Source of the DNA: Thermoleophilia bacterium | GTDB taxonomy: Bacteria; Actinomycetota; Thermoleophilia; Solirubrobacterales; 70-9 | Reading direction: 5' to 3' | Length of the DNA: 64,000 nt | NCBI GenBank assembly: GCA_016650125.1 | Contig: JAENWT010000001.1 | Span: forward strand, 1 to 64,000 | Shown here: positions 1 through 64,000 of the stretch, piece by piece | Layout of the letters: each line of letters opens with the position of its first letter | How positions within the stretch are numbered: position 1 is the first letter of the stretch | Position numbers and translations under genes: made by a program | Notes under the pieces: model-generated | The model's database searches: none | What the model was told of the DNA's origin: nothing | Seen by the model: the letters and a program-made list of their open reading frames with translations, nothing else

Positions 1-134
1 CTTTGGCATGTCGGTGCCTCCTATTTGGTTGGGTCGCGCTGCGGCTCGAACCCGCGGCGCTCTATTTCACCTCGCTCGATGGCGAGGTACCGACCTATGG
101 TTATTACCCGGGCCGGACGTTCACCGGGACATAG
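1..134 (+). other. Open frame entering from the left edge, possible gene 3' end
   Basis: A reading frame is open from the window edge to a TAG at 132-134. The last residues are rich in Tyr, Gly and Pro and do not resemble the start of an IS3 OrfA. It may be the tail of a gene cut by the adjacent insertion element, or chance. The upstream sequence needed to decide lies outside the window. Confidence 0.25.
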
Positions 135-185
135 TGTCTAGCTGGAGCTGGCACCAAACCTAAGGACCTCGCCGCGACCTTCGGC

Positions 186-392
186 ATGAGCCAGGCCACG
201 ATCTACAACTGGCTCCGGCAGGAGAGAATCGACTCCGGCGAGATTGATGGCACCAGCACCGACCAGGCCATGCAGCTGAAGGCCGCGGAAGAGAAGATCA
301 AGCAGCTCGAGACCGAGCTTGCGGTCTCACGCAAGGTCAACGAGGTCTTCCTCAGCGAAGCATATCCCCAAAAGGCTCTTCCCGGTGATTGA
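186..392 (+). CDS. IS3-family OrfA fragment (HTH plus leucine zipper)
   Basis: OrfA of IS3 elements binds the terminal repeats and supplies the N-terminal part of the OrfAB transposase. The fragment starts in the recognition helix (SQATIYNW) and continues into a heptad-like coiled coil (KAAEEKIKQLETELA). The frame is open back to 135, but the first helices expected of a roughly 100-residue OrfA are absent, so it is truncated. OrfB lies in the frame reached by a +1 (or -2) shift, not the usual -1 shift, around the CCCCAAAAGG run at 366-375. Standard programmed frameshifting therefore may not work here. It is probably non-functional. Confidence 0.7.
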   Translation: MSQATIYNWLRQERIDSGEIDGTSTDQAMQLKAAEEKIKQLETELAVSRKVNEVFLSEAYPQKALPGD

Positions 393-1245
393 GGCTCTGA
401 CCGGGCAGGGAATCGACGTTCGCCACGCCTGCCGCGTTCTCGGGGTCTCTCGGGGCGGCTACTACGCCTGGAGAGGCCGGCCAACCTCACGAACGGGGCT
501 CCGCCGCATCTGGCTGGCCAAAGAGATCATCGAGATCCACAAAGAGTCAAGAGGCACCTACGGGGTGCCCCGGGTGACCGCGGAGCTCAGGTTCGGCCGA
601 GGGGTACCGATCGGCCACAACACCATCTCCTCGATCATGGTTGAGCCTGGCATCAAGGGGATTCCGAACCGCCGACCGCCAAAGGGCGCGAAGATGGCAA
701 GGGTCACTTCGCTTGACCTGGTGAGGCGGAACTTCCACCGGCCGGCGCCCAACCAGCTCTGGCTCACCGATATCACCGAGCACCCGACCCGGGAGGGCAA
801 GATCTACTGCTGCGCGGTCCTCGACGTCTTCTCGCGCAGAGTCGTCGGCTGGTCGATCGACTCGACCCAAACAGCGAATCTGGTGATGAACGCGCTCGGC
901 ATGGCGACCGAGAAAAGACACCCTGGCGGCGAACTCGTAATACATAGCGACCGCGGGGCGCAGTTCACGTCCTGGGCCTTCAGCCGCAAGGTAAAAGAGG
1001 CAAGCCTTGCCCCCTCGATGGGCTCGGTTGGCTCGGCCTATGACAACGCCATGATGGAAAGCTTCTGGGGCCGGATGCAGGTCGAGCTACTGAATCGCAA
1101 GAGATGGAAGACCCGGGTCGGGCTTGCTAACTCGATCCATGACTACATCGAGCTCTTTCACAACACCCGCCGCCGGCACAGCTCTCTGAATATGCTCACA
1201 CCGGCTGAATTCGAACGCCAACACACAATGACAACCGCCGCCTGA
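319..1245 (+). CDS. IS3-family transposase OrfB (DDE, rve domain)
   Basis: This is the catalytic subunit of an IS3-type transposase. Residues 20-55 match the HTH_21-like segment that precedes the integrase core, with the motif CRVLGVSRGGYYAW. The catalytic triad is visible: Asp151 in LWLTDITEH, Asp211 in VIHSDRGAQFTS and Glu247 in AYDNAMMESFWG. The last two are separated by exactly 35 residues, the DDE spacing expected of IS3. The C-terminus ends in the usual HSSLNMLTPAEFE-type motif. Real homology begins near nucleotide 361, so the first dozen or so residues from 319 belong to the overlap with OrfA. The core looks intact, but expression depends on an abnormal frame relation with OrfA. Confidence 0.88.
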   Translation: MRSHARSTRSSSAKHIPKRLFPVIEALTGQGIDVRHACRVLGVSRGGYYAWRGRPTSRTGLRRIWLAKEIIEIHKESRGTYGVPRVTAELRFGRGVPIGHNTISSIMVEPGIKGIPNRRPPKGAKMARVTSLDLVRRNFHRPAPNQLWLTDITEHPTREGKIYCCAVLDVFSRRVVGWSIDSTQTANLVMNALGMATEKRHPGGELVIHSDRGAQFTSWAFSRKVKEASLAPSMGSVGSAYDNAMMESFWGRMQVELLNRKRWKTRVGLANSIHDYIELFHNTRRRHSSLNMLTPAEFERQHTMTTAA

Positions 1246-1327
1246 TTCCAGAGACGCGTGTTCACTTTTCCGGGGGAAGATCAGTGGGGCTCTCTCCCTC
1301 GCCCCTCCCCTAAAGGGTCGGGCGAGT

Positions 1328-1446
1328 GGGGCGAGTAAACCGGCGGGGCGAGACATGGGGCGAGTAGATACCGCTCTAGAAAGCCGAAATCCCGCGACCG
1401 CGTGGCGAGACGGGGCGACCTCGCCCCGCGCCCCTTGTCTCGCCCC
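1328..1446. repeat. Cluster of GGGGCGAG octamers, direct and inverted
   Basis: The octamer GGGGCGAG occurs at 1328-1335, 1345-1352 and 1357-1364. Its complement CTCGCCCC occurs at 1439-1446, and a near-palindrome built from the same motif lies at 1412-1427. The cluster sits between the IS3 element and the ISL3 remnant. It could be iterated transposase-binding sites at an element end, or debris from one. Its origin is not determined. Confidence 0.5.
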
Positions 1447-1689
1447 GTGTATTCCGGGCTATTCATCATTTTCCTTGGCGCAGTCGAGCGCTCGGGGCTG
1501 AAGTCCTTTGAGGCCTTCGCCAAAGGGGTGAGGGCGTGGCGCAAAGAGCTCTTGGCTTACTTCGAAGAGCCGACCACCAACGGCTACGCCGAAGGGGTGA
1601 TCAACAAGGTCAAGGTGATCAAGCGTCGCGCCTACGGTCTACCCACGTTTGCCGGCTTCCGGGAGCGGGTTCTTCTAGCATGCGGCTAA
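1402..1689 (+). pseudogene. ISL3-family transposase, C-terminal fragment
   Basis: From about 1486 the translation matches the C-terminal end of ISL3-type transposases: the block NGYAEGVINKVKVIKRRAYG followed by FAGFRERVLLACG and a stop is characteristic (normally TNG.AEG.NN.IKVIKRRAYG). The upstream 300 or more residues, including the first catalytic Asp residues, are missing. The codons before 1486 belong to the GGGGCGAG-rich region and show no homology. It is a decayed remnant wedged between an IS3 and an IS21 element. Confidence 0.75.
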
Positions 1690-1730
1690 CAGGACCACTT
1701 GACGTCTCCCCGCTGGATTTGCAAGAACCG

Positions 1731-1745
1731 AAAAGTGCACCACCC
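1731..1745 (+). repeat. IS21 terminal inverted repeat, istB side
   Basis: The sequence AAAAGTGCACCACCC is the inverse of the repeat at 3842-3856 with one mismatch. It flanks the 3' side of istB and is the likely transposase-binding end. Confidence 0.7.
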
Positions 1746-1756
1746 GCGGCATCACC

Positions 1757-1782
1757 TGCCCGCCTGCCCGGGCAGGCGGGCA
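1757..1782. repeat. Perfect 26-bp palindrome near the istB-side end
   Basis: Positions 1757-1782 form a perfect self-complementary GC-rich palindrome with no loop, centred between 1769 and 1770. A second small dyad (ACTCAG-T-CTGAGT, 1784-1796) follows directly and overlaps the end of istB. It could form a cruciform or act as a terminator for istB. It has no T tract. Confidence 0.6.
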
Positions 1783-1785
1783 AAC

Positions 1786-2547
1786 TCAGTCTGAGTGGGG
1801 CTTCGCCCGCCCGAGGTCTCGGTCTTTGAGCCGGTAGGAGTCGCCCTTGAGCGCCAGGATCTCGGCGTGGTGAACCAGGCGATCGATTATCGCCGCAGCA
1901 ACCACCTCGTCGCCGAAGGTCTCACCCCAGGATGAGAAGGGCTTGTTCGAGGTGACGATCAACGAGGCCCGCTCGTAGCGGGCCGAGATCAGCGAGAACA
2001 TCAGATTTGCGGCCTCAGGATCAAACGGGATGTAGCCGACCTCGTCGATGATGAGGAGCGGAACCCGGCCAAGGCGGGTGATCTCTTTCTCAAGGCGGCC
2101 CTCTCGTTTCGCCTCCAAAAGCCTTGCCACCCAATCGGTCGCCGAGGCAAAGATTGTCCGGTGGCCGGCAAGGCAGGCCCTGATCCCGATTGCGGTCGCG
2201 ATATGGGTCTTGCCGGTCCCGGGAGGCCCGAGCAAGATCACGTTCTCCTTGAGGCTCAGGAAGTCGAGCTGGCCGAGGTGCTGGGCGACCTGGCGCTTGA
2301 TCGAGGATTGAAACTTGAAATCGAACTCCTCCAAAGACTTCCTGGCCGGGAAGCGGGCCGCCCTGATCCTCGCCTCGCCGCCGAGGGATTCGCGGGCCGA
2401 GACCTCGGTTGAGAGCAGTGCTTCGGTGAAGTGCTCGTAAGACCATTCCTCGGCCCTTGCCCTATCGGCGAGCTTGGTCAAGGCACCGGCTGCAGCCGGT
2501 GCCTTGAGGCTGCGGAAGAGGTGGGTGAGTTCAGAGGTGGTGCTCAT
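1786..2547 (-). CDS. istB: IS21 transposition helper ATPase IstB
   Basis: IstB is the AAA+ ATPase that assembles on target DNA and activates the IstA transposase. The 253-residue protein has the family's usual length. A Walker A loop is visible at 107-114 (GPPGTGKT), a Walker B at about 164-169 (LLIIDE) and an IstB-type N-terminal helical region. Its start codon overlaps the istA stop by four bases (ATGA), implying translational coupling. The gene appears intact. It is DnaC-like in fold, but the pairing with istA makes the IstB assignment secure. Confidence 0.93.
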   Translation of the reverse strand: MSTTSELTHLFRSLKAPAAAGALTKLADRARAEEWSYEHFTEALLSTEVSARESLGGEARIRAARFPARKSLEEFDFKFQSSIKRQVAQHLGQLDFLSLKENVILLGPPGTGKTHIATAIGIRACLAGHRTIFASATDWVARLLEAKREGRLEKEITRLGRVPLLIIDEVGYIPFDPEAANLMFSLISARYERASLIVTSNKPFSSWGETFGDEVVAAAIIDRLVHHAEILALKGDSYRLKDRDLGRAKPHSD

Positions 2548-3767
2548 GCCGGGATCAGCTGGTCGTAGGTGGAAAGGGGGCGGATCTCGACCTCGGTGTC
2601 TTTTGGCCTGGGCCGGTAGCCCAACCTGGTGGCCCTCATCTCCTCGAGGGCTGCTTGGTGGGCCGGGTCGGTCACGACCCGGCCGGCGGCGAAGACTCGC
2701 TGGTGGCGGCAGGCGGAGCGACCGGTCTCAAGCTCGGTTGCGGTGACCCATTCCTGGCCAGCCCTGATCTCCACCCTGCGGCCGACCATCCGGGGGTCGA
2801 GGGAGTAGTCGTTTCGGTCAAAGCGCAGGAAGGGCTGTGGTGGAATCCTGATCACCTGGTGGTGATCGGTGCCCGGGAGCGATCCCGGCAGGGGCCTCAT
2901 CGAGGCCCTCTCTGCCTCGAAGTGTTCGTTGATCACCTGTTTGGTTGTGCGGTGCTTACGGTTGTTTGCCTTGGTGAGCCAGAGGTCGAGCTGGTGTCTC
3001 AAGTCGGCCGGGTTGGCGAAGCGTCTTGCGGCCTCGAAGTTGCCGTGGAGGTACCTGTGACTTCGCTCGAGGGCTCCCTTGGCCTCGGCGTCTCTTGGGG
3101 CGAGGATGATCCAGCCGAGGCTGAGCTGGCCGAGGTAGGCGGCAAAGACCTCGGTTGGGTGGCCCGAGCCCTTGTGGAGGGCACCTTCCCGGTCGAGCAC
3201 GAGCTTCTTTGGCAGGGCTCCGATCCGGGTCAGGCAGGAGTTGACTCCATGGCCTATGTCTTCGAAGCGCTTGGAGAAGATCAGCTCGGCGGCGAGCGCC
3301 TTGGAAAAGGGCAGCTCCAGGGTCAGCAGGTAGGCCCTGCGGGTCTGGCCGTAGCCGACCGGAACCTCTTTTCGGAGCTCCATCAGATCGATCTGGGCAA
3401 GCTCTCCGGGGAGGTAGTTGGTGCGCTGGTAGGTCCTCGGCGCCGGGGCGAAGCGCGGGCGGAGATCTCGGAGGTGGTCGTCGAGGATGGTCTTGCCGCC
3501 TGCAAATCCCTGGGCTCTCAGCTCTTCGAGGATGCGGACCCCGGAGAGGGTCGGGTTGTCTTCGAGGAGGCGCTCGATCTCGGGGCGGTAGGGATCGAGC
3601 TTCGAGGGTTGCCTCTGGCGAGGGCCGTAGCTTGGTGGGGCCCCGGAGCTGAGGGCTCTTCCTACGGTTCTCCGGTTCAGGCCGGTTCTTTCGCCGACCT
3701 CTCTTTGCGAGAGTCTGTCAACCCGGCTCATTCTTCTGATCTCGGCCCACTTCTCCACGTCGAGCAC
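2544..3767 (-). CDS. istA: IS21 transposase IstA
   Basis: IstA is the DDE transposase of IS21 elements. I place the start at the GTG at 3765-3767, which is preceded by an AGGAAGG ribosome site. The longer open frame to 3938 only runs through the element's terminal repeats. From this start the protein has 407 residues: an N-terminal HTH (SQREVGERTGLNRRTVGRAL), then the integrase core with Asp127 (AQIDLME), Asp192 (LVLDREG) and Glu234 (GALERSH), then a C-terminal beta domain (FDRNDYSLDP). All catalytic acids are present. It is coupled to istB by a 4-bp overlap. Confidence 0.9.
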   Translation of the reverse strand: MLDVEKWAEIRRMSRVDRLSQREVGERTGLNRRTVGRALSSGAPPSYGPRQRQPSKLDPYRPEIERLLEDNPTLSGVRILEELRAQGFAGGKTILDDHLRDLRPRFAPAPRTYQRTNYLPGELAQIDLMELRKEVPVGYGQTRRAYLLTLELPFSKALAAELIFSKRFEDIGHGVNSCLTRIGALPKKLVLDREGALHKGSGHPTEVFAAYLGQLSLGWIILAPRDAEAKGALERSHRYLHGNFEAARRFANPADLRHQLDLWLTKANNRKHRTTKQVINEHFEAERASMRPLPGSLPGTDHHQVIRIPPQPFLRFDRNDYSLDPRMVGRRVEIRAGQEWVTATELETGRSACRHQRVFAAGRVVTDPAHQAALEEMRATRLGYRPRPKDTEVEIRPLSTYDQLIPA

Positions 3768-3841
3768 TGCCTTCCTGCGCCCTTGGTTGTATTCGCCAAG
3801 GACAGGATCTCCGCTCCGGCCAGATGATCTGGGCGTCTGCC

Positions 3842-3856
3842 GGGTGGAGCACTTTT
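3842..3856 (-). repeat. IS21 terminal inverted repeat, istA side
   Basis: The sequence GGGTGGAGCACTTTT pairs with 1731-1745 (14 of 15). Just outside it, about 3866-3895 contains degenerate repeats of the same motif (TGTGGAGCA... followed by AGGCGGC), consistent with iterated IstA-binding sites at this end. Confidence 0.7.
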
Positions 3857-3938
3857 GGAGCGGCAGATGTGGAGCAGTATTCAGGCGGCGCCTACACATT
3901 TCAGGTCGCCCCAACGATGAGCGCCATAACCGAGTCAC

Positions 3939-4157
3939 TCATGAGAGCCCACCAGGCTCGATGACGTTGCTTTCCGCGTACTCGTCTAGCCAGCTTCGCC
4001 TGAACGCGAGCTTGCCACCGAGCTTAGTGAGGCGGAAGCGTCGCTCTTCGACGCTCCGGCGGATCCATCGCTCTGTCTGGCCGAGATAGGCGGCAGCTTC
4101 AGCGACGTTGAAATACGGGTCCGGATTGTTCTTGATCCGGTTCATAGGGACCTCCAA
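3939..4157 (-). CDS. Excisionase-like helix-turn-helix protein
   Basis: The 72-residue protein has the layout of excisionase (Xis) / MerR-like winged HTH proteins. An AEAAAYLGQTERWIRR helix-turn-helix spans residues 19-34, followed by the wing motif ending in FRRSWLDEY, as in the helix_turn_helix family 17 type. Such proteins bend att-site DNA during excision of integrated elements, or act as small regulators. No integrase, tRNA or other element gene is visible nearby, so it looks like an orphan. An alternative start is the Met at residue 5. It ends about 80 bases from the IS21 end, and its 3' side may have been altered by that insertion. Confidence 0.65.
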   Translation of the reverse strand: MEVPMNRIKNNPDPYFNVAEAAAYLGQTERWIRRSVEERRFRLTKLGGKLAFRRSWLDEYAESNVIEPGGLS

Positions 4158-4163
4158 CGATCA

Positions 4164-4197
4164 GCAGGCGGGCTTGATCACCAGAACACCCGCCTGC
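4164..4197. repeat. Inverted repeat with 9-bp perfect arms
   Basis: GCAGGCGGG at 4164-4172 and CCCGCCTGC at 4189-4197 are perfect complements separated by 16 nt. The repeat lies just upstream of the excisionase-like gene and could be its operator or part of an attachment/regulatory site. The rest of 4158-4288 shows nothing else recognisable. Confidence 0.5.
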
Positions 4198-4288
4198 GCT
4201 ACTGAGGCGATCTGGAGTCAACCCGTGCCACTCGTTGTCGGGAATCTCCGTTGGAATCCCTTGGGTCAAATCGACGCTGATTTGAGAC

Positions 4289-5542
4289 CTAGCGCTTCGG
4301 CGCCGTGTGCCTGACCTTCACAGTGAACCTGACAGACCGCTTGTTGCCTGACGGGTCGGCGGCGGCCGCGACCAGAACGGCGTTGAGCTTACGGCCGTTC
4401 CGGAGGACTCTGCGGGCGTTCTTCAGGGCCTTCGGCTTGAGCTTCAGCACAACTTTGACCTTCTTGTTCGCCGCGGCATCACGGGACGCCGTGGTGTACT
4501 TGAAGCCGACGGCCTTCTTCTTGCCGCGGCGCTTCGCCTTGAGCGCGCCTTTGGCGCTGATCGCGCAGTTTTCCGAGCAGGTGGCGGAGAATGAGATCTT
4601 CTTGCCCAGCCGTTGACCACTGATGTCGAGCGCGAGGCTCGGTTTGGTCGAGTCCACCGGGGGGTCTGGTGGGTCGGGCACGTCGACCGCATGGGGGCAT
4701 TCGGCGGATGCCGCGGCGTTGGCGGCAATCCGGGAGACGGTCCCGCCAGCCATCACGTAGGTGCAGCCTCGACTGTCTTCACCGAAGGAGAGCAGAGACT
4801 GGTTATCGACACTGAGACCGGGATCGACCGGATCGCCACCCAGGACCGAGAGATTGAGCGTTCTCAGGTCCGTTCGCTGGTTGTCGCCGTAGATGTAGCG
4901 CCCGGTGAGACCGGCCAGGTCGGGATCGCGGATCACGTAACCGCCGATGATCACGTTGCCGGTTTCGGGAGAGGGAGTCCCGCTGTGCTCGTAAGTGAAG
5001 AACGGTTCGGTGTAAAGGGCATTCGGCGTGTCGCAGGATCCTTCGCAGTCGGGCCAGCCCATGTTCTTGCCGGAGAGATTGCCGACGTCGACTTCTTCCG
5101 TCTGACCGGCGCCGACGTCCCCGATGACCAGATTTCCGTTTGGAGCGAAAGAAGCCCGGTACGGATTCCTCAGTCCGAGGGTGTAGATCTCGTCCTCACC
5201 ACCGGGAAACGAGACCGAAGCGAAAGGATTGTCGGACGGAATCGTTCGCGTCTCGGGTCCGAGGCCATCAGGGTCGGCTGGATCGATCCGCATGACCTTG
5301 CCGAAGAGGTTGTCCAAGTCCTGGGCATTGGTCTGGAAGGCATTGTCGCCGATCGTGAAGTAGAGCTTGCCGTCAGGCCCGAAAGCCATCCAGCCACCGT
5401 TGTGGTTGCCGGCCGAATGCGGCCGCTTCAGAACGAGCCGTGCCGAGTCGGGGTTGGCGAGATCCGGGTTGGCGGCCGAGCGCTTGAATTCGACGATACG
5501 GATGTCACCGGGCTGGCCGACGCCCGGGTAGGTTGTGATCAT
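4289..5542 (-). pseudogene. PQQ-type sugar dehydrogenase, 5'-truncated, with basic C-terminal domain
   Basis: The frame encodes the C-terminal two thirds of a glucose/sorbosone dehydrogenase (GSDH) beta-propeller: NHNGGWMAFGPDGKLYFTIGD, NAQDLDNLFGKVMRIDP, LGLRNPYRASF and GDVGAGQTEEVDV are family blocks. The first propeller blades (about 120-150 residues) and any signal peptide are missing. Homology stops at 5540, exactly at the start codon of the oppositely oriented DUF1295 gene, so a rearrangement is likely. After the propeller comes a DPPDPP linker and a Lys/Arg-rich beta domain (last 110 residues or so) resembling C-terminal modules of other secreted proteins in this window. Loss of the 5' end and promoter makes function unlikely. 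Confidence 0.75.
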
Positions 5543-6326
5543 GGACTTTTCGGTCACTCTCCCGGCGGTTCTGGCGGCAGTTGCGCTGATGTCCGGTTTC
5601 TGGCTGATCAGTCTCGCCCTGCACGATGCCGGGATCGCCGACGTCGCCTGGGGCCTCGTCTTCATCGTGATCGCCTGGACGTCGTTCGCCGCCGGCGACG
5701 GCCCGGACGCGATGCTGCTCGCCGCTGGCCTGACCACGGCCTGGGGCCTGCGCCTGGCGATCCACATCGGCCGGCGGAATCTCGGGCACGACGAGGACCG
5801 CCGCTATATAAAAATGCGTGAGCAGCACTCCGGAAATTTCTGGATATGGTCGTTTTTCGGCGTCTTCCTGCTCCAGGGGTTCCTGGCGCTGGTTGTTTCC
5901 GCTCCGCTGCAGTCGCTGGGCGCGCAGCCGCCGGATTCGATCGGCTGGCTCTCCTGGGCCGGCGTCGCAGTCTTCGCCGTCGGACTCGCCTTCGAAGGGA
6001 TCGGAGACGCCCAGCTCACCGCTTTCAAGAAGGATTCCTCGAGCAAGGACCAGGTGATGGACAGGGGACTCTGGAAGTACACGCGGCACCCGAACTACTT
6101 CGGTGACGCGACCGTCTGGTGGGGGCTCTGGGTGGTCGCGATCGGCTCCGGCGCCGCCTGGTGGACCGCGATCGGTCCGGTCGTAATGACCTTCTTCCTG
6201 TTGCGGGTCTCCGGCGTTGCGATGCTCGAATCCGATATGTCCTCGCGCCGGCCCGGCTATAAGGAATACGTTCGCCGTACGAGCGCCTTCATTCCTTGGC
6301 CGCCGAAAATCCGCCCGCGCAGCTAG
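5541..6326 (+). CDS. DUF1295 integral membrane protein (steroid 5-alpha-reductase/ICMT-like)
   Basis: The 261-residue polytopic membrane protein belongs to the DUF1295 family, related to steroid 5-alpha-reductases and isoprenylcysteine methyltransferases. Key blocks are GRRNLGHDEDRRY, the MDRGLWKYTRHPNYFGD cofactor motif and the C-terminal PGYKEYVRRTSAFIPWPP. About six hydrophobic segments are visible. The substrate is unknown; members are thought to reduce or methylate lipid-like compounds. I chose ATG 5541, with AGG 8 bases upstream; an in-frame GTG at 5535 is possible. The start overlaps the broken end of the sugar dehydrogenase on the other strand. The next gene follows after 9 bases, suggesting a two-gene operon. 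Confidence 0.85.
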   Translation: MDFSVTLPAVLAAVALMSGFWLISLALHDAGIADVAWGLVFIVIAWTSFAAGDGPDAMLLAAGLTTAWGLRLAIHIGRRNLGHDEDRRYIKMREQHSGNFWIWSFFGVFLLQGFLALVVSAPLQSLGAQPPDSIGWLSWAGVAVFAVGLAFEGIGDAQLTAFKKDSSSKDQVMDRGLWKYTRHPNYFGDATVWWGLWVVAIGSGAAWWTAIGPVVMTFFLLRVSGVAMLESDMSSRRPGYKEYVRRTSAFIPWPPKIRPRS

Positions 6327-6335
6327 GGTCTTGAC

Positions 6336-6836
6336 ATGGAAATTCCAGTCGCCATTACCGGTTATGACATCTCCCTCTGGATCCACATCACGGCCGTGGT
6401 CGTCGGGCTCGGATCGACGTTTGCCGAGGCGATTCTCTTCCCGGTGACGATGAGCGTCGACCCCAGGCACCTGCCGGTGGTCTACCGCGTCCAGCTGGTG
6501 CTCAACCGGTACTTCGCGAGCCCGGCGTTGCTGATCATCCTGATCACCGGGATCTACCAGGTGATCGACTATGACCTGGACCTGGGCAGCTTCTGGATCA
6601 GCGCGAGTTTCGCGATCGTGATCCTCCTCGGTGCGATCATCGGCATGTACTTCATTCCGACCGACCGCAAGCTCGAGGCGATGGTGACCGAAGAGATCGC
6701 GGCAGCCGGTGACGGCCCGGTCGAGCTCTCCGAAGAATTCCAGCGGATGTCGCGGACCGAAGGTTTCATGGGCACGGCGACCGGCCTGCTGATCGTCGCC
6801 GCGATCTTTCTGATGGTCGTCAAGCCCGGGGCGTAA
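6336..6836 (+). CDS. DUF2269-like membrane protein
   Basis: The 166-residue protein has four predicted membrane segments (about residues 10-32, 55-73, 78-105 and 143-162). The first contains ISLWIHITAVVVGLGSTFAEA, whose His-containing helix resembles DUF2269 and related heme-like small membrane proteins. A hydrophilic segment (110-140) separates helices three and four. It is probably co-transcribed with the DUF1295 gene 9 bases upstream. No catalytic function can be read from the sequence. Confidence 0.6.
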   Translation: MEIPVAITGYDISLWIHITAVVVGLGSTFAEAILFPVTMSVDPRHLPVVYRVQLVLNRYFASPALLIILITGIYQVIDYDLDLGSFWISASFAIVILLGAIIGMYFIPTDRKLEAMVTEEIAAAGDGPVELSEEFQRMSRTEGFMGTATGLLIVAAIFLMVVKPGA

Positions 6837-6963
6837 GACGCGTGGCGCTTGACCGGCACGCTACTATTGACTCTTGAACAATAAGGCTGCACAGAAACTC
6901 TGGCACGAGTAGCCTGTTTCAGTTCCGAAGGGATTCATTCGGAACCATGAGCGAAGGAGAGCA

Positions 6964-8631
6964 GTGAGGGTCAGGGAGCAAAGTCGATGGGATAACGGTA
7001 TGAGCCGGCCTTCGGTCGTGTTTGCCGTCGCCTTCGTGCTGGCTTTGATCGGAATGTTTGCGGCTGCGCTTCCGGCCAAGTCGAAGGTCCGCAAGCTCGC
7101 CCGGCCGAACATCGTGGTGATCCAGTCCGATGACGCGATCCGCGGCGACCTCGCATACATGCCGAACCTGCGGCGGCTGGTTCAAAACGGTGGGACCAAC
7201 TATTCGAACTTCGTTGCGCCGTACCCGCTCTGCGGCCCGGCCCGCGCCTCGTTCCTGACCGGGCAGCTCTCGCACAACAACCAGGTGCTGAGCAACTTCA
7301 ACTCCAACGACGGTGGTCACTACAGGTTCAAGTCGTTCCCCGGCAAGCTGAACCAGCGCAACTCGCTCGGACCGTGGCTCCACCGTTCGGGCTACCGGAC
7401 CGCGATGGTCGGCAAGTACCTCAACGAGTACGGCGCGCTCGGCCGCACCGAGGTGCCACCGGGCTGGGACCGCTGGGCCGGGCTGCTCGACAACTCGACT
7501 TACGACTACTTCAACTTCGCGATGAACGTCGACGGCAAGATCAAGTACTACGGCGACCGTGACTACGCCACGGCGCAGATGAACCTCGCGACCGACAACG
7601 CGAACAACCCGCCGAACAACTTTGCCGAACTGCTCCAGTCATTCTGCAAGGCCTTCGATCCGTGCGACTACTTCGGAACCCAGGACGAGAGCGTCTACAC
7701 GATGGATGTCGGCGGAGGTTATGCCGCGCGCTTCATCCGCAAGAGCGCTCCGGGCAAGCGCCCTTTCTTCCTTTATTACACGCCACCCGGCCCCCATGCG
7801 GAAGACACCAATCACGCTCAGGGCTTCCGCCCTGGTGCTCCCGAGCCCGATCCGAGGCCCCCGGCCAGGTACCGCGACACCTACGACAACACGGCGCTGC
7901 CCAAGCCGGCATCGTTCAATGAGGCTGACGTCTCCGACAAGGCGGAAAACCTCAAGGATTTGCCGCTGCTCTCCGACACTCAGATCGACACGATTACCGA
8001 CAACTACCGGGGACGCCTCGGTGCGGTTCGTTCGGTCGACGATCAGATCGGAAAGATCGTCAAACAGCTGAAGCGGGCGAAAGAGCTGAACAACACGTAC
8101 ATCGTCTTCGACTCGGACAACGGCTACATGCAGGGCGAACACCGTCTGCGCGCCTCGAAATTCCTGCCGTACGAGAACTCGATCCGCATTCCGCTCTTGA
8201 TTCGGGGACCCGGGGTACGAGCTGGGAAAACGTTGACCGGCCCCGCGATGGATGTTGACGTGACCCGGACGGTCCTCGACATGGCTGATGTCAAGCCCGG
8301 ACGGGTGATGGATGGCATCTCGCTGCTGCCTTCGGCCAAGGGCAAGCAGAAGCTCCCGAAGCGCAACATCCCGCTTCAGGCGATGCGCCCCCTGCTCAGG
8401 TTCACAACGCCGATCACTGCTTTCGATCTCCCGTACTACGGAGTCCGGACCAGCCAGTACAAGTACATCCATTGGTCCTTCGACGGCGCCAACACTGAGC
8501 TATACGACCTGAAGAAGGATCCCGACGAGCTGGTGAATCTCGTGAACGACCCGGCGCAGGCCGGAAACGTCGCGCGCCTCGAAGCGATGGCGGTCCGTCT
8601 GTCCGAATGCCGCGGCTCGAACTGCCGCTGA
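6964..8631 (+). CDS. Secreted sulfatase (formylglycine-dependent)
   Basis: This is a type I sulfatase hydrolysing sulfate esters, probably of a glycan or aryl substrate. It starts at GTG 6964, just after an AAGGAG site, and carries a signal peptide ending near residue 40. Metal-binding Asp56-Asp57 (IQSDDAIRGD) is followed by the maturation motif CGPARASFLTG, where Cys90 would become formylglycine. MVGKYLNEYG supplies the conserved Lys and DSDNGYMQGEHRL the distal Asp/Asn metal ligands. At 555 residues it matches N-acetylglucosamine-6-sulfatase-like enzymes. The motif has Ala where Ser is common, which the CxPxR consensus allows. No formylglycine-generating enzyme is encoded nearby. Confidence 0.9.
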   Translation: MRVREQSRWDNGMSRPSVVFAVAFVLALIGMFAAALPAKSKVRKLARPNIVVIQSDDAIRGDLAYMPNLRRLVQNGGTNYSNFVAPYPLCGPARASFLTGQLSHNNQVLSNFNSNDGGHYRFKSFPGKLNQRNSLGPWLHRSGYRTAMVGKYLNEYGALGRTEVPPGWDRWAGLLDNSTYDYFNFAMNVDGKIKYYGDRDYATAQMNLATDNANNPPNNFAELLQSFCKAFDPCDYFGTQDESVYTMDVGGGYAARFIRKSAPGKRPFFLYYTPPGPHAEDTNHAQGFRPGAPEPDPRPPARYRDTYDNTALPKPASFNEADVSDKAENLKDLPLLSDTQIDTITDNYRGRLGAVRSVDDQIGKIVKQLKRAKELNNTYIVFDSDNGYMQGEHRLRASKFLPYENSIRIPLLIRGPGVRAGKTLTGPAMDVDVTRTVLDMADVKPGRVMDGISLLPSAKGKQKLPKRNIPLQAMRPLLRFTTPITAFDLPYYGVRTSQYKYIHWSFDGANTELYDLKKDPDELVNLVNDPAQAGNVARLEAMAVRLSECRGSNCR

Positions 8632-8657
8632 AACCAGTCAATACGAGAGGAACCACC

Positions 8658-9065
8658 ATGAGTGAACCGACGATCGAGCCCGACCGGGAACAGATCGGGA
8701 AGCTCACCGAGTCGACGGACGAGAGTGCGATCGTGATGCTCAACCTCCTCCGCTTCAAGGACGAAGCCGACGGAGTCGATGCCGGTATGAGCGGAGCTGA
8801 GGCGTACGGCCTCTATTCTGTCGCCGTGGCACCCTTCCTCCAGGGAGTGGGCGGCGAAATCCTCTCGGCGGCGGCCTGCGTGGAAAGCATCATCGGCCCG
8901 GAAGAGAAGGAATGGGACATGGTGATCCTGGTCAAGTACCCGAATCGCCAGGCCTTCCTCAAGATGGCGACCGATCCCGAGTATCTGAAGATCGCCGTCC
9001 ATCGCACCGCGGCGCTTGCCGACAGCAGGCTCGTCGTCTCGAATCTCGTCTTCCCGCAGGACTGA
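8658..9065 (+). CDS. DUF1330 domain protein
   Basis: The 135-residue soluble protein starts at ATG 8658 after a GAGAGGA site. It has the ferredoxin-like alpha/beta pattern of DUF1330 (dimeric alpha-beta barrel) proteins, with IVMLNLLRFK near the N-terminus and DMVILVKYPNRQAFLKMATDPEY in the second half. The conserved Asp/Glu and DPEY motifs fit the family. The biochemical role of DUF1330 proteins is not established. It follows the sulfatase by 26 bases and may share its transcript. Confidence 0.75.
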   Translation: MSEPTIEPDREQIGKLTESTDESAIVMLNLLRFKDEADGVDAGMSGAEAYGLYSVAVAPFLQGVGGEILSAAACVESIIGPEEKEWDMVILVKYPNRQAFLKMATDPEYLKIAVHRTAALADSRLVVSNLVFPQD

Positions 9066-9072
9066 TCCACCC

Positions 9073-10470
9073 GTGACTTCGAGCGCCGGCAGATCCAAAT
9101 CCGGCTCAGCGGGTTACTGGCCGCAGCCGTGGTCCTGTGAAGACGGCGGCCCGCGCCGCCTCTGCAACCCGGTCGGCCAAGCCGGCCCGGATATCCAGCC
9201 CGGTGAAAGGCTGGTCGTCGAGTCCTTCCGCGACGCCTTTGCCAGCGACATGCTGATCCGGCGCGAGCCAGGTGAGCTCTACGCGCTGCGCCACGACATC
9301 CCGGTCGGGGATCCCCTGGCCAAGTCGGTCGACGGCTGGGTCGAGAAGCTCGACCCTGAAACGCTCGAAGTCATCGTTTCCAGCCCGAGGTTTCCCTCCG
9401 GGAAATACTGGCCTGGTGGCATCGCCGTCCACGCCAACGGCGACATCTACATGGTGTTCGGGTGCTGGGCACACCGGCTCAATCCTGACCTCGAGGTCCT
9501 CGTGTCCCGGCAGCTGCCGGTCGTCGACCGGCCGTACAACTCGTTCGTCATCCTCGACACAGGCGAGCTGGTCACCAAGGACTGCGATGCTCCGGACGGC
9601 CTTGCCCGGTCGACTCTCTCGATCCTCGACCCGGAGACGCTCGAGTCGGTCGCACCCGAACTCGAACTGCCCGAGCCAAGCATCGCCCGACTGGCCGCAG
9701 ATGGTGAGAACGTGGTCGTGGTCGGAACCGAGACGGTCTTTCGCATCACCCTCGACCGGGACGCCGGGAAGATCGTGGTCGACGACACCTGGCGCCCGCG
9801 CTTCGGGCCGGCACCCGGCCGGAGCTACGGCTGGGACCCGGTGATCAGTGACGAACACGTCTTCTGGATGGATCAGGGCCGCAATTCGACCGACTGGACG
9901 ATGCGCGATTCCGGCGACGCACCCGACCCCGTCCGCCTCTGGTGGGCGCGGCGTGACGACGCCGACACAATCCGCTCCGTCGAGATAAGCGGACTGCCTT
10001 ACGGGACCGAATCGAACCCGCCGGCCTGGGACCCGGTGAACGGCGTGGTCATCGGCTACGACGCCGGCAACGCCGTGCTGACCGCCCGGAAGCTGGTCGG
10101 CGACGAACTCGAACCTTTGTGGCGGCGCGATGACTTCGCCCACGCCGGCCATCTGATCCTTTATCCGGACACCCGCGAGCTCGTGGTCCAGGACTGGCGA
10201 GATCTGCCGTTGCTGAGGCAGCCGCATTTGCGGCGTGCGATCCGGCCGGTGCTCAGGTTCATGGGGCGGGCGGCCGTTGTCCGCAAGCACTCGAAGCCGA
10301 TCGGATACGACCAGCTCGTGGTGCTCGACCTCGACACGGGTATTGACAAGGGCCGGGTCGACATACCTTCACCCAGTCAGGCGTTCCTGTTTCCCGCCCC
10401 TGGGTGGGGCCGGGACATCTACTACCAGTCGATGACTTCGATGGCCCGGGTAACCGTCACGGATCGGTGA
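9073..10470 (+). CDS. Conserved beta-propeller-like protein of unknown function
   Basis: I chose GTG 9073, only 7 bases after the DUF1330 stop, giving 465 residues; the longer frame upstream overlaps that gene. There is no signal peptide. The protein shows repeated short beta-strand blocks with GxLYAL, GDIYMVFG, GELVTKDCD, ENVVVVGTETVFRI, NGVVIGYDAGN and RELVVQDWRD, suggesting a six- or seven-bladed propeller resembling SMP-30 or arylsulfotransferase-like folds. Active-site residues cannot be assigned. Its 3' end overlaps the convergent crotonase gene by 14 bp. Coupling with the DUF1330 gene is likely. Confidence 0.6.
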   Translation: MTSSAGRSKSGSAGYWPQPWSCEDGGPRRLCNPVGQAGPDIQPGERLVVESFRDAFASDMLIRREPGELYALRHDIPVGDPLAKSVDGWVEKLDPETLEVIVSSPRFPSGKYWPGGIAVHANGDIYMVFGCWAHRLNPDLEVLVSRQLPVVDRPYNSFVILDTGELVTKDCDAPDGLARSTLSILDPETLESVAPELELPEPSIARLAADGENVVVVGTETVFRITLDRDAGKIVVDDTWRPRFGPAPGRSYGWDPVISDEHVFWMDQGRNSTDWTMRDSGDAPDPVRLWWARRDDADTIRSVEISGLPYGTESNPPAWDPVNGVVIGYDAGNAVLTARKLVGDELEPLWRRDDFAHAGHLILYPDTRELVVQDWRDLPLLRQPHLRRAIRPVLRFMGRAAVVRKHSKPIGYDQLVVLDLDTGIDKGRVDIPSPSQAFLFPAPGWGRDIYYQSMTSMARVTVTDR

Positions 10471-11254
10471 ACTCTGGCGGTTCTTTGGTCACTCCGGCCA
10501 TGACGGCGGCCATCTGGTTTGGTGATCCGATCAGCTTCATCTGAAGTTCCGATTCGAGTTCCAGGGCAGTCTTGTCTGACTTCGGCCAGGTGGTGTCGAA
10601 GAGTTGCTTGGCCGATCGGACCGCGTCCGGGGACCGGCCGGCGATCTCGGCTGCCAGTTCGCGCGCCGCGGCGAGTGGGTCGGCTTCGACCCGGGTGGCG
10701 AGGCCCAGGCTCACGGCTTCTTCGCCGCTGATCACACGGCCGGTGAAAGTCAGTTCCTTGGCCTGATCGAGCGAAAGCAGGCGCGGCAGGGAGGCGGTGA
10801 TGCCCATGTCGGGCACCAGGCCCCAGTGGACTTCACGGATGCTCAACTTCGCGTCTGCCGTGGTCAGGCGGATGTCGGCGCCGAGCGCGATCTGCAGTCC
10901 ACCGCCGAGGCAGTTGCCGTGGATCGCGACGATCACCGGGACCGGCACTTCGATCCAGGCTGTGGACACACGCTGGAAAAGGTTCGCGCCGAAGTCATCA
11001 CGCTTGATCGCGTTCTCGCCGAAGCCTTCGGCCTGGCCGCCGGCGAGCCAGCCGACGTCGATCCCCGAGCAGAAGCTCGGGCCTTCGCCGTGGAGGACGA
11101 CCGCTCTCAGGCCAGGTTCAGAGGCAAGCCGTTCGGCCGCGGCCGCGATCGCGAAAAACATGTCCCCGTCCAGCGCGTTGTGTTTGTCGCTGCGCACCAG
11201 GGCGACTTCGGCGACATGGTCCTCGACGGTGACGCGTACGCGGTCTTCTTCCAT
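10457..11254 (-). CDS. Enoyl-CoA hydratase/isomerase family (crotonase)
   Basis: The 265-residue crotonase-fold protein acts on acyl-CoA thioesters. The oxyanion-hole segments are GPSFCSGIDVGWL (about 59-71) and HGNCLGGGLQIALGADIRL (112-130). The first catalytic Glu of classical hydratases is replaced by Gln (GGGLQ), while the second Glu is present in IREVHWGLVPDMG. This pattern resembles dienoyl-CoA isomerase-type members more than true hydratases. The gene is monocistronic and convergent with the propeller-like gene, and no other beta-oxidation gene is adjacent. The exact reaction is uncertain. Confidence 0.85.
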   Translation of the reverse strand: MEEDRVRVTVEDHVAEVALVRSDKHNALDGDMFFAIAAAAERLASEPGLRAVVLHGEGPSFCSGIDVGWLAGGQAEGFGENAIKRDDFGANLFQRVSTAWIEVPVPVIVAIHGNCLGGGLQIALGADIRLTTADAKLSIREVHWGLVPDMGITASLPRLLSLDQAKELTFTGRVISGEEAVSLGLATRVEADPLAAARELAAEIAGRSPDAVRSAKQLFDTTWPKSDKTALELESELQMKLIGSPNQMAAVMAGVTKEPPEFTDP

Positions 11255-11378
11255 GCGCCGCAGCCTATCTGCCTGAAACGTAAGATCGGCCGGTGTCCGA
11301 GGTCCTCGAGAGCAAGGTGTAAGGCTCAGAGTATCTCGAGGCTGCCCGGTCGCCGCCCGTGGCGTCTAGCATCGCCGC

Positions 11379-12119
11379 ATGATCCTGAGCCACGGCGACG
11401 GCCTTCAAACCACCGTCCAGGTGTCTGAGTATCCGATCGAGGATTTCGAATTGCGGGTCGCCTCCCTGCCCGCGGCGATGTCGCTGCTTCAGTGGTGTGG
11501 GCAGGAGCGCATCGAGGAGGCCCTCGTGGGCGGGTTCTACATCCGGGAACCTCAGGCTCCGACCGACCCGCTGCTCAGCGGGATGCCGCTGGGCGAGCTT
11601 CGTTCGGTTGGAGAACAGTGTGCCTCGGTGCCCTTCGACGTTCCCTGGGGTGCACGGCGTGCCTGCATCCATTCGGCGGGAGGCAAGGTGACGATTGCGC
11701 CTCGCGACCAGTTGCCCGAAAACCTCGCGGGAGATCTGCTTCAGGCCGGCCCGATGCTCGTCGCCGCCGGCCGGCCGGCTGATCGGACGCGGGAGGGTTT
11801 CTCGGCCGGTTCCGGGCAGTTCGACTCCGACATCACGCAGGGCCGGCATCCCCGGGCGGCCCTGGGGATCAGGGACGGCAGCCTCCTGGCAGTGGTGACC
11901 GACGGCCGCACCGAGCGCGAAGCCGGCCTGACTATGGACGAACTTGCGGCCCAGATGCTCGAGCTGGGGGCGGCGTCGGCCCTCAACCTGGATGGCGGTG
12001 GATCGGCCTCCATGATCAGGGGCGGGCAACTCGTCAATGTGCCCCGCGAGGGTGACGGAACGGAAATCCCCGGAGGGCGCCCGGTCTCCACGGCGCTGGC
12101 CTTCCTCCCGCGCAGGTAG
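11379..12119 (+). CDS. Phosphodiester glycosidase family protein (NAGPA domain)
   Basis: The 246-residue protein fits the NAGPA domain (phosphodiester glycosidase; PF09992 type). The C-terminal signature RHPRAALGIRDGSLLAVVTDGR, LTMDELAAQMLELGAASALNLDGGGSASM and the final VSTALAFLP are all present. Eukaryotic relatives remove GlcNAc from phosphodiester-linked GlcNAc; bacterial members are linked to cell-wall or exopolysaccharide processing. No signal peptide is evident, so cytoplasmic action or a misplaced start is possible. The following gene is a GT4 glycosyltransferase, so both may act on a surface glycan. Confidence 0.8.
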   Translation: MILSHGDGLQTTVQVSEYPIEDFELRVASLPAAMSLLQWCGQERIEEALVGGFYIREPQAPTDPLLSGMPLGELRSVGEQCASVPFDVPWGARRACIHSAGGKVTIAPRDQLPENLAGDLLQAGPMLVAAGRPADRTREGFSAGSGQFDSDITQGRHPRAALGIRDGSLLAVVTDGRTEREAGLTMDELAAQMLELGAASALNLDGGGSASMIRGGQLVNVPREGDGTEIPGGRPVSTALAFLPRR

Positions 12120-12158
12120 CAGGTTTGGCCGATCATGAGGGCCGGAGCAGGAAGTTCA

Positions 12159-12173
12159 CAGGTTAGTAACCTG
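12159..12173. promoter_or_regulatory. 15-nt palindrome abutting the glycosyltransferase start
   Basis: CAGGTTA-G-TAACCTG is a perfect inverted repeat ending 5 bases before the ATG at 12179. No Shine-Dalgarno sequence is present, so the gene may be leaderless or the dyad may act as an operator at the transcription start. Confidence 0.45.
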
Positions 12174-12178
12174 GTTGC

Positions 12179-13540
12179 ATGCATGTTCTCTCCGCAATCC
12201 TCTTCTTTCCCCGCGGGGGGTCGGCTCAGGTGGCCCGGGACCTGGCCACCTATTTGCCTGAACATGATTGCGACGTAACGCTCCTTGCCGGTTCGCTGGG
12301 CTCCGGGCTGGGTGACGCGAGGACTTTCTATGCCGGGCTCGATCCCCGAGTGGTCGACTTCGACCGTGGCGACGCTCCGATGCATCCTTCTTACGAAGAC
12401 CGGCCGGGCGCCCCGGACCGCTGCTTTGCCAGGCTCGGCGACGAGGAATACAGCGCCCAGGTTCACGCCTGGTCCCGGGCCATGGAAAAAGCGGACGCCG
12501 CCGGCATGGATGCGCTCCACCTCCATCACCTCACCCCGATGAACGAAGCGGCGGCCCGGGTTGCGCCAGACGTACCGGTCTTCAGTCATCTGCACGGGAC
12601 TGAACTGGCAATGCTGGAGCGGATCGCCGCCGGGCCGCCGGAAACCTGGGCGCACGCCGAGTCGTGGGCCCGCCGCATGCGCCGATGGGCGGGATCGAGC
12701 TCGAGGCTGATCATGCAGACTTTGGAAGAAATTCCCACCGCCGCGGCTCTGCTCATGGTCGACGAAGAGAAGTTCACGGCCGTACCGAACGGATTCGATC
12801 CGGAGATCTTCAAACCCGAGGTGCTCGACCGCGGTGACTTCTGGCACCGGCACCTGGTCGAGGATCCCCAGGGATGGAAGCCGGGAGAACCCGCCGGCAG
12901 CGTTTCTTATTCAGCGAAGGAAGTCGCCGTGCTCGACAAAGCGGTCGTCCTGGTCGCGGTCGGGCGTTTCACCGAGGTCAAGCGTCTCGGCCTGATGGTC
13001 CGGGCATTCGAGCAGGCCCGCCAACGGGCTCGCCGCCCGATTGCCCTGGTCCTGGTGGGCGGTCATCCCGCTGAGTGGGAGGGTGAACATCCGATCGACG
13101 CGATCGCGGCCTCCGGCGCAAGTCATGTCTTTCTCGCCGGATGGCACGACCACGCGGGACTCTCCGACTTCTTCAACGTGGCCGATGCCCAGGTGCTGGC
13201 TTCGGTCCGCGAGCAGTTCGGCCTGGTCCTGGTTGAAGGCATGGCCTGCGCGCTGCCGCCGATCGCTGTGGACCGCTTCGGGCCGAAGGCGATCATTGAA
13301 GACGGCCGAACCGGATGGCTGGTTCCGCCGGATGACCAGTCGGCCCTGACTGCGGCAATCGTCGACGCCGTCGATGACGGCGAAGAGCGCTCGCGCCGTG
13401 GCCTCGCCGGTCGCCGCGAGGCCACCGCCCGATACGGGTGGCCGGCGATCGCCGGGGACATGGCCAAACTGCTCCACGAGGCCGCCGAGCCGACCGTAAC
13501 CGGATTGCGACCGATCAGATCGGCCGACCCGGCGGCTTGA
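12179..13540 (+). CDS. Glycosyltransferase family 4
   Basis: The 453-residue GT-B glycosyltransferase is of the GT4 retaining type. The N-terminal Rossmann domain contains the glycine-rich FFPRGGSAQVARDL loop and HLHGTE. The C-terminal domain has AVGRFTEVKRLGLMVRAFEQA and the EX7E motif REQFGLVLVEGMACALP, where the first Glu contacts the donor nucleotide sugar. The donor is unknown. An insertion-like acidic segment (around 60-130) is longer than in the smallest family members. It likely acts with the adjacent NAGPA-type gene on a surface glycan. ATG 12179 has no ribosome site upstream. Confidence 0.87.
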   Translation: MHVLSAILFFPRGGSAQVARDLATYLPEHDCDVTLLAGSLGSGLGDARTFYAGLDPRVVDFDRGDAPMHPSYEDRPGAPDRCFARLGDEEYSAQVHAWSRAMEKADAAGMDALHLHHLTPMNEAAARVAPDVPVFSHLHGTELAMLERIAAGPPETWAHAESWARRMRRWAGSSSRLIMQTLEEIPTAAALLMVDEEKFTAVPNGFDPEIFKPEVLDRGDFWHRHLVEDPQGWKPGEPAGSVSYSAKEVAVLDKAVVLVAVGRFTEVKRLGLMVRAFEQARQRARRPIALVLVGGHPAEWEGEHPIDAIAASGASHVFLAGWHDHAGLSDFFNVADAQVLASVREQFGLVLVEGMACALPPIAVDRFGPKAIIEDGRTGWLVPPDDQSALTAAIVDAVDDGEERSRRGLAGRREATARYGWPAIAGDMAKLLHEAAEPTVTGLRPIRSADPAA

Positions 13541-13562
13541 ATATCGTTCCGGTGAAGTTCAT

Positions 13563-14810
13563 ATGGACTCGTCCACCGCAACAACCACCGCTACCCGTCG
13601 AGCCGGGCCCGCCAGGGCCCGGTTGTCGCAGCCGACGGCCTTCGCCGCAATCGCCGCGATCTTCGTTGTCTTCACGGCGGCCTCGGCGGCGCCGTCACCG
13701 CTCTACGTGGTCTATCAGGAGGCCTGGGACTTCTCCGCCACCGCGCTCACCTTCGTCTTCGCGATCTACGTGGTCGGCCTGGTCGGCTCTCTGCTCGTAG
13801 TCGGCGCCCTCTCCGACTACATCGGCCGCCGCCCCGTACTTGCCGGCGCGATCGCGCTCGAAACCGTAGCCCTGATCTTCTTCATCACGGCCGGTGACCT
13901 CACCACACTCTCGATCGCCCGGGTCCTGCAGGGAATCGCCACGGGTGCCGCGATGACCACGCTCGGCGCGAGCCTGGTCGACCTCAACCCACCGCACGCT
14001 CCCGGCCGGGCCGGCCTGGTCAGCGGCGTCGCCCCGCTGGGTGGCTTGGCGATCGGCGCTCTCGGCTGCGGGGCGCTGGTCCAGTACGCACCGGCTCCGA
14101 CCCACCTGGTCTTCGCCCTGCTGCTGGCGGGCATGGTCGCCGCGGCCACGATCGTGGCTTTCATGCCCGAAACTTCATCCCGAAAGCCGGGCGCCCGCGG
14201 GTCGCTCAAGCCGCGGGTCGGCATTCCGGAGCGGATCCGGCCGCAGGTCTATGCCCTGGTCCCGATCCTCGCTTCGAGCTGGGCCCTGGGTGGCATCTAC
14301 CTCTCGCTCGGTCCCTCGGTCGCCGCCTCGGTGTTCGGCGTGGCCAGCCACCTGGTCGGCGGCCTCGTGGTCACCCTGCTCTGCGGCACCGGGGCCCTGA
14401 CCGCGTTCCTGTTGCGGGGCTGGTTGATCGAGCGCGTCCTCAACCTTGCCGCCATCCTGTTGACGGCCGGGCTCGTGGTGACGCTGGTCGCGGTCGAGCT
14501 CAACCTGCCCCTGCTTGCGGCGGCCGGTACGGTCGTCGCCGGGGTCGGTTTCGGGGCCGCGGCGCTCGGATCCTTCGGCACTCTTGCGGACCTCGCCCTG
14601 CCGGACGAGCGCGGCGAACTTTTCGCCGTGGCCTTCGTCATCTCCTACATGGCCTTCAGCGTGCCCGCTGTGATCGCCGGCTTCGCCAGCAGCACATCAT
14701 TCGGCCTGCGTTCGACCACCCTGGTCTACGGCGCCGGTGTCGCGGTCCTCGCGGTGATCGCGATGTTGACCCAGCGCCGGATCAACCGCAGGAAAGAACT
14801 CGCTGCCTGA
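13563..14810 (+). CDS. MFS transporter (12 TM)
   Basis: The 415-residue protein has twelve hydrophobic helices and the MFS signature LSDYIGRRPVLAGA in the loop between helices 2 and 3. ARVLQGIATGAAMTTLGASLVDL supplies the antiporter-type motif of helix 5, suggesting a proton-driven drug or metabolite exporter. It begins 22 bases after the glycosyltransferase and could be co-transcribed. A long arginine/alanine-rich N-terminus precedes helix 1. The substrate cannot be predicted. Confidence 0.85.
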   Translation: MDSSTATTTATRRAGPARARLSQPTAFAAIAAIFVVFTAASAAPSPLYVVYQEAWDFSATALTFVFAIYVVGLVGSLLVVGALSDYIGRRPVLAGAIALETVALIFFITAGDLTTLSIARVLQGIATGAAMTTLGASLVDLNPPHAPGRAGLVSGVAPLGGLAIGALGCGALVQYAPAPTHLVFALLLAGMVAAATIVAFMPETSSRKPGARGSLKPRVGIPERIRPQVYALVPILASSWALGGIYLSLGPSVAASVFGVASHLVGGLVVTLLCGTGALTAFLLRGWLIERVLNLAAILLTAGLVVTLVAVELNLPLLAAAGTVVAGVGFGAAALGSFGTLADLALPDERGELFAVAFVISYMAFSVPAVIAGFASSTSFGLRSTTLVYGAGVAVLAVIAMLTQRRINRRKELAA

Positions 14811-14827
14811 GTCCTGGCTGTCCGGAG

Positions 14828-15328
14828 TCAGCTCTCGACTGTGACTTCGCGCAGCTGGTGGTTGTCCACGTTGTAGACGAACCCGCGCACGCGGTCGTTG
14901 TGAAGCAGGAAATGGGACCGGCGGACCCGCAGGATCGACTGCTTCACGTCGGAATCGAGATCGGCGAAGGACTCGATCGCGAAGGCCGGGGCGACGCCGG
15001 TCTCGTTCTGGAGCTCGGCCCGGAAGCCGTCGTCGGTGATCTTCAGCATGCCGCAGTCGGTGTGGTGGATCAGCATGATCTCCTCGGTGCCGAGACGGCG
15101 CTGGGAGACGGCCAGGGACCGGATCACGTCGTCCGTGATGACGCCGCCGGCGTTGCGCAGGATGTGCGCCTCGCCGTGTTCGAGTCCGAGGGCCTGGAAT
15201 ACGTCGAGCCGCGAATCCATGCAGGTGACGATCGCGAGACGCCGTCGCGGCGCCACATCGAGATGCTTATCCGGCAGCGATTCCGCGAAATTCTGGTTGT
15301 TTGCGAGCAGTTCGTCGATCACGTCCAC
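14828..15328 (-). CDS. Beta-class carbonic anhydrase
   Basis: The enzyme interconverts CO2 and bicarbonate in the cytoplasm. The zinc ligands of the beta class are visible: Cys36 and Asp38-Arg40 in VTCMDSRLD, then His89 and Cys92 in HHTDCG. RNAGGVITDDVIRSL is the conserved segment between them. The 166-residue length matches short actinobacterial beta-CAs. It is transcribed convergently with the MFS gene 18 bases away and divergently from the RNA helicase gene. Confidence 0.92.
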   Translation of the reverse strand: MDVIDELLANNQNFAESLPDKHLDVAPRRRLAIVTCMDSRLDVFQALGLEHGEAHILRNAGGVITDDVIRSLAVSQRRLGTEEIMLIHHTDCGMLKITDDGFRAELQNETGVAPAFAIESFADLDSDVKQSILRVRRSHFLLHNDRVRGFVYNVDNHQLREVTVES

Positions 15329-15426
15329 GCGCGGAACCCTATTTGTTTAGGCCCAACTGTTACCTTGGATGGTCCCTCGTGGCCGCTTCAGCGGCTGATT
15401 TCACCCCCTCTCCCCGTTAGGCCCCC

Positions 15427-17196
15427 GTGACTCCTGCATATCCTGCTGCCCTGAAAAGCGCTTCTTCCGACGAGCTGCCCTCTGAATCGCCGAACGGCTT
15501 CGAGGGTCTTGGCCTTTCTCCATCGCTGCTGAAAACCGTCGAGGGACTCGGGTACAGCGAGCCGACACCGATCCAGAATGAAGCGATCCCGCCGCTGATC
15601 GCCGGCCGTGACCTGCTCGGGCAGGCCGCCACGGGCACCGGCAAGACGGCCGCCTTCGCGTTGCCAGTGCTCGAGCGTTTGTCGCGCGGCAACGGCGATG
15701 TCCAGCCGTCCGCGCTGATCCTGGTCCCGACCCGCGAGCTCGCGATCCAGGTGGCCAAAGCGACCCAGGCCTACGGGCTCGGCGTCGGCGCCCGGATCCT
15801 CGCCGTCTTCGGCGGTCAGCCGATCAACAAACAGCTCGGCCCCCTCAAGCGCGGAGTCGATGTCGTCGTCGCCACCCCTGGCCGCGCGCTCGATCACATC
15901 CGCCGCAACTCGCTGCGGGTAAACCACCTGGAAGTCCTGGTGCTCGACGAAGCCGACGAGATGCTCGACATGGGTTTCGCCGACGAACTCGAGGCGATCC
16001 TGGACGCGATTCCCGAAAAGCGGCAGACGATGCTTTTCTCGGCGACGATCCCGCCGCGGATCGCGTCGATGGCCAAAAAGCACCTGGACGATCCGGTCCG
16101 CATCAGCATCGAGGCCGAAGCCGTCGAAGAGGGCGAAGCTCCCGTCGTGAGGGAGACCGCGCACCTGGTCAATCGGCAGAACAAGCCGGCAGCCCTCGGG
16201 CGGGTCCTCGAACTCGAACAACCGAAGTCGGCGATCGTCTTTTGCCGCACCCGGCACGAGGTCGACAGCCTCACCGAGACGCTGGCCAAGCGTGGCCACC
16301 GCGCCGACGCCCTTCACGGCGGCATGACTCAGGAGCAGCGCGACCGGGCAATGGGCCGCCTGCGCGCCGGTTCGACCACGATCCTCGTTGCCACCGACGT
16401 CGCGGCCCGTGGTCTCGATGTCGACCACCTCACGCATGCCTTCAACTACGGGCTGCCGACCGCGCCCGAGCAGTACGTCCACCGCATCGGCCGCGTCGGC
16501 CGGGCCGGCCGGGAAGGCATCGCAATCACGGTCGCCGAGCCTCGCGAGCAACGGAACATCAAGGCGATCCAGCGCCTGACCGGACGCCAGATCGAGATCG
16601 TCCCGCTCCCCACCGTGGCCGAACTCAAGGCGAAGCGCCTCGAAACCACAAGGTCGGCGCTGCGCGATTCCGTTATCGCCGCGAGCGAGACGCCGGCCGC
16701 CGCCAAGGCGATGGCGCCCTTCCGGGAACTGGTCGAGTCGCTGGCCGGAGCGGGCGGGCTCGAAGCGATTGAGATCGCCGCCGCGGCTGCGAAGCTGGCC
16801 CACGAAAACTCGGGTCTCGAGATCGACGAACGCGAGATTCCGCCGGCCGGTGCCAAGGGCAAGGGCGGCAAGGGTGCCAACGGCAACGGCAGTCGGCCGA
16901 ATGGCGTCCCTCCGCGCGGCTACAAAGGCAAGAATCCCAGGGGCAGCAAGCCCGTGGGGGAGCACACCACACTCTTCTTCAGCGTCGGCAATAGCGCCAG
17001 CGTCGCTCCGCGCGACCTGGTCGGGGCGATCGCCAACGAAGGCGGTCTCAGCGGCAAGCAGATCGGCAGCATCGAGATCAAGGAGAACTTCTCGCTGGTC
17101 GATGTACCGACCGATGCCGCCGACGGCATCATCAAGCGGATGCGCTCGAGCCGGATCAAGGGCCGCAAGGCGACCATCCGCAAAGAACGCTTCTAG
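15427..17196 (+). CDS. deaD: DEAD-box RNA helicase with DbpA-type RNA-binding domain
   Basis: This is an ATP-dependent RNA helicase of the DeaD/CsdA group. From the GTG start, a Q motif (PTPIQNEA), motif I (ATGTGKTAAF), Ia (PTRELAIQ), II (LDEADEML), III (FSATIP) and VI (HRIGRVGRAGREG) follow in order. A glycine/asparagine/lysine-rich linker (about 475-510) leads to a C-terminal RNA-binding domain of DbpA type (about 515-589; VGNSASVAPRDLVGAIANEGGL). These enzymes help ribosome assembly and cold adaptation. Its TAG overlaps the TAG of the convergent oxidoreductase gene by three bases. Confidence 0.93.
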   Translation: MTPAYPAALKSASSDELPSESPNGFEGLGLSPSLLKTVEGLGYSEPTPIQNEAIPPLIAGRDLLGQAATGTGKTAAFALPVLERLSRGNGDVQPSALILVPTRELAIQVAKATQAYGLGVGARILAVFGGQPINKQLGPLKRGVDVVVATPGRALDHIRRNSLRVNHLEVLVLDEADEMLDMGFADELEAILDAIPEKRQTMLFSATIPPRIASMAKKHLDDPVRISIEAEAVEEGEAPVVRETAHLVNRQNKPAALGRVLELEQPKSAIVFCRTRHEVDSLTETLAKRGHRADALHGGMTQEQRDRAMGRLRAGSTTILVATDVAARGLDVDHLTHAFNYGLPTAPEQYVHRIGRVGRAGREGIAITVAEPREQRNIKAIQRLTGRQIEIVPLPTVAELKAKRLETTRSALRDSVIAASETPAAAKAMAPFRELVESLAGAGGLEAIEIAAAAAKLAHENSGLEIDEREIPPAGAKGKGGKGANGNGSRPNGVPPRGYKGKNPRGSKPVGEHTTLFFSVGNSASVAPRDLVGAIANEGGLSGKQIGSIEIKENFSLVDVPTDAADGIIKRMRSSRIKGRKATIRKERF

Positions 17197-18413
17197 CCGG
17201 CCAGCGTTACCAGGTCGACTTCCGAATCTGCGAGCTGTCCGGCATCTACCTCATTGCGTGATCGGATCAGGTCGCGGATCGGATCGCTCACGTCCCAGAC
17301 GTTGACGTTCATGCCGGCCACCACCTGGCCGTCCTTCACCCAGAAGGCGATGAACTCGCGGGTGTCGACGTCGCCGCGATAGACGATGCCGTCGGATTCG
17401 GGCGCGTAGCCGACGTACTCCATGCCGACGTCGTACTGGTCGGAGAAGAAGTAGGGGATCTCGTCGAACTCGACCGGCTCACCGAGCATCGAGCGCGCGG
17501 CGGCGGCGCCCTGGCGGCGCGCGTTGGCCCAGTGCTCGACGCGGATCCGCTGGTTGTAGAACGGGTGGAACGCGTTGGCGACGTCTCCCGCGGCGAAGAT
17601 TCCGGGTGCTTCCGTCTCGAGCGAGGCACCGGTCAGGATGCCGTTGTCGGTGGAGATGCGGGCCGCTTCGGCCAGGGCGGTTCGCGGCAGGACCCCGGCC
17701 CCGACCACGACCAGATCGGCCTCGATCCGTTCATTCGAATCGGTCAGTACCGCTTCGGCCGAACCCGATCCCAGGAATCCAGTCACCCCTGTGCCGGCCA
17801 GAAAGCGCACGCCGTGATCTTCGTGCACGTCCAGGTAGACCTTGCCGAGCTCGGGGCCGAGCACCCGTTCCAGCGGTGCGCTTTCCGGCGCGATCATGGT
17901 CACGTCGCAGCCTTTCTGCCGGGCTGAAGCGGCCACTTCGGAACCGATCCAGCCGGCTCCGACCACCACTACCCGCACGCCGTCGCCGAATCGCCGGCCG
18001 CGGGCTTCGGAGTCGGCGACCGTCCGCAGGTAGACCACTCCGTCGAGGCCGGCCCCGGGCAGGTCGAGCCGGCGGGGCTCGGCTCCGGTGGCGATCAGCA
18101 GCCGGTCGAACCCGATCTCCTCGGACCCGTCGACCGTCACGCTCGACCCGAGCGGATCGATCGCGGTGACCGTGACCCCGGTGCGAAGGTCGATGTTCTT
18201 CTCCGCGTAGAAACCCTCCTCGTGGACGTACGGCTTGCCGTCGGCCTCGCCGCGCAGGAAGTCCTTGGAGAGCGACGGCCGCTCGTACGGCCGCTCCGGC
18301 TCGGCACCGAGCAGGATGACCCGGCCGTCGAATCCCCGCTCCCTCAGTTCTTCGGCGGCCTTTGCCCCGGTGAGGCTGGCCCCGACGATCACGAAAGTCT
18401 GGTCTTTGTCCAT
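17193..18413 (-). CDS. NAD(P)/FAD-dependent oxidoreductase (ferredoxin-reductase type)
   Basis: The 406-residue flavoprotein has an N-terminal FAD-binding VIVGASLTGAKAAEELR, an NAD-binding VVVVGAGWIGSEVAAS (about 145-160) and a second FAD block APGIFAAGDVAN. The C-terminal reductase dimerisation domain follows (VEHWANARRQGAAAARSML). This arrangement matches rubredoxin/ferredoxin reductases that feed oxygenases or P450s, as well as AIF-like proteins. I chose ATG 18411-18413; the open frame continues upstream without homology. No ferredoxin gene is adjacent, so the electron acceptor is unknown. Confidence 0.88.
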   Translation of the reverse strand: MDKDQTFVIVGASLTGAKAAEELRERGFDGRVILLGAEPERPYERPSLSKDFLRGEADGKPYVHEEGFYAEKNIDLRTGVTVTAIDPLGSSVTVDGSEEIGFDRLLIATGAEPRRLDLPGAGLDGVVYLRTVADSEARGRRFGDGVRVVVVGAGWIGSEVAASARQKGCDVTMIAPESAPLERVLGPELGKVYLDVHEDHGVRFLAGTGVTGFLGSGSAEAVLTDSNERIEADLVVVGAGVLPRTALAEAARISTDNGILTGASLETEAPGIFAAGDVANAFHPFYNQRIRVEHWANARRQGAAAARSMLGEPVEFDEIPYFFSDQYDVGMEYVGYAPESDGIVYRGDVDTREFIAFWVKDGQVVAGMNVNVWDVSDPIRDLIRSRNEVDAGQLADSEVDLVTLAG

Positions 18414-18536
18414 GACCAGACCATTACCGGTTTGCGCTCCGATTGGAACCCCCGAATGCCAGGGGCAGCATGTCGACCTGCTCGTTGCCGGGAGACCCGG
18501 CTCGCCGGTGAAGGACTGCACGAAGGCTTATCCGGA

Positions 18537-18875
18537 CTAGGCCGAGATCACGCGGCGCTTTTCGCCACCGGTTAACGCAATGGCCAGCCACACGATTCCC
18601 CAAAGGCCAAAGGTGACGAGCGTGAGTATCAGGTGAAGGATGTGGTTGACGGGCCTTCCGCTCACGATCACGGCTTGGTAGTCGGTTCGAGATTCGATCC
18701 TGTAGCCCTGGTTGACGTAGTGCTCGAGATCGCTGTCGAGCTTTGCCTTCCGGGCGTCCACTGGAGGTTGGTGGTCAACCCATCGTTCGCCGTCCCACCA
18801 CTTCTGGCCGCCCTGGCCGTCCGGATAGAAACCGGGGGACGGAGACGCCGACGGGGTCTTCGCTGGCTCACTCAC
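18537..18875 (-). CDS. DUF2510 domain membrane protein
   Basis: The 112-residue protein has an N-terminal DUF2510 motif (PGFYPDGQGGQKWWDGERWVDH, residues 14-35), common in actinobacterial membrane proteins. A charged linker follows, then one long hydrophobic segment (about 78-103) and a short basic tail. The motif is thought to be a small WW-like binding module; its partners are unknown. The gene ends next to a small secreted protein gene on the same strand. Confidence 0.8.
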   Translation of the reverse strand: MSEPAKTPSASPSPGFYPDGQGGQKWWDGERWVDHQPPVDARKAKLDSDLEHYVNQGYRIESRTDYQAVIVSGRPVNHILHLILTLVTFGLWGIVWLAIALTGGEKRRVISA

Positions 18876-18878
18876 TGA

Positions 18879-19232
18879 TCAGTCCTTCCGGCTCACGTAG
18901 GCCACGAAGCGCCGGTCGTTCCCACAAGCCAAGTAGTCCTTGTTCTTCTGGGTAAAAGACAGGCATCTCAGGCGTTGTCCGCGCACGAACACATGGAAGC
19001 GCCACCCCGGATTGCCGATCCGGTCGATCTTGGCTCGGAGCTTCTTCAGCGTAGCCCAGGCGAACCGACACTTCGTTTTCGGGTAAGACGGGGGGTTTGC
19101 TCCAGCGGTGATGATGAGCCCGTTGTCCGTCACGTTGCAGAACTTGACATCGTTCTTTTCGGCCGAGGCTGACGCCGCGGTGAATGCTCCCAGCAACAGC
19201 ACCACGAGGATAAAAAGTGAGGCGCGTTTCAT
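18879..19232 (-). CDS. Small secreted protein with four cysteines
   Basis: The 117-residue protein begins with a clear signal peptide (hydrophobic 6-18, cleavage near ASASAE). The mature part is about 93 residues, basic, and contains four cysteines that could form two disulfides. I do not recognise a family. Only three bases separate it from the DUF2510 start, so the two may be co-transcribed with this gene first. Confidence 0.65.
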   Translation of the reverse strand: MKRASLFILVVLLLGAFTAASASAEKNDVKFCNVTDNGLIITAGANPPSYPKTKCRFAWATLKKLRAKIDRIGNPGWRFHVFVRGQRLRCLSFTQKNKDYLACGNDRRFVAYVSRKD

Positions 19233-19283
19233 GGATTCCTTCCACTACTGGGAAAACTTTTCTCCGCACTGCGGAGGCGTTTC

Positions 19284-19796
19284 CTACTTGACGTCGAGCA
19301 GGTCGACCACGAAGACCAGCGTGGCGTTGGCCGGGATCGACGGGGGCTGGCCCGCCGGGCCGTAACCGAGGTCGGGCGGGATGATCAGCTCGCGCCGTCC
19401 ACCGACCTTCATGCCTTCGATGCCCTGGTCCCAGCCCTTGATCACGTTGCCGGCTCCGAGGTCGAAGTCGAAGGGCTCACCGCGGTCCCAGGACGCGTCG
19501 AACTCCTTGCCGGTGTCATAGATCGTGCCGACGTACTGCATCGAAAGCTTGTCGCCGGACTTCGCCTCGGCACCGTCGCCTTCGACGACGTCGATCGACT
19601 CCAGCGCCGTCGGCGGGGTGCCTTCGCAGGCGCCGATCGTCGGCTTCGTCTTCGTGTCCTTCGAGACCTCCGGGCAGTTCGCGCTTCCGCCGCTTTCGTC
19701 CGAGCCGCCTCCGGCGACAAGTACGACGACCACGATGGCCGCAAGCAGGGCAGAGGCACTGATCAGAGTGACTATTCGACGATCCATGCCGCGCAT
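19284..19796 (-). CDS. FKBP-type peptidyl-prolyl cis-trans isomerase, membrane-anchored
   Basis: The 170-residue protein has an N-terminal membrane anchor (about residues 11-29) and an extracytoplasmic Ser/Gly linker. The C-terminal FKBP domain contains GDKLSMQYVGTIYDTGKEFDASWDRGEPFDFDLGAGNVIKGWDQGIEGMKVGGRRELIIPPDLGYG in family order. The aromatic and Asp residues lining the FK506 pocket (Tyr, Phe, Asp, Trp) are present. It catalyses prolyl isomerisation and probably assists folding of exported proteins. Met at residue 4 is an alternative start. Confidence 0.92.
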   Translation of the reverse strand: MRGMDRRIVTLISASALLAAIVVVVLVAGGGSDESGGSANCPEVSKDTKTKPTIGACEGTPPTALESIDVVEGDGAEAKSGDKLSMQYVGTIYDTGKEFDASWDRGEPFDFDLGAGNVIKGWDQGIEGMKVGGRRELIIPPDLGYGPAGQPPSIPANATLVFVVDLLDVK

Positions 19797-19963
19797 GTTA
19801 GTCCGGCCGAGTGGCCGCCGTCACGTCGCGGTCGCTCAGACCCTCCATTTCGCAGATGGGTATCGGCTGGACCCTTTTTGCCGGTGGAGCCGGGTGGGTA
19901 ATGTCGCCAGTGATCTGCAAGAAACAGAGAGCAATCCCCCAAAAGGCAAAACAGGAGGCTCAG

Positions 19964-20389
19964 ATGGCAGCAAAAGGAAACGCAGAGTGGCAAGGCGACC
20001 TCAAAGGCGGTTCGGGAACCTTCGCGGCCGGTGACTCGATCACCGGTGAGTATTCGTACAAGTCCCGATTCGAGGACGGCCCCGGCGCAAATCCCGAGCA
20101 GCTGATCGCAGCGGCTCATTCATCGTGCTTTTCGATGGCCCTCTCCGGCATTCTCGCTGAGGCCGGAACTCCTCCGGACTCAATAAAGACCGATGCTTCG
20201 GTTCAGCTGCGCCTGGTCGACGGTGCGCCGACGATCGCGCAGATCGACTTGAAGACGGTTGGCGTGGTGCCCGGAATCGATGAAGCCGGTTTCATCGAAA
20301 AGGCGAAAGAAGCCAAGGCCAGCTGCCCCGTGAGCAGAGCTCTGGCCAGTGTCCCCGAGACCAATCTGGAGGCGAGCCTCGGGTCTTGA
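19964..20389 (+). CDS. OsmC-family peroxiredoxin
   Basis: This thiol-dependent peroxidase of the OsmC/Ohr superfamily has 141 residues. The two active cysteines are visible in SSCFSMAL and KASCPVSRAL, the OsmC spacing. The start is ATG 19964 with a strong AGGAGG at 19953-19958; the longer frame to 19811 has no homology. It probably reduces organic hydroperoxides with dihydrolipoyl or thiol partners in the cytoplasm. It is monocistronic and divergent from the FKBP gene. Confidence 0.9.
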   Translation: MAAKGNAEWQGDLKGGSGTFAAGDSITGEYSYKSRFEDGPGANPEQLIAAAHSSCFSMALSGILAEAGTPPDSIKTDASVQLRLVDGAPTIAQIDLKTVGVVPGIDEAGFIEKAKEAKASCPVSRALASVPETNLEASLGS

Positions 20390-20492
20390 GGAACTCACTG
20401 GATATACCGAACAATCGAGGGTTTGCGTACCCCGACGTTTAAATAAAATACCTCGATGTTCAAGAGTTGCCCGGGACGGGTAGGGGCTACGC

Positions 20493-21338
20493 ATGAGTTC
20501 ACCCAAATACTTAAATGTCCCTATTTTCCTCGCGCTTTGCTTCTCGGTTCTGGCGGTGATGCTGGTCCCGTCCTCCGCATCGGCCTGGGCGCCGGCTGAT
20601 CAGGCTCCGGTCCACCCCGGCGTCCAGGTCTTCACTGAAGGCGCCCAGTGCACGTCCAACTTCGTCTTCGAAGACGGCTCACAGGTCTTCCTCGGCCAGG
20701 CGGCCCATTGCGCCGGTACCGGCGCAGCGACTGAGACCGACGGATGCGACTCAGCGTCGCTGCCGACCGGCACCGCGGTAGAGGTCACCGGTGCTTCACA
20801 GCCGGGCCATCTTGCCTACAGCTCCTGGAACCGCATGCAGGCTCTCGGCGAGACCGATGTTGACACCTGCGCCTACAACGACTTCGCGCTGATCCGGATC
20901 GATCCGGCCGACGTCGGCAAGATCAATCCCTCAGTGCCGGGCTTCGGCGGACCGACCGCGGTCGGCGGCACCGGCGGCCTTGGCTCGACCGTCTACTCGT
21001 ACGGCAATTCGTCGCTGCGTGGGGGCGTCAAACAGCTCAGTCCGAAGCAGGGAATCGTGCTTCAGAACGAAGCCAGTGGCTGGAGCCACAACGTCATGAC
21101 CGTCACCCCCGGGATCCCCGGTGACTCCGGCAGCGGATTCCTCAACGACAAGGGCGAGGCCTTCGGCGTCCTCAGCACCCTGCAGTTCGCACCGGCCGCC
21201 GGATCGAACGGCGTCGGCAACCTGCCGAAGGAGCTCAACTACCTGCGGGCCAACGTGCCCGCGCTTTCCGAGCTCCACGTGGTCAAGGGCACCGAGCCCT
21301 TCAACCCCGACACCGTGGGCCACATCCTCGGTAGCTGA
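20493..21338 (+). CDS. Secreted trypsin-like serine protease (S1 type)
   Basis: The 281-residue exported protein has a signal peptide ending at ASASA (about residue 31). The chymotrypsin-fold triad can be read as His72 in GQAAHCAG, Asp130 in YNDFALIRI and Ser212 in IPGDSGSGF. Cysteines flank the His loop as expected. No pro-domain longer than a few residues is evident. The substrate is unknown. The gene is followed after 11 bases by a strong hairpin that probably terminates it. Confidence 0.88.
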   Translation: MSSPKYLNVPIFLALCFSVLAVMLVPSSASAWAPADQAPVHPGVQVFTEGAQCTSNFVFEDGSQVFLGQAAHCAGTGAATETDGCDSASLPTGTAVEVTGASQPGHLAYSSWNRMQALGETDVDTCAYNDFALIRIDPADVGKINPSVPGFGGPTAVGGTGGLGSTVYSYGNSSLRGGVKQLSPKQGIVLQNEASGWSHNVMTVTPGIPGDSGSGFLNDKGEAFGVLSTLQFAPAAGSNGVGNLPKELNYLRANVPALSELHVVKGTEPFNPDTVGHILGS

Positions 21339-21349
21339 TTCACCCGTTC

Positions 21350-21377
21350 TGACCCTCCGGTGAATGCCGGAGGGTCA
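21350..21377. terminator. Bidirectional hairpin between convergent genes
   Basis: The 11-bp perfect arms at 21350-21360 and 21367-21377 enclose a 6-nt loop. The right arm contains the stop codon of the minus-strand DUF2855 gene (21375-21377). No long T tract follows on either side. Confidence 0.75.
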
Positions 21378-22481
21378 GGGCGTGATGTTCCAGCCTTCGG
21401 CGGGATCGACGTTGCCGTCGAGAAACTCGCCGAAAGTTCGCTGCATGTCCTCCGGCCCGTTTCCGGTGCGGATTGTCATCCAGTCCTTGCTTGAATCGAT
21501 GAAGGCTTCCTGATCATTGGCGATCTTCCGCCGGAGTTCAGCGGCTCCCCAATCTTCGTTCCGCTTGGCGACGCGGTTCGGCGCAAAGAAGAAGCCGGGC
21601 TTCGGGCCGGACAGCGGTTCGGCGTCCGGGTCGGGCGCGAGCTCCTCCCAGTCGGCCGCACCGACGACCGTGTCGGCGAGCAGGTTCTCACCGAACCGGT
21701 TGTGGATGCGACCACGCAGGTCGGCGCTGCCACCGAAATCGATGTAGGCGTTCGCTACCGCCGGATCGAGCTGATCGAGGTCGTCGTAGGTGACAACTTC
21801 GTCGTAGAAACCGGTGCCTTCGACGAAGCCCTTGTTGCCGGCTGACGTGAGTCCGACCAGGGTGATCGTTTCGCTGTGATCGCGCTTGAGCATGAAGGCC
21901 AGGCTGAGTGCCGTCTTGCTGGAAGCACTCGAGCAGAGAAGGCGGGTGGCCCCGTAAAACTTCTCCTCCACGATCTCGTCGGCGAGCAGCCAGGAGGTGA
22001 AGAAGAGCGGTCCGAACAGGGCGACGTAAGGCTCGCGGGACTCGCCGTCACCTTCTTCGGGCGTGGTGTAGCCGTAGCGGTTGTAGACCGCCGGAAGCGC
22101 GGAGCGGTGGTCGGCGCCGTCGACGAATCCGGAAGAGGAGACGCCGGTCGGTTCGACCACGAAATGCGTGGACATCGGCATGTATCCGTAGATCCTCTTG
22201 CCGACGGGCAGGTCGTCGTGCTCGGACCGGACCACCTCGCAGTAACCCCAGGCCGGCACCCGGCCGAACTCGGCTTCGCCCGAAGGGAAGAACTCCCAGT
22301 AATTCATCGCGTCGCCCAAGGCGGCATAGGTGACGTTGTTGGCGCTGATCGAGAAGTTGTCGATCCTCAGGAGCGCCTGACCGGGGGCGAGATCGATCTC
22401 GTCGGCGGCGGGCGCCGGCCGGATCGTGCCTTGCCGCAGGTCGTCGCGACGAACCAGGAAATCGTAAGCGGAAGATGTCAT
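21375..22481 (-). CDS. DUF2855 family protein (MDR-like)
   Basis: The 368-residue protein matches DUF2855, a family distantly related to medium-chain dehydrogenases/reductases. Visible blocks are ALLRIDNFSISANNVTYA, YWEFFPSGEAEFGRVPAWGY, the long LLADEIVEEKFYGATRLLCSSASSKTALSLAF region where a nucleotide site would lie, and NGPEDMQRTFGEFLDGNVDPAEGWNI at the end. No zinc ligands are present and the function is unknown. It lies alone between two hairpin-bounded intergenic regions. A short gap separates it from the amine-oxidase-like gene upstream. Confidence 0.82.
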   Translation of the reverse strand: MTSSAYDFLVRRDDLRQGTIRPAPAADEIDLAPGQALLRIDNFSISANNVTYAALGDAMNYWEFFPSGEAEFGRVPAWGYCEVVRSEHDDLPVGKRIYGYMPMSTHFVVEPTGVSSSGFVDGADHRSALPAVYNRYGYTTPEEGDGESREPYVALFGPLFFTSWLLADEIVEEKFYGATRLLCSSASSKTALSLAFMLKRDHSETITLVGLTSAGNKGFVEGTGFYDEVVTYDDLDQLDPAVANAYIDFGGSADLRGRIHNRFGENLLADTVVGAADWEELAPDPDAEPLSGPKPGFFFAPNRVAKRNEDWGAAELRRKIANDQEAFIDSSKDWMTIRTGNGPEDMQRTFGEFLDGNVDPAEGWNITP

Positions 22482-22542
22482 TCACCGAGCTTATCCCGGT
22501 TGACCGGCAGGGAGTTGAGCAGGCGGGTTGCCGGATTCACGA

Positions 22543-23820
22543 TCATCCGGTTCCCACGGCCTGGTCCGCACCGAGTGCTTTCGAAACGGCGCCTGCCGCC
22601 TTGCGGCCGGAGACCAGCGCACCCTGAATGGAAGGGGTCTCGCGATGGTCGCCGCAGATGAAGACACCGGAGGCGAGCAGCGGTGATTCGCCATCGGGTT
22701 GCTGCCGCCCGGGCCTGAAGGCCGGAAGTGCGTGTTCGATGCGGTAAGTCTTGAGGTGCCGCCAGCCGGAGACGGCCGTCTCGCCGAACCAGTCACTGAG
22801 CTGGGTGATGACCGATTCGTGCAGGTCGGCGCGGTCGGTTTCCGGGCCAACCACACTCACCGCGACCAGCGACCGTCCGTTTGGTGCGTAGCCATCGGCG
22901 ACCGAGCTGGGGACGGCGACTTCGTTGATCGGTCTCTTGCCGGAAGGAGAGAGGATCAGCCAGCCTCCGTTGATCTCGGCTTCCGGCGCATCGAAATAAA
23001 GGCAGGTCGTGGTCCGGCTTCCAACCGGGGCGGGCAGCCCGCACAGACCGGCAGCGGCGCTTTCTTCCGTGGCGACGACCACCGCAGCGGCTTCTTCACG
23101 GCTGCCGTCGTCGAGTTCGATCGCCTCGGCTTCGACCGCGGTCACCCGCTGACCGAACCTGACCGAGCCTTCGGGAAGCCGCGCGGCCATCTGGTCGGCA
23201 ATTGCGCCCATGCCGCCGGCCGGCAGGGAGGTGTCTCCGGTGGAGAAGCAGCGGAAGAAGATCTCCATCAGGCGGCTCGAGGTCTCCAGGTCGGGGTCGA
23301 TGAAGACACCGCCGAAGAAAGGCCGGAAGAAGTCCTCGATCATCCCGGTGGTGAAGCCACGTTCCTCCAGCGATGAAATCGCGCTCTTTTCCGGCCGGAG
23401 CAAGATCTCCCGGGGATCGGTCGAAGTCAGGTCCCGCCACATCCGGGCGACGCGGAACTTGTCGGCCAGGTTGCCGACGAGCGAGACGGCGGCGGCCGGT
23501 GCCGAGCGTGGCGACCGCAGGGGATCGGCGAACTTGGCGAATGAATCCTTGATGCGAACGCGGGCTCCGGGGACGAACGAGCCCAGCTGAAGGGCGTCAT
23601 AATCGAGCGTCTTCCTGGCTTCCGGGTAGGCGTTCAGCAGGACCTGGAAACCGCGGTCGAGCTGAAAACCGTCGACGGTGTCGGTGCGGGCCCGGCCTCC
23701 GACCCCGTCCGAGGCCTCGTAGATCCTGAAATCGATTCCGAGCTCCTGGAGCTCGAGCGCACACTTGAGTCCGGCCAGGCCGGCCCCGACGATCGCTACC
23801 GGCGCCTGGCCCTCCGGCAC
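22543..23820 (-). CDS. FAD-dependent amine-oxidase/phytoene-desaturase-like protein
   Basis: The 425-residue flavoprotein has an N-terminal dinucleotide motif VAIVGAGLAGLKCALEL, the GGRARTDTVDGFQLDRGFQV block that follows it in amine oxidases and carotenoid desaturases, and a C-terminal FAD block GVFICGDHRETPSIQGALVSGRKAA. The middle substrate region is divergent. Enzymes of this type desaturate or oxidise isoprenoids, amines or porphyrinogens. No carotenoid cluster is present, so the substrate is open. It overlaps nothing and begins just downstream of a small acidic protein gene on the same strand. Confidence 0.85.
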   Translation of the reverse strand: MPEGQAPVAIVGAGLAGLKCALELQELGIDFRIYEASDGVGGRARTDTVDGFQLDRGFQVLLNAYPEARKTLDYDALQLGSFVPGARVRIKDSFAKFADPLRSPRSAPAAAVSLVGNLADKFRVARMWRDLTSTDPREILLRPEKSAISSLEERGFTTGMIEDFFRPFFGGVFIDPDLETSSRLMEIFFRCFSTGDTSLPAGGMGAIADQMAARLPEGSVRFGQRVTAVEAEAIELDDGSREEAAAVVVATEESAAAGLCGLPAPVGSRTTTCLYFDAPEAEINGGWLILSPSGKRPINEVAVPSSVADGYAPNGRSLVAVSVVGPETDRADLHESVITQLSDWFGETAVSGWRHLKTYRIEHALPAFRPGRQQPDGESPLLASGVFICGDHRETPSIQGALVSGRKAAGAVSKALGADQAVGTG

Positions 23821-23821
23821 C

Positions 23822-24067
23822 TCAGCGGTCCGTGTCTTTCTGTTCGCTCGAGTGCTCTTCGTCGGCTTCGCCGTAAGTCGAGCCGGCGCGTTCGGCTTCG
23901 ACCTTGCCGGCGTCGTATTTGGGATTGCGGCCCTGATCGAAGTTTTCGGCCTGCTCGATCAGTTCTTTCTCCGACTGCTCGAAACCTTCCGCTTCGCCAC
24001 CGCCGGCTTCATCAACCGCCCGGTCTGCTTCGCGCTTTTCCAGATCTTTGTCGTGTTTGAAAGGCAT
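23822..24067 (-). CDS. Small highly charged hydrophilic protein
   Basis: The 81-residue protein is almost entirely Glu, Asp, Lys, Arg and Gly, without a hydrophobic core. It resembles small intrinsically disordered stress proteins, but I recognise no family. Its stop lies only one base from the amine-oxidase-like start, suggesting translational coupling. The frame has coherent high third-position GC, which supports it as real. Confidence 0.55.
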   Translation of the reverse strand: MPFKHDKDLEKREADRAVDEAGGGEAEGFEQSEKELIEQAENFDQGRNPKYDAGKVEAERAGSTYGEADEEHSSEQKDTDR

Positions 24068-24121
24068 GGAGGGAGAGTACCCGTCGGCCGGGCCGGAAAC
24101 GAATCTCCCCGGCCGGGCAGG

Positions 24122-25954
24122 TCAGATCGACCAGTACGCGCCGATCCGGTCGGTGAACTGACGCGGCTTCTCGGCGTACACCCGTCGCCCCAGGGGCAGG
24201 GCCTCGTCGAGCAGCTCGATCTGGCGGGCGATCGCGATCGCTTTCAGTCCGGCAACCGACGGATCCGTGGCGTGACCGGTCTCGAGTTCGTCGAGCAGGA
24301 CCGAGAGGTCGTTGTAGGAGCCGAGCAGCTCGGCCAGGTGCCCGATCTCCTTCACCGGCGCCTTCAACCCCTCCTTCCAGGAATTGCGCAGCAGCCGCAG
24401 CTGGTACCAGAGGTCCTTGACCCGTTTACGCCACTCGTGGACGGTGGCCGACGTCGCTTCGGCTTCAACGTCCTCGAGCCGCCGCTGCCCGTCGCGATAG
24501 GTCCGCCGCAGGCCGCCGGCGAAGAGCTGCCAGTCGGATTCGGAGAGGTTCCAGTCATCGATCAGGCGCCCGCCTTCCTCGATGGTTCTTGCCGCCCGCT
24601 CGAGGCGGGAGTCGATCGCCGGGCCGCCCGATTCCCGGTCCCGGTCGCGTCGCGCTTCGAGCTCGGCGATCAGCGGAGCGGCCGCGGCCGCCTGGTCCGG
24701 TTGCGAGGCGATCAGGGCTTCGACCGTCTCGACCAGGACTTCGCTGTCGCGCGACTCGGAGAGCAGCCGGGCGGCGTCGCGGTACCGGCGGTTCTCGGTC
24801 CGGAAGGTCTCCTTGCCGACGTTCTCCCGGACGAGCCGCAGCACGGCCCTCATTTTCTTAATGTCCTTGCGTGCTTCGTGGATCGAATCGGCCCGGGCCG
24901 CCGGATCGGAGGAGCGCAGGTTCTTCAGCGCCGACTCGACCCGGCTGTGGGCGACCCGCCGGACCTCGCTGGCCGGGTTCTCCCGGCCGAGCCGGTACCC
25001 GGGGTCCCGGATCTCGTTCTCCGTCGGCTCTCCGGCCGGGCTGATGCTGATCGTGAACCGGGAGACGTCCGATTCGCCTGGTTCGACCGAGTTCAGGTCA
25101 CGACCGCTGACCAGGGCATCGGTCGGGGCTTTCATCGGCTCGAAACAGACCACGTCCTCGCCGGCCGGCGCGAAAATCTGGGCGGCGCCGTAGCCCCGGT
25201 CGAGCCGCACGGTGATGCGGCGGCGATCGTCGGCCACCGAGAACCCGGCGCCCGCTTCGATACCCGTGAAGCCGTCGTCCCACGACCGGTCGCCGAGGGT
25301 CTCGGTGCCGGCTTCGAGGCTGTTCCCCCCGGCCGTCGGGATGCCGCGCTCGTCGAACTCGAGGGCCTTCCGGGCCGGCAGCTCGATCTGCCAGCTCGAG
25401 CGGTCCCCTCCGGGCAGGCTCAGGTAAGGATGGAAACCGAAGGCCAGGGGCATCGGTCCGTCGCCGGTGTTGACCACGGTGGCCGTCACGGTGAGCGTTT
25501 CACCCTCGATCTTCATCTCGAGTTCGAGGCGGTGGGGGAAAGGGAAGCTCGCCAGCAGCTCGGGGTGGGCGCCGAAGTCAAGCGAGGCGGCCAGCCGCGC
25601 GTCCTCCCGCTGGTCCCCGGCCGAAGCGTCTTCGATGATCCAGAGCGGGGACGCCGCCAGGGTTCCGTGGATCGCGAGGCCGTTGTCGTCGCGACGCACT
25701 CCGAAAGCATCCGGTTCGATCCTGACCGCCCGGCCGCCGAACTCGTACTCGTTCCGCGACAGCCGGTTCGCCCACGGGTAGAGGATCGGCAGGCCCATGG
25801 TCTTGCCCGACTCGACGTAACTCTCGAGCCCGCGGCGCTGGCCGAGGAGTTCTTCGCCTTCGTGGCGCAGGGACACCCCGATCATTCCGGCTTCCGGGAC
25901 GAAGGTCGCCGAGAGGCCGCTGCCGGATTCGATGCGGATTGCGCGCAGGCTCAT
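24122..25954 (-). CDS. Aldose 1-epimerase fused to a CHAD domain
   Basis: The 610-residue protein has two complete modules. Residues 1-310 form an aldose 1-epimerase (mutarotase): PWANRLSRNEYEFGG, His96 in GLAIHG, catalytic-type His175 in FGFHPYLSL and Glu272 in CFEPMKAPTDAL. From about 319 a CHAD domain begins (GYRLGRENPASEVRRVAHSRVESALKNLR) with its two basic helices, SIHEARKDIKKMRAVLRLV and VHEWRKRVKDLWYQLRLL. CHAD domains bind inorganic polyphosphate through such Lys/Arg helices. There is no stop or frame change at the junction. The protein is probably cytoplasmic. The next gene, divergent, is a fructosamine kinase, hinting at sugar damage or storage metabolism. I infer polyphosphate targeting or regulation of a sugar epimerase. 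Confidence 0.88.
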   Translation of the reverse strand: MSLRAIRIESGSGLSATFVPEAGMIGVSLRHEGEELLGQRRGLESYVESGKTMGLPILYPWANRLSRNEYEFGGRAVRIEPDAFGVRRDDNGLAIHGTLAASPLWIIEDASAGDQREDARLAASLDFGAHPELLASFPFPHRLELEMKIEGETLTVTATVVNTGDGPMPLAFGFHPYLSLPGGDRSSWQIELPARKALEFDERGIPTAGGNSLEAGTETLGDRSWDDGFTGIEAGAGFSVADDRRRITVRLDRGYGAAQIFAPAGEDVVCFEPMKAPTDALVSGRDLNSVEPGESDVSRFTISISPAGEPTENEIRDPGYRLGRENPASEVRRVAHSRVESALKNLRSSDPAARADSIHEARKDIKKMRAVLRLVRENVGKETFRTENRRYRDAARLLSESRDSEVLVETVEALIASQPDQAAAAAPLIAELEARRDRDRESGGPAIDSRLERAARTIEEGGRLIDDWNLSESDWQLFAGGLRRTYRDGQRRLEDVEAEATSATVHEWRKRVKDLWYQLRLLRNSWKEGLKAPVKEIGHLAELLGSYNDLSVLLDELETGHATDPSVAGLKAIAIARQIELLDEALPLGRRVYAEKPRQFTDRIGAYWSI

Positions 25955-26037
25955 GCCCGGATGATCGCGAATCCCGGAGCCGGTGGCGTAAACGAACCGG
26001 TAACGCCGGTGACGGGTTTAATCTTCAAGGGATGGAG

Positions 26038-26958
26038 ATGAAGGAAAGTTGCGGACGGGAGACCGGTGAATCGCCGGGTCTGTTCGAGGCTGCGGCCCGG
26101 GTCGCGGGCAGCCGGCTGGAGGACGTGGCCGCCTGCGCGGGCGGAGACATCAACCAGGCCTGGAAGTTGAAGCTGGGCGACGGGACGGAGGCTTTCCTGA
26201 AGAGCCGGCCTGGCGCACCGGCGCGAGAGTTTGAAGTCGAGGCCGCCGGACTCGAGTGGCTGGCCGCGGTCGGCGAGCTGCCAGTGCCGAAAGTCCTCGG
26301 AGTAGTGCCGGGAGACCAGCCCGGGCTGCTGCTCGGATGGATCGAACCGGGCGGGCGGCTCGATTCAGCCGGTGAGGCCACATTCGGTCAGGGCCTGGCC
26401 CGGATCCACCGGCAGGAGGCCGACGGTTTCGGCACGCTTCCTGACGGAGCACCAGAGGGCGACCTGATGGTCGGCCCAGTCAGCCTCGGAAATTTCGTCG
26501 ATCAGGACACCAGGGACGGGTTCGGCCCCTGCTATGCGCGCCGCCTCGAGGGCCTCGTCGCGCAGGCGCTCGACTGCGCCGCGATCGACTCCGAACAGGC
26601 TGCCGGCATCGGAAAGCTGTGCGGACGGATCGAGGAGTTCACCGGACCGCCCGAGCCGCCGGCGCGGACCCATGGCGACCTTTGGTCGGGCAACGTCCTG
26701 GTCGGGGCTGACGGTCGGCCCTGGCTGATCGACCCAGCCGCGCATGGCGCCCACCGCGAGCTTGACCTGGCGATGCTCGCCCTCTTCGGTGCCCCGTCCG
26801 ACCGTTTCATGGGGGCGTACCGCGAGGAGTTTCCGCTCGCCCCGGACCATCAGGAACGGGTCGAGCTCTGGCAGATCCAGCCACTCCTGATCCACGCGAT
26901 CCTCTTCGACGGTTCCTACGGCGAGGCTGCCGCCCGAGCCGCCGGCCGATACCTCTGA
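26038..26958 (+). CDS. Fructosamine kinase family protein
   Basis: This small-molecule kinase phosphorylates protein- or amine-bound ketosugars for deglycation. The 306-residue protein shows the family blocks GGDINQAWKLKLGDG, AFLKSR (ATP-binding Lys), the catalytic THGDLWSGNVLVGADGRPWLIDPAAHGAHRELDLAML and the C-terminal ERVELWQIQPLLIHAILF. I chose ATG 26038, seven bases after AAGG; ATG 26032 is an alternative. It is divergent from the epimerase-CHAD gene with about 80 bases between, so both may share a control region. Confidence 0.9.
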   Translation: MKESCGRETGESPGLFEAAARVAGSRLEDVAACAGGDINQAWKLKLGDGTEAFLKSRPGAPAREFEVEAAGLEWLAAVGELPVPKVLGVVPGDQPGLLLGWIEPGGRLDSAGEATFGQGLARIHRQEADGFGTLPDGAPEGDLMVGPVSLGNFVDQDTRDGFGPCYARRLEGLVAQALDCAAIDSEQAAGIGKLCGRIEEFTGPPEPPARTHGDLWSGNVLVGADGRPWLIDPAAHGAHRELDLAMLALFGAPSDRFMGAYREEFPLAPDHQERVELWQIQPLLIHAILFDGSYGEAAARAAGRYL

Positions 26959-26983
26959 GTGGGCGAAGCCAGACTGCCCGTTT

Positions 26984-28312
26984 CTAGTTGTCGATCGCGC
27001 GCGAGTCGAGGAAGAGCCGCTGCGGGCTGTACTGGTCGAATACGAGGCGGAGCCGGTCGACCGCTTCGCGCGGGAAGCAGTTGTCGAATTCACAGTCGGC
27101 GCCGGCGAAGTTGACGAACTTGGTCTCGCCGGTCCAGGGTTCCATCGCTTCGAACAGGTTGGCCAGGTCGGAGACTGTCGCCGCGGTAGTTCCCGGGTCG
27201 GCGGCAATGCCGGTGCCGAAGAGCAGGAACTCTCCGTCGAGTCGGTCGAGCACACCGGCATCCCTGGCGGGCTGCCCGAGCTGGCCGCCGGCGTGCCGGA
27301 GTTCGGCAACGATTAACGAGGTCGTCGCGTCCGGGCCGACCGCGGTGAGGAACGATTGGGCCGCAGTTTCGTCGAGGGAGCCCAGCATCGCCGAGTCGCC
27401 CGTGCCCGGCATCGGCTCCTCAGGATCTCCATGAAGGCGGGTGACCGCGGCGGTCGGCTGAACGCCCCAGCCACCCATCAGCGGTTCGCCGCACTCCGCG
27501 AGCAGGCTGGCCAGCTCTTCGCCTGACGCCTGGTCGACCGAGACGCCATCGACACAGACCACGGCCCTGCCGCGGATCGGCTCGGGGATCTCCTCAAACG
27601 GAGGCATGCGCATGATGCGGAAGTTCGAAGTGGTCGAATCGTTCGCCGTCCCGGTCCACTTGATCCAGGCGTCGAGGGTCGCGGCCGCGGCGCTGATCGG
27701 CAGGAAGGTCGCTCCGGCGAAGACCTCAGCCATTGGCAGCAGTTCGATCTCGACCGCGGTAACCACGGCGAGGCCGCCTCCACCTCCGCGTAGTGCCCAG
27801 AAGAGCTCCGGCTCCGTGTCGGCGTCGACTCGAAGCTCGGTACCGTCTTCGGTGACCACTTCGAAAGCGTCGATGTAATTGCAGGCGAGGCCGTGCGACC
27901 GGCCGTAGGTACTGAGCCCGCCGCCGAGCAGGTAGCCGATCACTCCGACCGAAGGCGACGAGCCGTGGAGTGCGGTCAGGCCGTGGGGGGTCGCCGCCGT
28001 GATCACGTCATCCCAGCTCGCGCCCGCCAGGACCCGGGCGGTCCGGGCCTCGGCGTCGATCTCGACCATACCGTCGTGGAGTTCTGTCTTCATCAGCAGG
28101 GAGCCTTCGAGGCCGGGCAGGGCTTCGGCGGCGTGGCCGGTCGTCTGGTTCGTCACCTTCAGTCTCCGCTCACGGGCCCAGGCGAGAGACTCCTTGACGT
28201 CTTCGACGTTCCGGGCGACAGCCACGGCGGCCGGACGCTGGTCGGCACCGAGGTTCCAGGCGAGTCGCGCGGAATCGTAGTCAGCGTCGGCGGGAAGGAT
28301 GAAATCGGGCAC
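26984..28312 (-). CDS. FAD-linked oxidase (berberine-bridge-enzyme-like)
   Basis: The 442-residue flavoprotein is of the PCMH/BBE type. I set the start at GTG 28310-28312, which has GGAGG seven bases upstream; the frame continues to 28447 without homology. The PCMH half contains PAAVAVARNVEDVKESLAWAR, TTGHAAEALPGL (the His is the usual covalent FAD attachment site), SPSVGVIGYLLGGGLSTYGRSHGLACNYIDAFEVVTEDG and ELFWALRGGGGGLAVVTAVEIEL. A C-terminal BBE segment (YSPQRLFLDSRAIDN) completes it. Such enzymes oxidise alcohols, sugars or alkaloid-like substrates with O2. The substrate is unknown. Confidence 0.88.
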   Translation of the reverse strand: MPDFILPADADYDSARLAWNLGADQRPAAVAVARNVEDVKESLAWARERRLKVTNQTTGHAAEALPGLEGSLLMKTELHDGMVEIDAEARTARVLAGASWDDVITAATPHGLTALHGSSPSVGVIGYLLGGGLSTYGRSHGLACNYIDAFEVVTEDGTELRVDADTEPELFWALRGGGGGLAVVTAVEIELLPMAEVFAGATFLPISAAAATLDAWIKWTGTANDSTTSNFRIMRMPPFEEIPEPIRGRAVVCVDGVSVDQASGEELASLLAECGEPLMGGWGVQPTAAVTRLHGDPEEPMPGTGDSAMLGSLDETAAQSFLTAVGPDATTSLIVAELRHAGGQLGQPARDAGVLDRLDGEFLLFGTGIAADPGTTAATVSDLANLFEAMEPWTGETKFVNFAGADCEFDNCFPREAVDRLRLVFDQYSPQRLFLDSRAIDN

Positions 28313-28439
28313 TTTGGGACCTCCGTGATCGGAAACGGAACCGGTGAGAAGCGAGGCACTATAGCGCGATGGCGGACCTCGATCTGACCCCGCCGGCGGT
28401 CGGCTTTCCGACCGCCCGAACCCGTACTCTCGACCCTCC

Positions 28440-30140
28440 TTGAGCACCGCCTCCGCCTACTCGAACCCCGGCTCCGGACCCCGGATCACCCTGCCCGCCT
28501 GGCCCGACGACCGGCCCCTCCGGGAGTGGCAGATCGAAGCCCTGTCCGTACTTGATGACCACGGGGGATCCAGTTTCCTAGCTTCGGCGACCCCGGCGGC
28601 CGGCAAGACGACCTTCGGACTCAAGGTGGCGCACCAGATGCTCAGTGCCGGCCAGGTCTCCCGAGTGGTCGTGGTCGGGCCGACCACACACATCTGCCGC
28701 CAGTGGGCGTCCGATGCCGCCCGATACGGGATCGACCTCGAACCGAACCGGCCGAACTCCGACGGGGCCGAGACCGAGGACTTCCACGGGGTCGCCGTTA
28801 CCTACCAGACGGTCGCCGCCGATCCGACCCTGCACGCAGCGTCGTCGAGGCGACCGACCCTGGTGATCGCCGACGAGCCCCACCACATGGGGGATCAGGC
28901 GAGCTGGGGCGTGAGCGCACGCAAGGCTTTCGGCCACGCCAACTTCCGCCTGCTCCTCTCCGGCACGCCCTTCCGGTCGGACAATGCAGCGATTCCGTGG
29001 ATCGCTTATGACGAGGACGGAATGAGTACGGCCGACTTCGTCTACGGCTATCCCGAGGCCCTGGTCGACCGGGTCTGCCGCCCCGTCACCTTCCTGCCCT
29101 ATGACGGCGAGATGGAGTGGGAGAGCGATGGCAAGATCCGGACAGCCGACTTCGACCTAGTGCTGCCTTCGAACGAATCGGCAAGGCGGCTTCGAACCGC
29201 GCTCGACGCGGGCGGCGACTGGATGGGTGAGGTCCTGCGCGACGCCGACCGGAAGCTTGAAGAGGTCCGGGCGGGCGGGCACCCCGACGCCGGTGGCCTG
29301 GTGATCGCCTCGGACCAGAACCACGCCCGGGCGATCTCCCGACGCATGGGCATGATCTGCGGCGAGATCCCGGAGATCGTGATGAGCGACGAACCCGACG
29401 GCAGCCGCCGGATCGCCAATTTCTCGGCGGGGGACAAACGCTGGCTCGTCTCCGTGCTGATGGTGTCGGAGGGTGTGGACATTCCGCGCCTCCGGGTCGG
29501 CGTCTACGCGACCGCCGCCCGCACCGAGCTTTTCTTCCGGCAGGTGGTCGGCCGTTTCATCCGGGTGACCCCGAGTCCGCGGCGCCAGATGAGTTACCTC
29601 CTGCTGCCGGCAGACGAAAGGCTCAAGCGGCTCGCTTTCGAGATCGAGAAGGAGCGTCGCCACGCGATCGACCTCGCGCCTTCGCTTGAGGACGAGCTCG
29701 AGGAACTCGACCACGAACTGCCCGAGCGGGGCGAGGCAGGCGACGGATTCCACATGCTGAGCTCGACTGCGGCCGAGCTGGACGAAGCGATCCTCGCCCA
29801 GACCACGATGCAGCTTTTCGCGACCGACGACATCGACGAAACGCCGCAATCGGTCTCGGCGATCACCGGGGCAGCGACCATCCGCGCCCGGCCGGCCATC
29901 AAGCCCAAGGCCGAGCCGGCCGCACCCGCCGAGCCGAAGCGGGAGTCAGCCTTCGCCGCCCGCGAGCGCCTGCGCGGAGAGCGCCGGACGATGGTGGCCG
30001 ATATCTCCCGGAGGACGGGAGAAAGTCACCGGGAGGTTCATTCCCGGATCAACCGGATGACGGGAGTGACGGCGGTCAGCAAAGCGACCCGCAGCCAACT
30101 CGAGCAGGGAAACGAACTGCTCGAGCACGACCTCAGCTGA
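28440..30140 (+). CDS. SF2 DEAD/DEAH-type helicase
   Basis: The 566-residue helicase starts at TTG 28440 with no clear ribosome site. Motif I is ATPAAGKT (residues 50-57), motif II DEPH (145-148), motif III LSGTPFR and motif VI FRQVVGRFIRVTP. This layout recalls type III restriction-subunit-like and UvsW-like helicases that translocate on duplex or branched DNA. The C-terminal 130 residues are a charged, Pro/Ala-rich linker and a helical tail (HREVHSRINRMTGV) of unknown role. No methylase or nuclease gene is adjacent, so a restriction role is not supported. DNA repair is likelier. Confidence 0.82.
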   Translation: MSTASAYSNPGSGPRITLPAWPDDRPLREWQIEALSVLDDHGGSSFLASATPAAGKTTFGLKVAHQMLSAGQVSRVVVVGPTTHICRQWASDAARYGIDLEPNRPNSDGAETEDFHGVAVTYQTVAADPTLHAASSRRPTLVIADEPHHMGDQASWGVSARKAFGHANFRLLLSGTPFRSDNAAIPWIAYDEDGMSTADFVYGYPEALVDRVCRPVTFLPYDGEMEWESDGKIRTADFDLVLPSNESARRLRTALDAGGDWMGEVLRDADRKLEEVRAGGHPDAGGLVIASDQNHARAISRRMGMICGEIPEIVMSDEPDGSRRIANFSAGDKRWLVSVLMVSEGVDIPRLRVGVYATAARTELFFRQVVGRFIRVTPSPRRQMSYLLLPADERLKRLAFEIEKERRHAIDLAPSLEDELEELDHELPERGEAGDGFHMLSSTAAELDEAILAQTTMQLFATDDIDETPQSVSAITGAATIRARPAIKPKAEPAAPAEPKRESAFAARERLRGERRTMVADISRRTGESHREVHSRINRMTGVTAVSKATRSQLEQGNELLEHDLS

Positions 30141-30172
30141 ACCGGCTTCCAGCGCGACAGAAACTTTCGGCG

Positions 30173-30207
30173 AAACCCGGGTTTTCACTCGTACGCGCTT
30201 CGGCGCG
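30173..30207 (+). terminator. Two small hairpins downstream of the helicase
   Basis: AAACCCGGGTTT (30173-30184) is a 12-bp palindrome followed by T and may end the helicase transcript. A second 5-bp stem with a UUCG loop lies at 30194-30207, in the leader of the next gene. Confidence 0.45.
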
Positions 30208-30234
30208 CTCGTCCGGGGCCAACGTAGGAGAACA

Positions 30235-32763
30235 ATGAACCAGTCCGGCAGTGCCGTTTCCGTGGAAGTCAGTCAGTGCCGCTGGCGCGTCTCGCTCGCA
30301 CTAGTCGCCCTTTCCGCCTGCCTCATTGCGGTCCTGGCCATGGGGGGACAGGCCCGAGCCACCCCGGTTTTCGACAAGAGCTTCGGTGAAGACGGCCGGG
30401 TCCAGACGAATCTCGACTACAACCAGGTCCGCCGCGGTGGATATGTCCAGGACATGCACAGCCTGCCGGACGGCAGGTTCATGGTCACCACATCGTTCGA
30501 GCCTGCCCTTGACACCATGGTGGTGGTGCGTTTCCTTGCGAACGGCAGCATCGACCAGGCCTTTGGCAAGGCGGGGATCCTCCGCGTCGGGTTCGGGAGT
30601 GAAATCGAGTACCTCGAGAACGGCAAGTTCATCGTTGCCGGTGAAATCGGCACCGGTACACCGGGGCAGGATGTCCTCGTCAGGAAGTTCAATGCGGACG
30701 GTTCGATCGATCGTGATTTCGGCAAGGCGGGTTCGTTCCGCCACGACTTTGGTGCTCAAGACGGGACTCAGGAACTGGCGGTCGGGTCGACTGGCCAGAT
30801 ATTGCTGGAGGCCAACGTCTTCTGTCACGCCACCGCGAGGGTTTGTTACGACTCGACTTCCGACTCGCAGCAGCTCATCCTGGTCAGCCCCGACGGAAGC
30901 CTGGTGAAGAAAGGACGCGGAAGCATCAACTACCTCGGAGGCATCCAGGCGGCCAACGACGGGACCTTCCGGGCGACTGAATCGGGAGACCCGAACTACG
31001 ACGATCACAGTCACCGGTTCGTCAGGATCGATCGAAACCTCAAGGTCACCACGATCCGCGACTTCGGCGAAGGCAAGCTCGACTGGACCGGGCCCACCCT
31101 CATGCTCCCCGACAACGGTCTCTACGCCCTGTCGGGCGATGAATCCCCGGATACCAGTGTGGTCAAGGTCAAGCCGGACGGGCGCATCGACCCGACTTTC
31201 GGAACGGATGGCAAAGTGACCTGCGAAGCCGAGCCCTTCACCATGCCATTCGAGGGAAAAGCAATGCAGCTCGATGCGGAAGGACGAATCCTGGTCAGTG
31301 GCCGGTCGCCGAGCTGCGGACTGTTCCGGGTACTGCCGGACGGGACCGTCGATGCTTCGTTCGGCGACGGTGGAGCGGTCGCTTTCCCCGATGATGGTTC
31401 GTACCGGGGCGGCCTGCCGGCGTTCACCTCGGGCAGTCGCATTCTCCTGGGACGGTGGGACTACGACTTCGGCCGTGTGGTCATCGGTCGTCTGAGGGCG
31501 GACGGTTCTCGCGATACGAATTTCGGCGAAAAGAAGATCCCGATCCTCCAGGCCAGTGCCGATTCGGCGAAGGACATCGTTCGCACCGGCAACGGGCTCG
31601 TCGTCGGTGGTAACTCGAACTGCTCGGGATATCCTCCGCAGGCTCTGGAGTGTTTCGGCTTTGCGCTCGCCCGGTACAAGGAGAACGGCTCGCTCGACCG
31701 CAGCTTTGGAGATGCCGGCCGGGCCATCGGCAACTACATGACGATCCAGTCGCTCACGCGGCTTCATGGCGGCAAGGTTTTGGCAGCGGGAGGCGGGATC
31801 ACGCTGAAAGAGCCGGGATGGGACGGCCGGCCTGGTTTCGCACTTGCGCGATTCACCGCTGACGGTGATCTTGACCCCTCCTTCGGTGAGGGTGGGGTGG
31901 TTCGCACTTCGCTCGACGAGGGCCACGCCTTGCGGTCCACTGTCGCTCTTGACGCCGCCGTTCAGCGCGATGGGAAGATCGTGGTCACTGGGGAAACGAC
32001 CAACGATAAGCATGGCGTATCCGAATATCTGCCCGTTGCGCGCTACAACGCGAACGGATCCCTCGACCAGTCGTTTGACGACGACGGGATCCTCAAACTC
32101 GACCTCACCGACCTCTCGCTTGGGTCTGCCATCAGTGTGGTCGACCGCGGCCGCATCCTCATCGCCGGACGGGATCACTTCGATGCGGTGGTCCTCAGGC
32201 TGAAGCCGAACGGCGAACTCGACCCGTCCTTCGGCAAGGATGGAATCGCGAGGCCGAAGCTTCCGGTGCGGTCGCGCTTTAACGAAAGGGCTCAGTTCAC
32301 TCCCGAACGGTCTGCGAGTGCCATGACCGTGTTGAAAAACGGTCAGATCCTCGCCGGGGCGGCTGACGGCCACGGCATGATGGATGGCGTAGTTTTCAAG
32401 CTCACCCCGAGAGGGCGGCTCGTCAGGGGTTTTGGAAATAAAGGTCTCGCCTTCACGGCAGGTCTTACGCCCCAGGACATCACCGTCGGCAAGTGCCGTC
32501 GCTTGACCGTGTCAGGCGGTAATCGGAAGTCACCCAATTCGAGCGCCCGCTTCGGCGTCCTGCGACTCCGCTCAGGCGGAGGTGCCGACCGCAGCTTCAA
32601 CCGCGGCCGGACCGTCCTGCCTTTCGGTGGTGTTCAGCGCTCGAAGGCTTCGGCCGCGACGATCAGCAAAGGCCGGGTAATCGTGGCCGGAACCAGCAGA
32701 GGACTCCTCACCAACGATGACTTCGCCCTCGCCGGATTCTCCGCCCAGAAGAAATGTAAATAG
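30235..32763 (+). CDS. Secreted delta-60 repeat protein
   Basis: The 842-residue exported protein has a good AGGAG site and a signal peptide ending near ARATP (about residue 42). The mature part is a chain of about ten delta-60 repeats, each with the GxxDxxFGxxG signature (for example GSIDQAFGKAG, GTVDASFGDGG, GDLDPSFGEGG, GELDPSFGKDG) spaced 50-60 residues apart. These form a beta-propeller-like superstructure. There is no membrane anchor or catalytic residue visible. Several repeats are degenerate towards the C-terminus. It is probably a surface or matrix protein; its ligand is unknown. It ends six bases before the convergent DUF5519 gene. Confidence 0.88.
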   Translation: MNQSGSAVSVEVSQCRWRVSLALVALSACLIAVLAMGGQARATPVFDKSFGEDGRVQTNLDYNQVRRGGYVQDMHSLPDGRFMVTTSFEPALDTMVVVRFLANGSIDQAFGKAGILRVGFGSEIEYLENGKFIVAGEIGTGTPGQDVLVRKFNADGSIDRDFGKAGSFRHDFGAQDGTQELAVGSTGQILLEANVFCHATARVCYDSTSDSQQLILVSPDGSLVKKGRGSINYLGGIQAANDGTFRATESGDPNYDDHSHRFVRIDRNLKVTTIRDFGEGKLDWTGPTLMLPDNGLYALSGDESPDTSVVKVKPDGRIDPTFGTDGKVTCEAEPFTMPFEGKAMQLDAEGRILVSGRSPSCGLFRVLPDGTVDASFGDGGAVAFPDDGSYRGGLPAFTSGSRILLGRWDYDFGRVVIGRLRADGSRDTNFGEKKIPILQASADSAKDIVRTGNGLVVGGNSNCSGYPPQALECFGFALARYKENGSLDRSFGDAGRAIGNYMTIQSLTRLHGGKVLAAGGGITLKEPGWDGRPGFALARFTADGDLDPSFGEGGVVRTSLDEGHALRSTVALDAAVQRDGKIVVTGETTNDKHGVSEYLPVARYNANGSLDQSFDDDGILKLDLTDLSLGSAISVVDRGRILIAGRDHFDAVVLRLKPNGELDPSFGKDGIARPKLPVRSRFNERAQFTPERSASAMTVLKNGQILAGAADGHGMMDGVVFKLTPRGRLVRGFGNKGLAFTAGLTPQDITVGKCRRLTVSGGNRKSPNSSARFGVLRLRSGGGADRSFNRGRTVLPFGGVQRSKASAATISKGRVIVAGTSRGLLTNDDFALAGFSAQKKCK

Positions 32764-32768
32764 GGAGA

Positions 32769-33110
32769 TCACGGGGCCGGCACGCTGACCCTGTCTACGA
32801 TCCGGTCGTAATTCAGCCGCATCAGTTCGATCGCCTGCCAGACGTCGTGGTCGTCTTCGATCCGGCGGGCGGCCAGCCCTTTGTACTTCTCGCCCAGCGG
32901 ATGGTCGACCACCCGTCCGGCCTTCTTCAGCTCGGCGCTCTGGTCCTTGGGGAAAGCGAAGTGGGCTGCGTGGTCGCCGTGGAGGTGACCGATCTCACGG
33001 TTCTCGAACTTGAAGGCCTGGGCTCCGAACCGCCCCAGCTCTTTGGTCACTCCGGGCCAGCTGGTGACTTCGGCGGTGATGATTTCGCTCGCTGTCTTTG
33101 AATCTTCCAT
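32769..33110 (-). CDS. Luciferase-like domain protein (DUF5519)
   Basis: The 113-residue protein matches the small luciferase-like/DUF5519 family: AFKFENREIGHLHGDHAAHFAFPK in the centre and EDDHDVWQAIELMRLNYDRI at the end. The conserved GHLHGD motif is present. Biochemical function is not established despite the name. The gene is divergent from soxR, and its upstream region contains a MerR-type promoter (33155-33185), so it is a candidate SoxR target. Confidence 0.82.
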   Translation of the reverse strand: MEDSKTASEIITAEVTSWPGVTKELGRFGAQAFKFENREIGHLHGDHAAHFAFPKDQSAELKKAGRVVDHPLGEKYKGLAARRIEDDHDVWQAIELMRLNYDRIVDRVSVPAP

Positions 33111-33154
33111 CGGGTTCTGGTCCTTCCGGATAGGTGATGAGGGTCGGTTTGATA

Positions 33155-33185
33155 AAAGTACAAGTTCAAGTGAACTTTAAGTCAA
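33155..33185 (-). promoter_or_regulatory. MerR-type promoter with 19-bp spacer and dyad (putative SoxR operator)
   Basis: On the minus strand, TTGACT (33180-33185) and TACTTT (33155-33160) are separated by exactly 19 bp. A dyad AAGTTCA-N2-TGAACTT (33162-33177) is centred in that spacer. Overlong 19-20-bp spacers with a central dyad are the hallmark of promoters activated by MerR-family proteins, and soxR lies about 80 bases away. The promoter reads into the DUF5519 gene. Confidence 0.7.
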
Positions 33186-33192
33186 GGAAAAA

Positions 33193-33239
33193 GACTGGCA
33201 GTGAAATTGCCCGGTGAGCGGGCAATTTCACTGCCAGTC
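33193..33239. repeat. Perfect 20-bp-arm hairpin in the soxR leader
   Basis: Arms 33193-33212 and 33220-33239 are fully complementary around a 7-nt loop. The hairpin ends 26 bases before the soxR ATG and 17 bases before its GGAGGAG ribosome site. There is no T tract, so it does not look like a simple terminator. Confidence 0.85.
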
Positions 33240-33265
33240 GATCCGAACCGCGATTTGGAGGAGCC

Positions 33266-33715
33266 ATGTCCGAACTGCTGACCATCACCGAGGTGTCACG
33301 TCGCAGCGGTGTCGCCGCTTCGGCGCTGCGTTTCTACGAAGAGAAGGAACTGATCACCTCCGAGCGGGCGGGCTCGGGCCACCGCCGATACCCGCGGCCG
33401 GTTTTGCGCCGGATCGCCTTCATCGTCTTTGCCCAGAAAGTCGGGTTGACGCTCGACGAGATCGGGAGTGAACTCGAAAAGCTTCCTCAGGACCGCGCCC
33501 CGACCGGAAAGGACTGGTCCCGGCTCTCGAGCAAATGGACATCTCGCATAGACGACCGCATCGGCGAGCTTGAACGCCTGCGGTCCGGTTTGACCGAATG
33601 CATCGGCTGCGGTTGTCTCTCACTCAGCAAATGCAAGCTGGCCAATCCGGGTGACCGCGTTGCCAGGCAGGGTCCGGGCCCCCGTTCCTGGGTTGCAGCA
33701 CCGGTAGCCCGGTAA
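33266..33715 (+). CDS. soxR: Redox-sensing MerR-family regulator SoxR
   Basis: SoxR activates target promoters when its [2Fe-2S] cluster is oxidised by redox-cycling compounds. The 149-residue protein has an N-terminal MerR HTH (TITEVSRRSGVAASALRFYEEKELI), a dimerisation helix and the diagnostic cluster motif Cys112-X2-Cys115-X-Cys117-X5-Cys123 (CIGCGCLSLSKC). The C-terminal tail is long and basic. The start ATG has a GGAGGAG site (33257-33263). It is divergent from the DUF5519 gene, with a SoxR-type promoter and a long hairpin between them. No soxS is expected in actinobacteria. Confidence 0.95.
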   Translation: MSELLTITEVSRRSGVAASALRFYEEKELITSERAGSGHRRYPRPVLRRIAFIVFAQKVGLTLDEIGSELEKLPQDRAPTGKDWSRLSSKWTSRIDDRIGELERLRSGLTECIGCGCLSLSKCKLANPGDRVARQGPGPRSWVAAPVAR

Positions 33716-33817
33716 AGACATGGGCAGCTACTCGAGACATCCAAGTTGGTTTTACGAACGTCCTTCGGCTCCTACCCAGCTCGGAAACACCAATTTGGAT
33801 GCAGTTATTCTCCCCCC

Positions 33818-34693
<876 letters not shown>

Positions 34694-36071
34694 GGACGAC
34701 GGTTCCGATCCCGGTTGCGACCAGGACGTCCTTTATGGCTTCGCCCTGACTCGATCCCCCGGAAACCAGAGCTTCGATGATCGCCGCGGCGGTCGCGACC
34801 GCCAGGCCGCCGAGGCCGATCACTACCGCGAGGGTGACCCCTGAAGCCGCTCCCGCCGCCTCGACTGGCACCACCGCCTGGGTGCCGACGCTGACGATCG
34901 ACCAGGTGAGTCCGTATCCGAAACCGAATACGGCCAGGGCGATCATGTAGAAGCCGAGCGCCGGATCGAGCGCGACCACGATCAACCCCGGGAATCCGAC
35001 GACCATGCTCGCCATCATCACGCCGGGCACGTAGAACCGCTCGCCGAGCCAGCCCGACGCCGGACCGGCGACTGCGCAGGCAAGTGACGCGGTCAGGAAG
35101 ATCGCACCGGCGGCGATCGGGTCGAGGTCCCGGACCTGCTGGAGGTACAGGGTCGAGCAGAAAGTGGTGGTGACGAAGCCGATGTTGCCGATCGCACCCA
35201 TGAGGGTGACCAGCACGTACGGCCGGTTGCGGAAAAGGGCGAGGTCGACCAGGGGAAAGCGGACTCTTCGTTCGATCGCCACGAAGCCGGCCAGGAGCAG
35301 CAGGCCCAGCAGGAAGAGGCCGAGGGTCCGGCCCGACAGCCAGCCCCATTCCGCGCCGCGGTCGACCGCGAGCGTGATGGCCGCGATCCCGGCGACGATC
35401 ACCAGTAGCCCCGCCAGGTCGATCCGGCGGGGAACGCTGTCGTCCCGGGTGTTGGGCACCGCCGCGAGGATCATCATGACCGCGGCGATCCCCAGGGGAA
35501 CGTTGACGAGAAAGACCCAGCGCCAGGTGAGCACGTCGGTGAAGAACCCACCGAAGAAGGGACCGATGGCCGTCGCGAGTGCTCCCAGCCCGTACAGGTA
35601 GCCGATCGCCCGGCCGCGCCGCTCCTCGGGGAAGGCGTTCGCGACCACCGCGACCGACACGGGGAAGATGATCCCGGCGCCGATCCCCTGGAGTACCCGG
35701 AAGCCGATGATCGTGCTGGTCGAGTTCGAGCCGGCGCACACCAGGGAGGAGAGGGTGAAGATCGCGATCCCGGTGATCAGGATCCGGCGGCGGCCGAGGA
35801 TGTCGCCCAGCCTTCCCCCCGGAATGAGGAAGGCCGCGAGCGCGAGCATGTACCCGCTGATCACCCACTGCAGGTTGGTGACCGAGACATCAAGGTCGAT
35901 CGCCATCCGCGGCAGGGCGAGGTTCAGCGCGAAGAAGTCCAGCTGGACCATGAAGATCCCGGCGGCCGCGGCTGCCAGCACGGCCCCGTACCGCACCGGA
36001 TGAACTTCATCGGCCTCAATGCGGTGAATCTAGCTCAGGCCGATGCTTTCTGCATGCAGTACCTTATCTTC

Positions 36072-36608
36072 ATGAAAACAGGGGGAATTCTTCAGCATGT
36101 CCGTGGCAATCTGATCGGTTATCTGGCGCTTTTTGTGGCGCTCGGCGGTACGTCCTATGCGGTCAGCAATGAACGGGCAGCTGTTTCCGGCGCGGGCGGC
36201 AAGAAGATGTACGCGTGCGTCACCAAGCAGTACAAGACGCTCAACCTGAGTTCCGCCAGGGCGTCCTGTCGGGACGGCGAGCGAAAGATCTCCTGGAACA
36301 TGGAGGGGCCGAAAGGCGATCGTGGCAAGACTGGCGCCAAGGGTGCTCGCGGTGCTCAGGGCAAGCGCGGGCTCGCGGGCGCGGACGGCACTCCGGGCGT
36401 GACCGGACCCGCCGGAGCGGCCGGACAGGACGGAAGCAATGGAGTGACCGGACCTCCAGGACCTCAGGGCACGACCGGACCTCCAGGACCTCAGGGCACG
36501 ACCGGACCTCCCGGCTCTCAGGGGGCGACCGGCGCAACCGGTCTTACCGGCCCGGTCGGCGTGACCGGACCAACTGGAGCAACCGGCCCCCCTGGCGTCC
36601 CCGGCTGA
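36072..36608 (+). CDS. Collagen-like secreted protein
   Basis: I chose ATG 36072; the frame extends to 36000 without sense. A leader containing [22 protein letters not shown] resembles the hydrophobic leader shared by many Thermoleophilia proteins. About 50 residues with two cysteines follow, then over 30 consecutive Gly-X-Y triplets (from [10 protein letters not shown] to GPPGVPG). The chain ends abruptly at the last triplet without the usual C-terminal trimerisation domain. A 27-nt tandem repeat (36447-36500) adds near-identical TGPPGPQGT units. It is probably a surface filament protein. Confidence 0.82.
36447..36527 (+). repeat. 27-nt tandem repeat within the collagen-like gene
   Basis: Two perfect 27-nt copies (36447-36473, 36474-36500) and a diverged third (36501-36527) encode TGPPGPQGT-type nonapeptides. 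The array is likely expandable by slippage. Confidence 0.85.
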
Positions 36609-36657
36609 GGCATCGACATCACGCGGGTTTCGCAACCCTGGCCCCTGACGTGGTTTG

Positions 36658-39129
36658 ATGGGGTGGATGACTTCGGGCAGGCTGAACATCGGGATAGTGA
36701 TCACCGCCGCCGTTTTGTTCTGTCTCGACGCCGGCCCGGCCGCCGCTTCGTCTGACTTCGTCCCCGGCGAAGTCATTGTTCGTTACGCCCATGACTCGAG
36801 TCCGGCGGAGCGAACGACGGCGCGCCGTTCATCGGAGGTCGCATCAACCACCCCGCTCCTTCTCCCCGGCGCACAGGTGGTTGAAGCCGGTCCGGGGCAA
36901 TCGGTCGGTGAGACGATCGCCGACCTCGAAGCTGACCCGTCAGTTCTCTACGCCGAGCCGAATTACCTCGAGCAACTCGACGCCGTGCCAAACGATTCCT
37001 TTTTGCCGCAGCTCTGGGGTGACCTGAACGCGGGTCAGACAGTCAATGGAATTGCCGGGACGGCGGGGGCGGACATCTCCGCGAAGGAGGGCTGGGACAT
37101 TGGCCGGACCAGTCCCAACGTGCTTACGGCGGTTCTGGATTCCGGGATCACCGCGGACCATCCGGACCTGGTCAACCAGGTCTGGGTCAACCCGGGGGAC
37201 AGCTCGGTGAACGGGATCGACGACGACGGCAACGGCCTGGTCGACGACCGATCCGGGTGGGACTTCATCAACGACGACAGAAATCCCGTTGACGGGGAAG
37301 GGCACGGCACCCACGTGGCCGGCATCATCGGTGCCACCGGGAACAACGGCTTCGGCATCAGCGGCGTCAGCTGGGATGCGAACCTGATGCCCCTCCAGGT
37401 CTGTTATGTGCAAGGCGGCTGCCCGGTCAGTGCGATGGTCGACGCGATCGGTTATGCCGACCGCATGGGCGCCAAGGTCGCCAACATCAGCATCGGCGGC
37501 AAGGTATTCACCCAGGCCACGCGCGATGCCATCGCCGCTGCCGATGACGTCCTCTTCGTCACCTCCGCCGGCAACGAAGCCAACGACCTCCCGGCGGGAC
37601 AGGGCAACAACGACACCGTGTCCAAGTACCCCTGCATGGACGACCAGCAGCCCGGTTTCACGAAGCTGCCCAACGTCATCTGCGTCGCTTCGACCGACCA
37701 GAATGACTTGAAGTCGGTTTTTTCCAACTGGGGTGCGACCTCAGTCGACCTCGCTGCCCCGGGATCCAACATCGTCAGCACGTTCCCGACGTTCATCTAC
37801 CTCTTCACTGACACGTTCGACACATCGAGCTCGCCATGGGACTACGCCAAGATCGACTCGGGAGAATCCGAGCTCCCTGATGGCTGGGAGAGGAATACCG
37901 GAGTCGGCGCGACCGGTCGTGGCATCACCGACAGCCTCAGTTCAGACTACCTGCCGAGCTCGACCGCTACGACCACGATGACTTCCGGAGTCAACCTGAG
38001 CGAGCGCGAGGGTTGCCGGCTCGAATACAAACTCAGGTATGACACCGAACAGCCCACGGCGGGAAGTTTCACCGGCGCCGACATCTTTTACGTGGAAGCG
38101 GCGAACAGCGCATCCGGCCCCTGGACCATGCTCGATCGCTGGGCCGGCAGTTCGGGTGGCGTGTTCGTCAATTCGACCAGCAAAGGGAGCCAGGCGACTC
38201 TCGAGCCCTTCGCGAAGCACGGACCCGTCTTCATCAGGTTCCGCCTCCAGGCCGGCGCCGCCCCCAACGGTGAAGGTGTCTCGGTCGATGACGTGAGAAT
38301 GCGTTGCGCCGGAGTCAGTTCGCCCAGCTTCCTCCAGTATCTGAACGGCACCTCGATGGCGACCCCGCAGGTCTCCGGCATCGCCTCGCTCGTTCGCGAG
38401 ACCAACCCCGGCCTCAGTCCCACCGAAGTCAAGGCGAAGATCCTCGGCGGCGTCGACGTGATCCCGGCGCTGAACGCCGGTGCGGGTTCGCTCACCCCGG
38501 TCGTCTCCGGTGGACGCGCCAACCTCTTCAAGACGCTGAGCAGTCTCGACCGGACACCGCCGCCCGTGCCACAGCTGTTCACGCCAAGCGCTCCGATTGT
38601 CTCCGTCGCGCGACCGGTGTTCTCATGGTCGGTGGGCCAGGGCGACGCTACTTACGAACTCGTCTTAGACGGCGACGTTGTCGCATCGTCCACGGGTCTC
38701 GGCTCTTTCACTCCGCCCGCGGATCTGACCCTCGGAACACACTCCTGGTTCGTCCGGGCCACCGACGATCCGGGCAACATCGCCCGCAGCGTGACCCGCA
38801 ACTTCAAATTCGCGAAACCGGGAAAGCTGAAGATCCTCGGCGTGAAGCCCTTCGCCGGGCGAGGAGGCGGCGCGATCATCAAGACCAGGATTTCTGACGC
38901 CGGCCGGGTCACCGCCAAATCGAAGAACCGCCGCGGCAAGCTGATCGCCAAAGGCACGAAGAAACGCGGATCCGCCGGCATCATCAAGGTGAGAATCAAG
39001 CCGACCCGCAAGGGACGGAAGCTCTTTGGGTCGAAGAAGAAGCTCAAAGCAAAGCTGAAAGTGACCTTCCATCCCGCCTCGGGCGGGAAGGCAGCTAAGG
39101 CCAAGCGGAAGGTGACAGTTCACCGCTAG
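36658..39129 (+). CDS. Subtilase (S8) with interrupted catalytic domain and basic C-terminal domain
   Basis: The roughly 823-residue secreted protease has a signal peptide, an I9-like propeptide (PGEVIVRY... VLYAEPNY) and a subtilisin domain with Asp in AVLDSGI (about 161), His in GHGTHVAG (about 216) and Ser in NGTSMATPQ (about 566). A roughly 160-residue insertion (about 395-555, starting near FDTSSSPWDYAKIDS) splits the domain before the Ser motif and looks like a beta-sandwich. An Ig-like domain (PVFSWSVGQGDATYELVLDG) and a Lys/Arg-rich tail follow. Start candidates are ATG 36658, ATG 36667 and a TTG at 36655. It lies directly after the collagen-like gene. Confidence 0.9.
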   Translation: MGWMTSGRLNIGIVITAAVLFCLDAGPAAASSDFVPGEVIVRYAHDSSPAERTTARRSSEVASTTPLLLPGAQVVEAGPGQSVGETIADLEADPSVLYAEPNYLEQLDAVPNDSFLPQLWGDLNAGQTVNGIAGTAGADISAKEGWDIGRTSPNVLTAVLDSGITADHPDLVNQVWVNPGDSSVNGIDDDGNGLVDDRSGWDFINDDRNPVDGEGHGTHVAGIIGATGNNGFGISGVSWDANLMPLQVCYVQGGCPVSAMVDAIGYADRMGAKVANISIGGKVFTQATRDAIAAADDVLFVTSAGNEANDLPAGQGNNDTVSKYPCMDDQQPGFTKLPNVICVASTDQNDLKSVFSNWGATSVDLAAPGSNIVSTFPTFIYLFTDTFDTSSSPWDYAKIDSGESELPDGWERNTGVGATGRGITDSLSSDYLPSSTATTTMTSGVNLSEREGCRLEYKLRYDTEQPTAGSFTGADIFYVEAANSASGPWTMLDRWAGSSGGVFVNSTSKGSQATLEPFAKHGPVFIRFRLQAGAAPNGEGVSVDDVRMRCAGVSSPSFLQYLNGTSMATPQVSGIASLVRETNPGLSPTEVKAKILGGVDVIPALNAGAGSLTPVVSGGRANLFKTLSSLDRTPPPVPQLFTPSAPIVSVARPVFSWSVGQGDATYELVLDGDVVASSTGLGSFTPPADLTLGTHSWFVRATDDPGNIARSVTRNFKFAKPGKLKILGVKPFAGRGGGAIIKTRISDAGRVTAKSKNRRGKLIAKGTKKRGSAGIIKVRIKPTRKGRKLFGSKKKLKAKLKVTFHPASGGKAAKAKRKVTVHR

Positions 39130-39220
39130 ACGGTAGACCGACACCGGACCCACGTCACGTTGCGGAATACCCCTGTCTCTATAGTTAGTCCTATCATAAA
39201 ACTGACTTGATGGAGGGCTT

Positions 39221-39903
39221 ATGTCCGGCTCGGTTGGATCTCATTTGAAAGGCCAGGAAGTCGTGATCGTGGAGGCGGCGCGAACCCCGATCGGCCGTGG
39301 CCATCCGGCCAAGGGCTGGTATCGCGACCTGCACCCGAACGAGCTGCTCGGCGCCACCTACTCCGCCGTGCTCGAGCGTTCCGGAATCGATCCGGCGCTG
39401 GTCGGCGACGTCGTCGCCGGTTCGGTGACGCAGGTCGGCGAGCAGTCGAACAACATCGCGCGCAACGCCTGGCTTCAGGCCGGACTCCCCCTGACTACGC
39501 CGGCGGCGACGATCGACCGTCAGTGCGGATCGGCCCAGACCGCGGTCAGCTTCGCCGGACCGACCAGGGCATCCGCCCGGGCACGACTCCGGAAATCCTC
39601 GCCGGGCTGAAGCCGGCCTTCAGCGAGGATGGCACCGTAACCGCCGGCAACGCCTCGCAGATCTCCGACGGCGCGGCGGCGGTGCTGCTGATGAGCCGCG
39701 AGAAGGCGGACGAGCTCGGGCTGAAGCCGCGGGCCCGGATCGTCGACGCGTTGACCGTCGGCGTCGACCCGGTGATGATGCTGACCGGCCCGATTCCTGC
39801 GACCAGGCAACTGCTCGACCGCAACGGGCTCGCGATCAGTGACCTCGACCTGATCGAGATCAACGAAGCCTTCGCTTCGGTGCTCGGCGACATCAGGGTT
39901 AGG
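39221..39903 (+). pseudogene. Thiolase remnant with internal deletion and frameshift
   Basis: The N-terminal part is a good acetyl-CoA acetyltransferase-type thiolase (VIVEAARTPIGRGHPAKG, VGEQSNNIARNAWLQAGLP, and the nucleophile region [15 protein letters not shown]). At about 39545 the reading frame changes, and sequence resumes in the +2 frame with [45 protein letters not shown]. About 130 residues of the middle are missing. It then stops at [16 protein letters not shown] (about 39893), lacking the GHP..G loop with the second active Cys, and runs in frame into the DUF2252 gene. A GGAGG site at 39211-39215 precedes the start. Two deletions make it non-functional. Confidence 0.85.
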
Positions 39904-41298
39904 ATGCTGTCGATGGCTGAGCCCGGTTCTTTCCCGACTCTTGATGACGATCGCAAGCGTGGTCGTGCCCTTCGTTCCGAGATCAAGCGTTCGGCCCACG
40001 GGAAGTTCCATCCCACCCAGCGGGACCCGGTCTGGATAATCGAGCAGCAGAACGAGTCACGAATTCAGCAGCTGGTGCCCGTCCGAATCGGTCGCATGCT
40101 TCAGTCGCGTTTCGCTTACTACCGCGGTACGGCCGCTACCATGGCCTTCGACCTTTCGAAGGAGTCGAATACAGATGTCAATGTGATCATCTGCGGTGAT
40201 GCCCATGCGGCCAACTTCGGACTCTTCGCCGCTCCGGACCGGCGCGTGCTCTTCGACCTGAACGACTTCGACGAAGCTGGCCCCGGTCCATGGGAGTGGG
40301 ACGTAAAGCGCCTCGTCACCAGTATCGAGGTCGGATACCGGCATCGCGGTTTCACCCCGGAGCAGGCCGAAGCCGCTTGCCTGACCGCGGCCCGCACATA
40401 CCGGACCAGGCTCGCCGAACTGACCGAGCTCTCGACTGCCGAGCGCTACTTCAAGCGGGCAGAGATGGATGACATCAGCGCGATGGCTGTCGATGAGCGC
40501 GGCCGCAAGCTCATCGCCAAGACCGTCAAGAAGGCCTCGCGCAGGACTTCCGAACAAGTGCTCGGCAAGATCGTCACCACCACTGAGGACGGAAAGCCTC
40601 GAATCCAGGACCAGCCGCCGATCCTCCAGCACTTTGAGGACGTGATGTCCCGGGACGAGATCCAGCAGGTCTACGACCGGTACCTGCAGACCCTCCGTCC
40701 AGACATCGCCCTCCTGCTTTCGAACTTCGAGCTAGTCGACTATGCCCTTCGGGTGGTCGGAGTGGGAAGCGTCGGGACAAGGTGCGCGATCCTGCTGCTG
40801 ATAGGTCCCCAGGGCGAGCCGCTCTTCATCCAACTCAAGGAAGCGGACAAGTCGGTTCTCGAAACCTGGGGTGGCGTCCCGCCGGCACCTCTCGCCGGAC
40901 TCGGTGGTAGTCACGAGCCGAGCAACGGCTACAGGGTGGTTTCTACTCAGCAAGTACTCCAGGCGGCATCCGACCCTTTCCTCGGCTGGATCGGGGACGT
41001 ACGCGGCTTCGACTACTACGTGCGGCAATTCCGTGACATGAAGGGCTCGGCTGACCTCGACACCCTGACCGTCACCCAGTTCGAGAACTACGGGGCGATC
41101 TGTGGCGCCCTGCTCGCTCGCGCCCACAGCCAGAGCCCCGGCTGGGCGGCAATCACGGGCTACCTCGGTAACTCCGACTCCTTCGACCGTGCGGTCGCAA
41201 GCTGGAGCAAGTCCTATGCCGACCAGGCCGAGCGGGACTTCGAGGCGCTGGAGCAGGCCGTCAAGTCCGGCAGGTTGCCGGCCGAGACCGGGGTCTAG
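39904..41298 (+). CDS. DUF2252 family protein
   Basis: The 464-residue protein matches DUF2252 (kinase-fold-like, uncharacterised): [95 protein letters not shown], and [12 protein letters not shown] near the end. The GDAHAANFG and FDLNDFDE blocks resemble kinase catalytic-loop motifs. The open frame extends without a stop into the thiolase remnant, so a fused polypeptide could arise if the upstream frame were translated. I chose ATG 39904; ATG 39913 is possible. The gene ends 4 bp inside the TetR gene on the other strand. Confidence 0.85.
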
Positions 41299-41969
41299 GT
41301 CCGGATGCCGACCGAGGTCATTGCGACCTCGACGCAGGAGTCGATCACACGCTGCGGTTCGATCGGGAAGAACTCGAGCATCCCGGCGTCTGACCGGCGG
41401 ACCCCTACCCCGATCCGCACCAGGTGCATGCCGCCGAGCGCCTGGGTCCAGAGCAGGTTGGCCAGATAGTCGGGGTCCTCGATCGCGAAGTCACCGGCAT
41501 CTTTGCCTTCGTGAAGGGTGAGCGCGACGGTGCTCACGCAGCGGCCCATCAACCGGCCGAGCCGGAAGAACCGTGATTCGGAAACGATGTCCTGAAGTAC
41601 TTCTGCCGGCCGCTTCATCAAAGACAGGGCGCAGTCGAGGAAGGCCGGGTAGCGGACGCAGAAACCGGCGTAGGTGCGGGCGACTCTTTCCAGCCGTTCG
41701 GTGGAGGTACCGACCTCCGAACGGGCATCTTCGAGTTCATGGGCGAGCTCGACCAGGTAATCCGTGACCGTGACCACGAAGAGTTCTTCTTTCGACGAGA
41801 ACTCCCGGTAGATCAGGCCGCGCGCGATCCCAGCTTCCTTCGCGATCGCTTCGATTGGCGCATCCTGCATTCCGCGTTCGTCGAAGAGCCGTCTCGTTAC
41901 GGCGATCAACTCTCGCTCGCGGGCTTTTCTCAGGTCGGCTTTGCGCGGAGGGGAAGCAGCTTTGGCCAT
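41295..41969 (-). CDS. TetR-family transcriptional regulator
   Basis: The 224-residue repressor has an N-terminal TetR HTH (VTRRLFDERGMQDAPIEAIAKEAGIARGLIYREFSSKEELF) and a helical ligand-binding domain. It is divergent from the ferredoxin reductase/desaturase pair, with 76 bases between the two start codons. That gap contains AACATATGTT and other dyad-like sequence around 42001-42023. By analogy with lipid-desaturase regulators in mycobacteria, it may repress that operon in response to acyl-CoA; this is inference. Confidence 0.9.
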   Translation of the reverse strand: MAKAASPPRKADLRKARERELIAVTRRLFDERGMQDAPIEAIAKEAGIARGLIYREFSSKEELFVVTVTDYLVELAHELEDARSEVGTSTERLERVARTYAGFCVRYPAFLDCALSLMKRPAEVLQDIVSESRFFRLGRLMGRCVSTVALTLHEGKDAGDFAIEDPDYLANLLWTQALGGMHLVRIGVGVRRSDAGMLEFFPIEPQRVIDSCVEVAMTSVGIRT

Positions 41970-42010
41970 GTCTTCATCCTACCCTTCCCGTGTGACATGT
42001 GAACATATGT

Positions 42011-42046
42011 TTGACAAACGTTCTCAATCGGGCATAGTTACCCACA
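42011..42046 (+). promoter_or_regulatory. Sigma-70-type promoter for a leaderless reductase mRNA
   Basis: TTGACA (42011-42016) and ATAGTT (42034-42039) are separated by 17 bp. Transcription would start at or next to the ATG at 42046. No ribosome site is present, which fits leaderless translation, common in actinobacteria. Confidence 0.6.
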
Positions 42047-43143
42047 TGGCCGAGCGAGGAGCACAGCCCAATGTCCCGAAGTACCGCCGTCGCGCGCTGC
42101 GTGCGGTCGAGTCATTTTTCTCGCCGCTGCTGCCGGACGACTATCTCGAGCTGATCAATCCGCTCTGGTCGACCCAGGAGCTGCGCGGCCGGATCGAGCG
42201 CATCCATCCCGAGGCCGACGGCGCGGTGACCGTTGTGATCAAGCCCGGTTACAAGTGGGCCGGCCACCAGGCCGGGCAGTACCTGCGGATCGGGGTGGTC
42301 GTCGATGGCATCCACCACTGGCGGGCCTACTCCCTGACTTCCGACGCCGACCGGCCCGACGGCTGCATCACGATCACCCCGAAGCTGGTGGACAGCGGCA
42401 AGGTCTCTCCCTGGCTCACCGGTCATGCCAAGCCCGGCGACATCGTCCGGCTCGGCGGGGTCGAAGGCACCTTCACCCTGCCCGACCGGTTACCGCCGAA
42501 ACTTCTCTTCATCACGGCCGGCAGCGGCATCACACCGGTCATGAGCATGATCCGCAGCATCGACCGCAGTCGCACGTACTGCGACATCGTCCACATCCAC
42601 TCGGCCCGCGATTCCGACCGGGTGATTTTCGGAGAGGAGCTGCGGCAGCTCGCGGCCGAGCGGAACTGGCTCGACCTTCACGTCCAGGAGACGTCGAAGG
42701 CGGGCCGAATCGAACCGCCTCACCTCGACGGGCTCTGTCCCGACTGGCGCGAGCGCCAGACCTACGCCTCGGGCCCCGGCGAGATGCTGGACGCGATCGG
42801 CGCGCACTGGGAGGCCGAGGGTCTCACCGACCAGCTTTCGATCGAGCGTTTTCAGCCCCTGATCGGCGGCAACCCCGGCGAAGGCAAGGGCGGCACCATC
42901 ATTTTCACGGGGAGCAAGGTCACGGCCGAGGCTGAAGCCGGCACACCGATCCTGATCGCCGGCGAAGAAGCCGGCATCGAAATGCCCTTCGGCTGCCGCA
43001 TGGGCATCTGTCACACCTGCGTCGGGCGGCTCTGCTCGGGCCAGCTCAGGGACCTGAGGACCGGCGAGATCCACGGCGCCGAAGGCGAGATGGTCCGCAC
43101 CTGCGTCAACGCGCCCGAGGGCCCCGTCGAGATGAAACTTTGA
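42046..43143 (+). CDS. Ferredoxin-NADP reductase with C-terminal 2Fe-2S domain
   Basis: The 365-residue electron-transfer protein has an FAD-binding FNR domain (GQYLRIGVVVDGIHHWRAYSLTS) and an NAD(P) domain (LLFITAGSGITPVMSMIRS). Its plant-type ferredoxin domain has Cys317, Cys322, Cys325 (CRMGICHTC) and Cys353 as cluster ligands. The architecture and context match the mycobacterial reductase that feeds the stearoyl desaturase DesA3 (Rv3230c type). ATG 42046 is preferred over the longer frame. The desaturase follows after 55 bases, and a divergent TetR gene probably controls both. Confidence 0.93.
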   Translation: MAERGAQPNVPKYRRRALRAVESFFSPLLPDDYLELINPLWSTQELRGRIERIHPEADGAVTVVIKPGYKWAGHQAGQYLRIGVVVDGIHHWRAYSLTSDADRPDGCITITPKLVDSGKVSPWLTGHAKPGDIVRLGGVEGTFTLPDRLPPKLLFITAGSGITPVMSMIRSIDRSRTYCDIVHIHSARDSDRVIFGEELRQLAAERNWLDLHVQETSKAGRIEPPHLDGLCPDWRERQTYASGPGEMLDAIGAHWEAEGLTDQLSIERFQPLIGGNPGEGKGGTIIFTGSKVTAEAEAGTPILIAGEEAGIEMPFGCRMGICHTCVGRLCSGQLRDLRTGEIHGAEGEMVRTCVNAPEGPVEMKL

Positions 43144-43198
43144 AGCACCAACTTCCGCACTCAAGCTTGAAACCTTCGAACTACGAAAGCGAGTTCCG

Positions 43199-44446
43199 AT
43201 GAACCCCGTCACCGCAGCACCGAATCCCAAAGTGGTCGGCCCCCAGAGTCCTCTGGCCCACCTCAGCGAGCAGCAGCTGGAAGAGCTGGCCGACGAATTC
43301 GACGCGATCCACGACGAGGTCTACGCCGACCTCGGTGAACGCGACCGTAAGTACATCCAGAGCATGATCGAGATGCATCGCCGCCTGGCCGTGATGAGCC
43401 GCGTCTTGCTGCTGGCCTCGCCGAACCGTTTCGCCTGGATCGCCGGTACCGCCACCAACTCGGCCGCCAAGATCCTCGAGAACATGGAGATCGGTCATAA
43501 CGTGCTCCACGGGCAGTGGGACTGGATGAACGACCCCCAGATCCATTCGACCACCTGGGACTGGGACACTGCCTCGACGTCCGAGGCCTGGAAGCACTCC
43601 CACAACTACGTCCACCACACATATACGAACATCCTCGGCAAGGACAAGGATCTCGGCTACGAGATCATGCGGATCGACCCGGACCAGAAATGGCACCCGG
43701 TCTACCTCGGCCAGCCGATCTACAACCTCCTGCTGATGGCCTTCTTCGAGTGGGGAGTGGCCATGCACGACCTCGACCTGGAGGCGATCCGCAAGGGCGA
43801 GAAGCCGATGGAGGAAGTGAAGCACGAGTTGAAGGGAATTGCCGGCAAGGCGAAGAGCCAGATCGTCAAGGATTACATCGCCTGGCCCGCGGTCAGCGCC
43901 GCGGCCAACGTGGCCGGCAGCCTGGCGGTCAGCGCCGTCACCGGCAAGCTCAAGAAGAAGCAGCGCTCGAAGGCGGTCGCGGAAGCGGCCGAGGCCGGCC
44001 GCAAGGCATTCAAGAGCACCGCGACCGCCAACTTCACGGCCAACATCGTGCGTAACTTCTGGTCGAACGCGATCATCTTCTGCGGTCACTTCCCCGACCA
44101 GACCTATGTCTTCTCGCAAGAAGAGGCGGAAGACGAGTCACGCGGCGCCTGGTACGTGCGTCAGCTCGCCGGAGCGGCCAACATCGACGGCAGCCCGATG
44201 TTCCACATCGCCAGCGGCAATCTCAGCTTCCAGGTCGAGCACCACCTCTTCCCGGACATGCCGAGCAGTCGCTACGCGGAGATCGCACCCAGGGTCAGGG
44301 ACGTCTGCGAGCGCTACGGCCTGCCGTACAACACCGGACCGTTCCTCCAGCAGTGGGGAATGGTCCAGAAGACGATCCTCAGGCTCGCCTTTCCCGGTGG
44401 AGAGCACAAGCCGAAGCCCGTCCCCTACGTGCCGACGGAGGCGTAG
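43199..44446 (+). CDS. Membrane fatty acid desaturase (DesA3-like)
   Basis: This di-iron acyl desaturase has 415 residues. The three histidine boxes are present: GHNVLHGQ, HSHNYVHHTY and QVEHHLFP. Hydrophobic helices flank the boxes, and a charged cytosolic segment lies at about 190-270. It would introduce a double bond in phospholipid- or CoA-bound acyl chains using electrons from the adjacent ferredoxin reductase. The gene pair matches mycobacterial Rv3230c-desA3. A strong hairpin follows after 13 bases. Confidence 0.92.
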   Translation: MNPVTAAPNPKVVGPQSPLAHLSEQQLEELADEFDAIHDEVYADLGERDRKYIQSMIEMHRRLAVMSRVLLLASPNRFAWIAGTATNSAAKILENMEIGHNVLHGQWDWMNDPQIHSTTWDWDTASTSEAWKHSHNYVHHTYTNILGKDKDLGYEIMRIDPDQKWHPVYLGQPIYNLLLMAFFEWGVAMHDLDLEAIRKGEKPMEEVKHELKGIAGKAKSQIVKDYIAWPAVSAAANVAGSLAVSAVTGKLKKKQRSKAVAEAAEAGRKAFKSTATANFTANIVRNFWSNAIIFCGHFPDQTYVFSQEEAEDESRGAWYVRQLAGAANIDGSPMFHIASGNLSFQVEHHLFPDMPSSRYAEIAPRVRDVCERYGLPYNTGPFLQQWGMVQKTILRLAFPGGEHKPKPVPYVPTEA

Positions 44447-44459
44447 CACCAGCAAGAGA

Positions 44460-44502
44460 AGTGGCCCGGCCCGCGATCTTCCTGATCGCGAACCGGGCCA
44501 CT
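44460..44502. terminator. Bidirectional terminator hairpin
   Basis: Ten paired bases (44460-44469 with 44493-44502), a 2-nt internal loop and seven more pairs (44472-44478 with 44484-44490) close a 5-nt loop. It separates the convergent desaturase and secreted-protein genes. Confidence 0.8.
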
Positions 44503-44533
44503 GAACTCGTGACGATTTACTGCTGGTCGGCCG

Positions 44534-46249
44534 TTACTTCAGCTTGACCTTGGCGATCGCCTTGGTGGTCGCCTTGTGCTTCGTGTTGACGACGAGCTTC
44601 ACGCGGGCGGATCCATTCGCCGACTTGAGGCGCTTCCTCGTTGCCTTGTTCACCTTGACCTTGATCTTGGCCGAATGCCCGGACTTGATCCTGGTCGCTC
44701 CGGTGACCTTGGCCTTGGAGGTGTGACCCTTGATCGTCACCTTGACCTTGCGCTTGGTGACCTTGCAGTCGTCGTTCTTGCACTTGATCGTTCCGACAAC
44801 GGCGGTCGAGCCCTTTACCTTGGCTCCGGTCTTGAACTTGACCACAGGTGCGGCCGGTCCACGAGGACCCTTGTCGCCCTTGTTGCCCTTCGGGCCTGTA
44901 TCGCCCTTGTCGCCCTTGTCACCGGTTGCTCCGGTCGGTCCGGTCGGCAGCTCGCCGCCGTTTCCGGCCAGAGTCGAGAGGTCATAGACCTCGGTCTGTC
45001 CATTCACCGGGTTGACCAGCTTGACCACGAGCGTCGCGGCACGGGCACCGCTGGCGCTCGGATTGAACCTCAGGTCCAGGCCGCAGGTCTCTCCGGCCGC
45101 GATGTTGCCACCGCAATCGTTGTTCGACACCCAGAAGTCGGAGCGGTCGGCCCCGGTCTTGTAGATGTTTTTGATGTCGAGATCGCCAGCGGTGCTGGCG
45201 GTCAGGCTGATCGTCTGAGCCGTGCCCGATGTTCCTTGCGGCTGATCACCGAAGTCGACCGAGTTCGGGTCAGCCGCGATGATCGGCGCGTCGGCCACCG
45301 TGAACGGCAGGCGCATATCGATCGCTCCCAGGACCGAGTTCTTGGGTACCGGCGGCGTAGCCGCATTGGTGGTGCCCAGGGCACCATTGAGTGCGGGGAC
45401 GATCAAGCCACCCACTCCTGCGTTGGAGCAGGCCACCGATGATGGATCGATGCAATTGGCGGTAGTGAGGAAAGCCACCCGTAGCTTGTTGTTGATCAGA
45501 GTGAGCGTCTCCGGCGGACCAGCGGCATAAGGCGCTCCGTCAGTCACTACCGGCGGCTCCCAGTCGCTCACCACGGGCGGGCCGGCGAGGTAAGCGGCCG
45601 GTGGCGCCGTCGACGGCGAGTTGCCGCTGATCAGCTGCGGGTCGACCAACGTGTCGGCCCGCCAGGTGCCCATGTTGCCCTCGGATCCAAAAATCCCCGC
45701 GCACAGTGCGTGTGTCGTATCGGCGGGATTACAATTCAACTTGAAGGTGAGTCCGAGCGGGGCGTCGATACTGGTGTCACCGGTGACCGGATCGATGTTG
45801 CCGGACCAGTCTCCGGTCTGGTTGATATTGATCGCAACCGTGACCTCTCCAACGAGAGCGTTTTGGAGCACGGTCGGGTAGGCCGGGAAGTCGACGCTGC
45901 CCTGATTGGCGGTGAGGGTGCCGTCGTCGGAGACGATCGCACTGATGACGGCCGGCGAAGGCAGCAACGCCATGTTCAGGAAGGTCGGCGTCGCGCCGGT
46001 GGGCGGATCGACCGTCGTGTCCGGGGCCGGCTGGTTACCGTTGCGGGCTTCCAGATAGGCACAGTCAAGCGTGTCGAAGGCGTTACAGGCCGATTCGGGG
46101 GCGTCGAGCGTGAGCTGGACTGACCGGTCGGCGGCGGATGCGTTGTTCGGGATGACGAACACCATCAGCGCGACGACCACGAGCGTGAGCAAGGTCACGC
46201 CTCGCTTCCATGTCGCTCCAATCGGACTTCCCTGGGCTACTATTTTCAT
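44534..46249 (-). CDS. Secreted protein with choice-of-anchor D, collagen-like and basic domains
   Basis: The 571-residue exported protein starts at ATG 46247-46249 with AAGGAG upstream. A signal peptide (about residues 18-38) precedes an unrecognised beta-rich domain. An ASH/choice-of-anchor-D-like domain follows (NSVDFGDQPQGTSGTAQ ... CGLDLRFNPSASG), then a short Gly-X-Y linker (GATGDKGDKGDTGPKGNKGD). The last 120 residues or so are a Lys-rich beta domain with repeated KVKV/AKIKVKV strands. The collagen-like linker and basic tail recall two other secreted proteins in this window. It is probably surface-bound; the ligand is unknown. Confidence 0.8.
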   Translation of the reverse strand: MKIVAQGSPIGATWKRGVTLLTLVVVALMVFVIPNNASAADRSVQLTLDAPESACNAFDTLDCAYLEARNGNQPAPDTTVDPPTGATPTFLNMALLPSPAVISAIVSDDGTLTANQGSVDFPAYPTVLQNALVGEVTVAININQTGDWSGNIDPVTGDTSIDAPLGLTFKLNCNPADTTHALCAGIFGSEGNMGTWRADTLVDPQLISGNSPSTAPPAAYLAGPPVVSDWEPPVVTDGAPYAAGPPETLTLINNKLRVAFLTTANCIDPSSVACSNAGVGGLIVPALNGALGTTNAATPPVPKNSVLGAIDMRLPFTVADAPIIAADPNSVDFGDQPQGTSGTAQTISLTASTAGDLDIKNIYKTGADRSDFWVSNNDCGGNIAAGETCGLDLRFNPSASGARAATLVVKLVNPVNGQTEVYDLSTLAGNGGELPTGPTGATGDKGDKGDTGPKGNKGDKGPRGPAAPVVKFKTGAKVKGSTAVVGTIKCKNDDCKVTKRKVKVTIKGHTSKAKVTGATRIKSGHSAKIKVKVNKATRKRLKSANGSARVKLVVNTKHKATTKAIAKVKLK

Positions 46250-46471
46250 GTGGTCTCCTTGACTCCCGGGGTCCGGTGGTTTCCTCCTTGAAACTCCTCG
46301 AACGGCGGCATTTGTCCGCCGAACCTTCCAAACCCCTGATTTGATTATGCGTCCTACCAGCCAATCAGAAAACTGGATGTCTGTCAAGGAACTCATTGTT
46401 TCCGCTGGCTACTGCTCGTGTCGGAAACGGACGATTTACGGTGAGAACACCAGGCGATCCCGGTCCGGTTC

Positions 46472-48112
46472 TCAGTTCTCGTCGGGCGGCGCCGGGTGCT
46501 TGGTCAGGCCCGGTGACCGGCCGCCGACGCTCGTGTACTGCCAGCTCGAACGGCGGCTGAATACCTTGAGCTGCTCGATCCGATCCGTTTTGCGTACCAG
46601 CGTCCAGCAGACGAGGGCGCCGAGCAGGCCGATTCCGGCAGTCGTGAAGAACATGATCTCGTAGCCGAAGGTGTGGGCGGTGACCACGTCGTTGACCGCT
46701 ACCTTGATGACGTCGGACTGCTGGGAGAGGTCGATGTGCTTCAGGCCCTTGGTCTCGATCGTGAGCATGAAGTCCTTCCACTGGGCGTCCTGTTCCGGCG
46801 TCGGTTTGATGCCTTTGTCGCCGAGCAGTTCGTAGACCCGGCTCTTCGCGGTGCCGATCATGATCGCCGAGAGCACCGCGATGCCGACCGCACCGCCGAG
46901 CTGCTCGGTCGTGTTGATCACGCCGGCCGCCTGGCCCTGGTCCTCGGGCGGCACGGCGCTGAGGCCGGTCGGGTCGTTCACGGTGAGCACGATGCCGAGG
47001 CCGATGCCCTGGAGGATCAGGCCCGGGATCAGCCAGACGTACATCTCGGTCGGCGCGGCGAAGGCCATCGCCAGGCCGGAGAGCGAAAGGGTGAGGAAGC
47101 CGACCACCAGCGGCATGCGGCCGCCGACCTTGTCGAACCACTTGCCGGCCAGCGGACCGGCGAGGATGATCGGCACGGTTGCAGGGATCAGGGCGAGGCC
47201 GGCGACCAGAGGGCTCACCCCGATGATAATCAGCAGGAAGTAGGGCAACAGATAGGCGGTGCCGAGCTCGATCGAGCCGGACAGGAACTGGCTGATGTTG
47301 GCCGCGAGGAAGTTCTTGTGCCGGAACAGCTTGAACTCGATCATCGGGTTCTTGACAAGGTGCTCGACCACCACGAAACCGGCGAAACCGGCCACGGCCA
47401 GGACCAGGGACCCGATTACCTGGGGGTCGGTCCAGCCGAGGTTCTGACCCTGTCCGAGTCCGTAGACGATGCCGGCGATGCCCAGGCTGAAGGTGATCAC
47501 TCCGGCGTAGTCGATCTGGCGGGAGACGCCGTCCTTGGGTGAGAGGGGCGGGGTGGCCTTGAGCGTCAGGACGACTGTGGCGATCGCCAGCGGCACGTTG
47601 ACCAGGAAGACGAGGCGCCAGTCGAGGGTCGCGAGGCCACCGCCCACCACCGGCCCGAGGGCGGCGAGGAAGGCCGCGGAGCCGGCGAGGATGCCGAGGG
47701 CCTTGCCGCGCTCGGCCTTGGGAAAGGTCGCACTGACGATCGCGACCGCGGTCGGCATCATCAGGGCGGCGCCGAGTCCCTGGCTCGCCCGCGCGGCGAC
47801 CATCCACTCGAAGTTCTGGGCGAAGCCCGCGAAGGCCGACGAGATGCTGAAGATCAAGGCCCCGATGAGGAAGATCTTGCGCAGGCCGAAGATGTCGCCG
47901 AGGCGGCCGCCGATCACCATGAAGGCGGCTAGCGGCAGCATGTTGGCGGTCAGGATCCACTGGCCGTCGGAGATCGGAGCCTTGAGGTCGACCATCGCGT
48001 CCGGGATCGCGAGCGGCACCGAAGTCTGGTCGACCAGGATCATGCCGCTCGAAAGCGTCATCGCGATCAGGGTCAGCCACCGGTTGCGTTTAAGGGTGGC
48101 TTCGTTCATCAC
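46472..48112 (-). CDS. MFS transporter, DHA2 type (14 TM)
   Basis: The 546-residue exporter resembles EmrB/QacA. It has ILVDQTSVPLAIPDAMVDL in helix 1, GGRLGDIFGLRKIFLIG, the antiporter motif RASQGLGAALMMPTAVAIVSATFP and fourteen predicted helices with a large loop before the last. The Met at residue 2 is an alternative start. It shares the minus strand with the genes upstream but is separated from them by a terminator hairpin and a pseudogene, so it is probably transcribed on its own. The substrate is unknown. Confidence 0.88.
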   Translation of the reverse strand: MMNEATLKRNRWLTLIAMTLSSGMILVDQTSVPLAIPDAMVDLKAPISDGQWILTANMLPLAAFMVIGGRLGDIFGLRKIFLIGALIFSISSAFAGFAQNFEWMVAARASQGLGAALMMPTAVAIVSATFPKAERGKALGILAGSAAFLAALGPVVGGGLATLDWRLVFLVNVPLAIATVVLTLKATPPLSPKDGVSRQIDYAGVITFSLGIAGIVYGLGQGQNLGWTDPQVIGSLVLAVAGFAGFVVVEHLVKNPMIEFKLFRHKNFLAANISQFLSGSIELGTAYLLPYFLLIIIGVSPLVAGLALIPATVPIILAGPLAGKWFDKVGGRMPLVVGFLTLSLSGLAMAFAAPTEMYVWLIPGLILQGIGLGIVLTVNDPTGLSAVPPEDQGQAAGVINTTEQLGGAVGIAVLSAIMIGTAKSRVYELLGDKGIKPTPEQDAQWKDFMLTIETKGLKHIDLSQQSDVIKVAVNDVVTAHTFGYEIMFFTTAGIGLLGALVCWTLVRKTDRIEQLKVFSRRSSWQYTSVGGRSPGLTKHPAPPDEN

Positions 48113-48144
48113 GGGATCATAAGCGGGTGACAGGGCATAAGATA

Positions 48145-48167
48145 AGCCCCGCCGGATGGGCGGGGCT
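48145..48167 (-). terminator. GC-rich hairpin with U-rich tail on the minus strand
   Basis: Nine perfect pairs (48145-48153 with 48159-48167) and a 5-nt loop are followed, on the minus strand, by TTATCTTAT. It would terminate the transcript arriving from the crotonase side before the MFS gene. Confidence 0.75.
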
Positions 48168-48195
48168 CTTCCTGAAACGGATCAGGCGGACCGAC

Positions 48196-48370
48196 TCAGC
48201 TGCCGCCAGTGCTGCCACAGGTCTTCAGGCCGTACTCCTCGGCGAGAGCATTCGAAACTTGACGAGCGCGAGGGTCTCTTCCTGCGAGGCATCAGGGCCG
48301 AGCTGCTTGCCCATCGCTTCGATCTCGGTGTCGCTGTCGGTGCAGATCTTGTCAGCCCCTCGAGGGAGAC
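48196..48370 (-). pseudogene. Remnant of a small secreted protein gene
   Basis: One minus-strand frame encodes GADKICTDSDTEIEAMGKQL followed by DASQEETLALVKF (about 48355-48253), resembling the N-terminal part of small actinobacterial lipoprotein-like proteins. The next frame encodes ALAEEYGLKTCGSTGGS and a stop (48196-48198), the usual C-terminus of the same type. The middle is deleted with a frameshift near 48253, and the signal peptide is missing. I recognise the pattern, not a named family. Confidence 0.5.
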
Positions 48371-48391
48371 GCTTCTGATGAACGAGCCTAA

Positions 48392-49165
48392 CTATCTGCC
48401 TTCGAACTTTGCGTTGCCGGGGCCCTCGGTGAGGAAGGTCTCGACCGCGGCCTTCAGGTCCTCGGTGCCGAACAGTTCCGCCGCTTCCCGGCGAGTGACA
48501 CGGTCGGCGGCGGGCACGCCGCCTTCGACGTAACCGCGCAGGATCCGCTTGGTCATGGCGTGGGCCCGGGTCGGCCCGTTCGCAAGACGAGTTGCCAGCT
48601 TGAGCGCTTTTTCCTGCAGCTGGTCGTCGGCGACCACGATGTTGACCACGTTCCACTGCTCGAGGGTGGTCGCGTCGAACAGGCCGCCGGTCATGACCAG
48701 CTGCTTGGCGCGGCCCGAGCCGGCCCGTTCGGCCAACCGCTGCGGGCCGCCCATCGAGGGGGTCAGTCCGACAACGATCTCGACCAGGCCGAACTTCGCC
48801 GATTCACCGGCGATGATGATGTCGCAGGCAAGCGAGAGTTCGAAGGCGGCGGTGAGCGTGAGGCCATGGGCGCAAAAGACGACCGGCAGTGGCAGGGCCT
48901 CAATGCTTTCGATCAGCCCGAGCAGGTCGGTCCAGAGGGCGGACCCCTGGGCCGGTGTCAAGCCCTTGAATTCTTCGACGTTGACCCCGCCGGAGACGAC
49001 TTTGCCCTCGGCCCGGAACAGCAGTGCGCGCGGGGGGTCGGCCTGGATCGCGGCGATCGTTTCCCTGAGCTCCCCGATCAGCCGGGCATCGAACAGGTTG
49101 AGCGGCGGGCTGTCGATCGTGACGGTCGTCAGCGGACCGTCGGTGGTGGTTCGGATCAGTTCCAT
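48392..49165 (-). CDS. Enoyl-CoA hydratase/isomerase family (crotonase)
   Basis: The 257-residue crotonase has SGGVNVEEFKGL and GLTLTAAFELSLACDI as oxyanion segments. Both catalytic glutamates of hydratases are present: AAFEL and GLVEIVVGLTPSMGG. It therefore retains the residues for hydratase activity, unlike the crotonase at 10.5-11.3 kb. It follows a TetR gene by 37 bases and probably shares its transcript. It may act in fatty acid oxidation. Confidence 0.88.
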   Translation of the reverse strand: MELIRTTTDGPLTTVTIDSPPLNLFDARLIGELRETIAAIQADPPRALLFRAEGKVVSGGVNVEEFKGLTPAQGSALWTDLLGLIESIEALPLPVVFCAHGLTLTAAFELSLACDIIIAGESAKFGLVEIVVGLTPSMGGPQRLAERAGSGRAKQLVMTGGLFDATTLEQWNVVNIVVADDQLQEKALKLATRLANGPTRAHAMTKRILRGYVEGGVPAADRVTRREAAELFGTEDLKAAVETFLTEGPGNAKFEGR

Positions 49166-49202
49166 GGCGCGACGCTAGCATCCGCGGCGCGCTGAGTCCG
49201 GA

Positions 49203-49976
49203 TCAGGGTCGCATGCTTTCGATCAGTTGCCGCAAACCCTTGGCGAACAGCTCTTCGTCGCGCTTGGGGTCGACCATCGAGAGGTCCATGACTTCGTCGA
49301 TCGCCGTCCGGGTCTCCGCCGAGGAAAGCTCGGCCACTTCAGGGTGGGTCTCGGACCGGAACCGCTCGAGCCGGTCGGCCTCGACCCGGGAAATGTCCAG
49401 TTCGGCATTGGCCGCGATCCGGTTGGCGTTGAAGAGCGCCGTGCCGAAGGTGAAGGACGAGTACGCGTGGAAGGCCTCCGCGGCGTCCTGGCCCTTCAGG
49501 CCGAAGCGCTCGAAGACGTTTGCCACGATCGCCAGCGTTCCGGCGGAAAGCTCGTCCGAAGCCGGCGTCGCCGCCATGTAGGGGGCAATTGCGTAATGGC
49601 GGCCGAAGGCGCTCCGGGTGGCTTCGCCTGCCGTGACCAGGACATCGACGGGGTCGGCGGAGAACGGGTCTCCGGTCCGGTCGAAGATGTCTCCGAGGAT
49701 TTCCCGCCAGACGAGCTCGACCGCCGCCTGAACGATCTCGGCGCGGGATTCGAAGTGGTGGTAGATCGCCGAAGGAGTCACGTTCAGCTCCTTCGCGAGC
49801 TGACGGATGCTGGGGTCGTGGCCCTCATCGAACAGCCGCAACGTTTCCGTCGCGATCTCCGATGGTTCCAGGTGTGTGTCTCTTCCCTCAGCTAGGCGTG
49901 TCAATTGATCATCTCCTGGGTATCCGTACCAATATGGATGGATCACTAAACCTTTCTCCATAGAATAAGCGAGCAT
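49203..49976 (-). CDS. TetR-family transcriptional regulator
   Basis: The 257-residue protein has a TetR HTH at about 38-80 (SEIATETLRLFDEGHDPSIRQLAKELNVTPSAIYHHFESRAEIV) preceded by an unusually long N-terminus, so the true start may be downstream (for example the Met at residue 6). The helical effector domain has the WREILGDIFDR-type second half typical of TetR_C. It lies between a PucR-type regulator gene and the crotonase gene on one strand. It may control the crotonase or its own operon. Confidence 0.85.
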   Translation of the reverse strand: MLAYSMEKGLVIHPYWYGYPGDDQLTRLAEGRDTHLEPSEIATETLRLFDEGHDPSIRQLAKELNVTPSAIYHHFESRAEIVQAAVELVWREILGDIFDRTGDPFSADPVDVLVTAGEATRSAFGRHYAIAPYMAATPASDELSAGTLAIVANVFERFGLKGQDAAEAFHAYSSFTFGTALFNANRIAANAELDISRVEADRLERFRSETHPEVAELSSAETRTAIDEVMDLSMVDPKRDEELFAKGLRQLIESMRP

Positions 49977-50015
49977 GGGTCCGATCAGTCACGCGTTGCT
50001 CGAGAGGGAATCCGA

Positions 50016-51134
50016 TTAGCCGGCGGCGCGCAGTGAGAGCTCGATCTCGAAGCGGGAATCAGGGTTGTCGAGCTCGTCGCCGAACAGTTCCCGCAGCCGG
50101 GCCAGCCGGTAACGCGCGGTCTGGGGGTGGATGTGGAGAGAGCGAGCCATCTTGGCGGCGTTGCCCTGGTGCTGGATGAAGGCGGAGGCGGTCTCGGTCA
50201 TGCGCACCCGCGATTTCGGGGTCAGGCTGGTCAGTGGCTCGAGGCAGCGGGAGCTCAGCCGTTCGATCAGGTCCCGGCTCTCGAAGATCGTCAGTTCGAC
50301 CAGGTGCTCTTCGGCCCGGATCAGGCCACCTGGTTCGAGGGTTCCGGAGCCGGCCGCGGCGAAGGCGGTCCGGGCCAGTTGCCAGGAGTCGCGCAACCGG
50401 GTCGGCCCGGTGTCGGGGCCGAGGCCCGCGCGACGATCGCCGATCACCTCGCGGAGCTGCCTGTACCGCCCGGGTCCGGAGGCATCCGGCACCGCAACGC
50501 AGCCAAGTCCGTCAACCGGGGCCGAGATCACGCCGATGGGGAGGATTCGCGTGATCTCGGCCAGGTCGCTTTCGTGGCAAACCAGTGCTGCAAGTCTTTT
50601 CGGGACGGTCCAGCCGGCCGTGTTGGCCTGCGACCCCAGTTCTTCCGCGGGGATCGGCGGGCTGCTCAGCATCGACACGACGAGTTGCCGCTCCCGGCGG
50701 AGGCGTTCGCCGACCAGCTCCGACTGGGCTTCGGCGTAGCCCTCGGTCGAATCGGCCGAGAGCTCGTTGATGTAGACGAAGATCGACTCTGCCAGCAGGC
50801 TCAGGGTGGTGCCGTCGAGCCCGGCTTCGAGTGAAGCGGAGGCGATCCGGCGCCAGGCGACGCGGGCCCCGATCCGGTAGGCCGTCTGGAGTGCGTCGAG
50901 CGCACGCCCGTTGGTGAACTCGCCCCGGCCGAGCGCGATGTAGACCTCGCGGCTCGTATCGCGGCCCGCGTCAGGATCGCGGATCAGACCGACGAACTGG
51001 CCGAGCGCCTCGGTCACACCACGGTGGACGCCTCGGCCGAAAGCGCCTTCCAGGGGCCGCGCGTATTCCGGGATCTCGCGGCCGATCGTCGCGAGGATCT
51101 CTTCCGTCACGCCCGGCAGGACTGGTTCAACCAC
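50016..51134 (-). CDS. PucR/CdaR-type transcriptional regulator
   Basis: The 372-residue regulator has a C-terminal PucR HTH_30 domain (MARSLHIHPQTARYRLARLRELFGDELDNPDSRFEIELSLR) and an N-terminal helical sensor-like region. A GGDEF-like degenerate domain, common in CdaR-type regulators, may occupy the middle. Such proteins often regulate their own or divergent catabolic genes. A divergent acyl desaturase starts 134 bases away, with a 20-bp dyad between them, so that desaturase is the likely target. Confidence 0.88.
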   Translation of the reverse strand: MVEPVLPGVTEEILATIGREIPEYARPLEGAFGRGVHRGVTEALGQFVGLIRDPDAGRDTSREVYIALGRGEFTNGRALDALQTAYRIGARVAWRRIASASLEAGLDGTTLSLLAESIFVYINELSADSTEGYAEAQSELVGERLRRERQLVVSMLSSPPIPAEELGSQANTAGWTVPKRLAALVCHESDLAEITRILPIGVISAPVDGLGCVAVPDASGPGRYRQLREVIGDRRAGLGPDTGPTRLRDSWQLARTAFAAAGSGTLEPGGLIRAEEHLVELTIFESRDLIERLSSRCLEPLTSLTPKSRVRMTETASAFIQHQGNAAKMARSLHIHPQTARYRLARLRELFGDELDNPDSRFEIELSLRAAG

Positions 51135-51183
51135 GTCACCGACCTCAGGTGAAAGATTGCGCCAAGGCTCTAGGACCGAAGAA

Positions 51184-51203
51184 GTTATAACTCAACTTAT
51201 AAC
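51184..51203. promoter_or_regulatory. Operator-like dyad between the PucR-type gene and the desaturase
   Basis: GTTATAA-CTCAAC-TTATAAC is a perfect 7-6-7 inverted repeat in an AT-rich stretch. Its AT content and position midway between divergent starts suggest a regulator-binding site. Confidence 0.65.
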
Positions 51204-51267
51204 AAATGGATCAGATGCTTAACAAAAATGCGCAGAAATATCACCCATTCACCAATAAGCTATCAAT

Positions 51268-52197
51268 ATGGAAGCGCACGGGATGCCCGTCAACGAGATG
51301 CCGGAGATGGCCACCGCTGACAAGATCGCCAACACGGCCGCGGTGATCCTGCCCTTCGTCGCGACGCTCGCCGCCATCGTCCTGTTCTGGAATCAGATCG
51401 TCACCCCGGCCGACCTGCTGATCCTCCTGGTGATGTACATCGTCACCGGGCTCGGCGTCACGGTCGGCTTCCACCGCCTGCTGACCCATCGCGCCTTCCA
51501 GACATCGAAGCCGCTTCGTTACTTCTTCGCCATCCTCGGATCAATGTCGGTTCAGGGCCCGGTGATCACCTGGGTCGCCGACCATCGCAAACACCACGCG
51601 CACACCGACAAGGAGGGCGATCCGCACAGCCCGCACGTCGGCTACGGGGACGGCGTCAAGGGAGTGGCGGCCGGCCTGTGGCACGCGCACATCGGCTGGT
51701 CGATGAGGGAGCACGGCCGGGCCGACGAAGAGAAGTACTGCCGTGACCTGGTCGAAGACCCGGGCATGAGGTTCATCAGCACCTACTTCCTGATTTTCCT
51801 CGTGCTCAGCCTCGCGATCCCCACCGCGGCCGGTTACCTGATCAGCGGCGGCACGCTGGCCGGAGCGGCGGGCGGATTGCTCTGGGGAGGACTCGTTCGC
51901 ATCTTCTTCGTCCACCACATCACCTGGAGCATCAACTCGATCTGCCACTTCGCGGGCACCCGGCGGTTCGACACCGATGACGAATCGACCAACGTCTTCT
52001 GGCTGGCGTTGCCTTCATTCGGCGAGGCCTGGCATCACAACCACCACGCTTTCCCGCGCTCGGCCGACAACGGACTGAAGCGCTGGGAACTCGATCCGTC
52101 GGCCTGGGTGATCACCGGGATGGAGAAAACCGGCCTGGCTTACAACGTGGTGCGAATAACCCCGGAGCGTCAGCAGCAAAAACTGTCACAGGAGTGA
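51268..52197 (+). CDS. Acyl-CoA desaturase (stearoyl-CoA delta-9 type)
   Basis: The 309-residue membrane desaturase has the three di-iron histidine boxes HRLLTHRAF, HRKHHAHTD and HHNHHAFP (the last within EAWHHNHHAFPRSADN). Four hydrophobic segments flank them. It belongs to the acyl-CoA/delta-9 branch, different from the DesA3-like enzyme at 43-44 kb, so the window encodes two desaturase types. No electron donor is adjacent; the reductase at 42 kb could serve both. A PucR-type regulator gene is divergent. Confidence 0.92.
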   Translation: MEAHGMPVNEMPEMATADKIANTAAVILPFVATLAAIVLFWNQIVTPADLLILLVMYIVTGLGVTVGFHRLLTHRAFQTSKPLRYFFAILGSMSVQGPVITWVADHRKHHAHTDKEGDPHSPHVGYGDGVKGVAAGLWHAHIGWSMREHGRADEEKYCRDLVEDPGMRFISTYFLIFLVLSLAIPTAAGYLISGGTLAGAAGGLLWGGLVRIFFVHHITWSINSICHFAGTRRFDTDDESTNVFWLALPSFGEAWHHNHHAFPRSADNGLKRWELDPSAWVITGMEKTGLAYNVVRITPERQQQKLSQE

Positions 52198-52212
52198 AGG
52201 TCTCCGGAGAAC

Positions 52213-52279
52213 CACCATCGAAGTCGCACAGCGAAACTGACCTTTCATCCTGCTGAGCGAAGCGACTTCGATGCCTTAT
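52213..52279. repeat. 67-nt palindromic element, copy 1, containing a TAA stop
   Basis: Arms 52216-52227 and 52262-52273 form a 12-bp stem. The element overlaps the 3' end of the SIP gene and provides its TAA stop (52276-52278, read on the minus strand). It is nearly identical in length and sequence to the copy at 53187-53253. Confidence 0.85.
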
Positions 52280-53118
52280 TCGGAAACGTCTAGCTCCGCT
52301 AGACGTTTCCACTCCGGCTTGTCTTCCCGCCAGCCTTCTTCCGTGCGCGAGTATTTCCAGTAGCCGGTGGCCGATAGCGATTGACGGGGGACATCGCGTT
52401 CGAGGACCAGGTGCTTTCGAACCTCACGGACCATCCCGGCTTCGCCGTGGACGAAGGCGTGGACTTCGCCGTCGGGAAACTCGAGCCCGGCGATCGCGGC
52501 CGGGATCCGGCTGCTTTCGCGGGAGCCTTCGCCGCGGTGGAGCCAGCTGAGGCGGAGGTCGCCCGGACTTGCCAGTGGCACTTCCCCGCCTTCGTCGTCG
52601 ACTTCGAGGAAGACGTGGACCGGAACTCCTTCCGGGATCCGTCCGAGCGCCACGGCGATCGCCGGGATCACCGCTTCGTCGCCTGCCAGCAGGTGCCATC
52701 CGGCCTCTGGAGAGGGCGCGTAGTCGCCGCCGGGACCGACCATCTGGAGCAGGTCGCCCGGCCGGGCGTTCGCTGCCCAGGGGCCGGCCAGTCCGGTGTC
52801 GCCGTGGTGGACGAAGTCGATCGTCAGGTGATTTGCCTCGGGATCCCAGTCGCGGACGGTGAAGGTCCGCTGGCGGAACCACGACTCCTTCGGCCGGCTC
52901 GACTTGATCTCACCGGGGTCGAAAGGTGCCTCGTAATCAGCCCCCGGCGGCGGGAACTGCAGCTTCACATAATGGTCGGCGAACTCCCCTGCGGGGAAGC
53001 CGCGCAGGTCGTCACCGGTGACCACGACCCGGATCAGATGCGGGGTGAGATCCCGGGTTTCGACGACCTCGGTCAGGATCGGGGGCCTGCCGGGGCGGGG
53101 TTTTTCATCTGATGACAT
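52276..53118 (-). CDS. Siderophore-interacting protein (FAD ferric reductase)
   Basis: The 280-residue protein reduces ferric siderophores with NAD(P)H and FAD. The N-terminal FAD domain contains LRGFPAGEFADHYVKLQFPP and RQRTFTVRDWDPEANHLTIDFVHHGDTGLAGPWA; the SIP C-terminal domain has LLAGDEAVIPAIAVALGRIP and the terminal GYWKYSRTEEGWREDKPEWKRL. These are classic SIP motifs. No siderophore gene is adjacent. Its stop codon lies inside a 67-nt palindromic element. Confidence 0.92.
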   Translation of the reverse strand: MSSDEKPRPGRPPILTEVVETRDLTPHLIRVVVTGDDLRGFPAGEFADHYVKLQFPPPGADYEAPFDPGEIKSSRPKESWFRQRTFTVRDWDPEANHLTIDFVHHGDTGLAGPWAANARPGDLLQMVGPGGDYAPSPEAGWHLLAGDEAVIPAIAVALGRIPEGVPVHVFLEVDDEGGEVPLASPGDLRLSWLHRGEGSRESSRIPAAIAGLEFPDGEVHAFVHGEAGMVREVRKHLVLERDVPRQSLSATGYWKYSRTEEGWREDKPEWKRLAELDVSE

Positions 53119-53186
53119 CTTCCGGCCACTCTACGAGACAAGCATCACCGGCCCTACGCGTGGGGAGCGGTAGGTCAGCAGTTCAT

Positions 53187-53253
53187 CACCATCCAAGTCG
53201 CACAGCGAAACCATCCTTTATCCCTCATGAGCGAAGCGACTTGGATGCCTTAT
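53187..53253. repeat. 67-nt palindromic element, copy 2, containing a TAA stop
   Basis: Arms 53190-53201 and 53236-53247 form the same 12-bp stem as copy 1, except that one G-C pair has become C-G. The TAA (53250-53252) is the stop of the next minus-strand gene. Confidence 0.85.
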
Positions 53254-54212
53254 CTATGGATGCCGCCGGTCTGGACCGCTTCGAACGCGCGTCCCGGAAC
53301 CGTCTTCAGCTGGTCGAGCACGTCGTCGTTCCAGCGCCGGTCGGGAGTGCCGCTGATGTACCAGTCGGACCCGTTGTCGGCCACGATCAGGCCGTAAATC
53401 TTCAGGGCCTTCATGATTGCCAGGGTCTGGCCGGAGAAGCGGCCGAGCCGGTAGCCGGCTTTCAGGCGCAGCCGCAAGCCCATCGGCGGCAGTGACCGGT
53501 CGTTCGAGGACGACGCGAAGTGTCGTGCCGGGTGGATGTATCCGCGCTGCGATTCGGAGACGGTCACCCGCAGGACGTGGGTGATCCGGCCGCTCGAGGC
53601 TTCGTCGGCCCGGGCCAGCCCGGGCATGATCGGCAGCCCGGCGGCGTCGGCGCTGGTCCAGCCGGCGGGGCGCAGCTTGTTCGAGCGCAGGTCGAAGCGG
53701 GCGCCGGAGTCGGCCAGCCAGCGGCCCTTGCCGCGCTGGGCGCGATAGAGCTCGTAGAGCTTGCAGCTGCCGCGCTGCAGGGCGATGACGTGATTGTCGG
53801 AACCACCTTCGATCCGGGTGTCGAGCGGAATCGGGTAGGGACCACGATCGCTCTCCGACCCATAAGCGGTGAACCTGACCGGGAACTTCTTCTGCTTCTT
53901 GCCGACGACCCGGAAGGGGATTCCGTAGTTGCCGTACTGGCCGGATCCGAAGTCGGCGTGGAGGTTGGTCCCGGGACCGATCGAGCTGATGTACTGGCTC
54001 GAGCGCGGATGGACCGGCGCGTCGGAGATGTCCCGGTTGAACGCGTTCGATCGCGGCAGGACGGGGCAACCGGCCAGCTTGGTGCCGGGGCCGGGCTTGC
54101 CAGTGGCCTTCGAGGTTGTCGCTCCGCGCGAAATCGTGGAGGCCGAGGCGACCGCGGCGCCGGCCAGCAGCAGGATCGCAAACAGCGCGAGGCTCGACCG
54201 GCGCGTGGTCAC
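53250..54212 (-). CDS. Conserved secreted protein of unknown function
   Basis: I chose GTG 54210-54212, which opens a signal peptide (RRSSLALFAILLLAGAAVASAS); the longer frame upstream has no homology. The 320-residue protein contains FNRDISDAPVHPRSSQYI, IPLDTRIEGGSDNHVIALQRGSCKLYELYRA, RITHVLRVTVSESQRGYIHPARHFASSS and LKIYGLIVADNGSDWYISGTPDRRWNDDVL, blocks of a widespread actinobacterial secreted family that I recognise but cannot name. A catalytic role is not apparent. Its stop lies inside a palindromic element. Confidence 0.7.
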   Translation of the reverse strand: MTTRRSSLALFAILLLAGAAVASASTISRGATTSKATGKPGPGTKLAGCPVLPRSNAFNRDISDAPVHPRSSQYISSIGPGTNLHADFGSGQYGNYGIPFRVVGKKQKKFPVRFTAYGSESDRGPYPIPLDTRIEGGSDNHVIALQRGSCKLYELYRAQRGKGRWLADSGARFDLRSNKLRPAGWTSADAAGLPIMPGLARADEASSGRITHVLRVTVSESQRGYIHPARHFASSSNDRSLPPMGLRLRLKAGYRLGRFSGQTLAIMKALKIYGLIVADNGSDWYISGTPDRRWNDDVLDQLKTVPGRAFEAVQTGGIHR

Positions 54213-54355
54213 GCCGGACCCGCCGAGGAGATTTCGACTCCGAGCACGATGCGATGGCTCTTGAGACGTTTCATCATCATCCGAGACTACCTCGTCGTCC
54301 TGGGTGGCCTGGCAGCCGGGCCGGTAGCCAAGAAGTTGTTCGAGAAGGGCTGAGG

Positions 54356-54649
54356 CTAACGTCGGCTGTTGCCGGTGAAGGCCTTGGCCACGAGCTCCTG
54401 GACGCGGCCCCGGTCCTTGCTCGCGATGAACGGCTGTTCCTTGGTCGGGATGACCAGGTTCAGGAATTCCTTGCGCTCGGACTCGGAAAGGTTGCTGTAC
54501 AGGCGCTTCGTGTGATGGGAGAGCCACTGGGCGCGCAGCCAGACCGCCGGCCAGTCGACCTTCTTTGCGTAGTTGAAGCCGCGGGCGGCGAGGCCGACGG
54601 CGACTCCGGCCTTGCCGGCCGCTGAATTCTTATCTTTCTTCTTTGCCAT
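54356..54649 (-). CDS. Small conserved basic protein
   Basis: The 97-residue protein starts MAKKKDKNSAAGKAG and contains KKVDWPAVWLRAQWLSHHTKRLYSNLSESERKEFLNLVIP. It is basic and has no signal peptide; one weakly hydrophobic segment is present. I recognise no named domain. It lies downstream of greA on the same strand with a 29-base gap, so the two may share a transcript. Confidence 0.6.
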   Translation of the reverse strand: MAKKKDKNSAAGKAGVAVGLAARGFNYAKKVDWPAVWLRAQWLSHHTKRLYSNLSESERKEFLNLVIPTKEQPFIASKDRGRVQELVAKAFTGNSRR

Positions 54650-54678
54650 GTCCAGAGAATACGTGAGCGAACTGCTGT

Positions 54679-55158
54679 TCAGATCAGCCTTTCGATCTTG
54701 AACATGCGGTCACCCTTGGGGGTGGTCACGGCGATCTCGGAACCGACCGGCTTGTTCCTCAGTGCCTGGCCGACCGGGGACTCGGCGGACAGCCGGCCTT
54801 CGGAGAGGTTTGCCTCGGTCGAACCGACCAGGGTCCAGGCGTGTCGCTTGCCGTGGCTGTCGGTGATCTCGGCGGTCTTGCCGAAGCTGAAAGTGTCGCT
54901 GCTGCTGGTGTCGACTTTGACCACGACGGCATTGATCTTACGCTGCCGGAGGCGGCTGATCGAGGTCTCGAGGTGGGCCTGATCCTCTTTGGCGATGTGG
55001 TACTCGGCGTTCTCCTTGAGATCACCGAGATCCCGTGCGACGCGCAGTCGCTGTGCGATTTCCTCGCGGCCCGCGCTTTCGAGCCTTTCGATCTCTGCGT
55101 CAAGTTCCTGGATACCTTTGGCGGTAATTGATTCGCCGCTCTCCTCGGTTGTAGTCAT
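54679..55158 (-). CDS. greA: Transcription elongation factor GreA
   Basis: GreA binds the RNA polymerase secondary channel and promotes cleavage of backtracked RNA. The 159-residue protein has the N-terminal coiled coil with the tip motif DLGDLKENAEYH (Asp46 and Glu49 coordinate catalytic Mg2+) and a C-terminal FKBP-like domain ending in SPVGQALRNKPVGSEIAVTTPKG. The length is normal for GreA. Confidence 0.94.
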   Translation of the reverse strand: MTTTEESGESITAKGIQELDAEIERLESAGREEIAQRLRVARDLGDLKENAEYHIAKEDQAHLETSISRLRQRKINAVVVKVDTSSSDTFSFGKTAEITDSHGKRHAWTLVGSTEANLSEGRLSAESPVGQALRNKPVGSEIAVTTPKGDRMFKIERLI

Positions 55159-55217
55159 GTCTTCACCTTAGACCTATCCCGGTCGGCGGCCCGACCGGCA
55201 TGGAATCACCCTGCCGA

Positions 55218-56252
55218 TCAGGGTTTGACCAGCACCTTGATCGATTCGCGCTCGTCCATCGCCCGGTAGCCGCCGGGGACATCATCCAGCGGGATTTCGC
55301 TGTCGAAGACCCGGCCCGGGTTCAGGGTACCGTCGAGGACCTCGGGCAGCAGCTCTTCGATGTAGGCCCGAGCCGGCGCGATGCCGCCGCTGACGCTGAC
55401 GTTCTTCAGGAAACTCTCCCGGGCGCCGGGGATGCTCTCGAACTGCGGCACGCCCACGCGGCCGATCGCGCCGCCCGGCCGGGTGATCTTGATCGCGGTC
55501 AGGAAGGAGTCGTCCATGCCCACGCATTCCAGTACCGAATGCGCGCCTTGGCCACCGGTGATCTCCCGCACGCGTTCGGTCGCTTCCCGGCCCCGCTCGG
55601 GGATCACGTCTGTCGCGCCGAACTCGCGGGCGATGTCGGTGCGGTCCTCGTGACGGCCGAGGATGATGATCTGTTCCGCGCCCAGTCTCTTCGCGGCCAT
55701 CACGCCGCAGAGGCCGACCGCTCCGTCGCCGACGACGGCGACGGTCTTGCCGGGTCCGACCCGGGCGCCGAGCGCCGCGTGGTGCCCGGTACCGAAGACA
55801 TCGGAGAGGGTCAGAAGCGAGGGCATTAAGGCGTCGTCCTCGGCCACGTCGATCGGCACCAGGGTGCCGTCGGCCTGGGGAACACGCACCGCTTCTCCCT
55901 GACCGCCGTCGACGTCCGGGGCGCCCCAGAAGCCGCCGTGGAGGCAAGAGGTCTGAAGGCCTTCTTCACAGAAGTCACAGGTGCCGTCGGAATAGACGAA
56001 CGGGGCAATCACGACCTGGCCGGTCTTGATCGTAGAGACCTCGGCCCCGACGCCTTCGACGACGCCGATGAACTCGTGGCCCATGCGGTTACCGGTATCG
56101 GAGGCCGGCATCGACTTGTAGGGCCAGAGGTCAGAGCCGCAGATACAGGACCGCGTAATGCGAAGCAGGGCATCGGTCGGTTCGAGCATCTGCGCGTCCG
56201 GAACTTCTTCGACACGCACATCTCCGGCTCCGTACATCAAGGTCGCTTTCAT
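55218..56252 (-). CDS. Zinc-dependent alcohol dehydrogenase (MDR family)
   Basis: The 344-residue medium-chain dehydrogenase has catalytic zinc ligands in SCICGSDLWPY and GHEFIGVVEGVGAEV and the NAD motif VAVVGDGAVGLCGVMAAKRLGA. The structural zinc motif DGTCDFCEEGLQTSC has Asp where the first of four Cys normally lies, so this site is altered. It acts on an unknown alcohol or aldehyde. It is divergent from an MFS transporter gene 142 bases away. Confidence 0.88.
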   Translation of the reverse strand: MKATLMYGAGDVRVEEVPDAQMLEPTDALLRITRSCICGSDLWPYKSMPASDTGNRMGHEFIGVVEGVGAEVSTIKTGQVVIAPFVYSDGTCDFCEEGLQTSCLHGGFWGAPDVDGGQGEAVRVPQADGTLVPIDVAEDDALMPSLLTLSDVFGTGHHAALGARVGPGKTVAVVGDGAVGLCGVMAAKRLGAEQIIILGRHEDRTDIAREFGATDVIPERGREATERVREITGGQGAHSVLECVGMDDSFLTAIKITRPGGAIGRVGVPQFESIPGARESFLKNVSVSGGIAPARAYIEELLPEVLDGTLNPGRVFDSEIPLDDVPGGYRAMDERESIKVLVKP

Positions 56253-56394
56253 AAGAAAGAAACTAACTCAGCTGGGAATGTCGATCGTGATGATCGGAGC
56301 CGTGGTCGGCTGTTCGCTGCCGCCGACAGGTCGGCGAGCAGCACCGAAAAAGCTTAGAGCCGGGGATATCTGGATGCGCCGATAAGCTGAGGCC

Positions 56395-57771
56395 GTGGAT
56401 CGCAAGACGGTACTCGCCCTGGCGGCGATGGCGATGGGGGTCTTCGTAATCGCGAACGACATCACCGCGATGAACGTCGCGGTGCCCGCGATCGAGAAGG
56501 ATTTCGACACAAGCGTGACCACGATCCAGTGGGTGGTCAACGCCTACAGCCTTGCTTTCGGGGTTCTGATCGTCACCGGTGGCCGCCTCGCTGACCTCTT
56601 CGGCCGCAAAGAAGCCTTCTTCCTCGGGGCCGGCATCTTCGGCGTTTTCTCCCTGCTCGGCGGGCTGGCTCCGTCCGAGGCCTGGCTGATCGCCTGCCGC
56701 GCGGCCATGGGGGTCGGCGGCGCCCTGATGTGGCCGGCCGTGCTCGGCATGACTTTCGCCCTGCTGCCGGCCGACAAGGCCGGTCTGGCGGGTGGCCTGA
56801 TCCTCGGCGTCGCCGGCATCGGCAACGCGGTCGGGCCGATGCTGGGCGGTGCTCTGACCGAATTCATCAGCTGGCGCGCGATCCTCTTCCTGAACATCCC
56901 GATTGCCCTGATAGCGATCGCCTTCGTCTACTTCCTGATCCACCAGCCGAAGCCGGAGTCGGCCGACCGGCAGATCGACTACGGCGGCATCACGACCGTG
57001 ACCCTCGGCCTGGTCATCTTCATGATCGCCCTGGACCAGGTCGTCGATCTCGGTTGGGGAGATCCCTGGATCATCGGCGCGGTCGTGGTTTCGGTGCTCA
57101 TGCTGGTCGCCTTCGGCCGGATCGAGCGCCGGTCGGGCGAGCACGCCCTTGTTCCCAAAGACGTGTTCGGCAACCCGAGCTTCCGCGCCGCGTGCCTGGC
57201 AATCCTGCTGGTCTCGTCGACTTTCTTTGGTTCGCTCTTTTACCTGCCCCAGTACATGGAGAAGGAATTCGGGTACTCGGCCTTCGAAGCCGGGCTGGGG
57301 CTGCTGCCCTTCATGGCCATCTTCGCGGCGACTTCCTTTGTCGCCGGACCGCTCTATAACCGCCTTGGCGGCAAGCTGATCGTCACCGCCGGCGCGGGCT
57401 GCATCGCGGCCGGCCCTTTCCTGATCGCGCAGGGCATCGAGTCCGGCGGCTCGATCGGAACGGTCGTCCCGGGCATGGCCGTCCTCGGGGTCGGCGTCGG
57501 GCTCTTCTATTCGGCGGCGACCACGATCGCGGTCACTTCGGTCGACGAGTCACGCAGCAGCCTGGCCGGCGGCATCATCTACATGTTCCAGATCGCCGGC
57601 GGCTCGGTCGGGCTGGCGCTGACGACCACGGTCTTCGCCTCGCAGTCCGGCCTGATCAGCGGGCTTCATGCTGCTTTCCGCCTGGATGGGTCCCTCGCCC
57701 TGGGCGGATTCCTCGTGACCCTCCTGTTCGTCGGCGGCCGGCTCGGCCGGAGGCGGATATCTTCGGCCTGA
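56395..57771 (+). CDS. MFS transporter, DHA2 type
   Basis: The 458-residue exporter starts at GTG 56395. It has FVIANDITAMNVAVPAIEKDF in helix 1, GGRLADLFGRKEAFFLG in the helix 2-3 loop and ACRAAMGVGGALMWPAVLGMTFALLP as the antiporter motif. About fourteen helices are visible. It is the third DHA2-type pump in the window. The next gene, a patatin, follows after 75 bases. Confidence 0.87.
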   Translation: MDRKTVLALAAMAMGVFVIANDITAMNVAVPAIEKDFDTSVTTIQWVVNAYSLAFGVLIVTGGRLADLFGRKEAFFLGAGIFGVFSLLGGLAPSEAWLIACRAAMGVGGALMWPAVLGMTFALLPADKAGLAGGLILGVAGIGNAVGPMLGGALTEFISWRAILFLNIPIALIAIAFVYFLIHQPKPESADRQIDYGGITTVTLGLVIFMIALDQVVDLGWGDPWIIGAVVVSVLMLVAFGRIERRSGEHALVPKDVFGNPSFRAACLAILLVSSTFFGSLFYLPQYMEKEFGYSAFEAGLGLLPFMAIFAATSFVAGPLYNRLGGKLIVTAGAGCIAAGPFLIAQGIESGGSIGTVVPGMAVLGVGVGLFYSAATTIAVTSVDESRSSLAGGIIYMFQIAGGSVGLALTTTVFASQSGLISGLHAAFRLDGSLALGGFLVTLLFVGGRLGRRRISSA

Positions 57772-57846
57772 GATACGGGCTGAAACCGGCCCGGACCGGC
57801 TCGAAATGAACCGGAAGCGCGCCGCGGCCGTAGGAACCCCCTGAAA

Positions 57847-58794
57847 GTGAATTCCTCTCCTGTAACACCCGACCTTCTCGTCCTCGGCAGCGGTGGCGTG
57901 CTCGGCGACGTCTGGATGACCGGCCTCCTCGTCGGTCTCGACCGCGGTGGAATGGTTGACATGCATGCGGCCGGCAGCTTGGTCGGAACTTCGGCTGGCT
58001 CGATCGTCGCAACCCGGCTGGCCGCCGGCCAGGACCTCGAGGCGCTGATCCACAAACACATCGAAGTCTCCGTCCCGGCGGCCCACACCGTCGCTCCCGG
58101 CGAGCTCGAAGCCAGGTCAGGTTTTCTCTCGGGACGGCTGGCCAACTTCCTGATGCTTCAGGGCAGGGCCGGCCGGGCGGTCCGGAGGATGCTGCTGCGC
58201 CGGCTGCCGGCCGGGAACCAAACGCTGACCCACCTCGGCCGTGACATGAAGGAACTCGCCCCCGACTGGCCCGAGCGGCTGAACATCACGGCGGTCAATT
58301 CGTCGACCGGCGACCGGGTGGTCTTCGGCCGCGGCCGAACGCACGGGCTGTCCGTAAGCGAGGCGGTTCAGGCCTCCTGCGCGATCCCGACGGTCTTCAA
58401 GCCGGTCGGGGGCGCCGACGGCGCTTTCGTCGACGGTGGCGTCTGGAGTCCGGCGAACCTCGACGCCGTGCCGGTCAAGCCCGGCCAGACGGTGGTCTGC
58501 GTGACGCCGACCGGCAGCGACCAGGGTGCCGTCGGCTTCCGCCGCCGTACGTTCGCCCGGCTGTTCCGGTCGATCGTCGAGGGCGAAGTCGCCCGGCTGC
58601 GCCGCCGTGGCGTGCGTGTGCTCAACGTGGTCCCGGACATGGCCGCCTCGGCGGCGATCGGCCCGAGCCGCATGGCCAGCGGGCGCGAGGTCGACGTCTA
58701 CGAAGCGGGCCTGGCCCAGGGACTGGAGCTGGCCGGACCGCTGAGCGGCTGGCTCAAGCCCGGTGCCAGGCAGGACGCCGCGCTCAGCCGCTGA
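57847..58794 (+). CDS. Patatin-like phospholipase family protein
   Basis: The 315-residue lipid acyl hydrolase starts at GTG 57847. The oxyanion loop GSGGVLG (14-20), nucleophile Ser49 in GTSAGS and the catalytic Asp of the DGG motif (VDGGVWSPANL) give the patatin Ser-Asp dyad. It has no signal peptide, so it probably acts at the inner membrane face. Its 3' end overlaps the convergent GST-like gene by 11 bp. Confidence 0.9.
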   Translation: MNSSPVTPDLLVLGSGGVLGDVWMTGLLVGLDRGGMVDMHAAGSLVGTSAGSIVATRLAAGQDLEALIHKHIEVSVPAAHTVAPGELEARSGFLSGRLANFLMLQGRAGRAVRRMLLRRLPAGNQTLTHLGRDMKELAPDWPERLNITAVNSSTGDRVVFGRGRTHGLSVSEAVQASCAIPTVFKPVGGADGAFVDGGVWSPANLDAVPVKPGQTVVCVTPTGSDQGAVGFRRRTFARLFRSIVEGEVARLRRRGVRVLNVVPDMAASAAIGPSRMASGREVDVYEAGLAQGLELAGPLSGWLKPGARQDAALSR

Positions 58795-59518
58795 TCCAGC
58801 CGGGAGGGAAGGCGCCGGCGGGGATGTCTCCGTCGTAGTCGGGGAAAAAGCGCATCGCGACGCATTCGGCGGCGGAGCCATCAAACATCGGCTTCAGATC
58901 CCCCACGTTTAAAAGCGTCCGGGTCGTTGCCGCGATCTGGAAGTCCGCGGCGGTCGGCTCGTCGCCGTCGATCAATCCCCGGTCTGCGTACTCCTCGATC
59001 TGCTGGATGTTCGCCGGCATACCGGCGAGGTCTTCAATCAACTGACTCGCGGTAAGGCCCATGTACTTCCAGATCATGTGGAGGTTCTTCATCGCGTAGT
59101 CGGTTCCCGCCGCATCGAGCTCACCGGCTCCGGCGAAGGTCCCCATCGAACCCGGTCGAAAGTGAAGCGCACCGAACGGAACCCGCCGGCCAAGATCCTG
59201 GAGAACCTGGTCGCCCCATTCCTCGGCCTCTCGCACCTCTCCGGCGATCGGCTCCGGATATAGCGGGTTTTCCGGAATCTGCTCGTCGAGGTATCTGAGG
59301 ATGCCGATCGACGTGTGAACCGGTTCCTCCCCGACCACGATGCCCGGCACGGTCGTGTTGCCGTCGCCGTAAATGCCTTCGAGGACGCCTTCCTGGTTTC
59401 CGGGAAGGAGCATGACCTCCTCGAACTCGAGCCCCTTGCGCTGGAGACCCGCTCGCGCGGTCATGCAGGGGTGGGAGTACGGGACGACGTGCAAGGTGAT
59501 CGGTTCATTTATCGGCAT
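58784..59518 (-). CDS. Glutathione S-transferase-like protein (paralog 1)
   Basis: The 244-residue protein has a thioredoxin-fold N-terminal half (LHVVPYSHPCMTARAGLQRKGLEFEEV, VPGIVVGEEPVHTSIGILRYLDE) and an all-helical C-terminal half (GEPTAADFQIA-type motif), the GST layout. The HPC motif at residues 16-18 occupies the position of the active-site residue. It is 40-50% similar by eye to the gene at 62.9-63.7 kb. Actinobacteria generally lack glutathione, so the thiol used is unknown. Confidence 0.8.
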   Translation of the reverse strand: MPINEPITLHVVPYSHPCMTARAGLQRKGLEFEEVMLLPGNQEGVLEGIYGDGNTTVPGIVVGEEPVHTSIGILRYLDEQIPENPLYPEPIAGEVREAEEWGDQVLQDLGRRVPFGALHFRPGSMGTFAGAGELDAAGTDYAMKNLHMIWKYMGLTASQLIEDLAGMPANIQQIEEYADRGLIDGDEPTAADFQIAATTRTLLNVGDLKPMFDGSAAECVAMRFFPDYDGDIPAGAFPPGWISG

Positions 59519-59690
59519 AAAGAAAACCTATAGGTCCGTCCGGGGTGCATCCACCGGGGCACTGTCCCTCGTATTCACACCGGTCGGCGGAAGAAGACTT
59601 GATCGGCGAGGCCAAAACCGGGATGATCCGTTCCGTGCAAGGCTCGTCCGGGAAGAGCACTCCGCCGACCACCCATCGTGTGGCCTGACC

Positions 59691-60926
59691 ATGTGGCGCC
59701 GCTTGGTACTGAGCGTGATCAGCCGGATCCACGGCGGCCAGATCGAAATTCACGAAAATGGCCGGACGACCCTGATCGGTGACGCCGGATCGGACCTCCG
59801 GGCCACGGTCACTGTTCGTTCGCCCAGGCTCTGGCGCCGGATGCTGCGCGGCAGCACCGGTATGGGTGACAGCTACATGCGCCACGAATGGGACTGCGAC
59901 GACCTGGTGAACCTCTGGCAGATCGCCGGCCTCAACCTGCCGCGGCTCGATCGCCTCCGCCGACGTTTCGCTTTCGTCACCGGTCCGTTCCAGCGGCTCG
60001 GAGTCCTGATGCCGCGCACCACACGCTCGCGCGGCAAGAAGCAGATCGCAGCGCACTACGACCTCGGAAATGACCTTTTCTCACTTTTCCTCGACCACTC
60101 GATGAATTATTCGTCGGCCGTCTTCCCGGAAGGTGGCGAGGACCTCGAGACCGCCCAGCTTCGGAAGATGGACCAGATCGCCGATCAGCTCGATCTCGGT
60201 CCCGACCACCACCTGCTGGAGATAGGTACGGGCTGGGGCGGACTCGCGATCCATCTGGCCCGGCGCACCGGCTGCCGGATCACCACCACCACGATCTCTG
60301 CCGAACAGGCGAAGCTGGCCCGGGACCGGATCGAAGCCGAAGGACTCACCGATTCGATCGAGGTGATCGAGGTCGACTATCGCGACCTGGCCGGAACTTA
60401 CGACCGCCTCGTTTCGATCGAGATGATCGAAGCGGTCGGCTGGCAGGATTTCCCCACCTACTTCCGCAAGTGCTCCGACCTGCTGAAACCGGATGGCGCG
60501 ATGCTGCTCCAGGCGATCACGATCGACGACGACGCTTATGACCTCGAAAAGGCGTCTCGCAGTTTCATCAGCTACTTCATCTTCCCGGGCGGCTGCCTAC
60601 CGTCGGTCGCGGAGATCAACCGTTGTCTCGAGGCGGGGACCGACCTGAGCGTCGACTGGTCCATGGATCTAGGCCTCGATTATGCCCGCACGCTGAGCCT
60701 CTGGCGCGAGCGTTTCGAGGCGCAGACCGAACGGCTCGAGGCCATGGGGTATGACGACCGATTCCGGCGGATGTGGCGGCTCTATCTGACCTTCGCCGAG
60801 GGTGGTTTCCGCTCGCGCCGGAACAGCGATTTCCAGTTCCGGCTGGTCAAACCGCAGTACCATGACCCCCGGAACTTCGACATCAACAGGGCCGGTAAAG
60901 GCAAAATCCGGCGGGCGAGCGTGTAG
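59691..60926 (+). CDS. Cyclopropane-fatty-acyl-phospholipid synthase family methyltransferase
   Basis: The 411-residue S-adenosylmethionine-dependent enzyme methylates or cyclopropanates double bonds of membrane lipids. Visible are the lipid-domain start (HGGQIEIHENG), GDSYMRHEWDCDDL, AAHYDLGNDLFSLFLDHSMNYSSAVF, the SAM motif LEIGTGWGGLAIHLA and the SIEMIEAVGWQDF block near the bicarbonate-binding Glu. It ends in YHDPRNFDINRAG. ATG 59691 is chosen; the upstream frame has no homology. Its substrate would be the unsaturated chains made by the desaturases in this window. Confidence 0.92.
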   Translation: MWRRLVLSVISRIHGGQIEIHENGRTTLIGDAGSDLRATVTVRSPRLWRRMLRGSTGMGDSYMRHEWDCDDLVNLWQIAGLNLPRLDRLRRRFAFVTGPFQRLGVLMPRTTRSRGKKQIAAHYDLGNDLFSLFLDHSMNYSSAVFPEGGEDLETAQLRKMDQIADQLDLGPDHHLLEIGTGWGGLAIHLARRTGCRITTTTISAEQAKLARDRIEAEGLTDSIEVIEVDYRDLAGTYDRLVSIEMIEAVGWQDFPTYFRKCSDLLKPDGAMLLQAITIDDDAYDLEKASRSFISYFIFPGGCLPSVAEINRCLEAGTDLSVDWSMDLGLDYARTLSLWRERFEAQTERLEAMGYDDRFRRMWRLYLTFAEGGFRSRRNSDFQFRLVKPQYHDPRNFDINRAGKGKIRRASV

Positions 60927-60987
60927 TTTCAGTCCTGACGCATACTGTTAAAGCGGAACTTCCGCAATGGGGAACGGTTATTAGAGG

Positions 60988-62904
60988 GTGCTGGGGATGA
61001 ATTTCAAGGAGGGGCATGGGGGATGCCGGTGGGCGCTTTCGGCGCTGGCCGCGCTTCTGCTGGCTTTGACCGGTACTTCGGCCGCCGCGGCCGGTGTCGC
61101 CGACCGTGAAGCCGACCCGGTCGTCCTGACCGGGGCCCAGACCCCGGCCCTGGTCGGCATCGCCCCGGACGACGTCGTCGCCTTCCGCTGGAACGGCGCC
61201 TGGAAGCAGATCCCGGTGCAGGTCGACGAGCGTAAGGTGGCCGACTACCGCGTCATCCGCCAGGGTTCCGATGCGGAGTTCAAGGGAGAAGTCTACGCCG
61301 ACCCCGATACCTATACCGGGGCCGATGGTGTGGCCCAGATGAGCGTGGCAAATCCGTCCGTTCCGGTCCCGGGAACCGCCGGAGATCCCAATCTCGACCA
61401 GGACGACGAGATCGCCCTGATGAGCGAGGACTCCGGAAGTTCAGCTTTCGGCAAGGCGGATCCAGCCGGGGTCGACGGCAGCACCCGGACCCCGGTCCGC
61501 ATCAAGGACCCGCTCGGCACCGGGGCAGTGAGCTACGTCTACCTGTTCCGGAAGACGAGGGACCTCGACCCGGCTGCGGGCACGGATTACGTGAGCTACG
61601 AATGGAAGTTCGAGCCGGCCCTGGTCCCGGGCTACTTCAAGGAGGCGGGCGTCACGGGACTGGGCTACAACTTCGGTGGGATCGACGACGTTTCGACCTA
61701 CCCGCCCGCGAATCCGGAGGCGTCATCGGTCGAGACCGACCTCTATTCACAAACTTTCCCCGGCAAGTGGCTGGTTGAAGGCCTGAAAATCACCGCGGGC
61801 ACCGCCAGCGGGGTGGACATCCTCGACGGCGACAAGTCGACAGTTGGAACTTCGAGCTGTGACCGCAACGAACTGACCTTCAGCCGTGGCGGCGGCGGCT
61901 TCATCGCCGCGATCGACGGCCCGGTGCGGGCGATTCGTTCGTACATCGGCGCCAACAGCGGCACTTACACCCAGCGTGACCAGACTTACTATGAAGGCCG
62001 CGTCGACACCCGCACCTTCCTCCGGGTTCATTCAGGAATCGACAACATCGTCACCGCAATGGACTACTCCGAGGCGGCCAAACAGATGACCTACCGTAAT
62101 TCGCTGAACCCCGGCGGAGTCACGATTGACGGCATGACCGATACCGTCGTAGGGGGACAACTTTCGTGGGAACAGGTGACCGGCGGCCAGGGCTCGGCCA
62201 CCCTGATCGCCCGCGTCTCGACTGACATCTCACCGATCACGGTCTCCTCCTTCTACCTGGACAGCGAAGACGTCAGCAACAGCTCGATGCGGTGCTCCGG
62301 CGACACCGATGCCTTTGGTGCGAGCGGACCGAATGTGGTCGGCACGAACAACTTCAATACGGACCCGACGGGTGCCGGGCCGGTCAAGCATCTGACGGCG
62401 ACCCGTTACACCTACATCGATCCTCCGGGTGCAACCAGGGAGAAGGCCATGCTGCGCTCGCAGCAGGTCGACTCGCCGCTGGTGATCTCGACCGGCGCCG
62501 GCACCGATCCGACCGATCCGATCCCGGACCCGGACCCCGATCCGCCCGGAACTCCCGGCCGGACCAACTGGGTCGGCCTCAAGGTCAGCGTCAAGCCCGC
62601 CAGGGTGAAGGCCGGGATCGGCGAGCGAAAGGTATTCCGGGTCAAGGTCCGCAACATCGGCGACCTGCCGGGCAAGCGCCTGAAGGTCTGTCCGCGGGGT
62701 AGCGACCGGCTCGTACGAACCGGCGACTGCAGGAAGATGAAGAAACTGCGTCCCGGCAAGTCAGCCGGATTCAGGTTCCGCGCAACGCTCCGCCACGCCG
62801 CCGCCGACAAGCCGAAGGTGAAAATCAGATTCCGCGCGAAGGCCAACAACAGCAAGGCACGGGGGTCCGCCGGCATCATGCTCACCATTCCGTCTGGTCG
62901 TTGA
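60988..62904 (+). CDS. Large secreted protein with CARDB-like C-terminal domain
   Basis: The 638-residue exported protein (GTG 60988 or ATG 60997) has a signal peptide ending at AAAAG. A long beta-rich domain of unknown family occupies residues 45-500, with Asp/Gly-rich turns (DPNLDQDDEIALMSEDSG) that may bind calcium. A PDPDPDPPG linker leads to a CARDB-like basic domain (VGLKVSVKPARVKAGIGERKVFRVKVRNIGDLPGKRLKVCPRG) with two cysteines. It resembles the tails of other secreted proteins here. No enzyme motif is seen. Confidence 0.7.
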   Translation: MLGMNFKEGHGGCRWALSALAALLLALTGTSAAAAGVADREADPVVLTGAQTPALVGIAPDDVVAFRWNGAWKQIPVQVDERKVADYRVIRQGSDAEFKGEVYADPDTYTGADGVAQMSVANPSVPVPGTAGDPNLDQDDEIALMSEDSGSSAFGKADPAGVDGSTRTPVRIKDPLGTGAVSYVYLFRKTRDLDPAAGTDYVSYEWKFEPALVPGYFKEAGVTGLGYNFGGIDDVSTYPPANPEASSVETDLYSQTFPGKWLVEGLKITAGTASGVDILDGDKSTVGTSSCDRNELTFSRGGGGFIAAIDGPVRAIRSYIGANSGTYTQRDQTYYEGRVDTRTFLRVHSGIDNIVTAMDYSEAAKQMTYRNSLNPGGVTIDGMTDTVVGGQLSWEQVTGGQGSATLIARVSTDISPITVSSFYLDSEDVSNSSMRCSGDTDAFGASGPNVVGTNNFNTDPTGAGPVKHLTATRYTYIDPPGATREKAMLRSQQVDSPLVISTGAGTDPTDPIPDPDPDPPGTPGRTNWVGLKVSVKPARVKAGIGERKVFRVKVRNIGDLPGKRLKVCPRGSDRLVRTGDCRKMKKLRPGKSAGFRFRATLRHAAADKPKVKIRFRAKANNSKARGSAGIMLTIPSGR

Positions 62905-62926
62905 TCGGTCTTCCGCGTTGGCGGGC

Positions 62927-63655
62927 TTAAATCCAGCTCGACGGGAATGCGCCCTGGGGGACCAGGCCGTCGTATTCCGGGAAGTAGCGGCGGGCGATGC
63001 GCTCGGCCGAGGTTCCTTCGAGGCTCGAATGCAGGTCGCCCACGGTCATCAAGACCCTGATCGTCGACGCGATCTGGAGGTCGGCCGCGGTCGGATCCTC
63101 GCCGTCGATCAGGCCCTGGTCGGCGAACGTGCTGATCTGTTTGACCATCCCGGGGAAGGCCTTGAGGTCTTCGGCCAGCAGCTCACAGGTGATGCCGTGG
63201 TACTTCCAGGTCGAGCGGATGAACTTCATGGCGAAGTCGGTTCCGGCCGGGTCGAGCGGACCGGCACCGCCGAAGATGCCCATCGCTTCGGGCCGGAAGT
63301 AGAGGGCGCCCCAGGGCAGCCGCCGCCCGAGGTCCTGGAGGTGACCGTCCGCCCAGGCCTCCGCGGCGCGGACCTCATCGGCGATCCCGGCCGGGTATAG
63401 CGGGTTCTCCGGGACCAGCTCTTCGAGACGCTCGAGGATCGCGGTCGAGCCGTGGACGAGTTCGCCGTCGATCGTCATGCCGGGAACCGTGCGCCTGCCT
63501 TCGCCGTAGATCTCCTCGACCTGGTTGCCGTGCTTGCCCATGTCGAGGTCGACCACTTCATATTCGAGGCCCTTGAGCTCGAGTGCGGCCCGGGCGGTCA
63601 TGCAGGGGTGGGACGGCGGCAGGACGTGAAGGGTGATCGTTCCGGCTGTTGGCAT
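62927..63655 (-). CDS. Glutathione S-transferase-like protein (paralog 2)
   Basis: The 242-residue protein has the same layout as the gene at 58.8-59.5 kb: LHVLPPSHPCMTARAALELKGLEYEV, VPGMTIDGELVHGSTAILERLEEL, and a helical C-terminal half with DPTAADLQIASTIRVLMTVGDLH. The two share SHPCMTARA, NPLYP, QDLGRR, FRPxxMGxFxGAG and F-FPxxWI endings, so they are tandem-like paralogs separated by three genes. The thiol co-substrate is unknown. Confidence 0.8.
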   Translation of the reverse strand: MPTAGTITLHVLPPSHPCMTARAALELKGLEYEVVDLDMGKHGNQVEEIYGEGRRTVPGMTIDGELVHGSTAILERLEELVPENPLYPAGIADEVRAAEAWADGHLQDLGRRLPWGALYFRPEAMGIFGGAGPLDPAGTDFAMKFIRSTWKYHGITCELLAEDLKAFPGMVKQISTFADQGLIDGEDPTAADLQIASTIRVLMTVGDLHSSLEGTSAERIARRYFPEYDGLVPQGAFPSSWI

Positions 63656-63755
63656 ACGGAAACCCTACCGCCCGTCTGACGGCAGGCAGATCGGGCCGAA
63701 CCGCTACCGTGACGGCATGAAGAACCAGCGCGCTTTGAACGGCTGAGGCCGGACC

Positions 63756-64000
63756 TTGGCCGCACCGGGTGAAGACTTGGTACCGGCAAGCCTGGCCGTG
63801 CCGAAGGGCGGCCAGAGCTACGAGCTGACCGGCATGTCACGCGGCCCGTGGCAGGCCGATGCCGCCCACGGCGGGCCCCCGGCCGCACTGCTCGTGCGGG
63901 AGGCCGAGAGGCATTGTGACGACGGGCAGCTGCGTCTGCTCTCGCTTTCGAGCACTTTCTACGGGCCGGTGATGCTCGGCGGGATCGAGATCACCTCCGA
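63756..64000 (+). CDS. Acyl-CoA thioesterase family protein, 5' part only
   Basis: The open frame begins at TTG 63756 (or GTG 63798) and runs off the window. It contains YELTGMSRGPWQADAAHGGPPAALLVREAERH and LSLSSTFYGPVMLGGIEI, matching the N-terminal hotdog domain of TesB-like acyl-CoA thioesterases. A 9-codon ATG-initiated frame (63718-63747) lies just upstream in another phase. The start is uncertain, and the C-terminal half lies outside the window. Confidence 0.7.
   Translation, partial: MAAPGEDLVPASLAVPKGGQSYELTGMSRGPWQADAAHGGPPAALLVREAERHCDDGQLRLLSLSSTFYGPVMLGGIEITS

What the first reader, a model, noticed from the sequence alone, without database searches (positions are those of the whole stretch)
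24122..25954. Aldose 1-epimerase fused to a CHAD (polyphosphate-binding) domain
Both modules are complete and retain key residues: epimerase His96, His175 and Glu272, and the two basic CHAD helices. CHAD domains are known polyphosphate binders, but I know of no described coupling to a mutarotase. The arrangement suggests a sugar enzyme recruited to polyphosphate granules, or controlled by polyphosphate, perhaps linked to polyphosphate- or storage-sugar metabolism.
Basis: partly seen in the sequence, partly recalled or inferred. Interest (0 to 1): 0.75.

Follow-up and report, generated by a model that had tools for sequence, protein, structure and literature searches.

The report
Sugar mutarotase fused to polyphosphate-binding domain
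In a few closely related actinobacteria (Solirubrobacterales), an enzyme that flips sugars between their alpha and beta forms is built into one protein with a domain known to bind polyphosphate; the fusion is real and kept by selection, but was found in only one genus and its purpose is untested.

Summary
Window 24122-25954 (minus strand) is one 610-aa reading frame: an intact aldose 1-epimerase (Pfam E 3e-22; modelled fold matches B. subtilis GalM, Z 34) plus an intact long CHAD domain (Pfam E 1e-33; matches the CtCHAD-polyphosphate structure 6QVA, Z 21 over 283 residues). It is not an assembly error. Four other genomes of the genus carry the same single-ORF fusion (53-55% identical), with linkers of different length, and both halves show purifying selection.

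It is a local innovation. No fusion outside the genus was found in 50 family, 399 class-level or 396 phylum-level genomes. Trees are consistent with one origin; G002's lone CHAD nests inside the fused clade, so it probably lost its epimerase half. Several outside relatives of the CHAD half carry an N-terminal triphosphate-tunnel (TTM/CYTH) domain, so the sugar enzyme may have taken a polyP enzyme's place. The genome can make polyP (PPX-CHAD-PPK1 cluster, PPK2).

Best explanation: a mutarotase tethered to polyphosphate, moderately likely and untested. Against a specific coupling: no polyP glucokinase was recognised, no conserved operon, and unlinked genes elsewhere. New domain combination of two known families; moderate interest.

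The parts
24122..25954 (-). Epimerase-CHAD fusion gene, 610 aa
25043..25954 (-). N-terminal aldose 1-epimerase (mutarotase) domain, residues 1-304; catalytic H96, H175, E272; also invariant R64, D226
   Evidence: Pfam; invariance; fold
24989..25042 (-). Interdomain linker, residues 305-322; variable in length and sequence among homologues, low model confidence at 309-325
24125..24988 (-). C-terminal long CHAD domain, residues 323-610; H359, R362, K366, R402, Y517 at positions of CtCHAD polyP contacts
   Evidence: Pfam; HMM alignment to 6QV7/6QVA; fold
26032..26958 (+). Divergently transcribed fructosamine-kinase family gene; same pairing in G003 and G017; no match in G004, G008 and G002
23822..24067 (-). 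Small charged 81-aa predicted protein just downstream, no Pfam match
22543..23820 (-). Downstream FAD-dependent amine-oxidase-like oxidoreductase; near the fusion also in G017 and G008
21375..22481 (-). Downstream DUF2855 gene; near the fusion in G004 and G008 and near the lone CHAD in G002, marking the shared locus

Best explanation
A genuine two-domain protein in which an aldose 1-epimerase is tethered by a flexible linker to a polyphosphate-binding CHAD domain. Shown here: one reading frame, both folds intact, catalytic residues and most polyP-contact residues kept, purifying selection on both halves, restriction to one clade of one genus, and PPK1/PPX/PPK2 in the same genome. Inferred: the CHAD half binds polyP and holds the mutarotase at polyP granules or chains, where it speeds alpha/beta interconversion of a free aldose (most likely glucose or galactose). 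The gain may be locality or stability under stress rather than direct chemistry on polyP, since no polyP-using sugar kinase was recognised. Inferred origin: an epimerase of the Conexibacter/Mycobacterium type fused with a CHAD gene; several outside relatives of that CHAD carry a triphosphate-tunnel (TTM/CYTH) domain at the N-terminus, so a sugar enzyme now sits where a polyP/triphosphate enzyme commonly sits.
For: Single ORF, two complete Pfam domains. Five genomes with the fusion, linkers differing in length and sequence. Codon positions 1 and 2 change less than position 3 in both halves; the linker is relaxed. Model: epimerase Z 34.1 / 2.4 A / 294 residues to 3MWX; CHAD Z 20.8 / 3.6 A / 283 residues to 6QVA, the polyP complex. 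HMM alignment places H359, R362, K366, R402 and Y517 on CtCHAD H253, R256, R260, R296 and Y419, residues whose mutation weakens polyP binding (PMC6537752). Catalytic His/His/Glu equals the mutarotase triad (PMC5902678). PPX, CHAD and PPK1 lie together at G000:C22, PPK2 at C8. Fused epimerases form one clade (100/99). CHAD tree and TTM-CHAD relatives.
Against: CtCHAD R418 is replaced by Trp (W516), and of the distal contacts only part is kept. The CHAD half is not strongly basic overall (pI 5.5-9.3 among the five). No polyP glucokinase by curated cut-off. No conserved operon with polyP or sugar genes, and on single-contig relatives (G237, G058, G299 C1) epimerase and CHAD genes are far apart. 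G002 appears to have dropped the epimerase half but kept CHAD. Nothing biochemical was tested.
Confidence: 0.5

Rival explanations
1. Neutral or nearly neutral fusion: both domains work independently, the CHAD half does its usual polyP-associated job and the mutarotase merely rides along, with no coupling of activities.
For: Fusion is confined to one genus in the samples searched; one member, G002, seems to have lost the epimerase half without losing CHAD; linker is unconserved; the genes are unlinked elsewhere.
Against: The fusion has persisted across five lineages diverged to about 54% identity with both halves under constraint; no lineage was found with the two parts merely split in place.
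Confidence: 0.28
2. Allosteric control: polyP binding to the CHAD half switches the mutarotase on or off, making sugar anomer exchange respond to polyP level.
For: Precedent: the CHAD domain of ygiF enhances the activity of its attached polyPase (PMC6537752).
Against: The linker is variable and predicted with low confidence, so a fixed interface is not indicated; the ygiF effect concerns an enzyme whose substrate is itself a phosphate polymer.
Confidence: 0.12
3. The CHAD half no longer binds polyP and serves as a dimerisation or stability module, or has a different anionic ligand.
For: Near-neutral net charge, R418 to Trp change; CtCHAD forms dimers in solution (PMC6537752).
Against: H359, R362, K366, R402 and Y517 and the RKRVK motif are invariant across the ten fused and non-fused relatives aligned.
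Confidence: 0.08
4. Assembly or annotation artefact joining two genes.
For: Fragmented draft genomes throughout.
Against: Same junction type in five genomes with different linker sequences, no stops or internal starts, uniform codon usage.
Confidence: 0.02

Closest known systems
TTM(CYTH)-CHAD proteins (E. coli ygiF type)
   Same: N-terminal enzyme domain followed by a C-terminal CHAD domain; outside relatives of this CHAD half (G034, G020) have this architecture.
   Different: Here the N-terminal enzyme is an aldose epimerase, not a triphosphate-tunnel enzyme, and its expected substrate is not a phosphate polymer.
Galactose mutarotase / aldose 1-epimerase (GalM, PF01263; B. subtilis 4BZE/3MWX)
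   Same: Fold over the whole domain, His/His/Glu catalytic residues.
   Different: Only about 23-25% identical to the nearest solved members; carries a CHAD domain.
Standalone actinobacterial epimerases of Mycobacterium and Conexibacter
   Same: About 48-58% identical to the N-terminal half; same part of the tree.
   Different: No CHAD domain, different gene neighbourhood (flavohaemoprotein/ferredoxin-reductase-like gene upstream, dnaJ nearby in mycobacteria).
Yeast Gal10 (UDP-galactose 4-epimerase fused to mutarotase)
   Same: Precedent for a mutarotase fused into a larger protein (1Z45).
   Different: Partner is a pathway enzyme, mutarotase is C-terminal, no polyP module.

Membership tests
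Aldose 1-epimerase (PF01263) | Profile match over nearly the full domain | tested here: met
   79.6 bits against cut-off 27, profile 3-294 of 299
Aldose 1-epimerase (PF01263) | Catalytic His, His and Glu | tested here: met
   H96, H175, E272 invariant; triad per PMC5902678
Aldose 1-epimerase (PF01263) | Galactose-mutarotase beta-sandwich fold | tested here: met
   Z 34.1, 2.4 A, 294 residues to 3MWX
Aldose 1-epimerase (PF01263) | Mutarotation of an aldose | not testable with these tools
   needs an enzyme assay
CHAD domain (PF05235) | Profile match over nearly the full domain | tested here: met
   117.3 bits against 25.6, profile 3-227 of 228
CHAD domain (PF05235) | Two four-helix bundles | tested here: met
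   All-helical 322-608, Z 20.8, 3.6 A, 283 residues to 6QVA; model confidence moderate (block pLDDT about 60-89)
CHAD domain (PF05235) | Basic polyP-contact residues of CtCHAD | tested here: met
   H253, R256, R260 (as Lys), R296, Y419 kept; R418 replaced by Trp (positions counted by hand along the printed alignment)
CHAD domain (PF05235) | Binding of polyphosphate | not testable with these tools
   needs a binding assay
TTM(CYTH)-CHAD (ygiF type) | N-terminal triphosphate-tunnel domain | tested here: not met
   N-terminal half is aldose epimerase
YihR-type sugar mutarotase (NCBIfam PRK15172) | Score above the curated cut-off | tested here: not met
   47 bits against 251
Hexose-6-phosphate mutarotase (YMR099c, YeaD) | Closest structural match lies in this subgroup | tested here: inconclusive
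   Z 26.2 (2CIQ) and 24.4 (2HTB) against 34 for GalM; substrate not tested

The most novel reading that the evidence does not exclude
A sugar mutarotase is physically tethered to, or controlled by, polyphosphate: a case of polyP addressing an enzyme of free-sugar metabolism through a CHAD domain, arisen by replacing the TTM enzyme of a TTM-CHAD protein.
Probability: 0.35. Interest if true: 0.6.

Novelty: new variant of a known kind. Interest (0 to 1): 0.42.

Why it matters
CHAD domains are known alone or with enzymes that act on phosphate polymers. A natural fusion to an unrelated sugar enzyme would suggest that evolution uses CHAD as a general polyP address tag, much as Lorenzo-Orts et al. 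proposed for engineering (PMC6537752), and would open a concrete test of whether polyP granules host sugar metabolism.

Tried and rejected
PolyP-glucokinase coupling (mutarotase feeding a polyP-dependent kinase): the three ROK kinases of G000 score at most 68 bits on NF045942 (cut-off 250), so not supported. Conserved operon: neighbours differ among the five fused genomes (fructosamine kinase in three, PucR-type regulator plus enoyl-CoA hydratase in two). Independent fusions elsewhere: none in class and phylum samples, plasmids or viral contigs; the class and phylum searches scored only about three candidates per genome, so a distant fusion of other subfamilies could be missed. Epimerase remnant beside the lone CHAD of G002: none significant. 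G002's own epimerase belongs to the family's usual lineage, so it is not the lost half moved elsewhere. Pfam CYTH did not fire on the TTM-CHAD relatives, but NE1496 (2FBL) matched at E 3e-32. Foldseek hits of the whole model to YidC and to a TPR protein are long, high-rmsd matches and were not followed.

Full report
OBSERVATION. The minus strand of 24122-25954 is one open frame of 610 codons. Pfam finds Aldose_epim at residues 6-298 and CHAD at 339-557, both near full length. The overlapping 758-codon plus-strand ORF (23765-26041) is most likely a by-product of high GC: GC3 is 0.88 in the minus-strand frame, and a simple codon-position gene picker preferred that frame. No start codon occurs between residues 296 and 345, so one polypeptide is expected.

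NOT AN ARTEFACT. A search of relatives found the same fusion in four more genomes of the genus: G003, G004, G008 and G017, in single frames without stops. A locus with the same coordinates as G017's copy is public as CALEMO010000221.1, an uncultured Solirubrobacterales bacterium. The proteins are 53-55% identical to the window's; the two domains align throughout, whereas the linker varies strongly in length and sequence. In all ten pairs, first and second codon positions differ less than third positions in both halves, but not consistently in the linker, the mark of purifying selection on both domains.

ANATOMY. AlphaFold2 (mean pLDDT 80, pTM 0.55; the alignment had only two CHAD rows, so the CHAD part and the relative placing of the domains are less certain) gives a beta-sandwich up to about 306, a low-confidence stretch at 309-325, and helices from 327 to 606. 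The first part matches GalM-type mutarotases (3MWX, Z 34.1, 2.4 A, 294 residues) better than hexose-6-phosphate mutarotases (2CIQ, Z 26.2, 2.8 A, 262 residues); the second matches CtCHAD with polyP (6QVA, Z 20.8, 3.6 A, 283 residues). H96, H175 and E272 match the mutarotase triad described in PMC5902678. A profile of ten related CHADs aligns with CtCHAD (E 9e-8); counting by hand along that alignment, CtCHAD H253, R256, R260, R296 and Y419 correspond to H359, R362, K366, R402 and Y517, while R418 is W516. Mutating these CtCHAD positions weakens polyP binding (PMC6537752). Overall charge of the CHAD half is near neutral, which tempers the claim.

DISTRIBUTION AND ORIGIN. The fusion occurs in 5 of 18 genomes of the genus and in none of the other 32 of the family, and no fusion outside the genus was seen among 399 genomes sampled from the class or 396 from the phylum. 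Elsewhere both genes may exist but apart; in G237, G058 and G299 they lie hundreds of kilobases or more apart on the same contig. The five fused epimerases form one clade (100/99), grouped with Conexibacter and Mycobacterium standalone epimerases and apart from the epimerase of the rest of the family, including G002's own. In the CHAD tree G002's standalone CHAD is sister to fused G004 with full support, and it lies near the same DUF2855 gene; the simplest reading is that G002 lost the epimerase half, of which no significant remnant is left. Related CHADs outside the clade (G034, G020) carry an N-terminal domain matching NE1496/2FBL at E 3e-32; that NE1496 is a TTM/CYTH protein is from my own knowledge. 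Whether the ancestor was a TTM-CHAD or a lone CHAD is not settled, as G031 and G026 show no recognisable TTM domain.

CONTEXT. The genome has a PPX-CHAD-PPK1 cluster with a second CHAD (G000:C22) and a PPK2 (C8), so polyP is likely made. The local neighbourhood (fructosamine kinase, FAD oxidoreductase, DUF2855) is only partly shared and does not name a pathway. None of three ROK sugar kinases is a polyP glucokinase by the curated model, which weakens the most attractive mechanistic story.

MECHANISM. Most likely (0.5) the CHAD half tethers the mutarotase to polyP. Shown: anatomy, conservation, polyP-making capacity. Inferred: binding, place in the cell, substrate, benefit. Main rival (0.28): an uncoupled fusion of two independently working domains. 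Allosteric control by polyP (0.12) has a precedent in ygiF but no direct support here.

NOVELTY. Both families are well known. I found no description of this combination in the open literature held here; domain-architecture databases could not be searched, so absence from them is not shown. I call it a new variant of a known kind (enzyme-CHAD proteins), of moderate interest.

Noticed in passing
window 39523-41298 (+): One ORF joins a roughly 113-residue thiolase piece (end of Thiolase_N, start of Thiolase_C, about 75% identical to the thiolase at G000:C3) to a DUF2252 protein; the piece is absent from the DUF2252 relatives of the genus, so it is probably a partial duplication upstream of the true DUF2252 start.
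   Followed up: partly
G001:C48 and C70, G006:C80, G009:C7, G010:C121, G011:C43, G013:C160: In seven places of six genomes of the genus a standalone CHAD gene of a second clade lies close to, and on the same strand as, a thiolase gene, perhaps a conserved thiolase-CHAD pair (compare).
   Followed up: no
L115 (G034), L116 (G020): TTM-CHAD proteins whose N-terminal part matches NE1496 (2FBL) at E 3e-32 but is not recognised by Pfam at E 0.001.
   Followed up: partly
L056: Mycolicibacterium moriokaense carries two tandem copies of the standalone epimerase.
   Followed up: no
window 23822-24067 (-): Highly charged 81-aa predicted protein between the fusion gene and the FAD oxidoreductase, no Pfam match.
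   Followed up: no

What the first reader, a model, noticed from the sequence alone, without database searches (positions are those of the whole stretch)
52213..53253. Paired stop-codon-embedding palindromic elements with a compensatory pair change
Two 67-nt elements of identical length and orientation sit 974 bp apart. Each carries the TAA stop of the adjacent minus-strand gene at the same internal position. The 12-bp stem differs by one position, changed from G-C to C-G, so pairing is preserved although the loop has diverged. This pattern fits a selected RNA or DNA structure: a REP-like mobile palindrome that inserts at gene ends, or a structured 3' UTR element controlling termination or mRNA stability.
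Basis: partly seen in the sequence, partly recalled or inferred. Interest (0 to 1): 0.75.

Follow-up and report, generated by a model that had tools for sequence, protein, structure and literature searches.

The report
Gene-end hairpin repeats, genus-specific
The two hairpins are members of an apparently undescribed family of short palindromic repeats scattered through one genus of actinobacteria, in this genome usually sitting right at the stop codon of a gene; they resemble the REP elements of E. coli but fail the tests for membership in the known REP classes.

Summary
Window 52213-52281(-) and 53187-53255(-) each hold an 8-nt leader with the host gene's TAA, a 12-bp stem and a 34-nt loop; one stem pair is swapped G-C to C-G. 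They are not a private local duplication: this 2.83-Mb genome has 11 copies, the genus (apparently GTDB '67-14', Solirubrobacterales) 44 in 10 of 18 genomes, and 399 genomes of the class almost nothing elsewhere. On 34 copies, 11 of 12 stem pairs show compensatory changes, while loop motifs TTCGCT and TCGCTGT are nearly invariant. In this genome 9 of 11 stems start within 15 nt after a same-strand stop codon (P about 2e-7); genus-wide 36 of 41 follow a sense gene. Orthologous sites are mostly empty, so the family disperses. No REP transposase in any carrier, no GTAG/CGTC tag, no Rfam match. At rpsF a canonical terminator lies downstream, so the element is not that gene's terminator. Best reading: a non-autonomous REP-like palindrome, transcribed as a gene-end hairpin that probably acts on the mRNA as E. 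coli REPs do. That action is inferred, and replication template switching could explain part of the covariation. New variant of a known kind.

The parts
52213..52281 (-). Copy a of the element (leader + hairpin), at the end of the SIP/FAD-binding gene 52276-53118
   Evidence: CM match 91 bits, E 1e-21
52274..52281 (-). 5' leader GAATAAGG carrying the gene's TAA stop (52276-52278)
   Evidence: leader GAAYAAGG recurs with a sharp 5' edge in many copies
52262..52273 (-). 5' arm of the 12-bp stem, copy a
   Evidence: I12
52228..52261 (-). 34-nt loop of copy a with conserved TTCGCTC (52255-52261) and TTTCGCTGT (52228-52236)
52216..52227 (-). 3' arm of the 12-bp stem, copy a
   Evidence: I12
53187..53255 (-). 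Copy b of the element, at the end of gene 53250-54212
   Evidence: CM match 91 bits, E 1.2e-21
53248..53255 (-). 5' leader AGATAAGG carrying the TAA stop (53250-53252) of gene 53250-54212
   Evidence: orthologues end IHR-stop at the same residue without the element
53236..53247 (-). 5' arm of the 12-bp stem, copy b
   Evidence: I14
53202..53235 (-). 34-nt loop of copy b
53190..53201 (-). 3' arm of the 12-bp stem, copy b
   Evidence: I14
52276..53118 (-). Host gene of copy a: siderophore-interacting protein family (PF08021, PF04954); lies downstream of copy b
53250..54212 (-). Host gene of copy b: conserved in the genus, no Pfam match

Best explanation
The two hairpins belong to a genus-restricted, non-autonomous, REP-like family of short palindromic elements. 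Shown: 44 copies in 10 of 18 genomes; a leader GAAYAAGG with a sharp 5' edge; a stem of about 12 bp whose sequence changes freely but stays paired; a loop with nearly invariant TTCGCT and TCGCTGT; orthologous sites empty in most species; sense orientation to the upstream gene; in this genome, position at the stop codon. Inferred: copies spread by a transposase or other mechanism that is absent or unrecognised in these genomes. A copy that lands at a gene end is tolerated because its leader, or the junction, restores a stop codon at the old reading-frame end. It is then transcribed as the first 3'-UTR hairpin of that mRNA, where it would hinder 3'-to-5' exonucleases and can slow the terminating ribosome, as described for E. 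coli REPs within 15 nt of a stop codon (PMC12306157, citing earlier work). Selection for that hairpin, template switching in replication, or both keep the stem paired.
For: Copy number and range: (12 of 399 class genomes match, 9 of them in the genus; the other three have one weak match each, E 2.7e-4 to 7.1e-4). Covariation: 11 of 12 pairs, 76 cells, 0 of 500 shuffles, slid controls far lower; own genome alone 7 of 12 pairs. Orthologous pairs at ubiB (G000/G006) and secA (G015/G010) show compensatory changes at one site. Loop motifs 1.6-2.0 bits against a stem mean of 1.23. Stop adjacency 9 of 11 in this genome; leaving out copy i, 8 of 10, P 2.4e-7. Sense orientation 36 of 41, P 4e-7. Empty sites at copies a, b, recR and rpsF with the protein end kept. 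Half copies and a 3 x 86-nt tandem array in G002 after lysS. [quoted passage not shown]
Against: No mobilising enzyme identified; Y1_Tnp only in G003, which has no copies. No target duplication or recent polymorphism could be shown, because species in the genus are distant (gene A 59-67% identical). Stop adjacency is weak outside this genome for the short forms (6 of 22 overall), and only one of eleven copies in G004 comes within 20 nt. No expression data. Strong unrelated hairpins also sit 0-19 nt after stops in this window, so the position may be a general feature of gene ends here.
Confidence: 0.62

Rival explanations
1. A cis-acting 3'-UTR regulatory RNA that is selected first and foremost: a protein or the ribosome recognises the TTCGCT/TCGCTGT loop and the hairpin regulates the gene it follows; its spread is a by-product.
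For: Strong covariation with nearly invariant loop motifs, sense bias and short distance from the stop, compensatory changes at orthologous sites.
Against: Host genes share no evident pathway (by their sequence: recR, lpdA, rpsF, secA, lysS, purH, ubiB, SIP) and differ between species; most orthologous sites are empty; eight genus members have no good copy.
Confidence: 0.2
2. Neutral palindromes, spread long ago, whose pairing is kept by DNA template switching (quasipalindrome correction) and not by selection.
For: Template switching is known to make and repair hairpin stems with compensatory double changes (PMC8794818). Copy a directly follows a perfect 13-bp palindrome, and half copies occur.
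Against: Loop motifs outside the stem are more conserved than the stem; sense orientation and stop distance are not random.
Confidence: 0.12
3. An intrinsic transcription terminator cassette copied to gene ends.
For: Position after stop codons, several copies between convergent genes.
Against: No T run after the stem and no terminator-like call there; 34-nt loop; at rpsF a canonical GGGGGCGAG-TTTT-CGCCCCC terminator lies downstream of the element and is kept in genomes without it.
Confidence: 0.05
4. The two copies are one local duplication or a chance palindrome.
For: They lie 974 bp apart in the same orientation.
Against: Eleven copies in the genome; copy a is closer to copy f on another contig.
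Confidence: 0.01

Closest known systems
REP elements, GTAG and CGTC superfamilies (PMC3733652)
   Same: Short palindromes, dispersed, downstream of coding regions, termini that can supply a stop codon; CGTC REPs also lack a dedicated transposase.
   Different: No GTAG or CGTC tag; 12-bp stem with a 34-nt (or about 13-nt) loop holding an invariant motif, against loops of 2-20 or 4-5 nt; no head-to-head dimers seen; 11 copies in this genome; the phyla listed there do not include Actinobacteria.
E. coli REPs within 15 nt of a stop codon (translation-linked; summarised in PMC12306157)
   Same: Hairpin 1-13 nt after the stop codon of the upstream gene.
   Different: Unrelated sequence; the effect on translation is not tested here.
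Mycobacterial interspersed repetitive units (from own knowledge: thought to have inserted at stop/start junctions, same direction as the genes)
   Same: Actinobacterial, stop-codon junctions, sense orientation, tandem array in one case.
   Different: MIRUs carry a short ORF and are not simple hairpins; the original paper was not in the library, so this comparison is a lead only.
Small bacterial MITE-like repeats (NEMIS, RUP, RPE, CIR; PMC2229807)
   Same: Non-autonomous, palindromic, mostly intergenic, some acting at RNA level.
   Different: Those are larger (about 100-200 bp), most with terminal inverted repeats and target duplications; neither is shown here.

Membership tests
GTAG/CGTC REP superfamilies | Unpaired GTAG or CGTC tag at one end of the stem | tested here: not met
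   Leader consensus GAAYAAGG; 3' side GGTG, TTCG or CGCG
GTAG/CGTC REP superfamilies | Loop of 2-20 (GTAG) or 4-5 nt (CGTC) | tested here: not met
   34 nt in long forms, the window copies included; the short forms (about 13 nt) would fall in the GTAG range
GTAG/CGTC REP superfamilies | Small dispersed palindrome, mainly downstream of coding regions | tested here: met
REP/RAYT system | REP-associated tyrosine transposase (Y1_Tnp) in the genome | tested here: not met
   PF01797 absent from G000 and from every carrier; only in G003, without copies; the control search rings in 5 named genomes. Draft genomes, so a missed gene is possible
Intrinsic terminator | G+C-rich hairpin with a short loop followed by a T run | tested here: not met
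Rfam families | Match to a described RNA family | tested here: not met
   No match up to E 1 over 10 loci
MITE | Target-site duplication, and terminal inverted repeats shared with an autonomous IS | tested here: inconclusive
   No target duplication could be read from distant empty sites; isolated stem arms beside a transposase not searched exhaustively
Translation-linked REPs of E. coli | Hairpin at most 15 nt after a stop codon | tested here: met
   9 of 11 copies in this genome
Translation-linked REPs of E. coli | Ribosome stalling and lower expression of the upstream gene | not testable with these tools
   Needs an experiment

The most novel reading that the evidence does not exclude
A small mobile palindrome that is directed to stop codons by a process linked to translation termination or to the mRNA 3' end, so that it enters at the stop codon, in sense orientation, and restores the reading-frame end with its own stop.
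Probability: 0.07. Interest if true: 0.75.

Novelty: new variant of a known kind. Interest (0 to 1): 0.4.

Why it matters
It extends REP-like gene-end palindromes to Solirubrobacterales with a clear sequence-plus-structure family that has no known transposase and does not belong to the GTAG or CGTC classes. Because sites differ between species while the host proteins keep their ends, it offers natural filled/empty pairs (gene B, recR, rpsF, ubiB) for asking whether a hairpin next to a stop codon changes mRNA stability or translation.

Tried and rejected
RAYT as mobiliser: PF01797 absent from carriers. Integron attC: considered because of the hairpin at gene ends, dropped because the loop and not the outer core is conserved; intI was not searched. 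Terminator: rejected for rpsF and for the window. A rule that copies insert just behind another hairpin: only two clear cases of 42 (G000a, G004i), so not general. Occurrence in viruses: a pattern scan of viral contigs gave none. Papers: nothing on palindromic repeats in Solirubrobacterales was found; the original MIRU paper is not held.

Full report
What is there. On the minus strand, window 52213-52281 and 53187-53255 each read leader - stem - loop - stem: GAATAAGG (AGATAAGG in copy b), a perfect 12-bp stem, a 34-nt loop, and GTG after the stem. The TAA in the leader is the stop codon of the gene just upstream: a siderophore-interacting FAD-binding protein (52276-53118, PF08021/PF04954) for copy a, and a conserved protein without a Pfam match (53250-54212) for copy b. 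Start-to-start distance is 974; the stems differ by one G-C to C-G swap.

More than two copies. A DNA search and a covariance model found 11 copies on six contigs of the 2.83-Mb genome. Copy a is 93% identical to copy f on another contig and 83% to its neighbour b, so the pair is not a simple local duplication. At E 0.001 or better the refined model lists 44 copies in 10 of 18 genomes of the genus (two further genomes have only one weak hit each). In a draw of 399 genomes of the class, 9 of the 12 genomes with a match at E 0.001 or better are in the genus; the other three have one weak match each, E 2.7e-4 to 7.1e-4. No Rfam family matches. The genus seems to be GTDB '67-14': a contig of Solirubrobacterales bacterium 67-14 (MKST01000010.1, 58,673 bp) holds a copy and has the same length as G009 contig C10, which also holds one; this identification is an inference.

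Anatomy. Two main loop forms exist: long (TTCGCT - about 21 nt - TTCGCT, total about 69 nt) and short (TTCGCTTCGCT, 48 nt); a few copies have a single TTCGCT (43 nt). The leader GAAYAAGG has a sharp 5' edge, with different bases before it in different copies. In G004 six copies, together with one in this genome, share a longer tail with a second hairpin whose pairs also covary (4 of 8 pairs changed on both sides). G002 carries three tandem 86-nt units after lysS.

Structure is kept. On 34 aligned copies 11 of 12 stem pairs show changes on both sides (76 cells; 0 of 500 shuffles; slid controls far lower). That alignment was fitted to the stem, which inflates the count, but the nine own-genome copies in a MAFFT alignment give 7 of 12. 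At orthologous sites, ubiB in G000 and G006 and secA in G015 and G010, the stems also differ by paired changes. The loop motifs TTCGCT and TCGCTGT carry 1.6-2.0 bits per position against a stem mean of 1.23, which points to a sequence-specific part beside the stem. Template switching can also produce compensatory changes without selection (PMC8794818), so covariation alone does not prove an RNA function.

Position. With a simple codon-model gene caller of my own, 9 of 11 copies in this genome have the stem starting 1-13 nt after the stop codon of a same-strand gene; one more is at 27 nt with a half copy in between; the last (copy c) is antisense and lies 5 nt from the stop of the opposite gene. 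Placement in the same intergenic gaps gives about 5-18% for most copies; leaving out copy i, whose gap allows nothing else, 8 of 10 gives P 2.4e-7 (for copy k, whose gap gave no usable value, I set the window-wide 0.04). Genus-wide 36 of 41 copies follow a sense gene (P 4e-7). Stop adjacency is clear for long forms (12 of 20 within 15 nt, and in G009a the called gene runs into the hairpin) and weak for short forms (6 of 22), nearly absent in G004. Unrelated strong hairpins in this window also often start 0-19 nt after stops, so the element may simply occupy the usual place of a gene-end hairpin in this compact genome.

Dispersal. Orthologues of the copy-b gene in G012, G013 and G015 end at the same residue (IHR-stop) with no element; those of the copy-a gene end within a few residues of the same place, with no element. 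recR ends at the same residue or one earlier in most of its relatives, without the element. rpsF carries it in G006 and G001, an apparent remnant in G015 and nothing in the others. ubiB carries it in G000 and G006 only, two genomes that appear to fall in different halves of the genus by UbiB identity, so either independent arrival or repeated loss. The copies replace or abut the stop with little or no change of the protein end. No REP-associated tyrosine transposase occurs in any carrier, so what moved them is unknown.

Function. A canonical terminator lies downstream of the rpsF copies and is conserved in close relatives where the element is absent, and no T run follows the window hairpins, so termination is unlikely. 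The best-supported functional reading is by analogy: REPs lie mainly downstream of coding regions and are plausibly transcribed, GTAG REP ends often supply a TAG stop (PMC3733652), and E. coli REPs less than 16 nt from a stop reduce translation (PMC12306157). Nothing here tests that effect.

Verdict. A real family of REP-like palindromes, undescribed in what I could search, failing the tag, loop and transposase tests of the known REP classes: a new variant of a known kind, of moderate interest.

Noticed in passing
window 52282-52310: A perfect 13-bp palindrome with a 3-nt loop lies in the last codons of the copy-a host gene and ends exactly where the element begins; G004i (L088) shows a similar 12-bp palindrome abutting its element.
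   Followed up: partly
L093 2174-2393: Three tandem 86-nt units, each with the hairpin, directly after the lysS stop codon in genus member G002.
   Followed up: partly
L043, L048, L054, L057, L089, L090, L031: A longer composite version: a shared tail with a second hairpin (8-bp stem, 38-nt loop with TCCACCGCCTTCGGCGCTGGA) that also shows paired changes.
   Followed up: partly
L026 about 1478-1500; also L048, L089: Half elements (leader plus 5' arm, or arm plus loop motif) directly upstream of full copies, as if nested or slipped.
   Followed up: no
L078 (G003:C204:3639-3971): The only Y1 transposase found in the genus sits in a genome that has no copy of the element.
   Followed up: no
window gene ends, e.g. 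1786(-), 21338(+), 44446(+): Other strong hairpins start 3-13 nt after stop codons in this window, suggesting that stop-adjacent hairpins are common in this genome.
   Followed up: partly
opposite strand of the loop motif, e.g. window 52255-52267 (+): The complementary strand of the loop motif reads GAGCGAAGC, and GCGAAGCGAAGC in short forms, resembling the unusually stable d(GCGAAGC) mini-hairpin (own knowledge).
   Followed up: no
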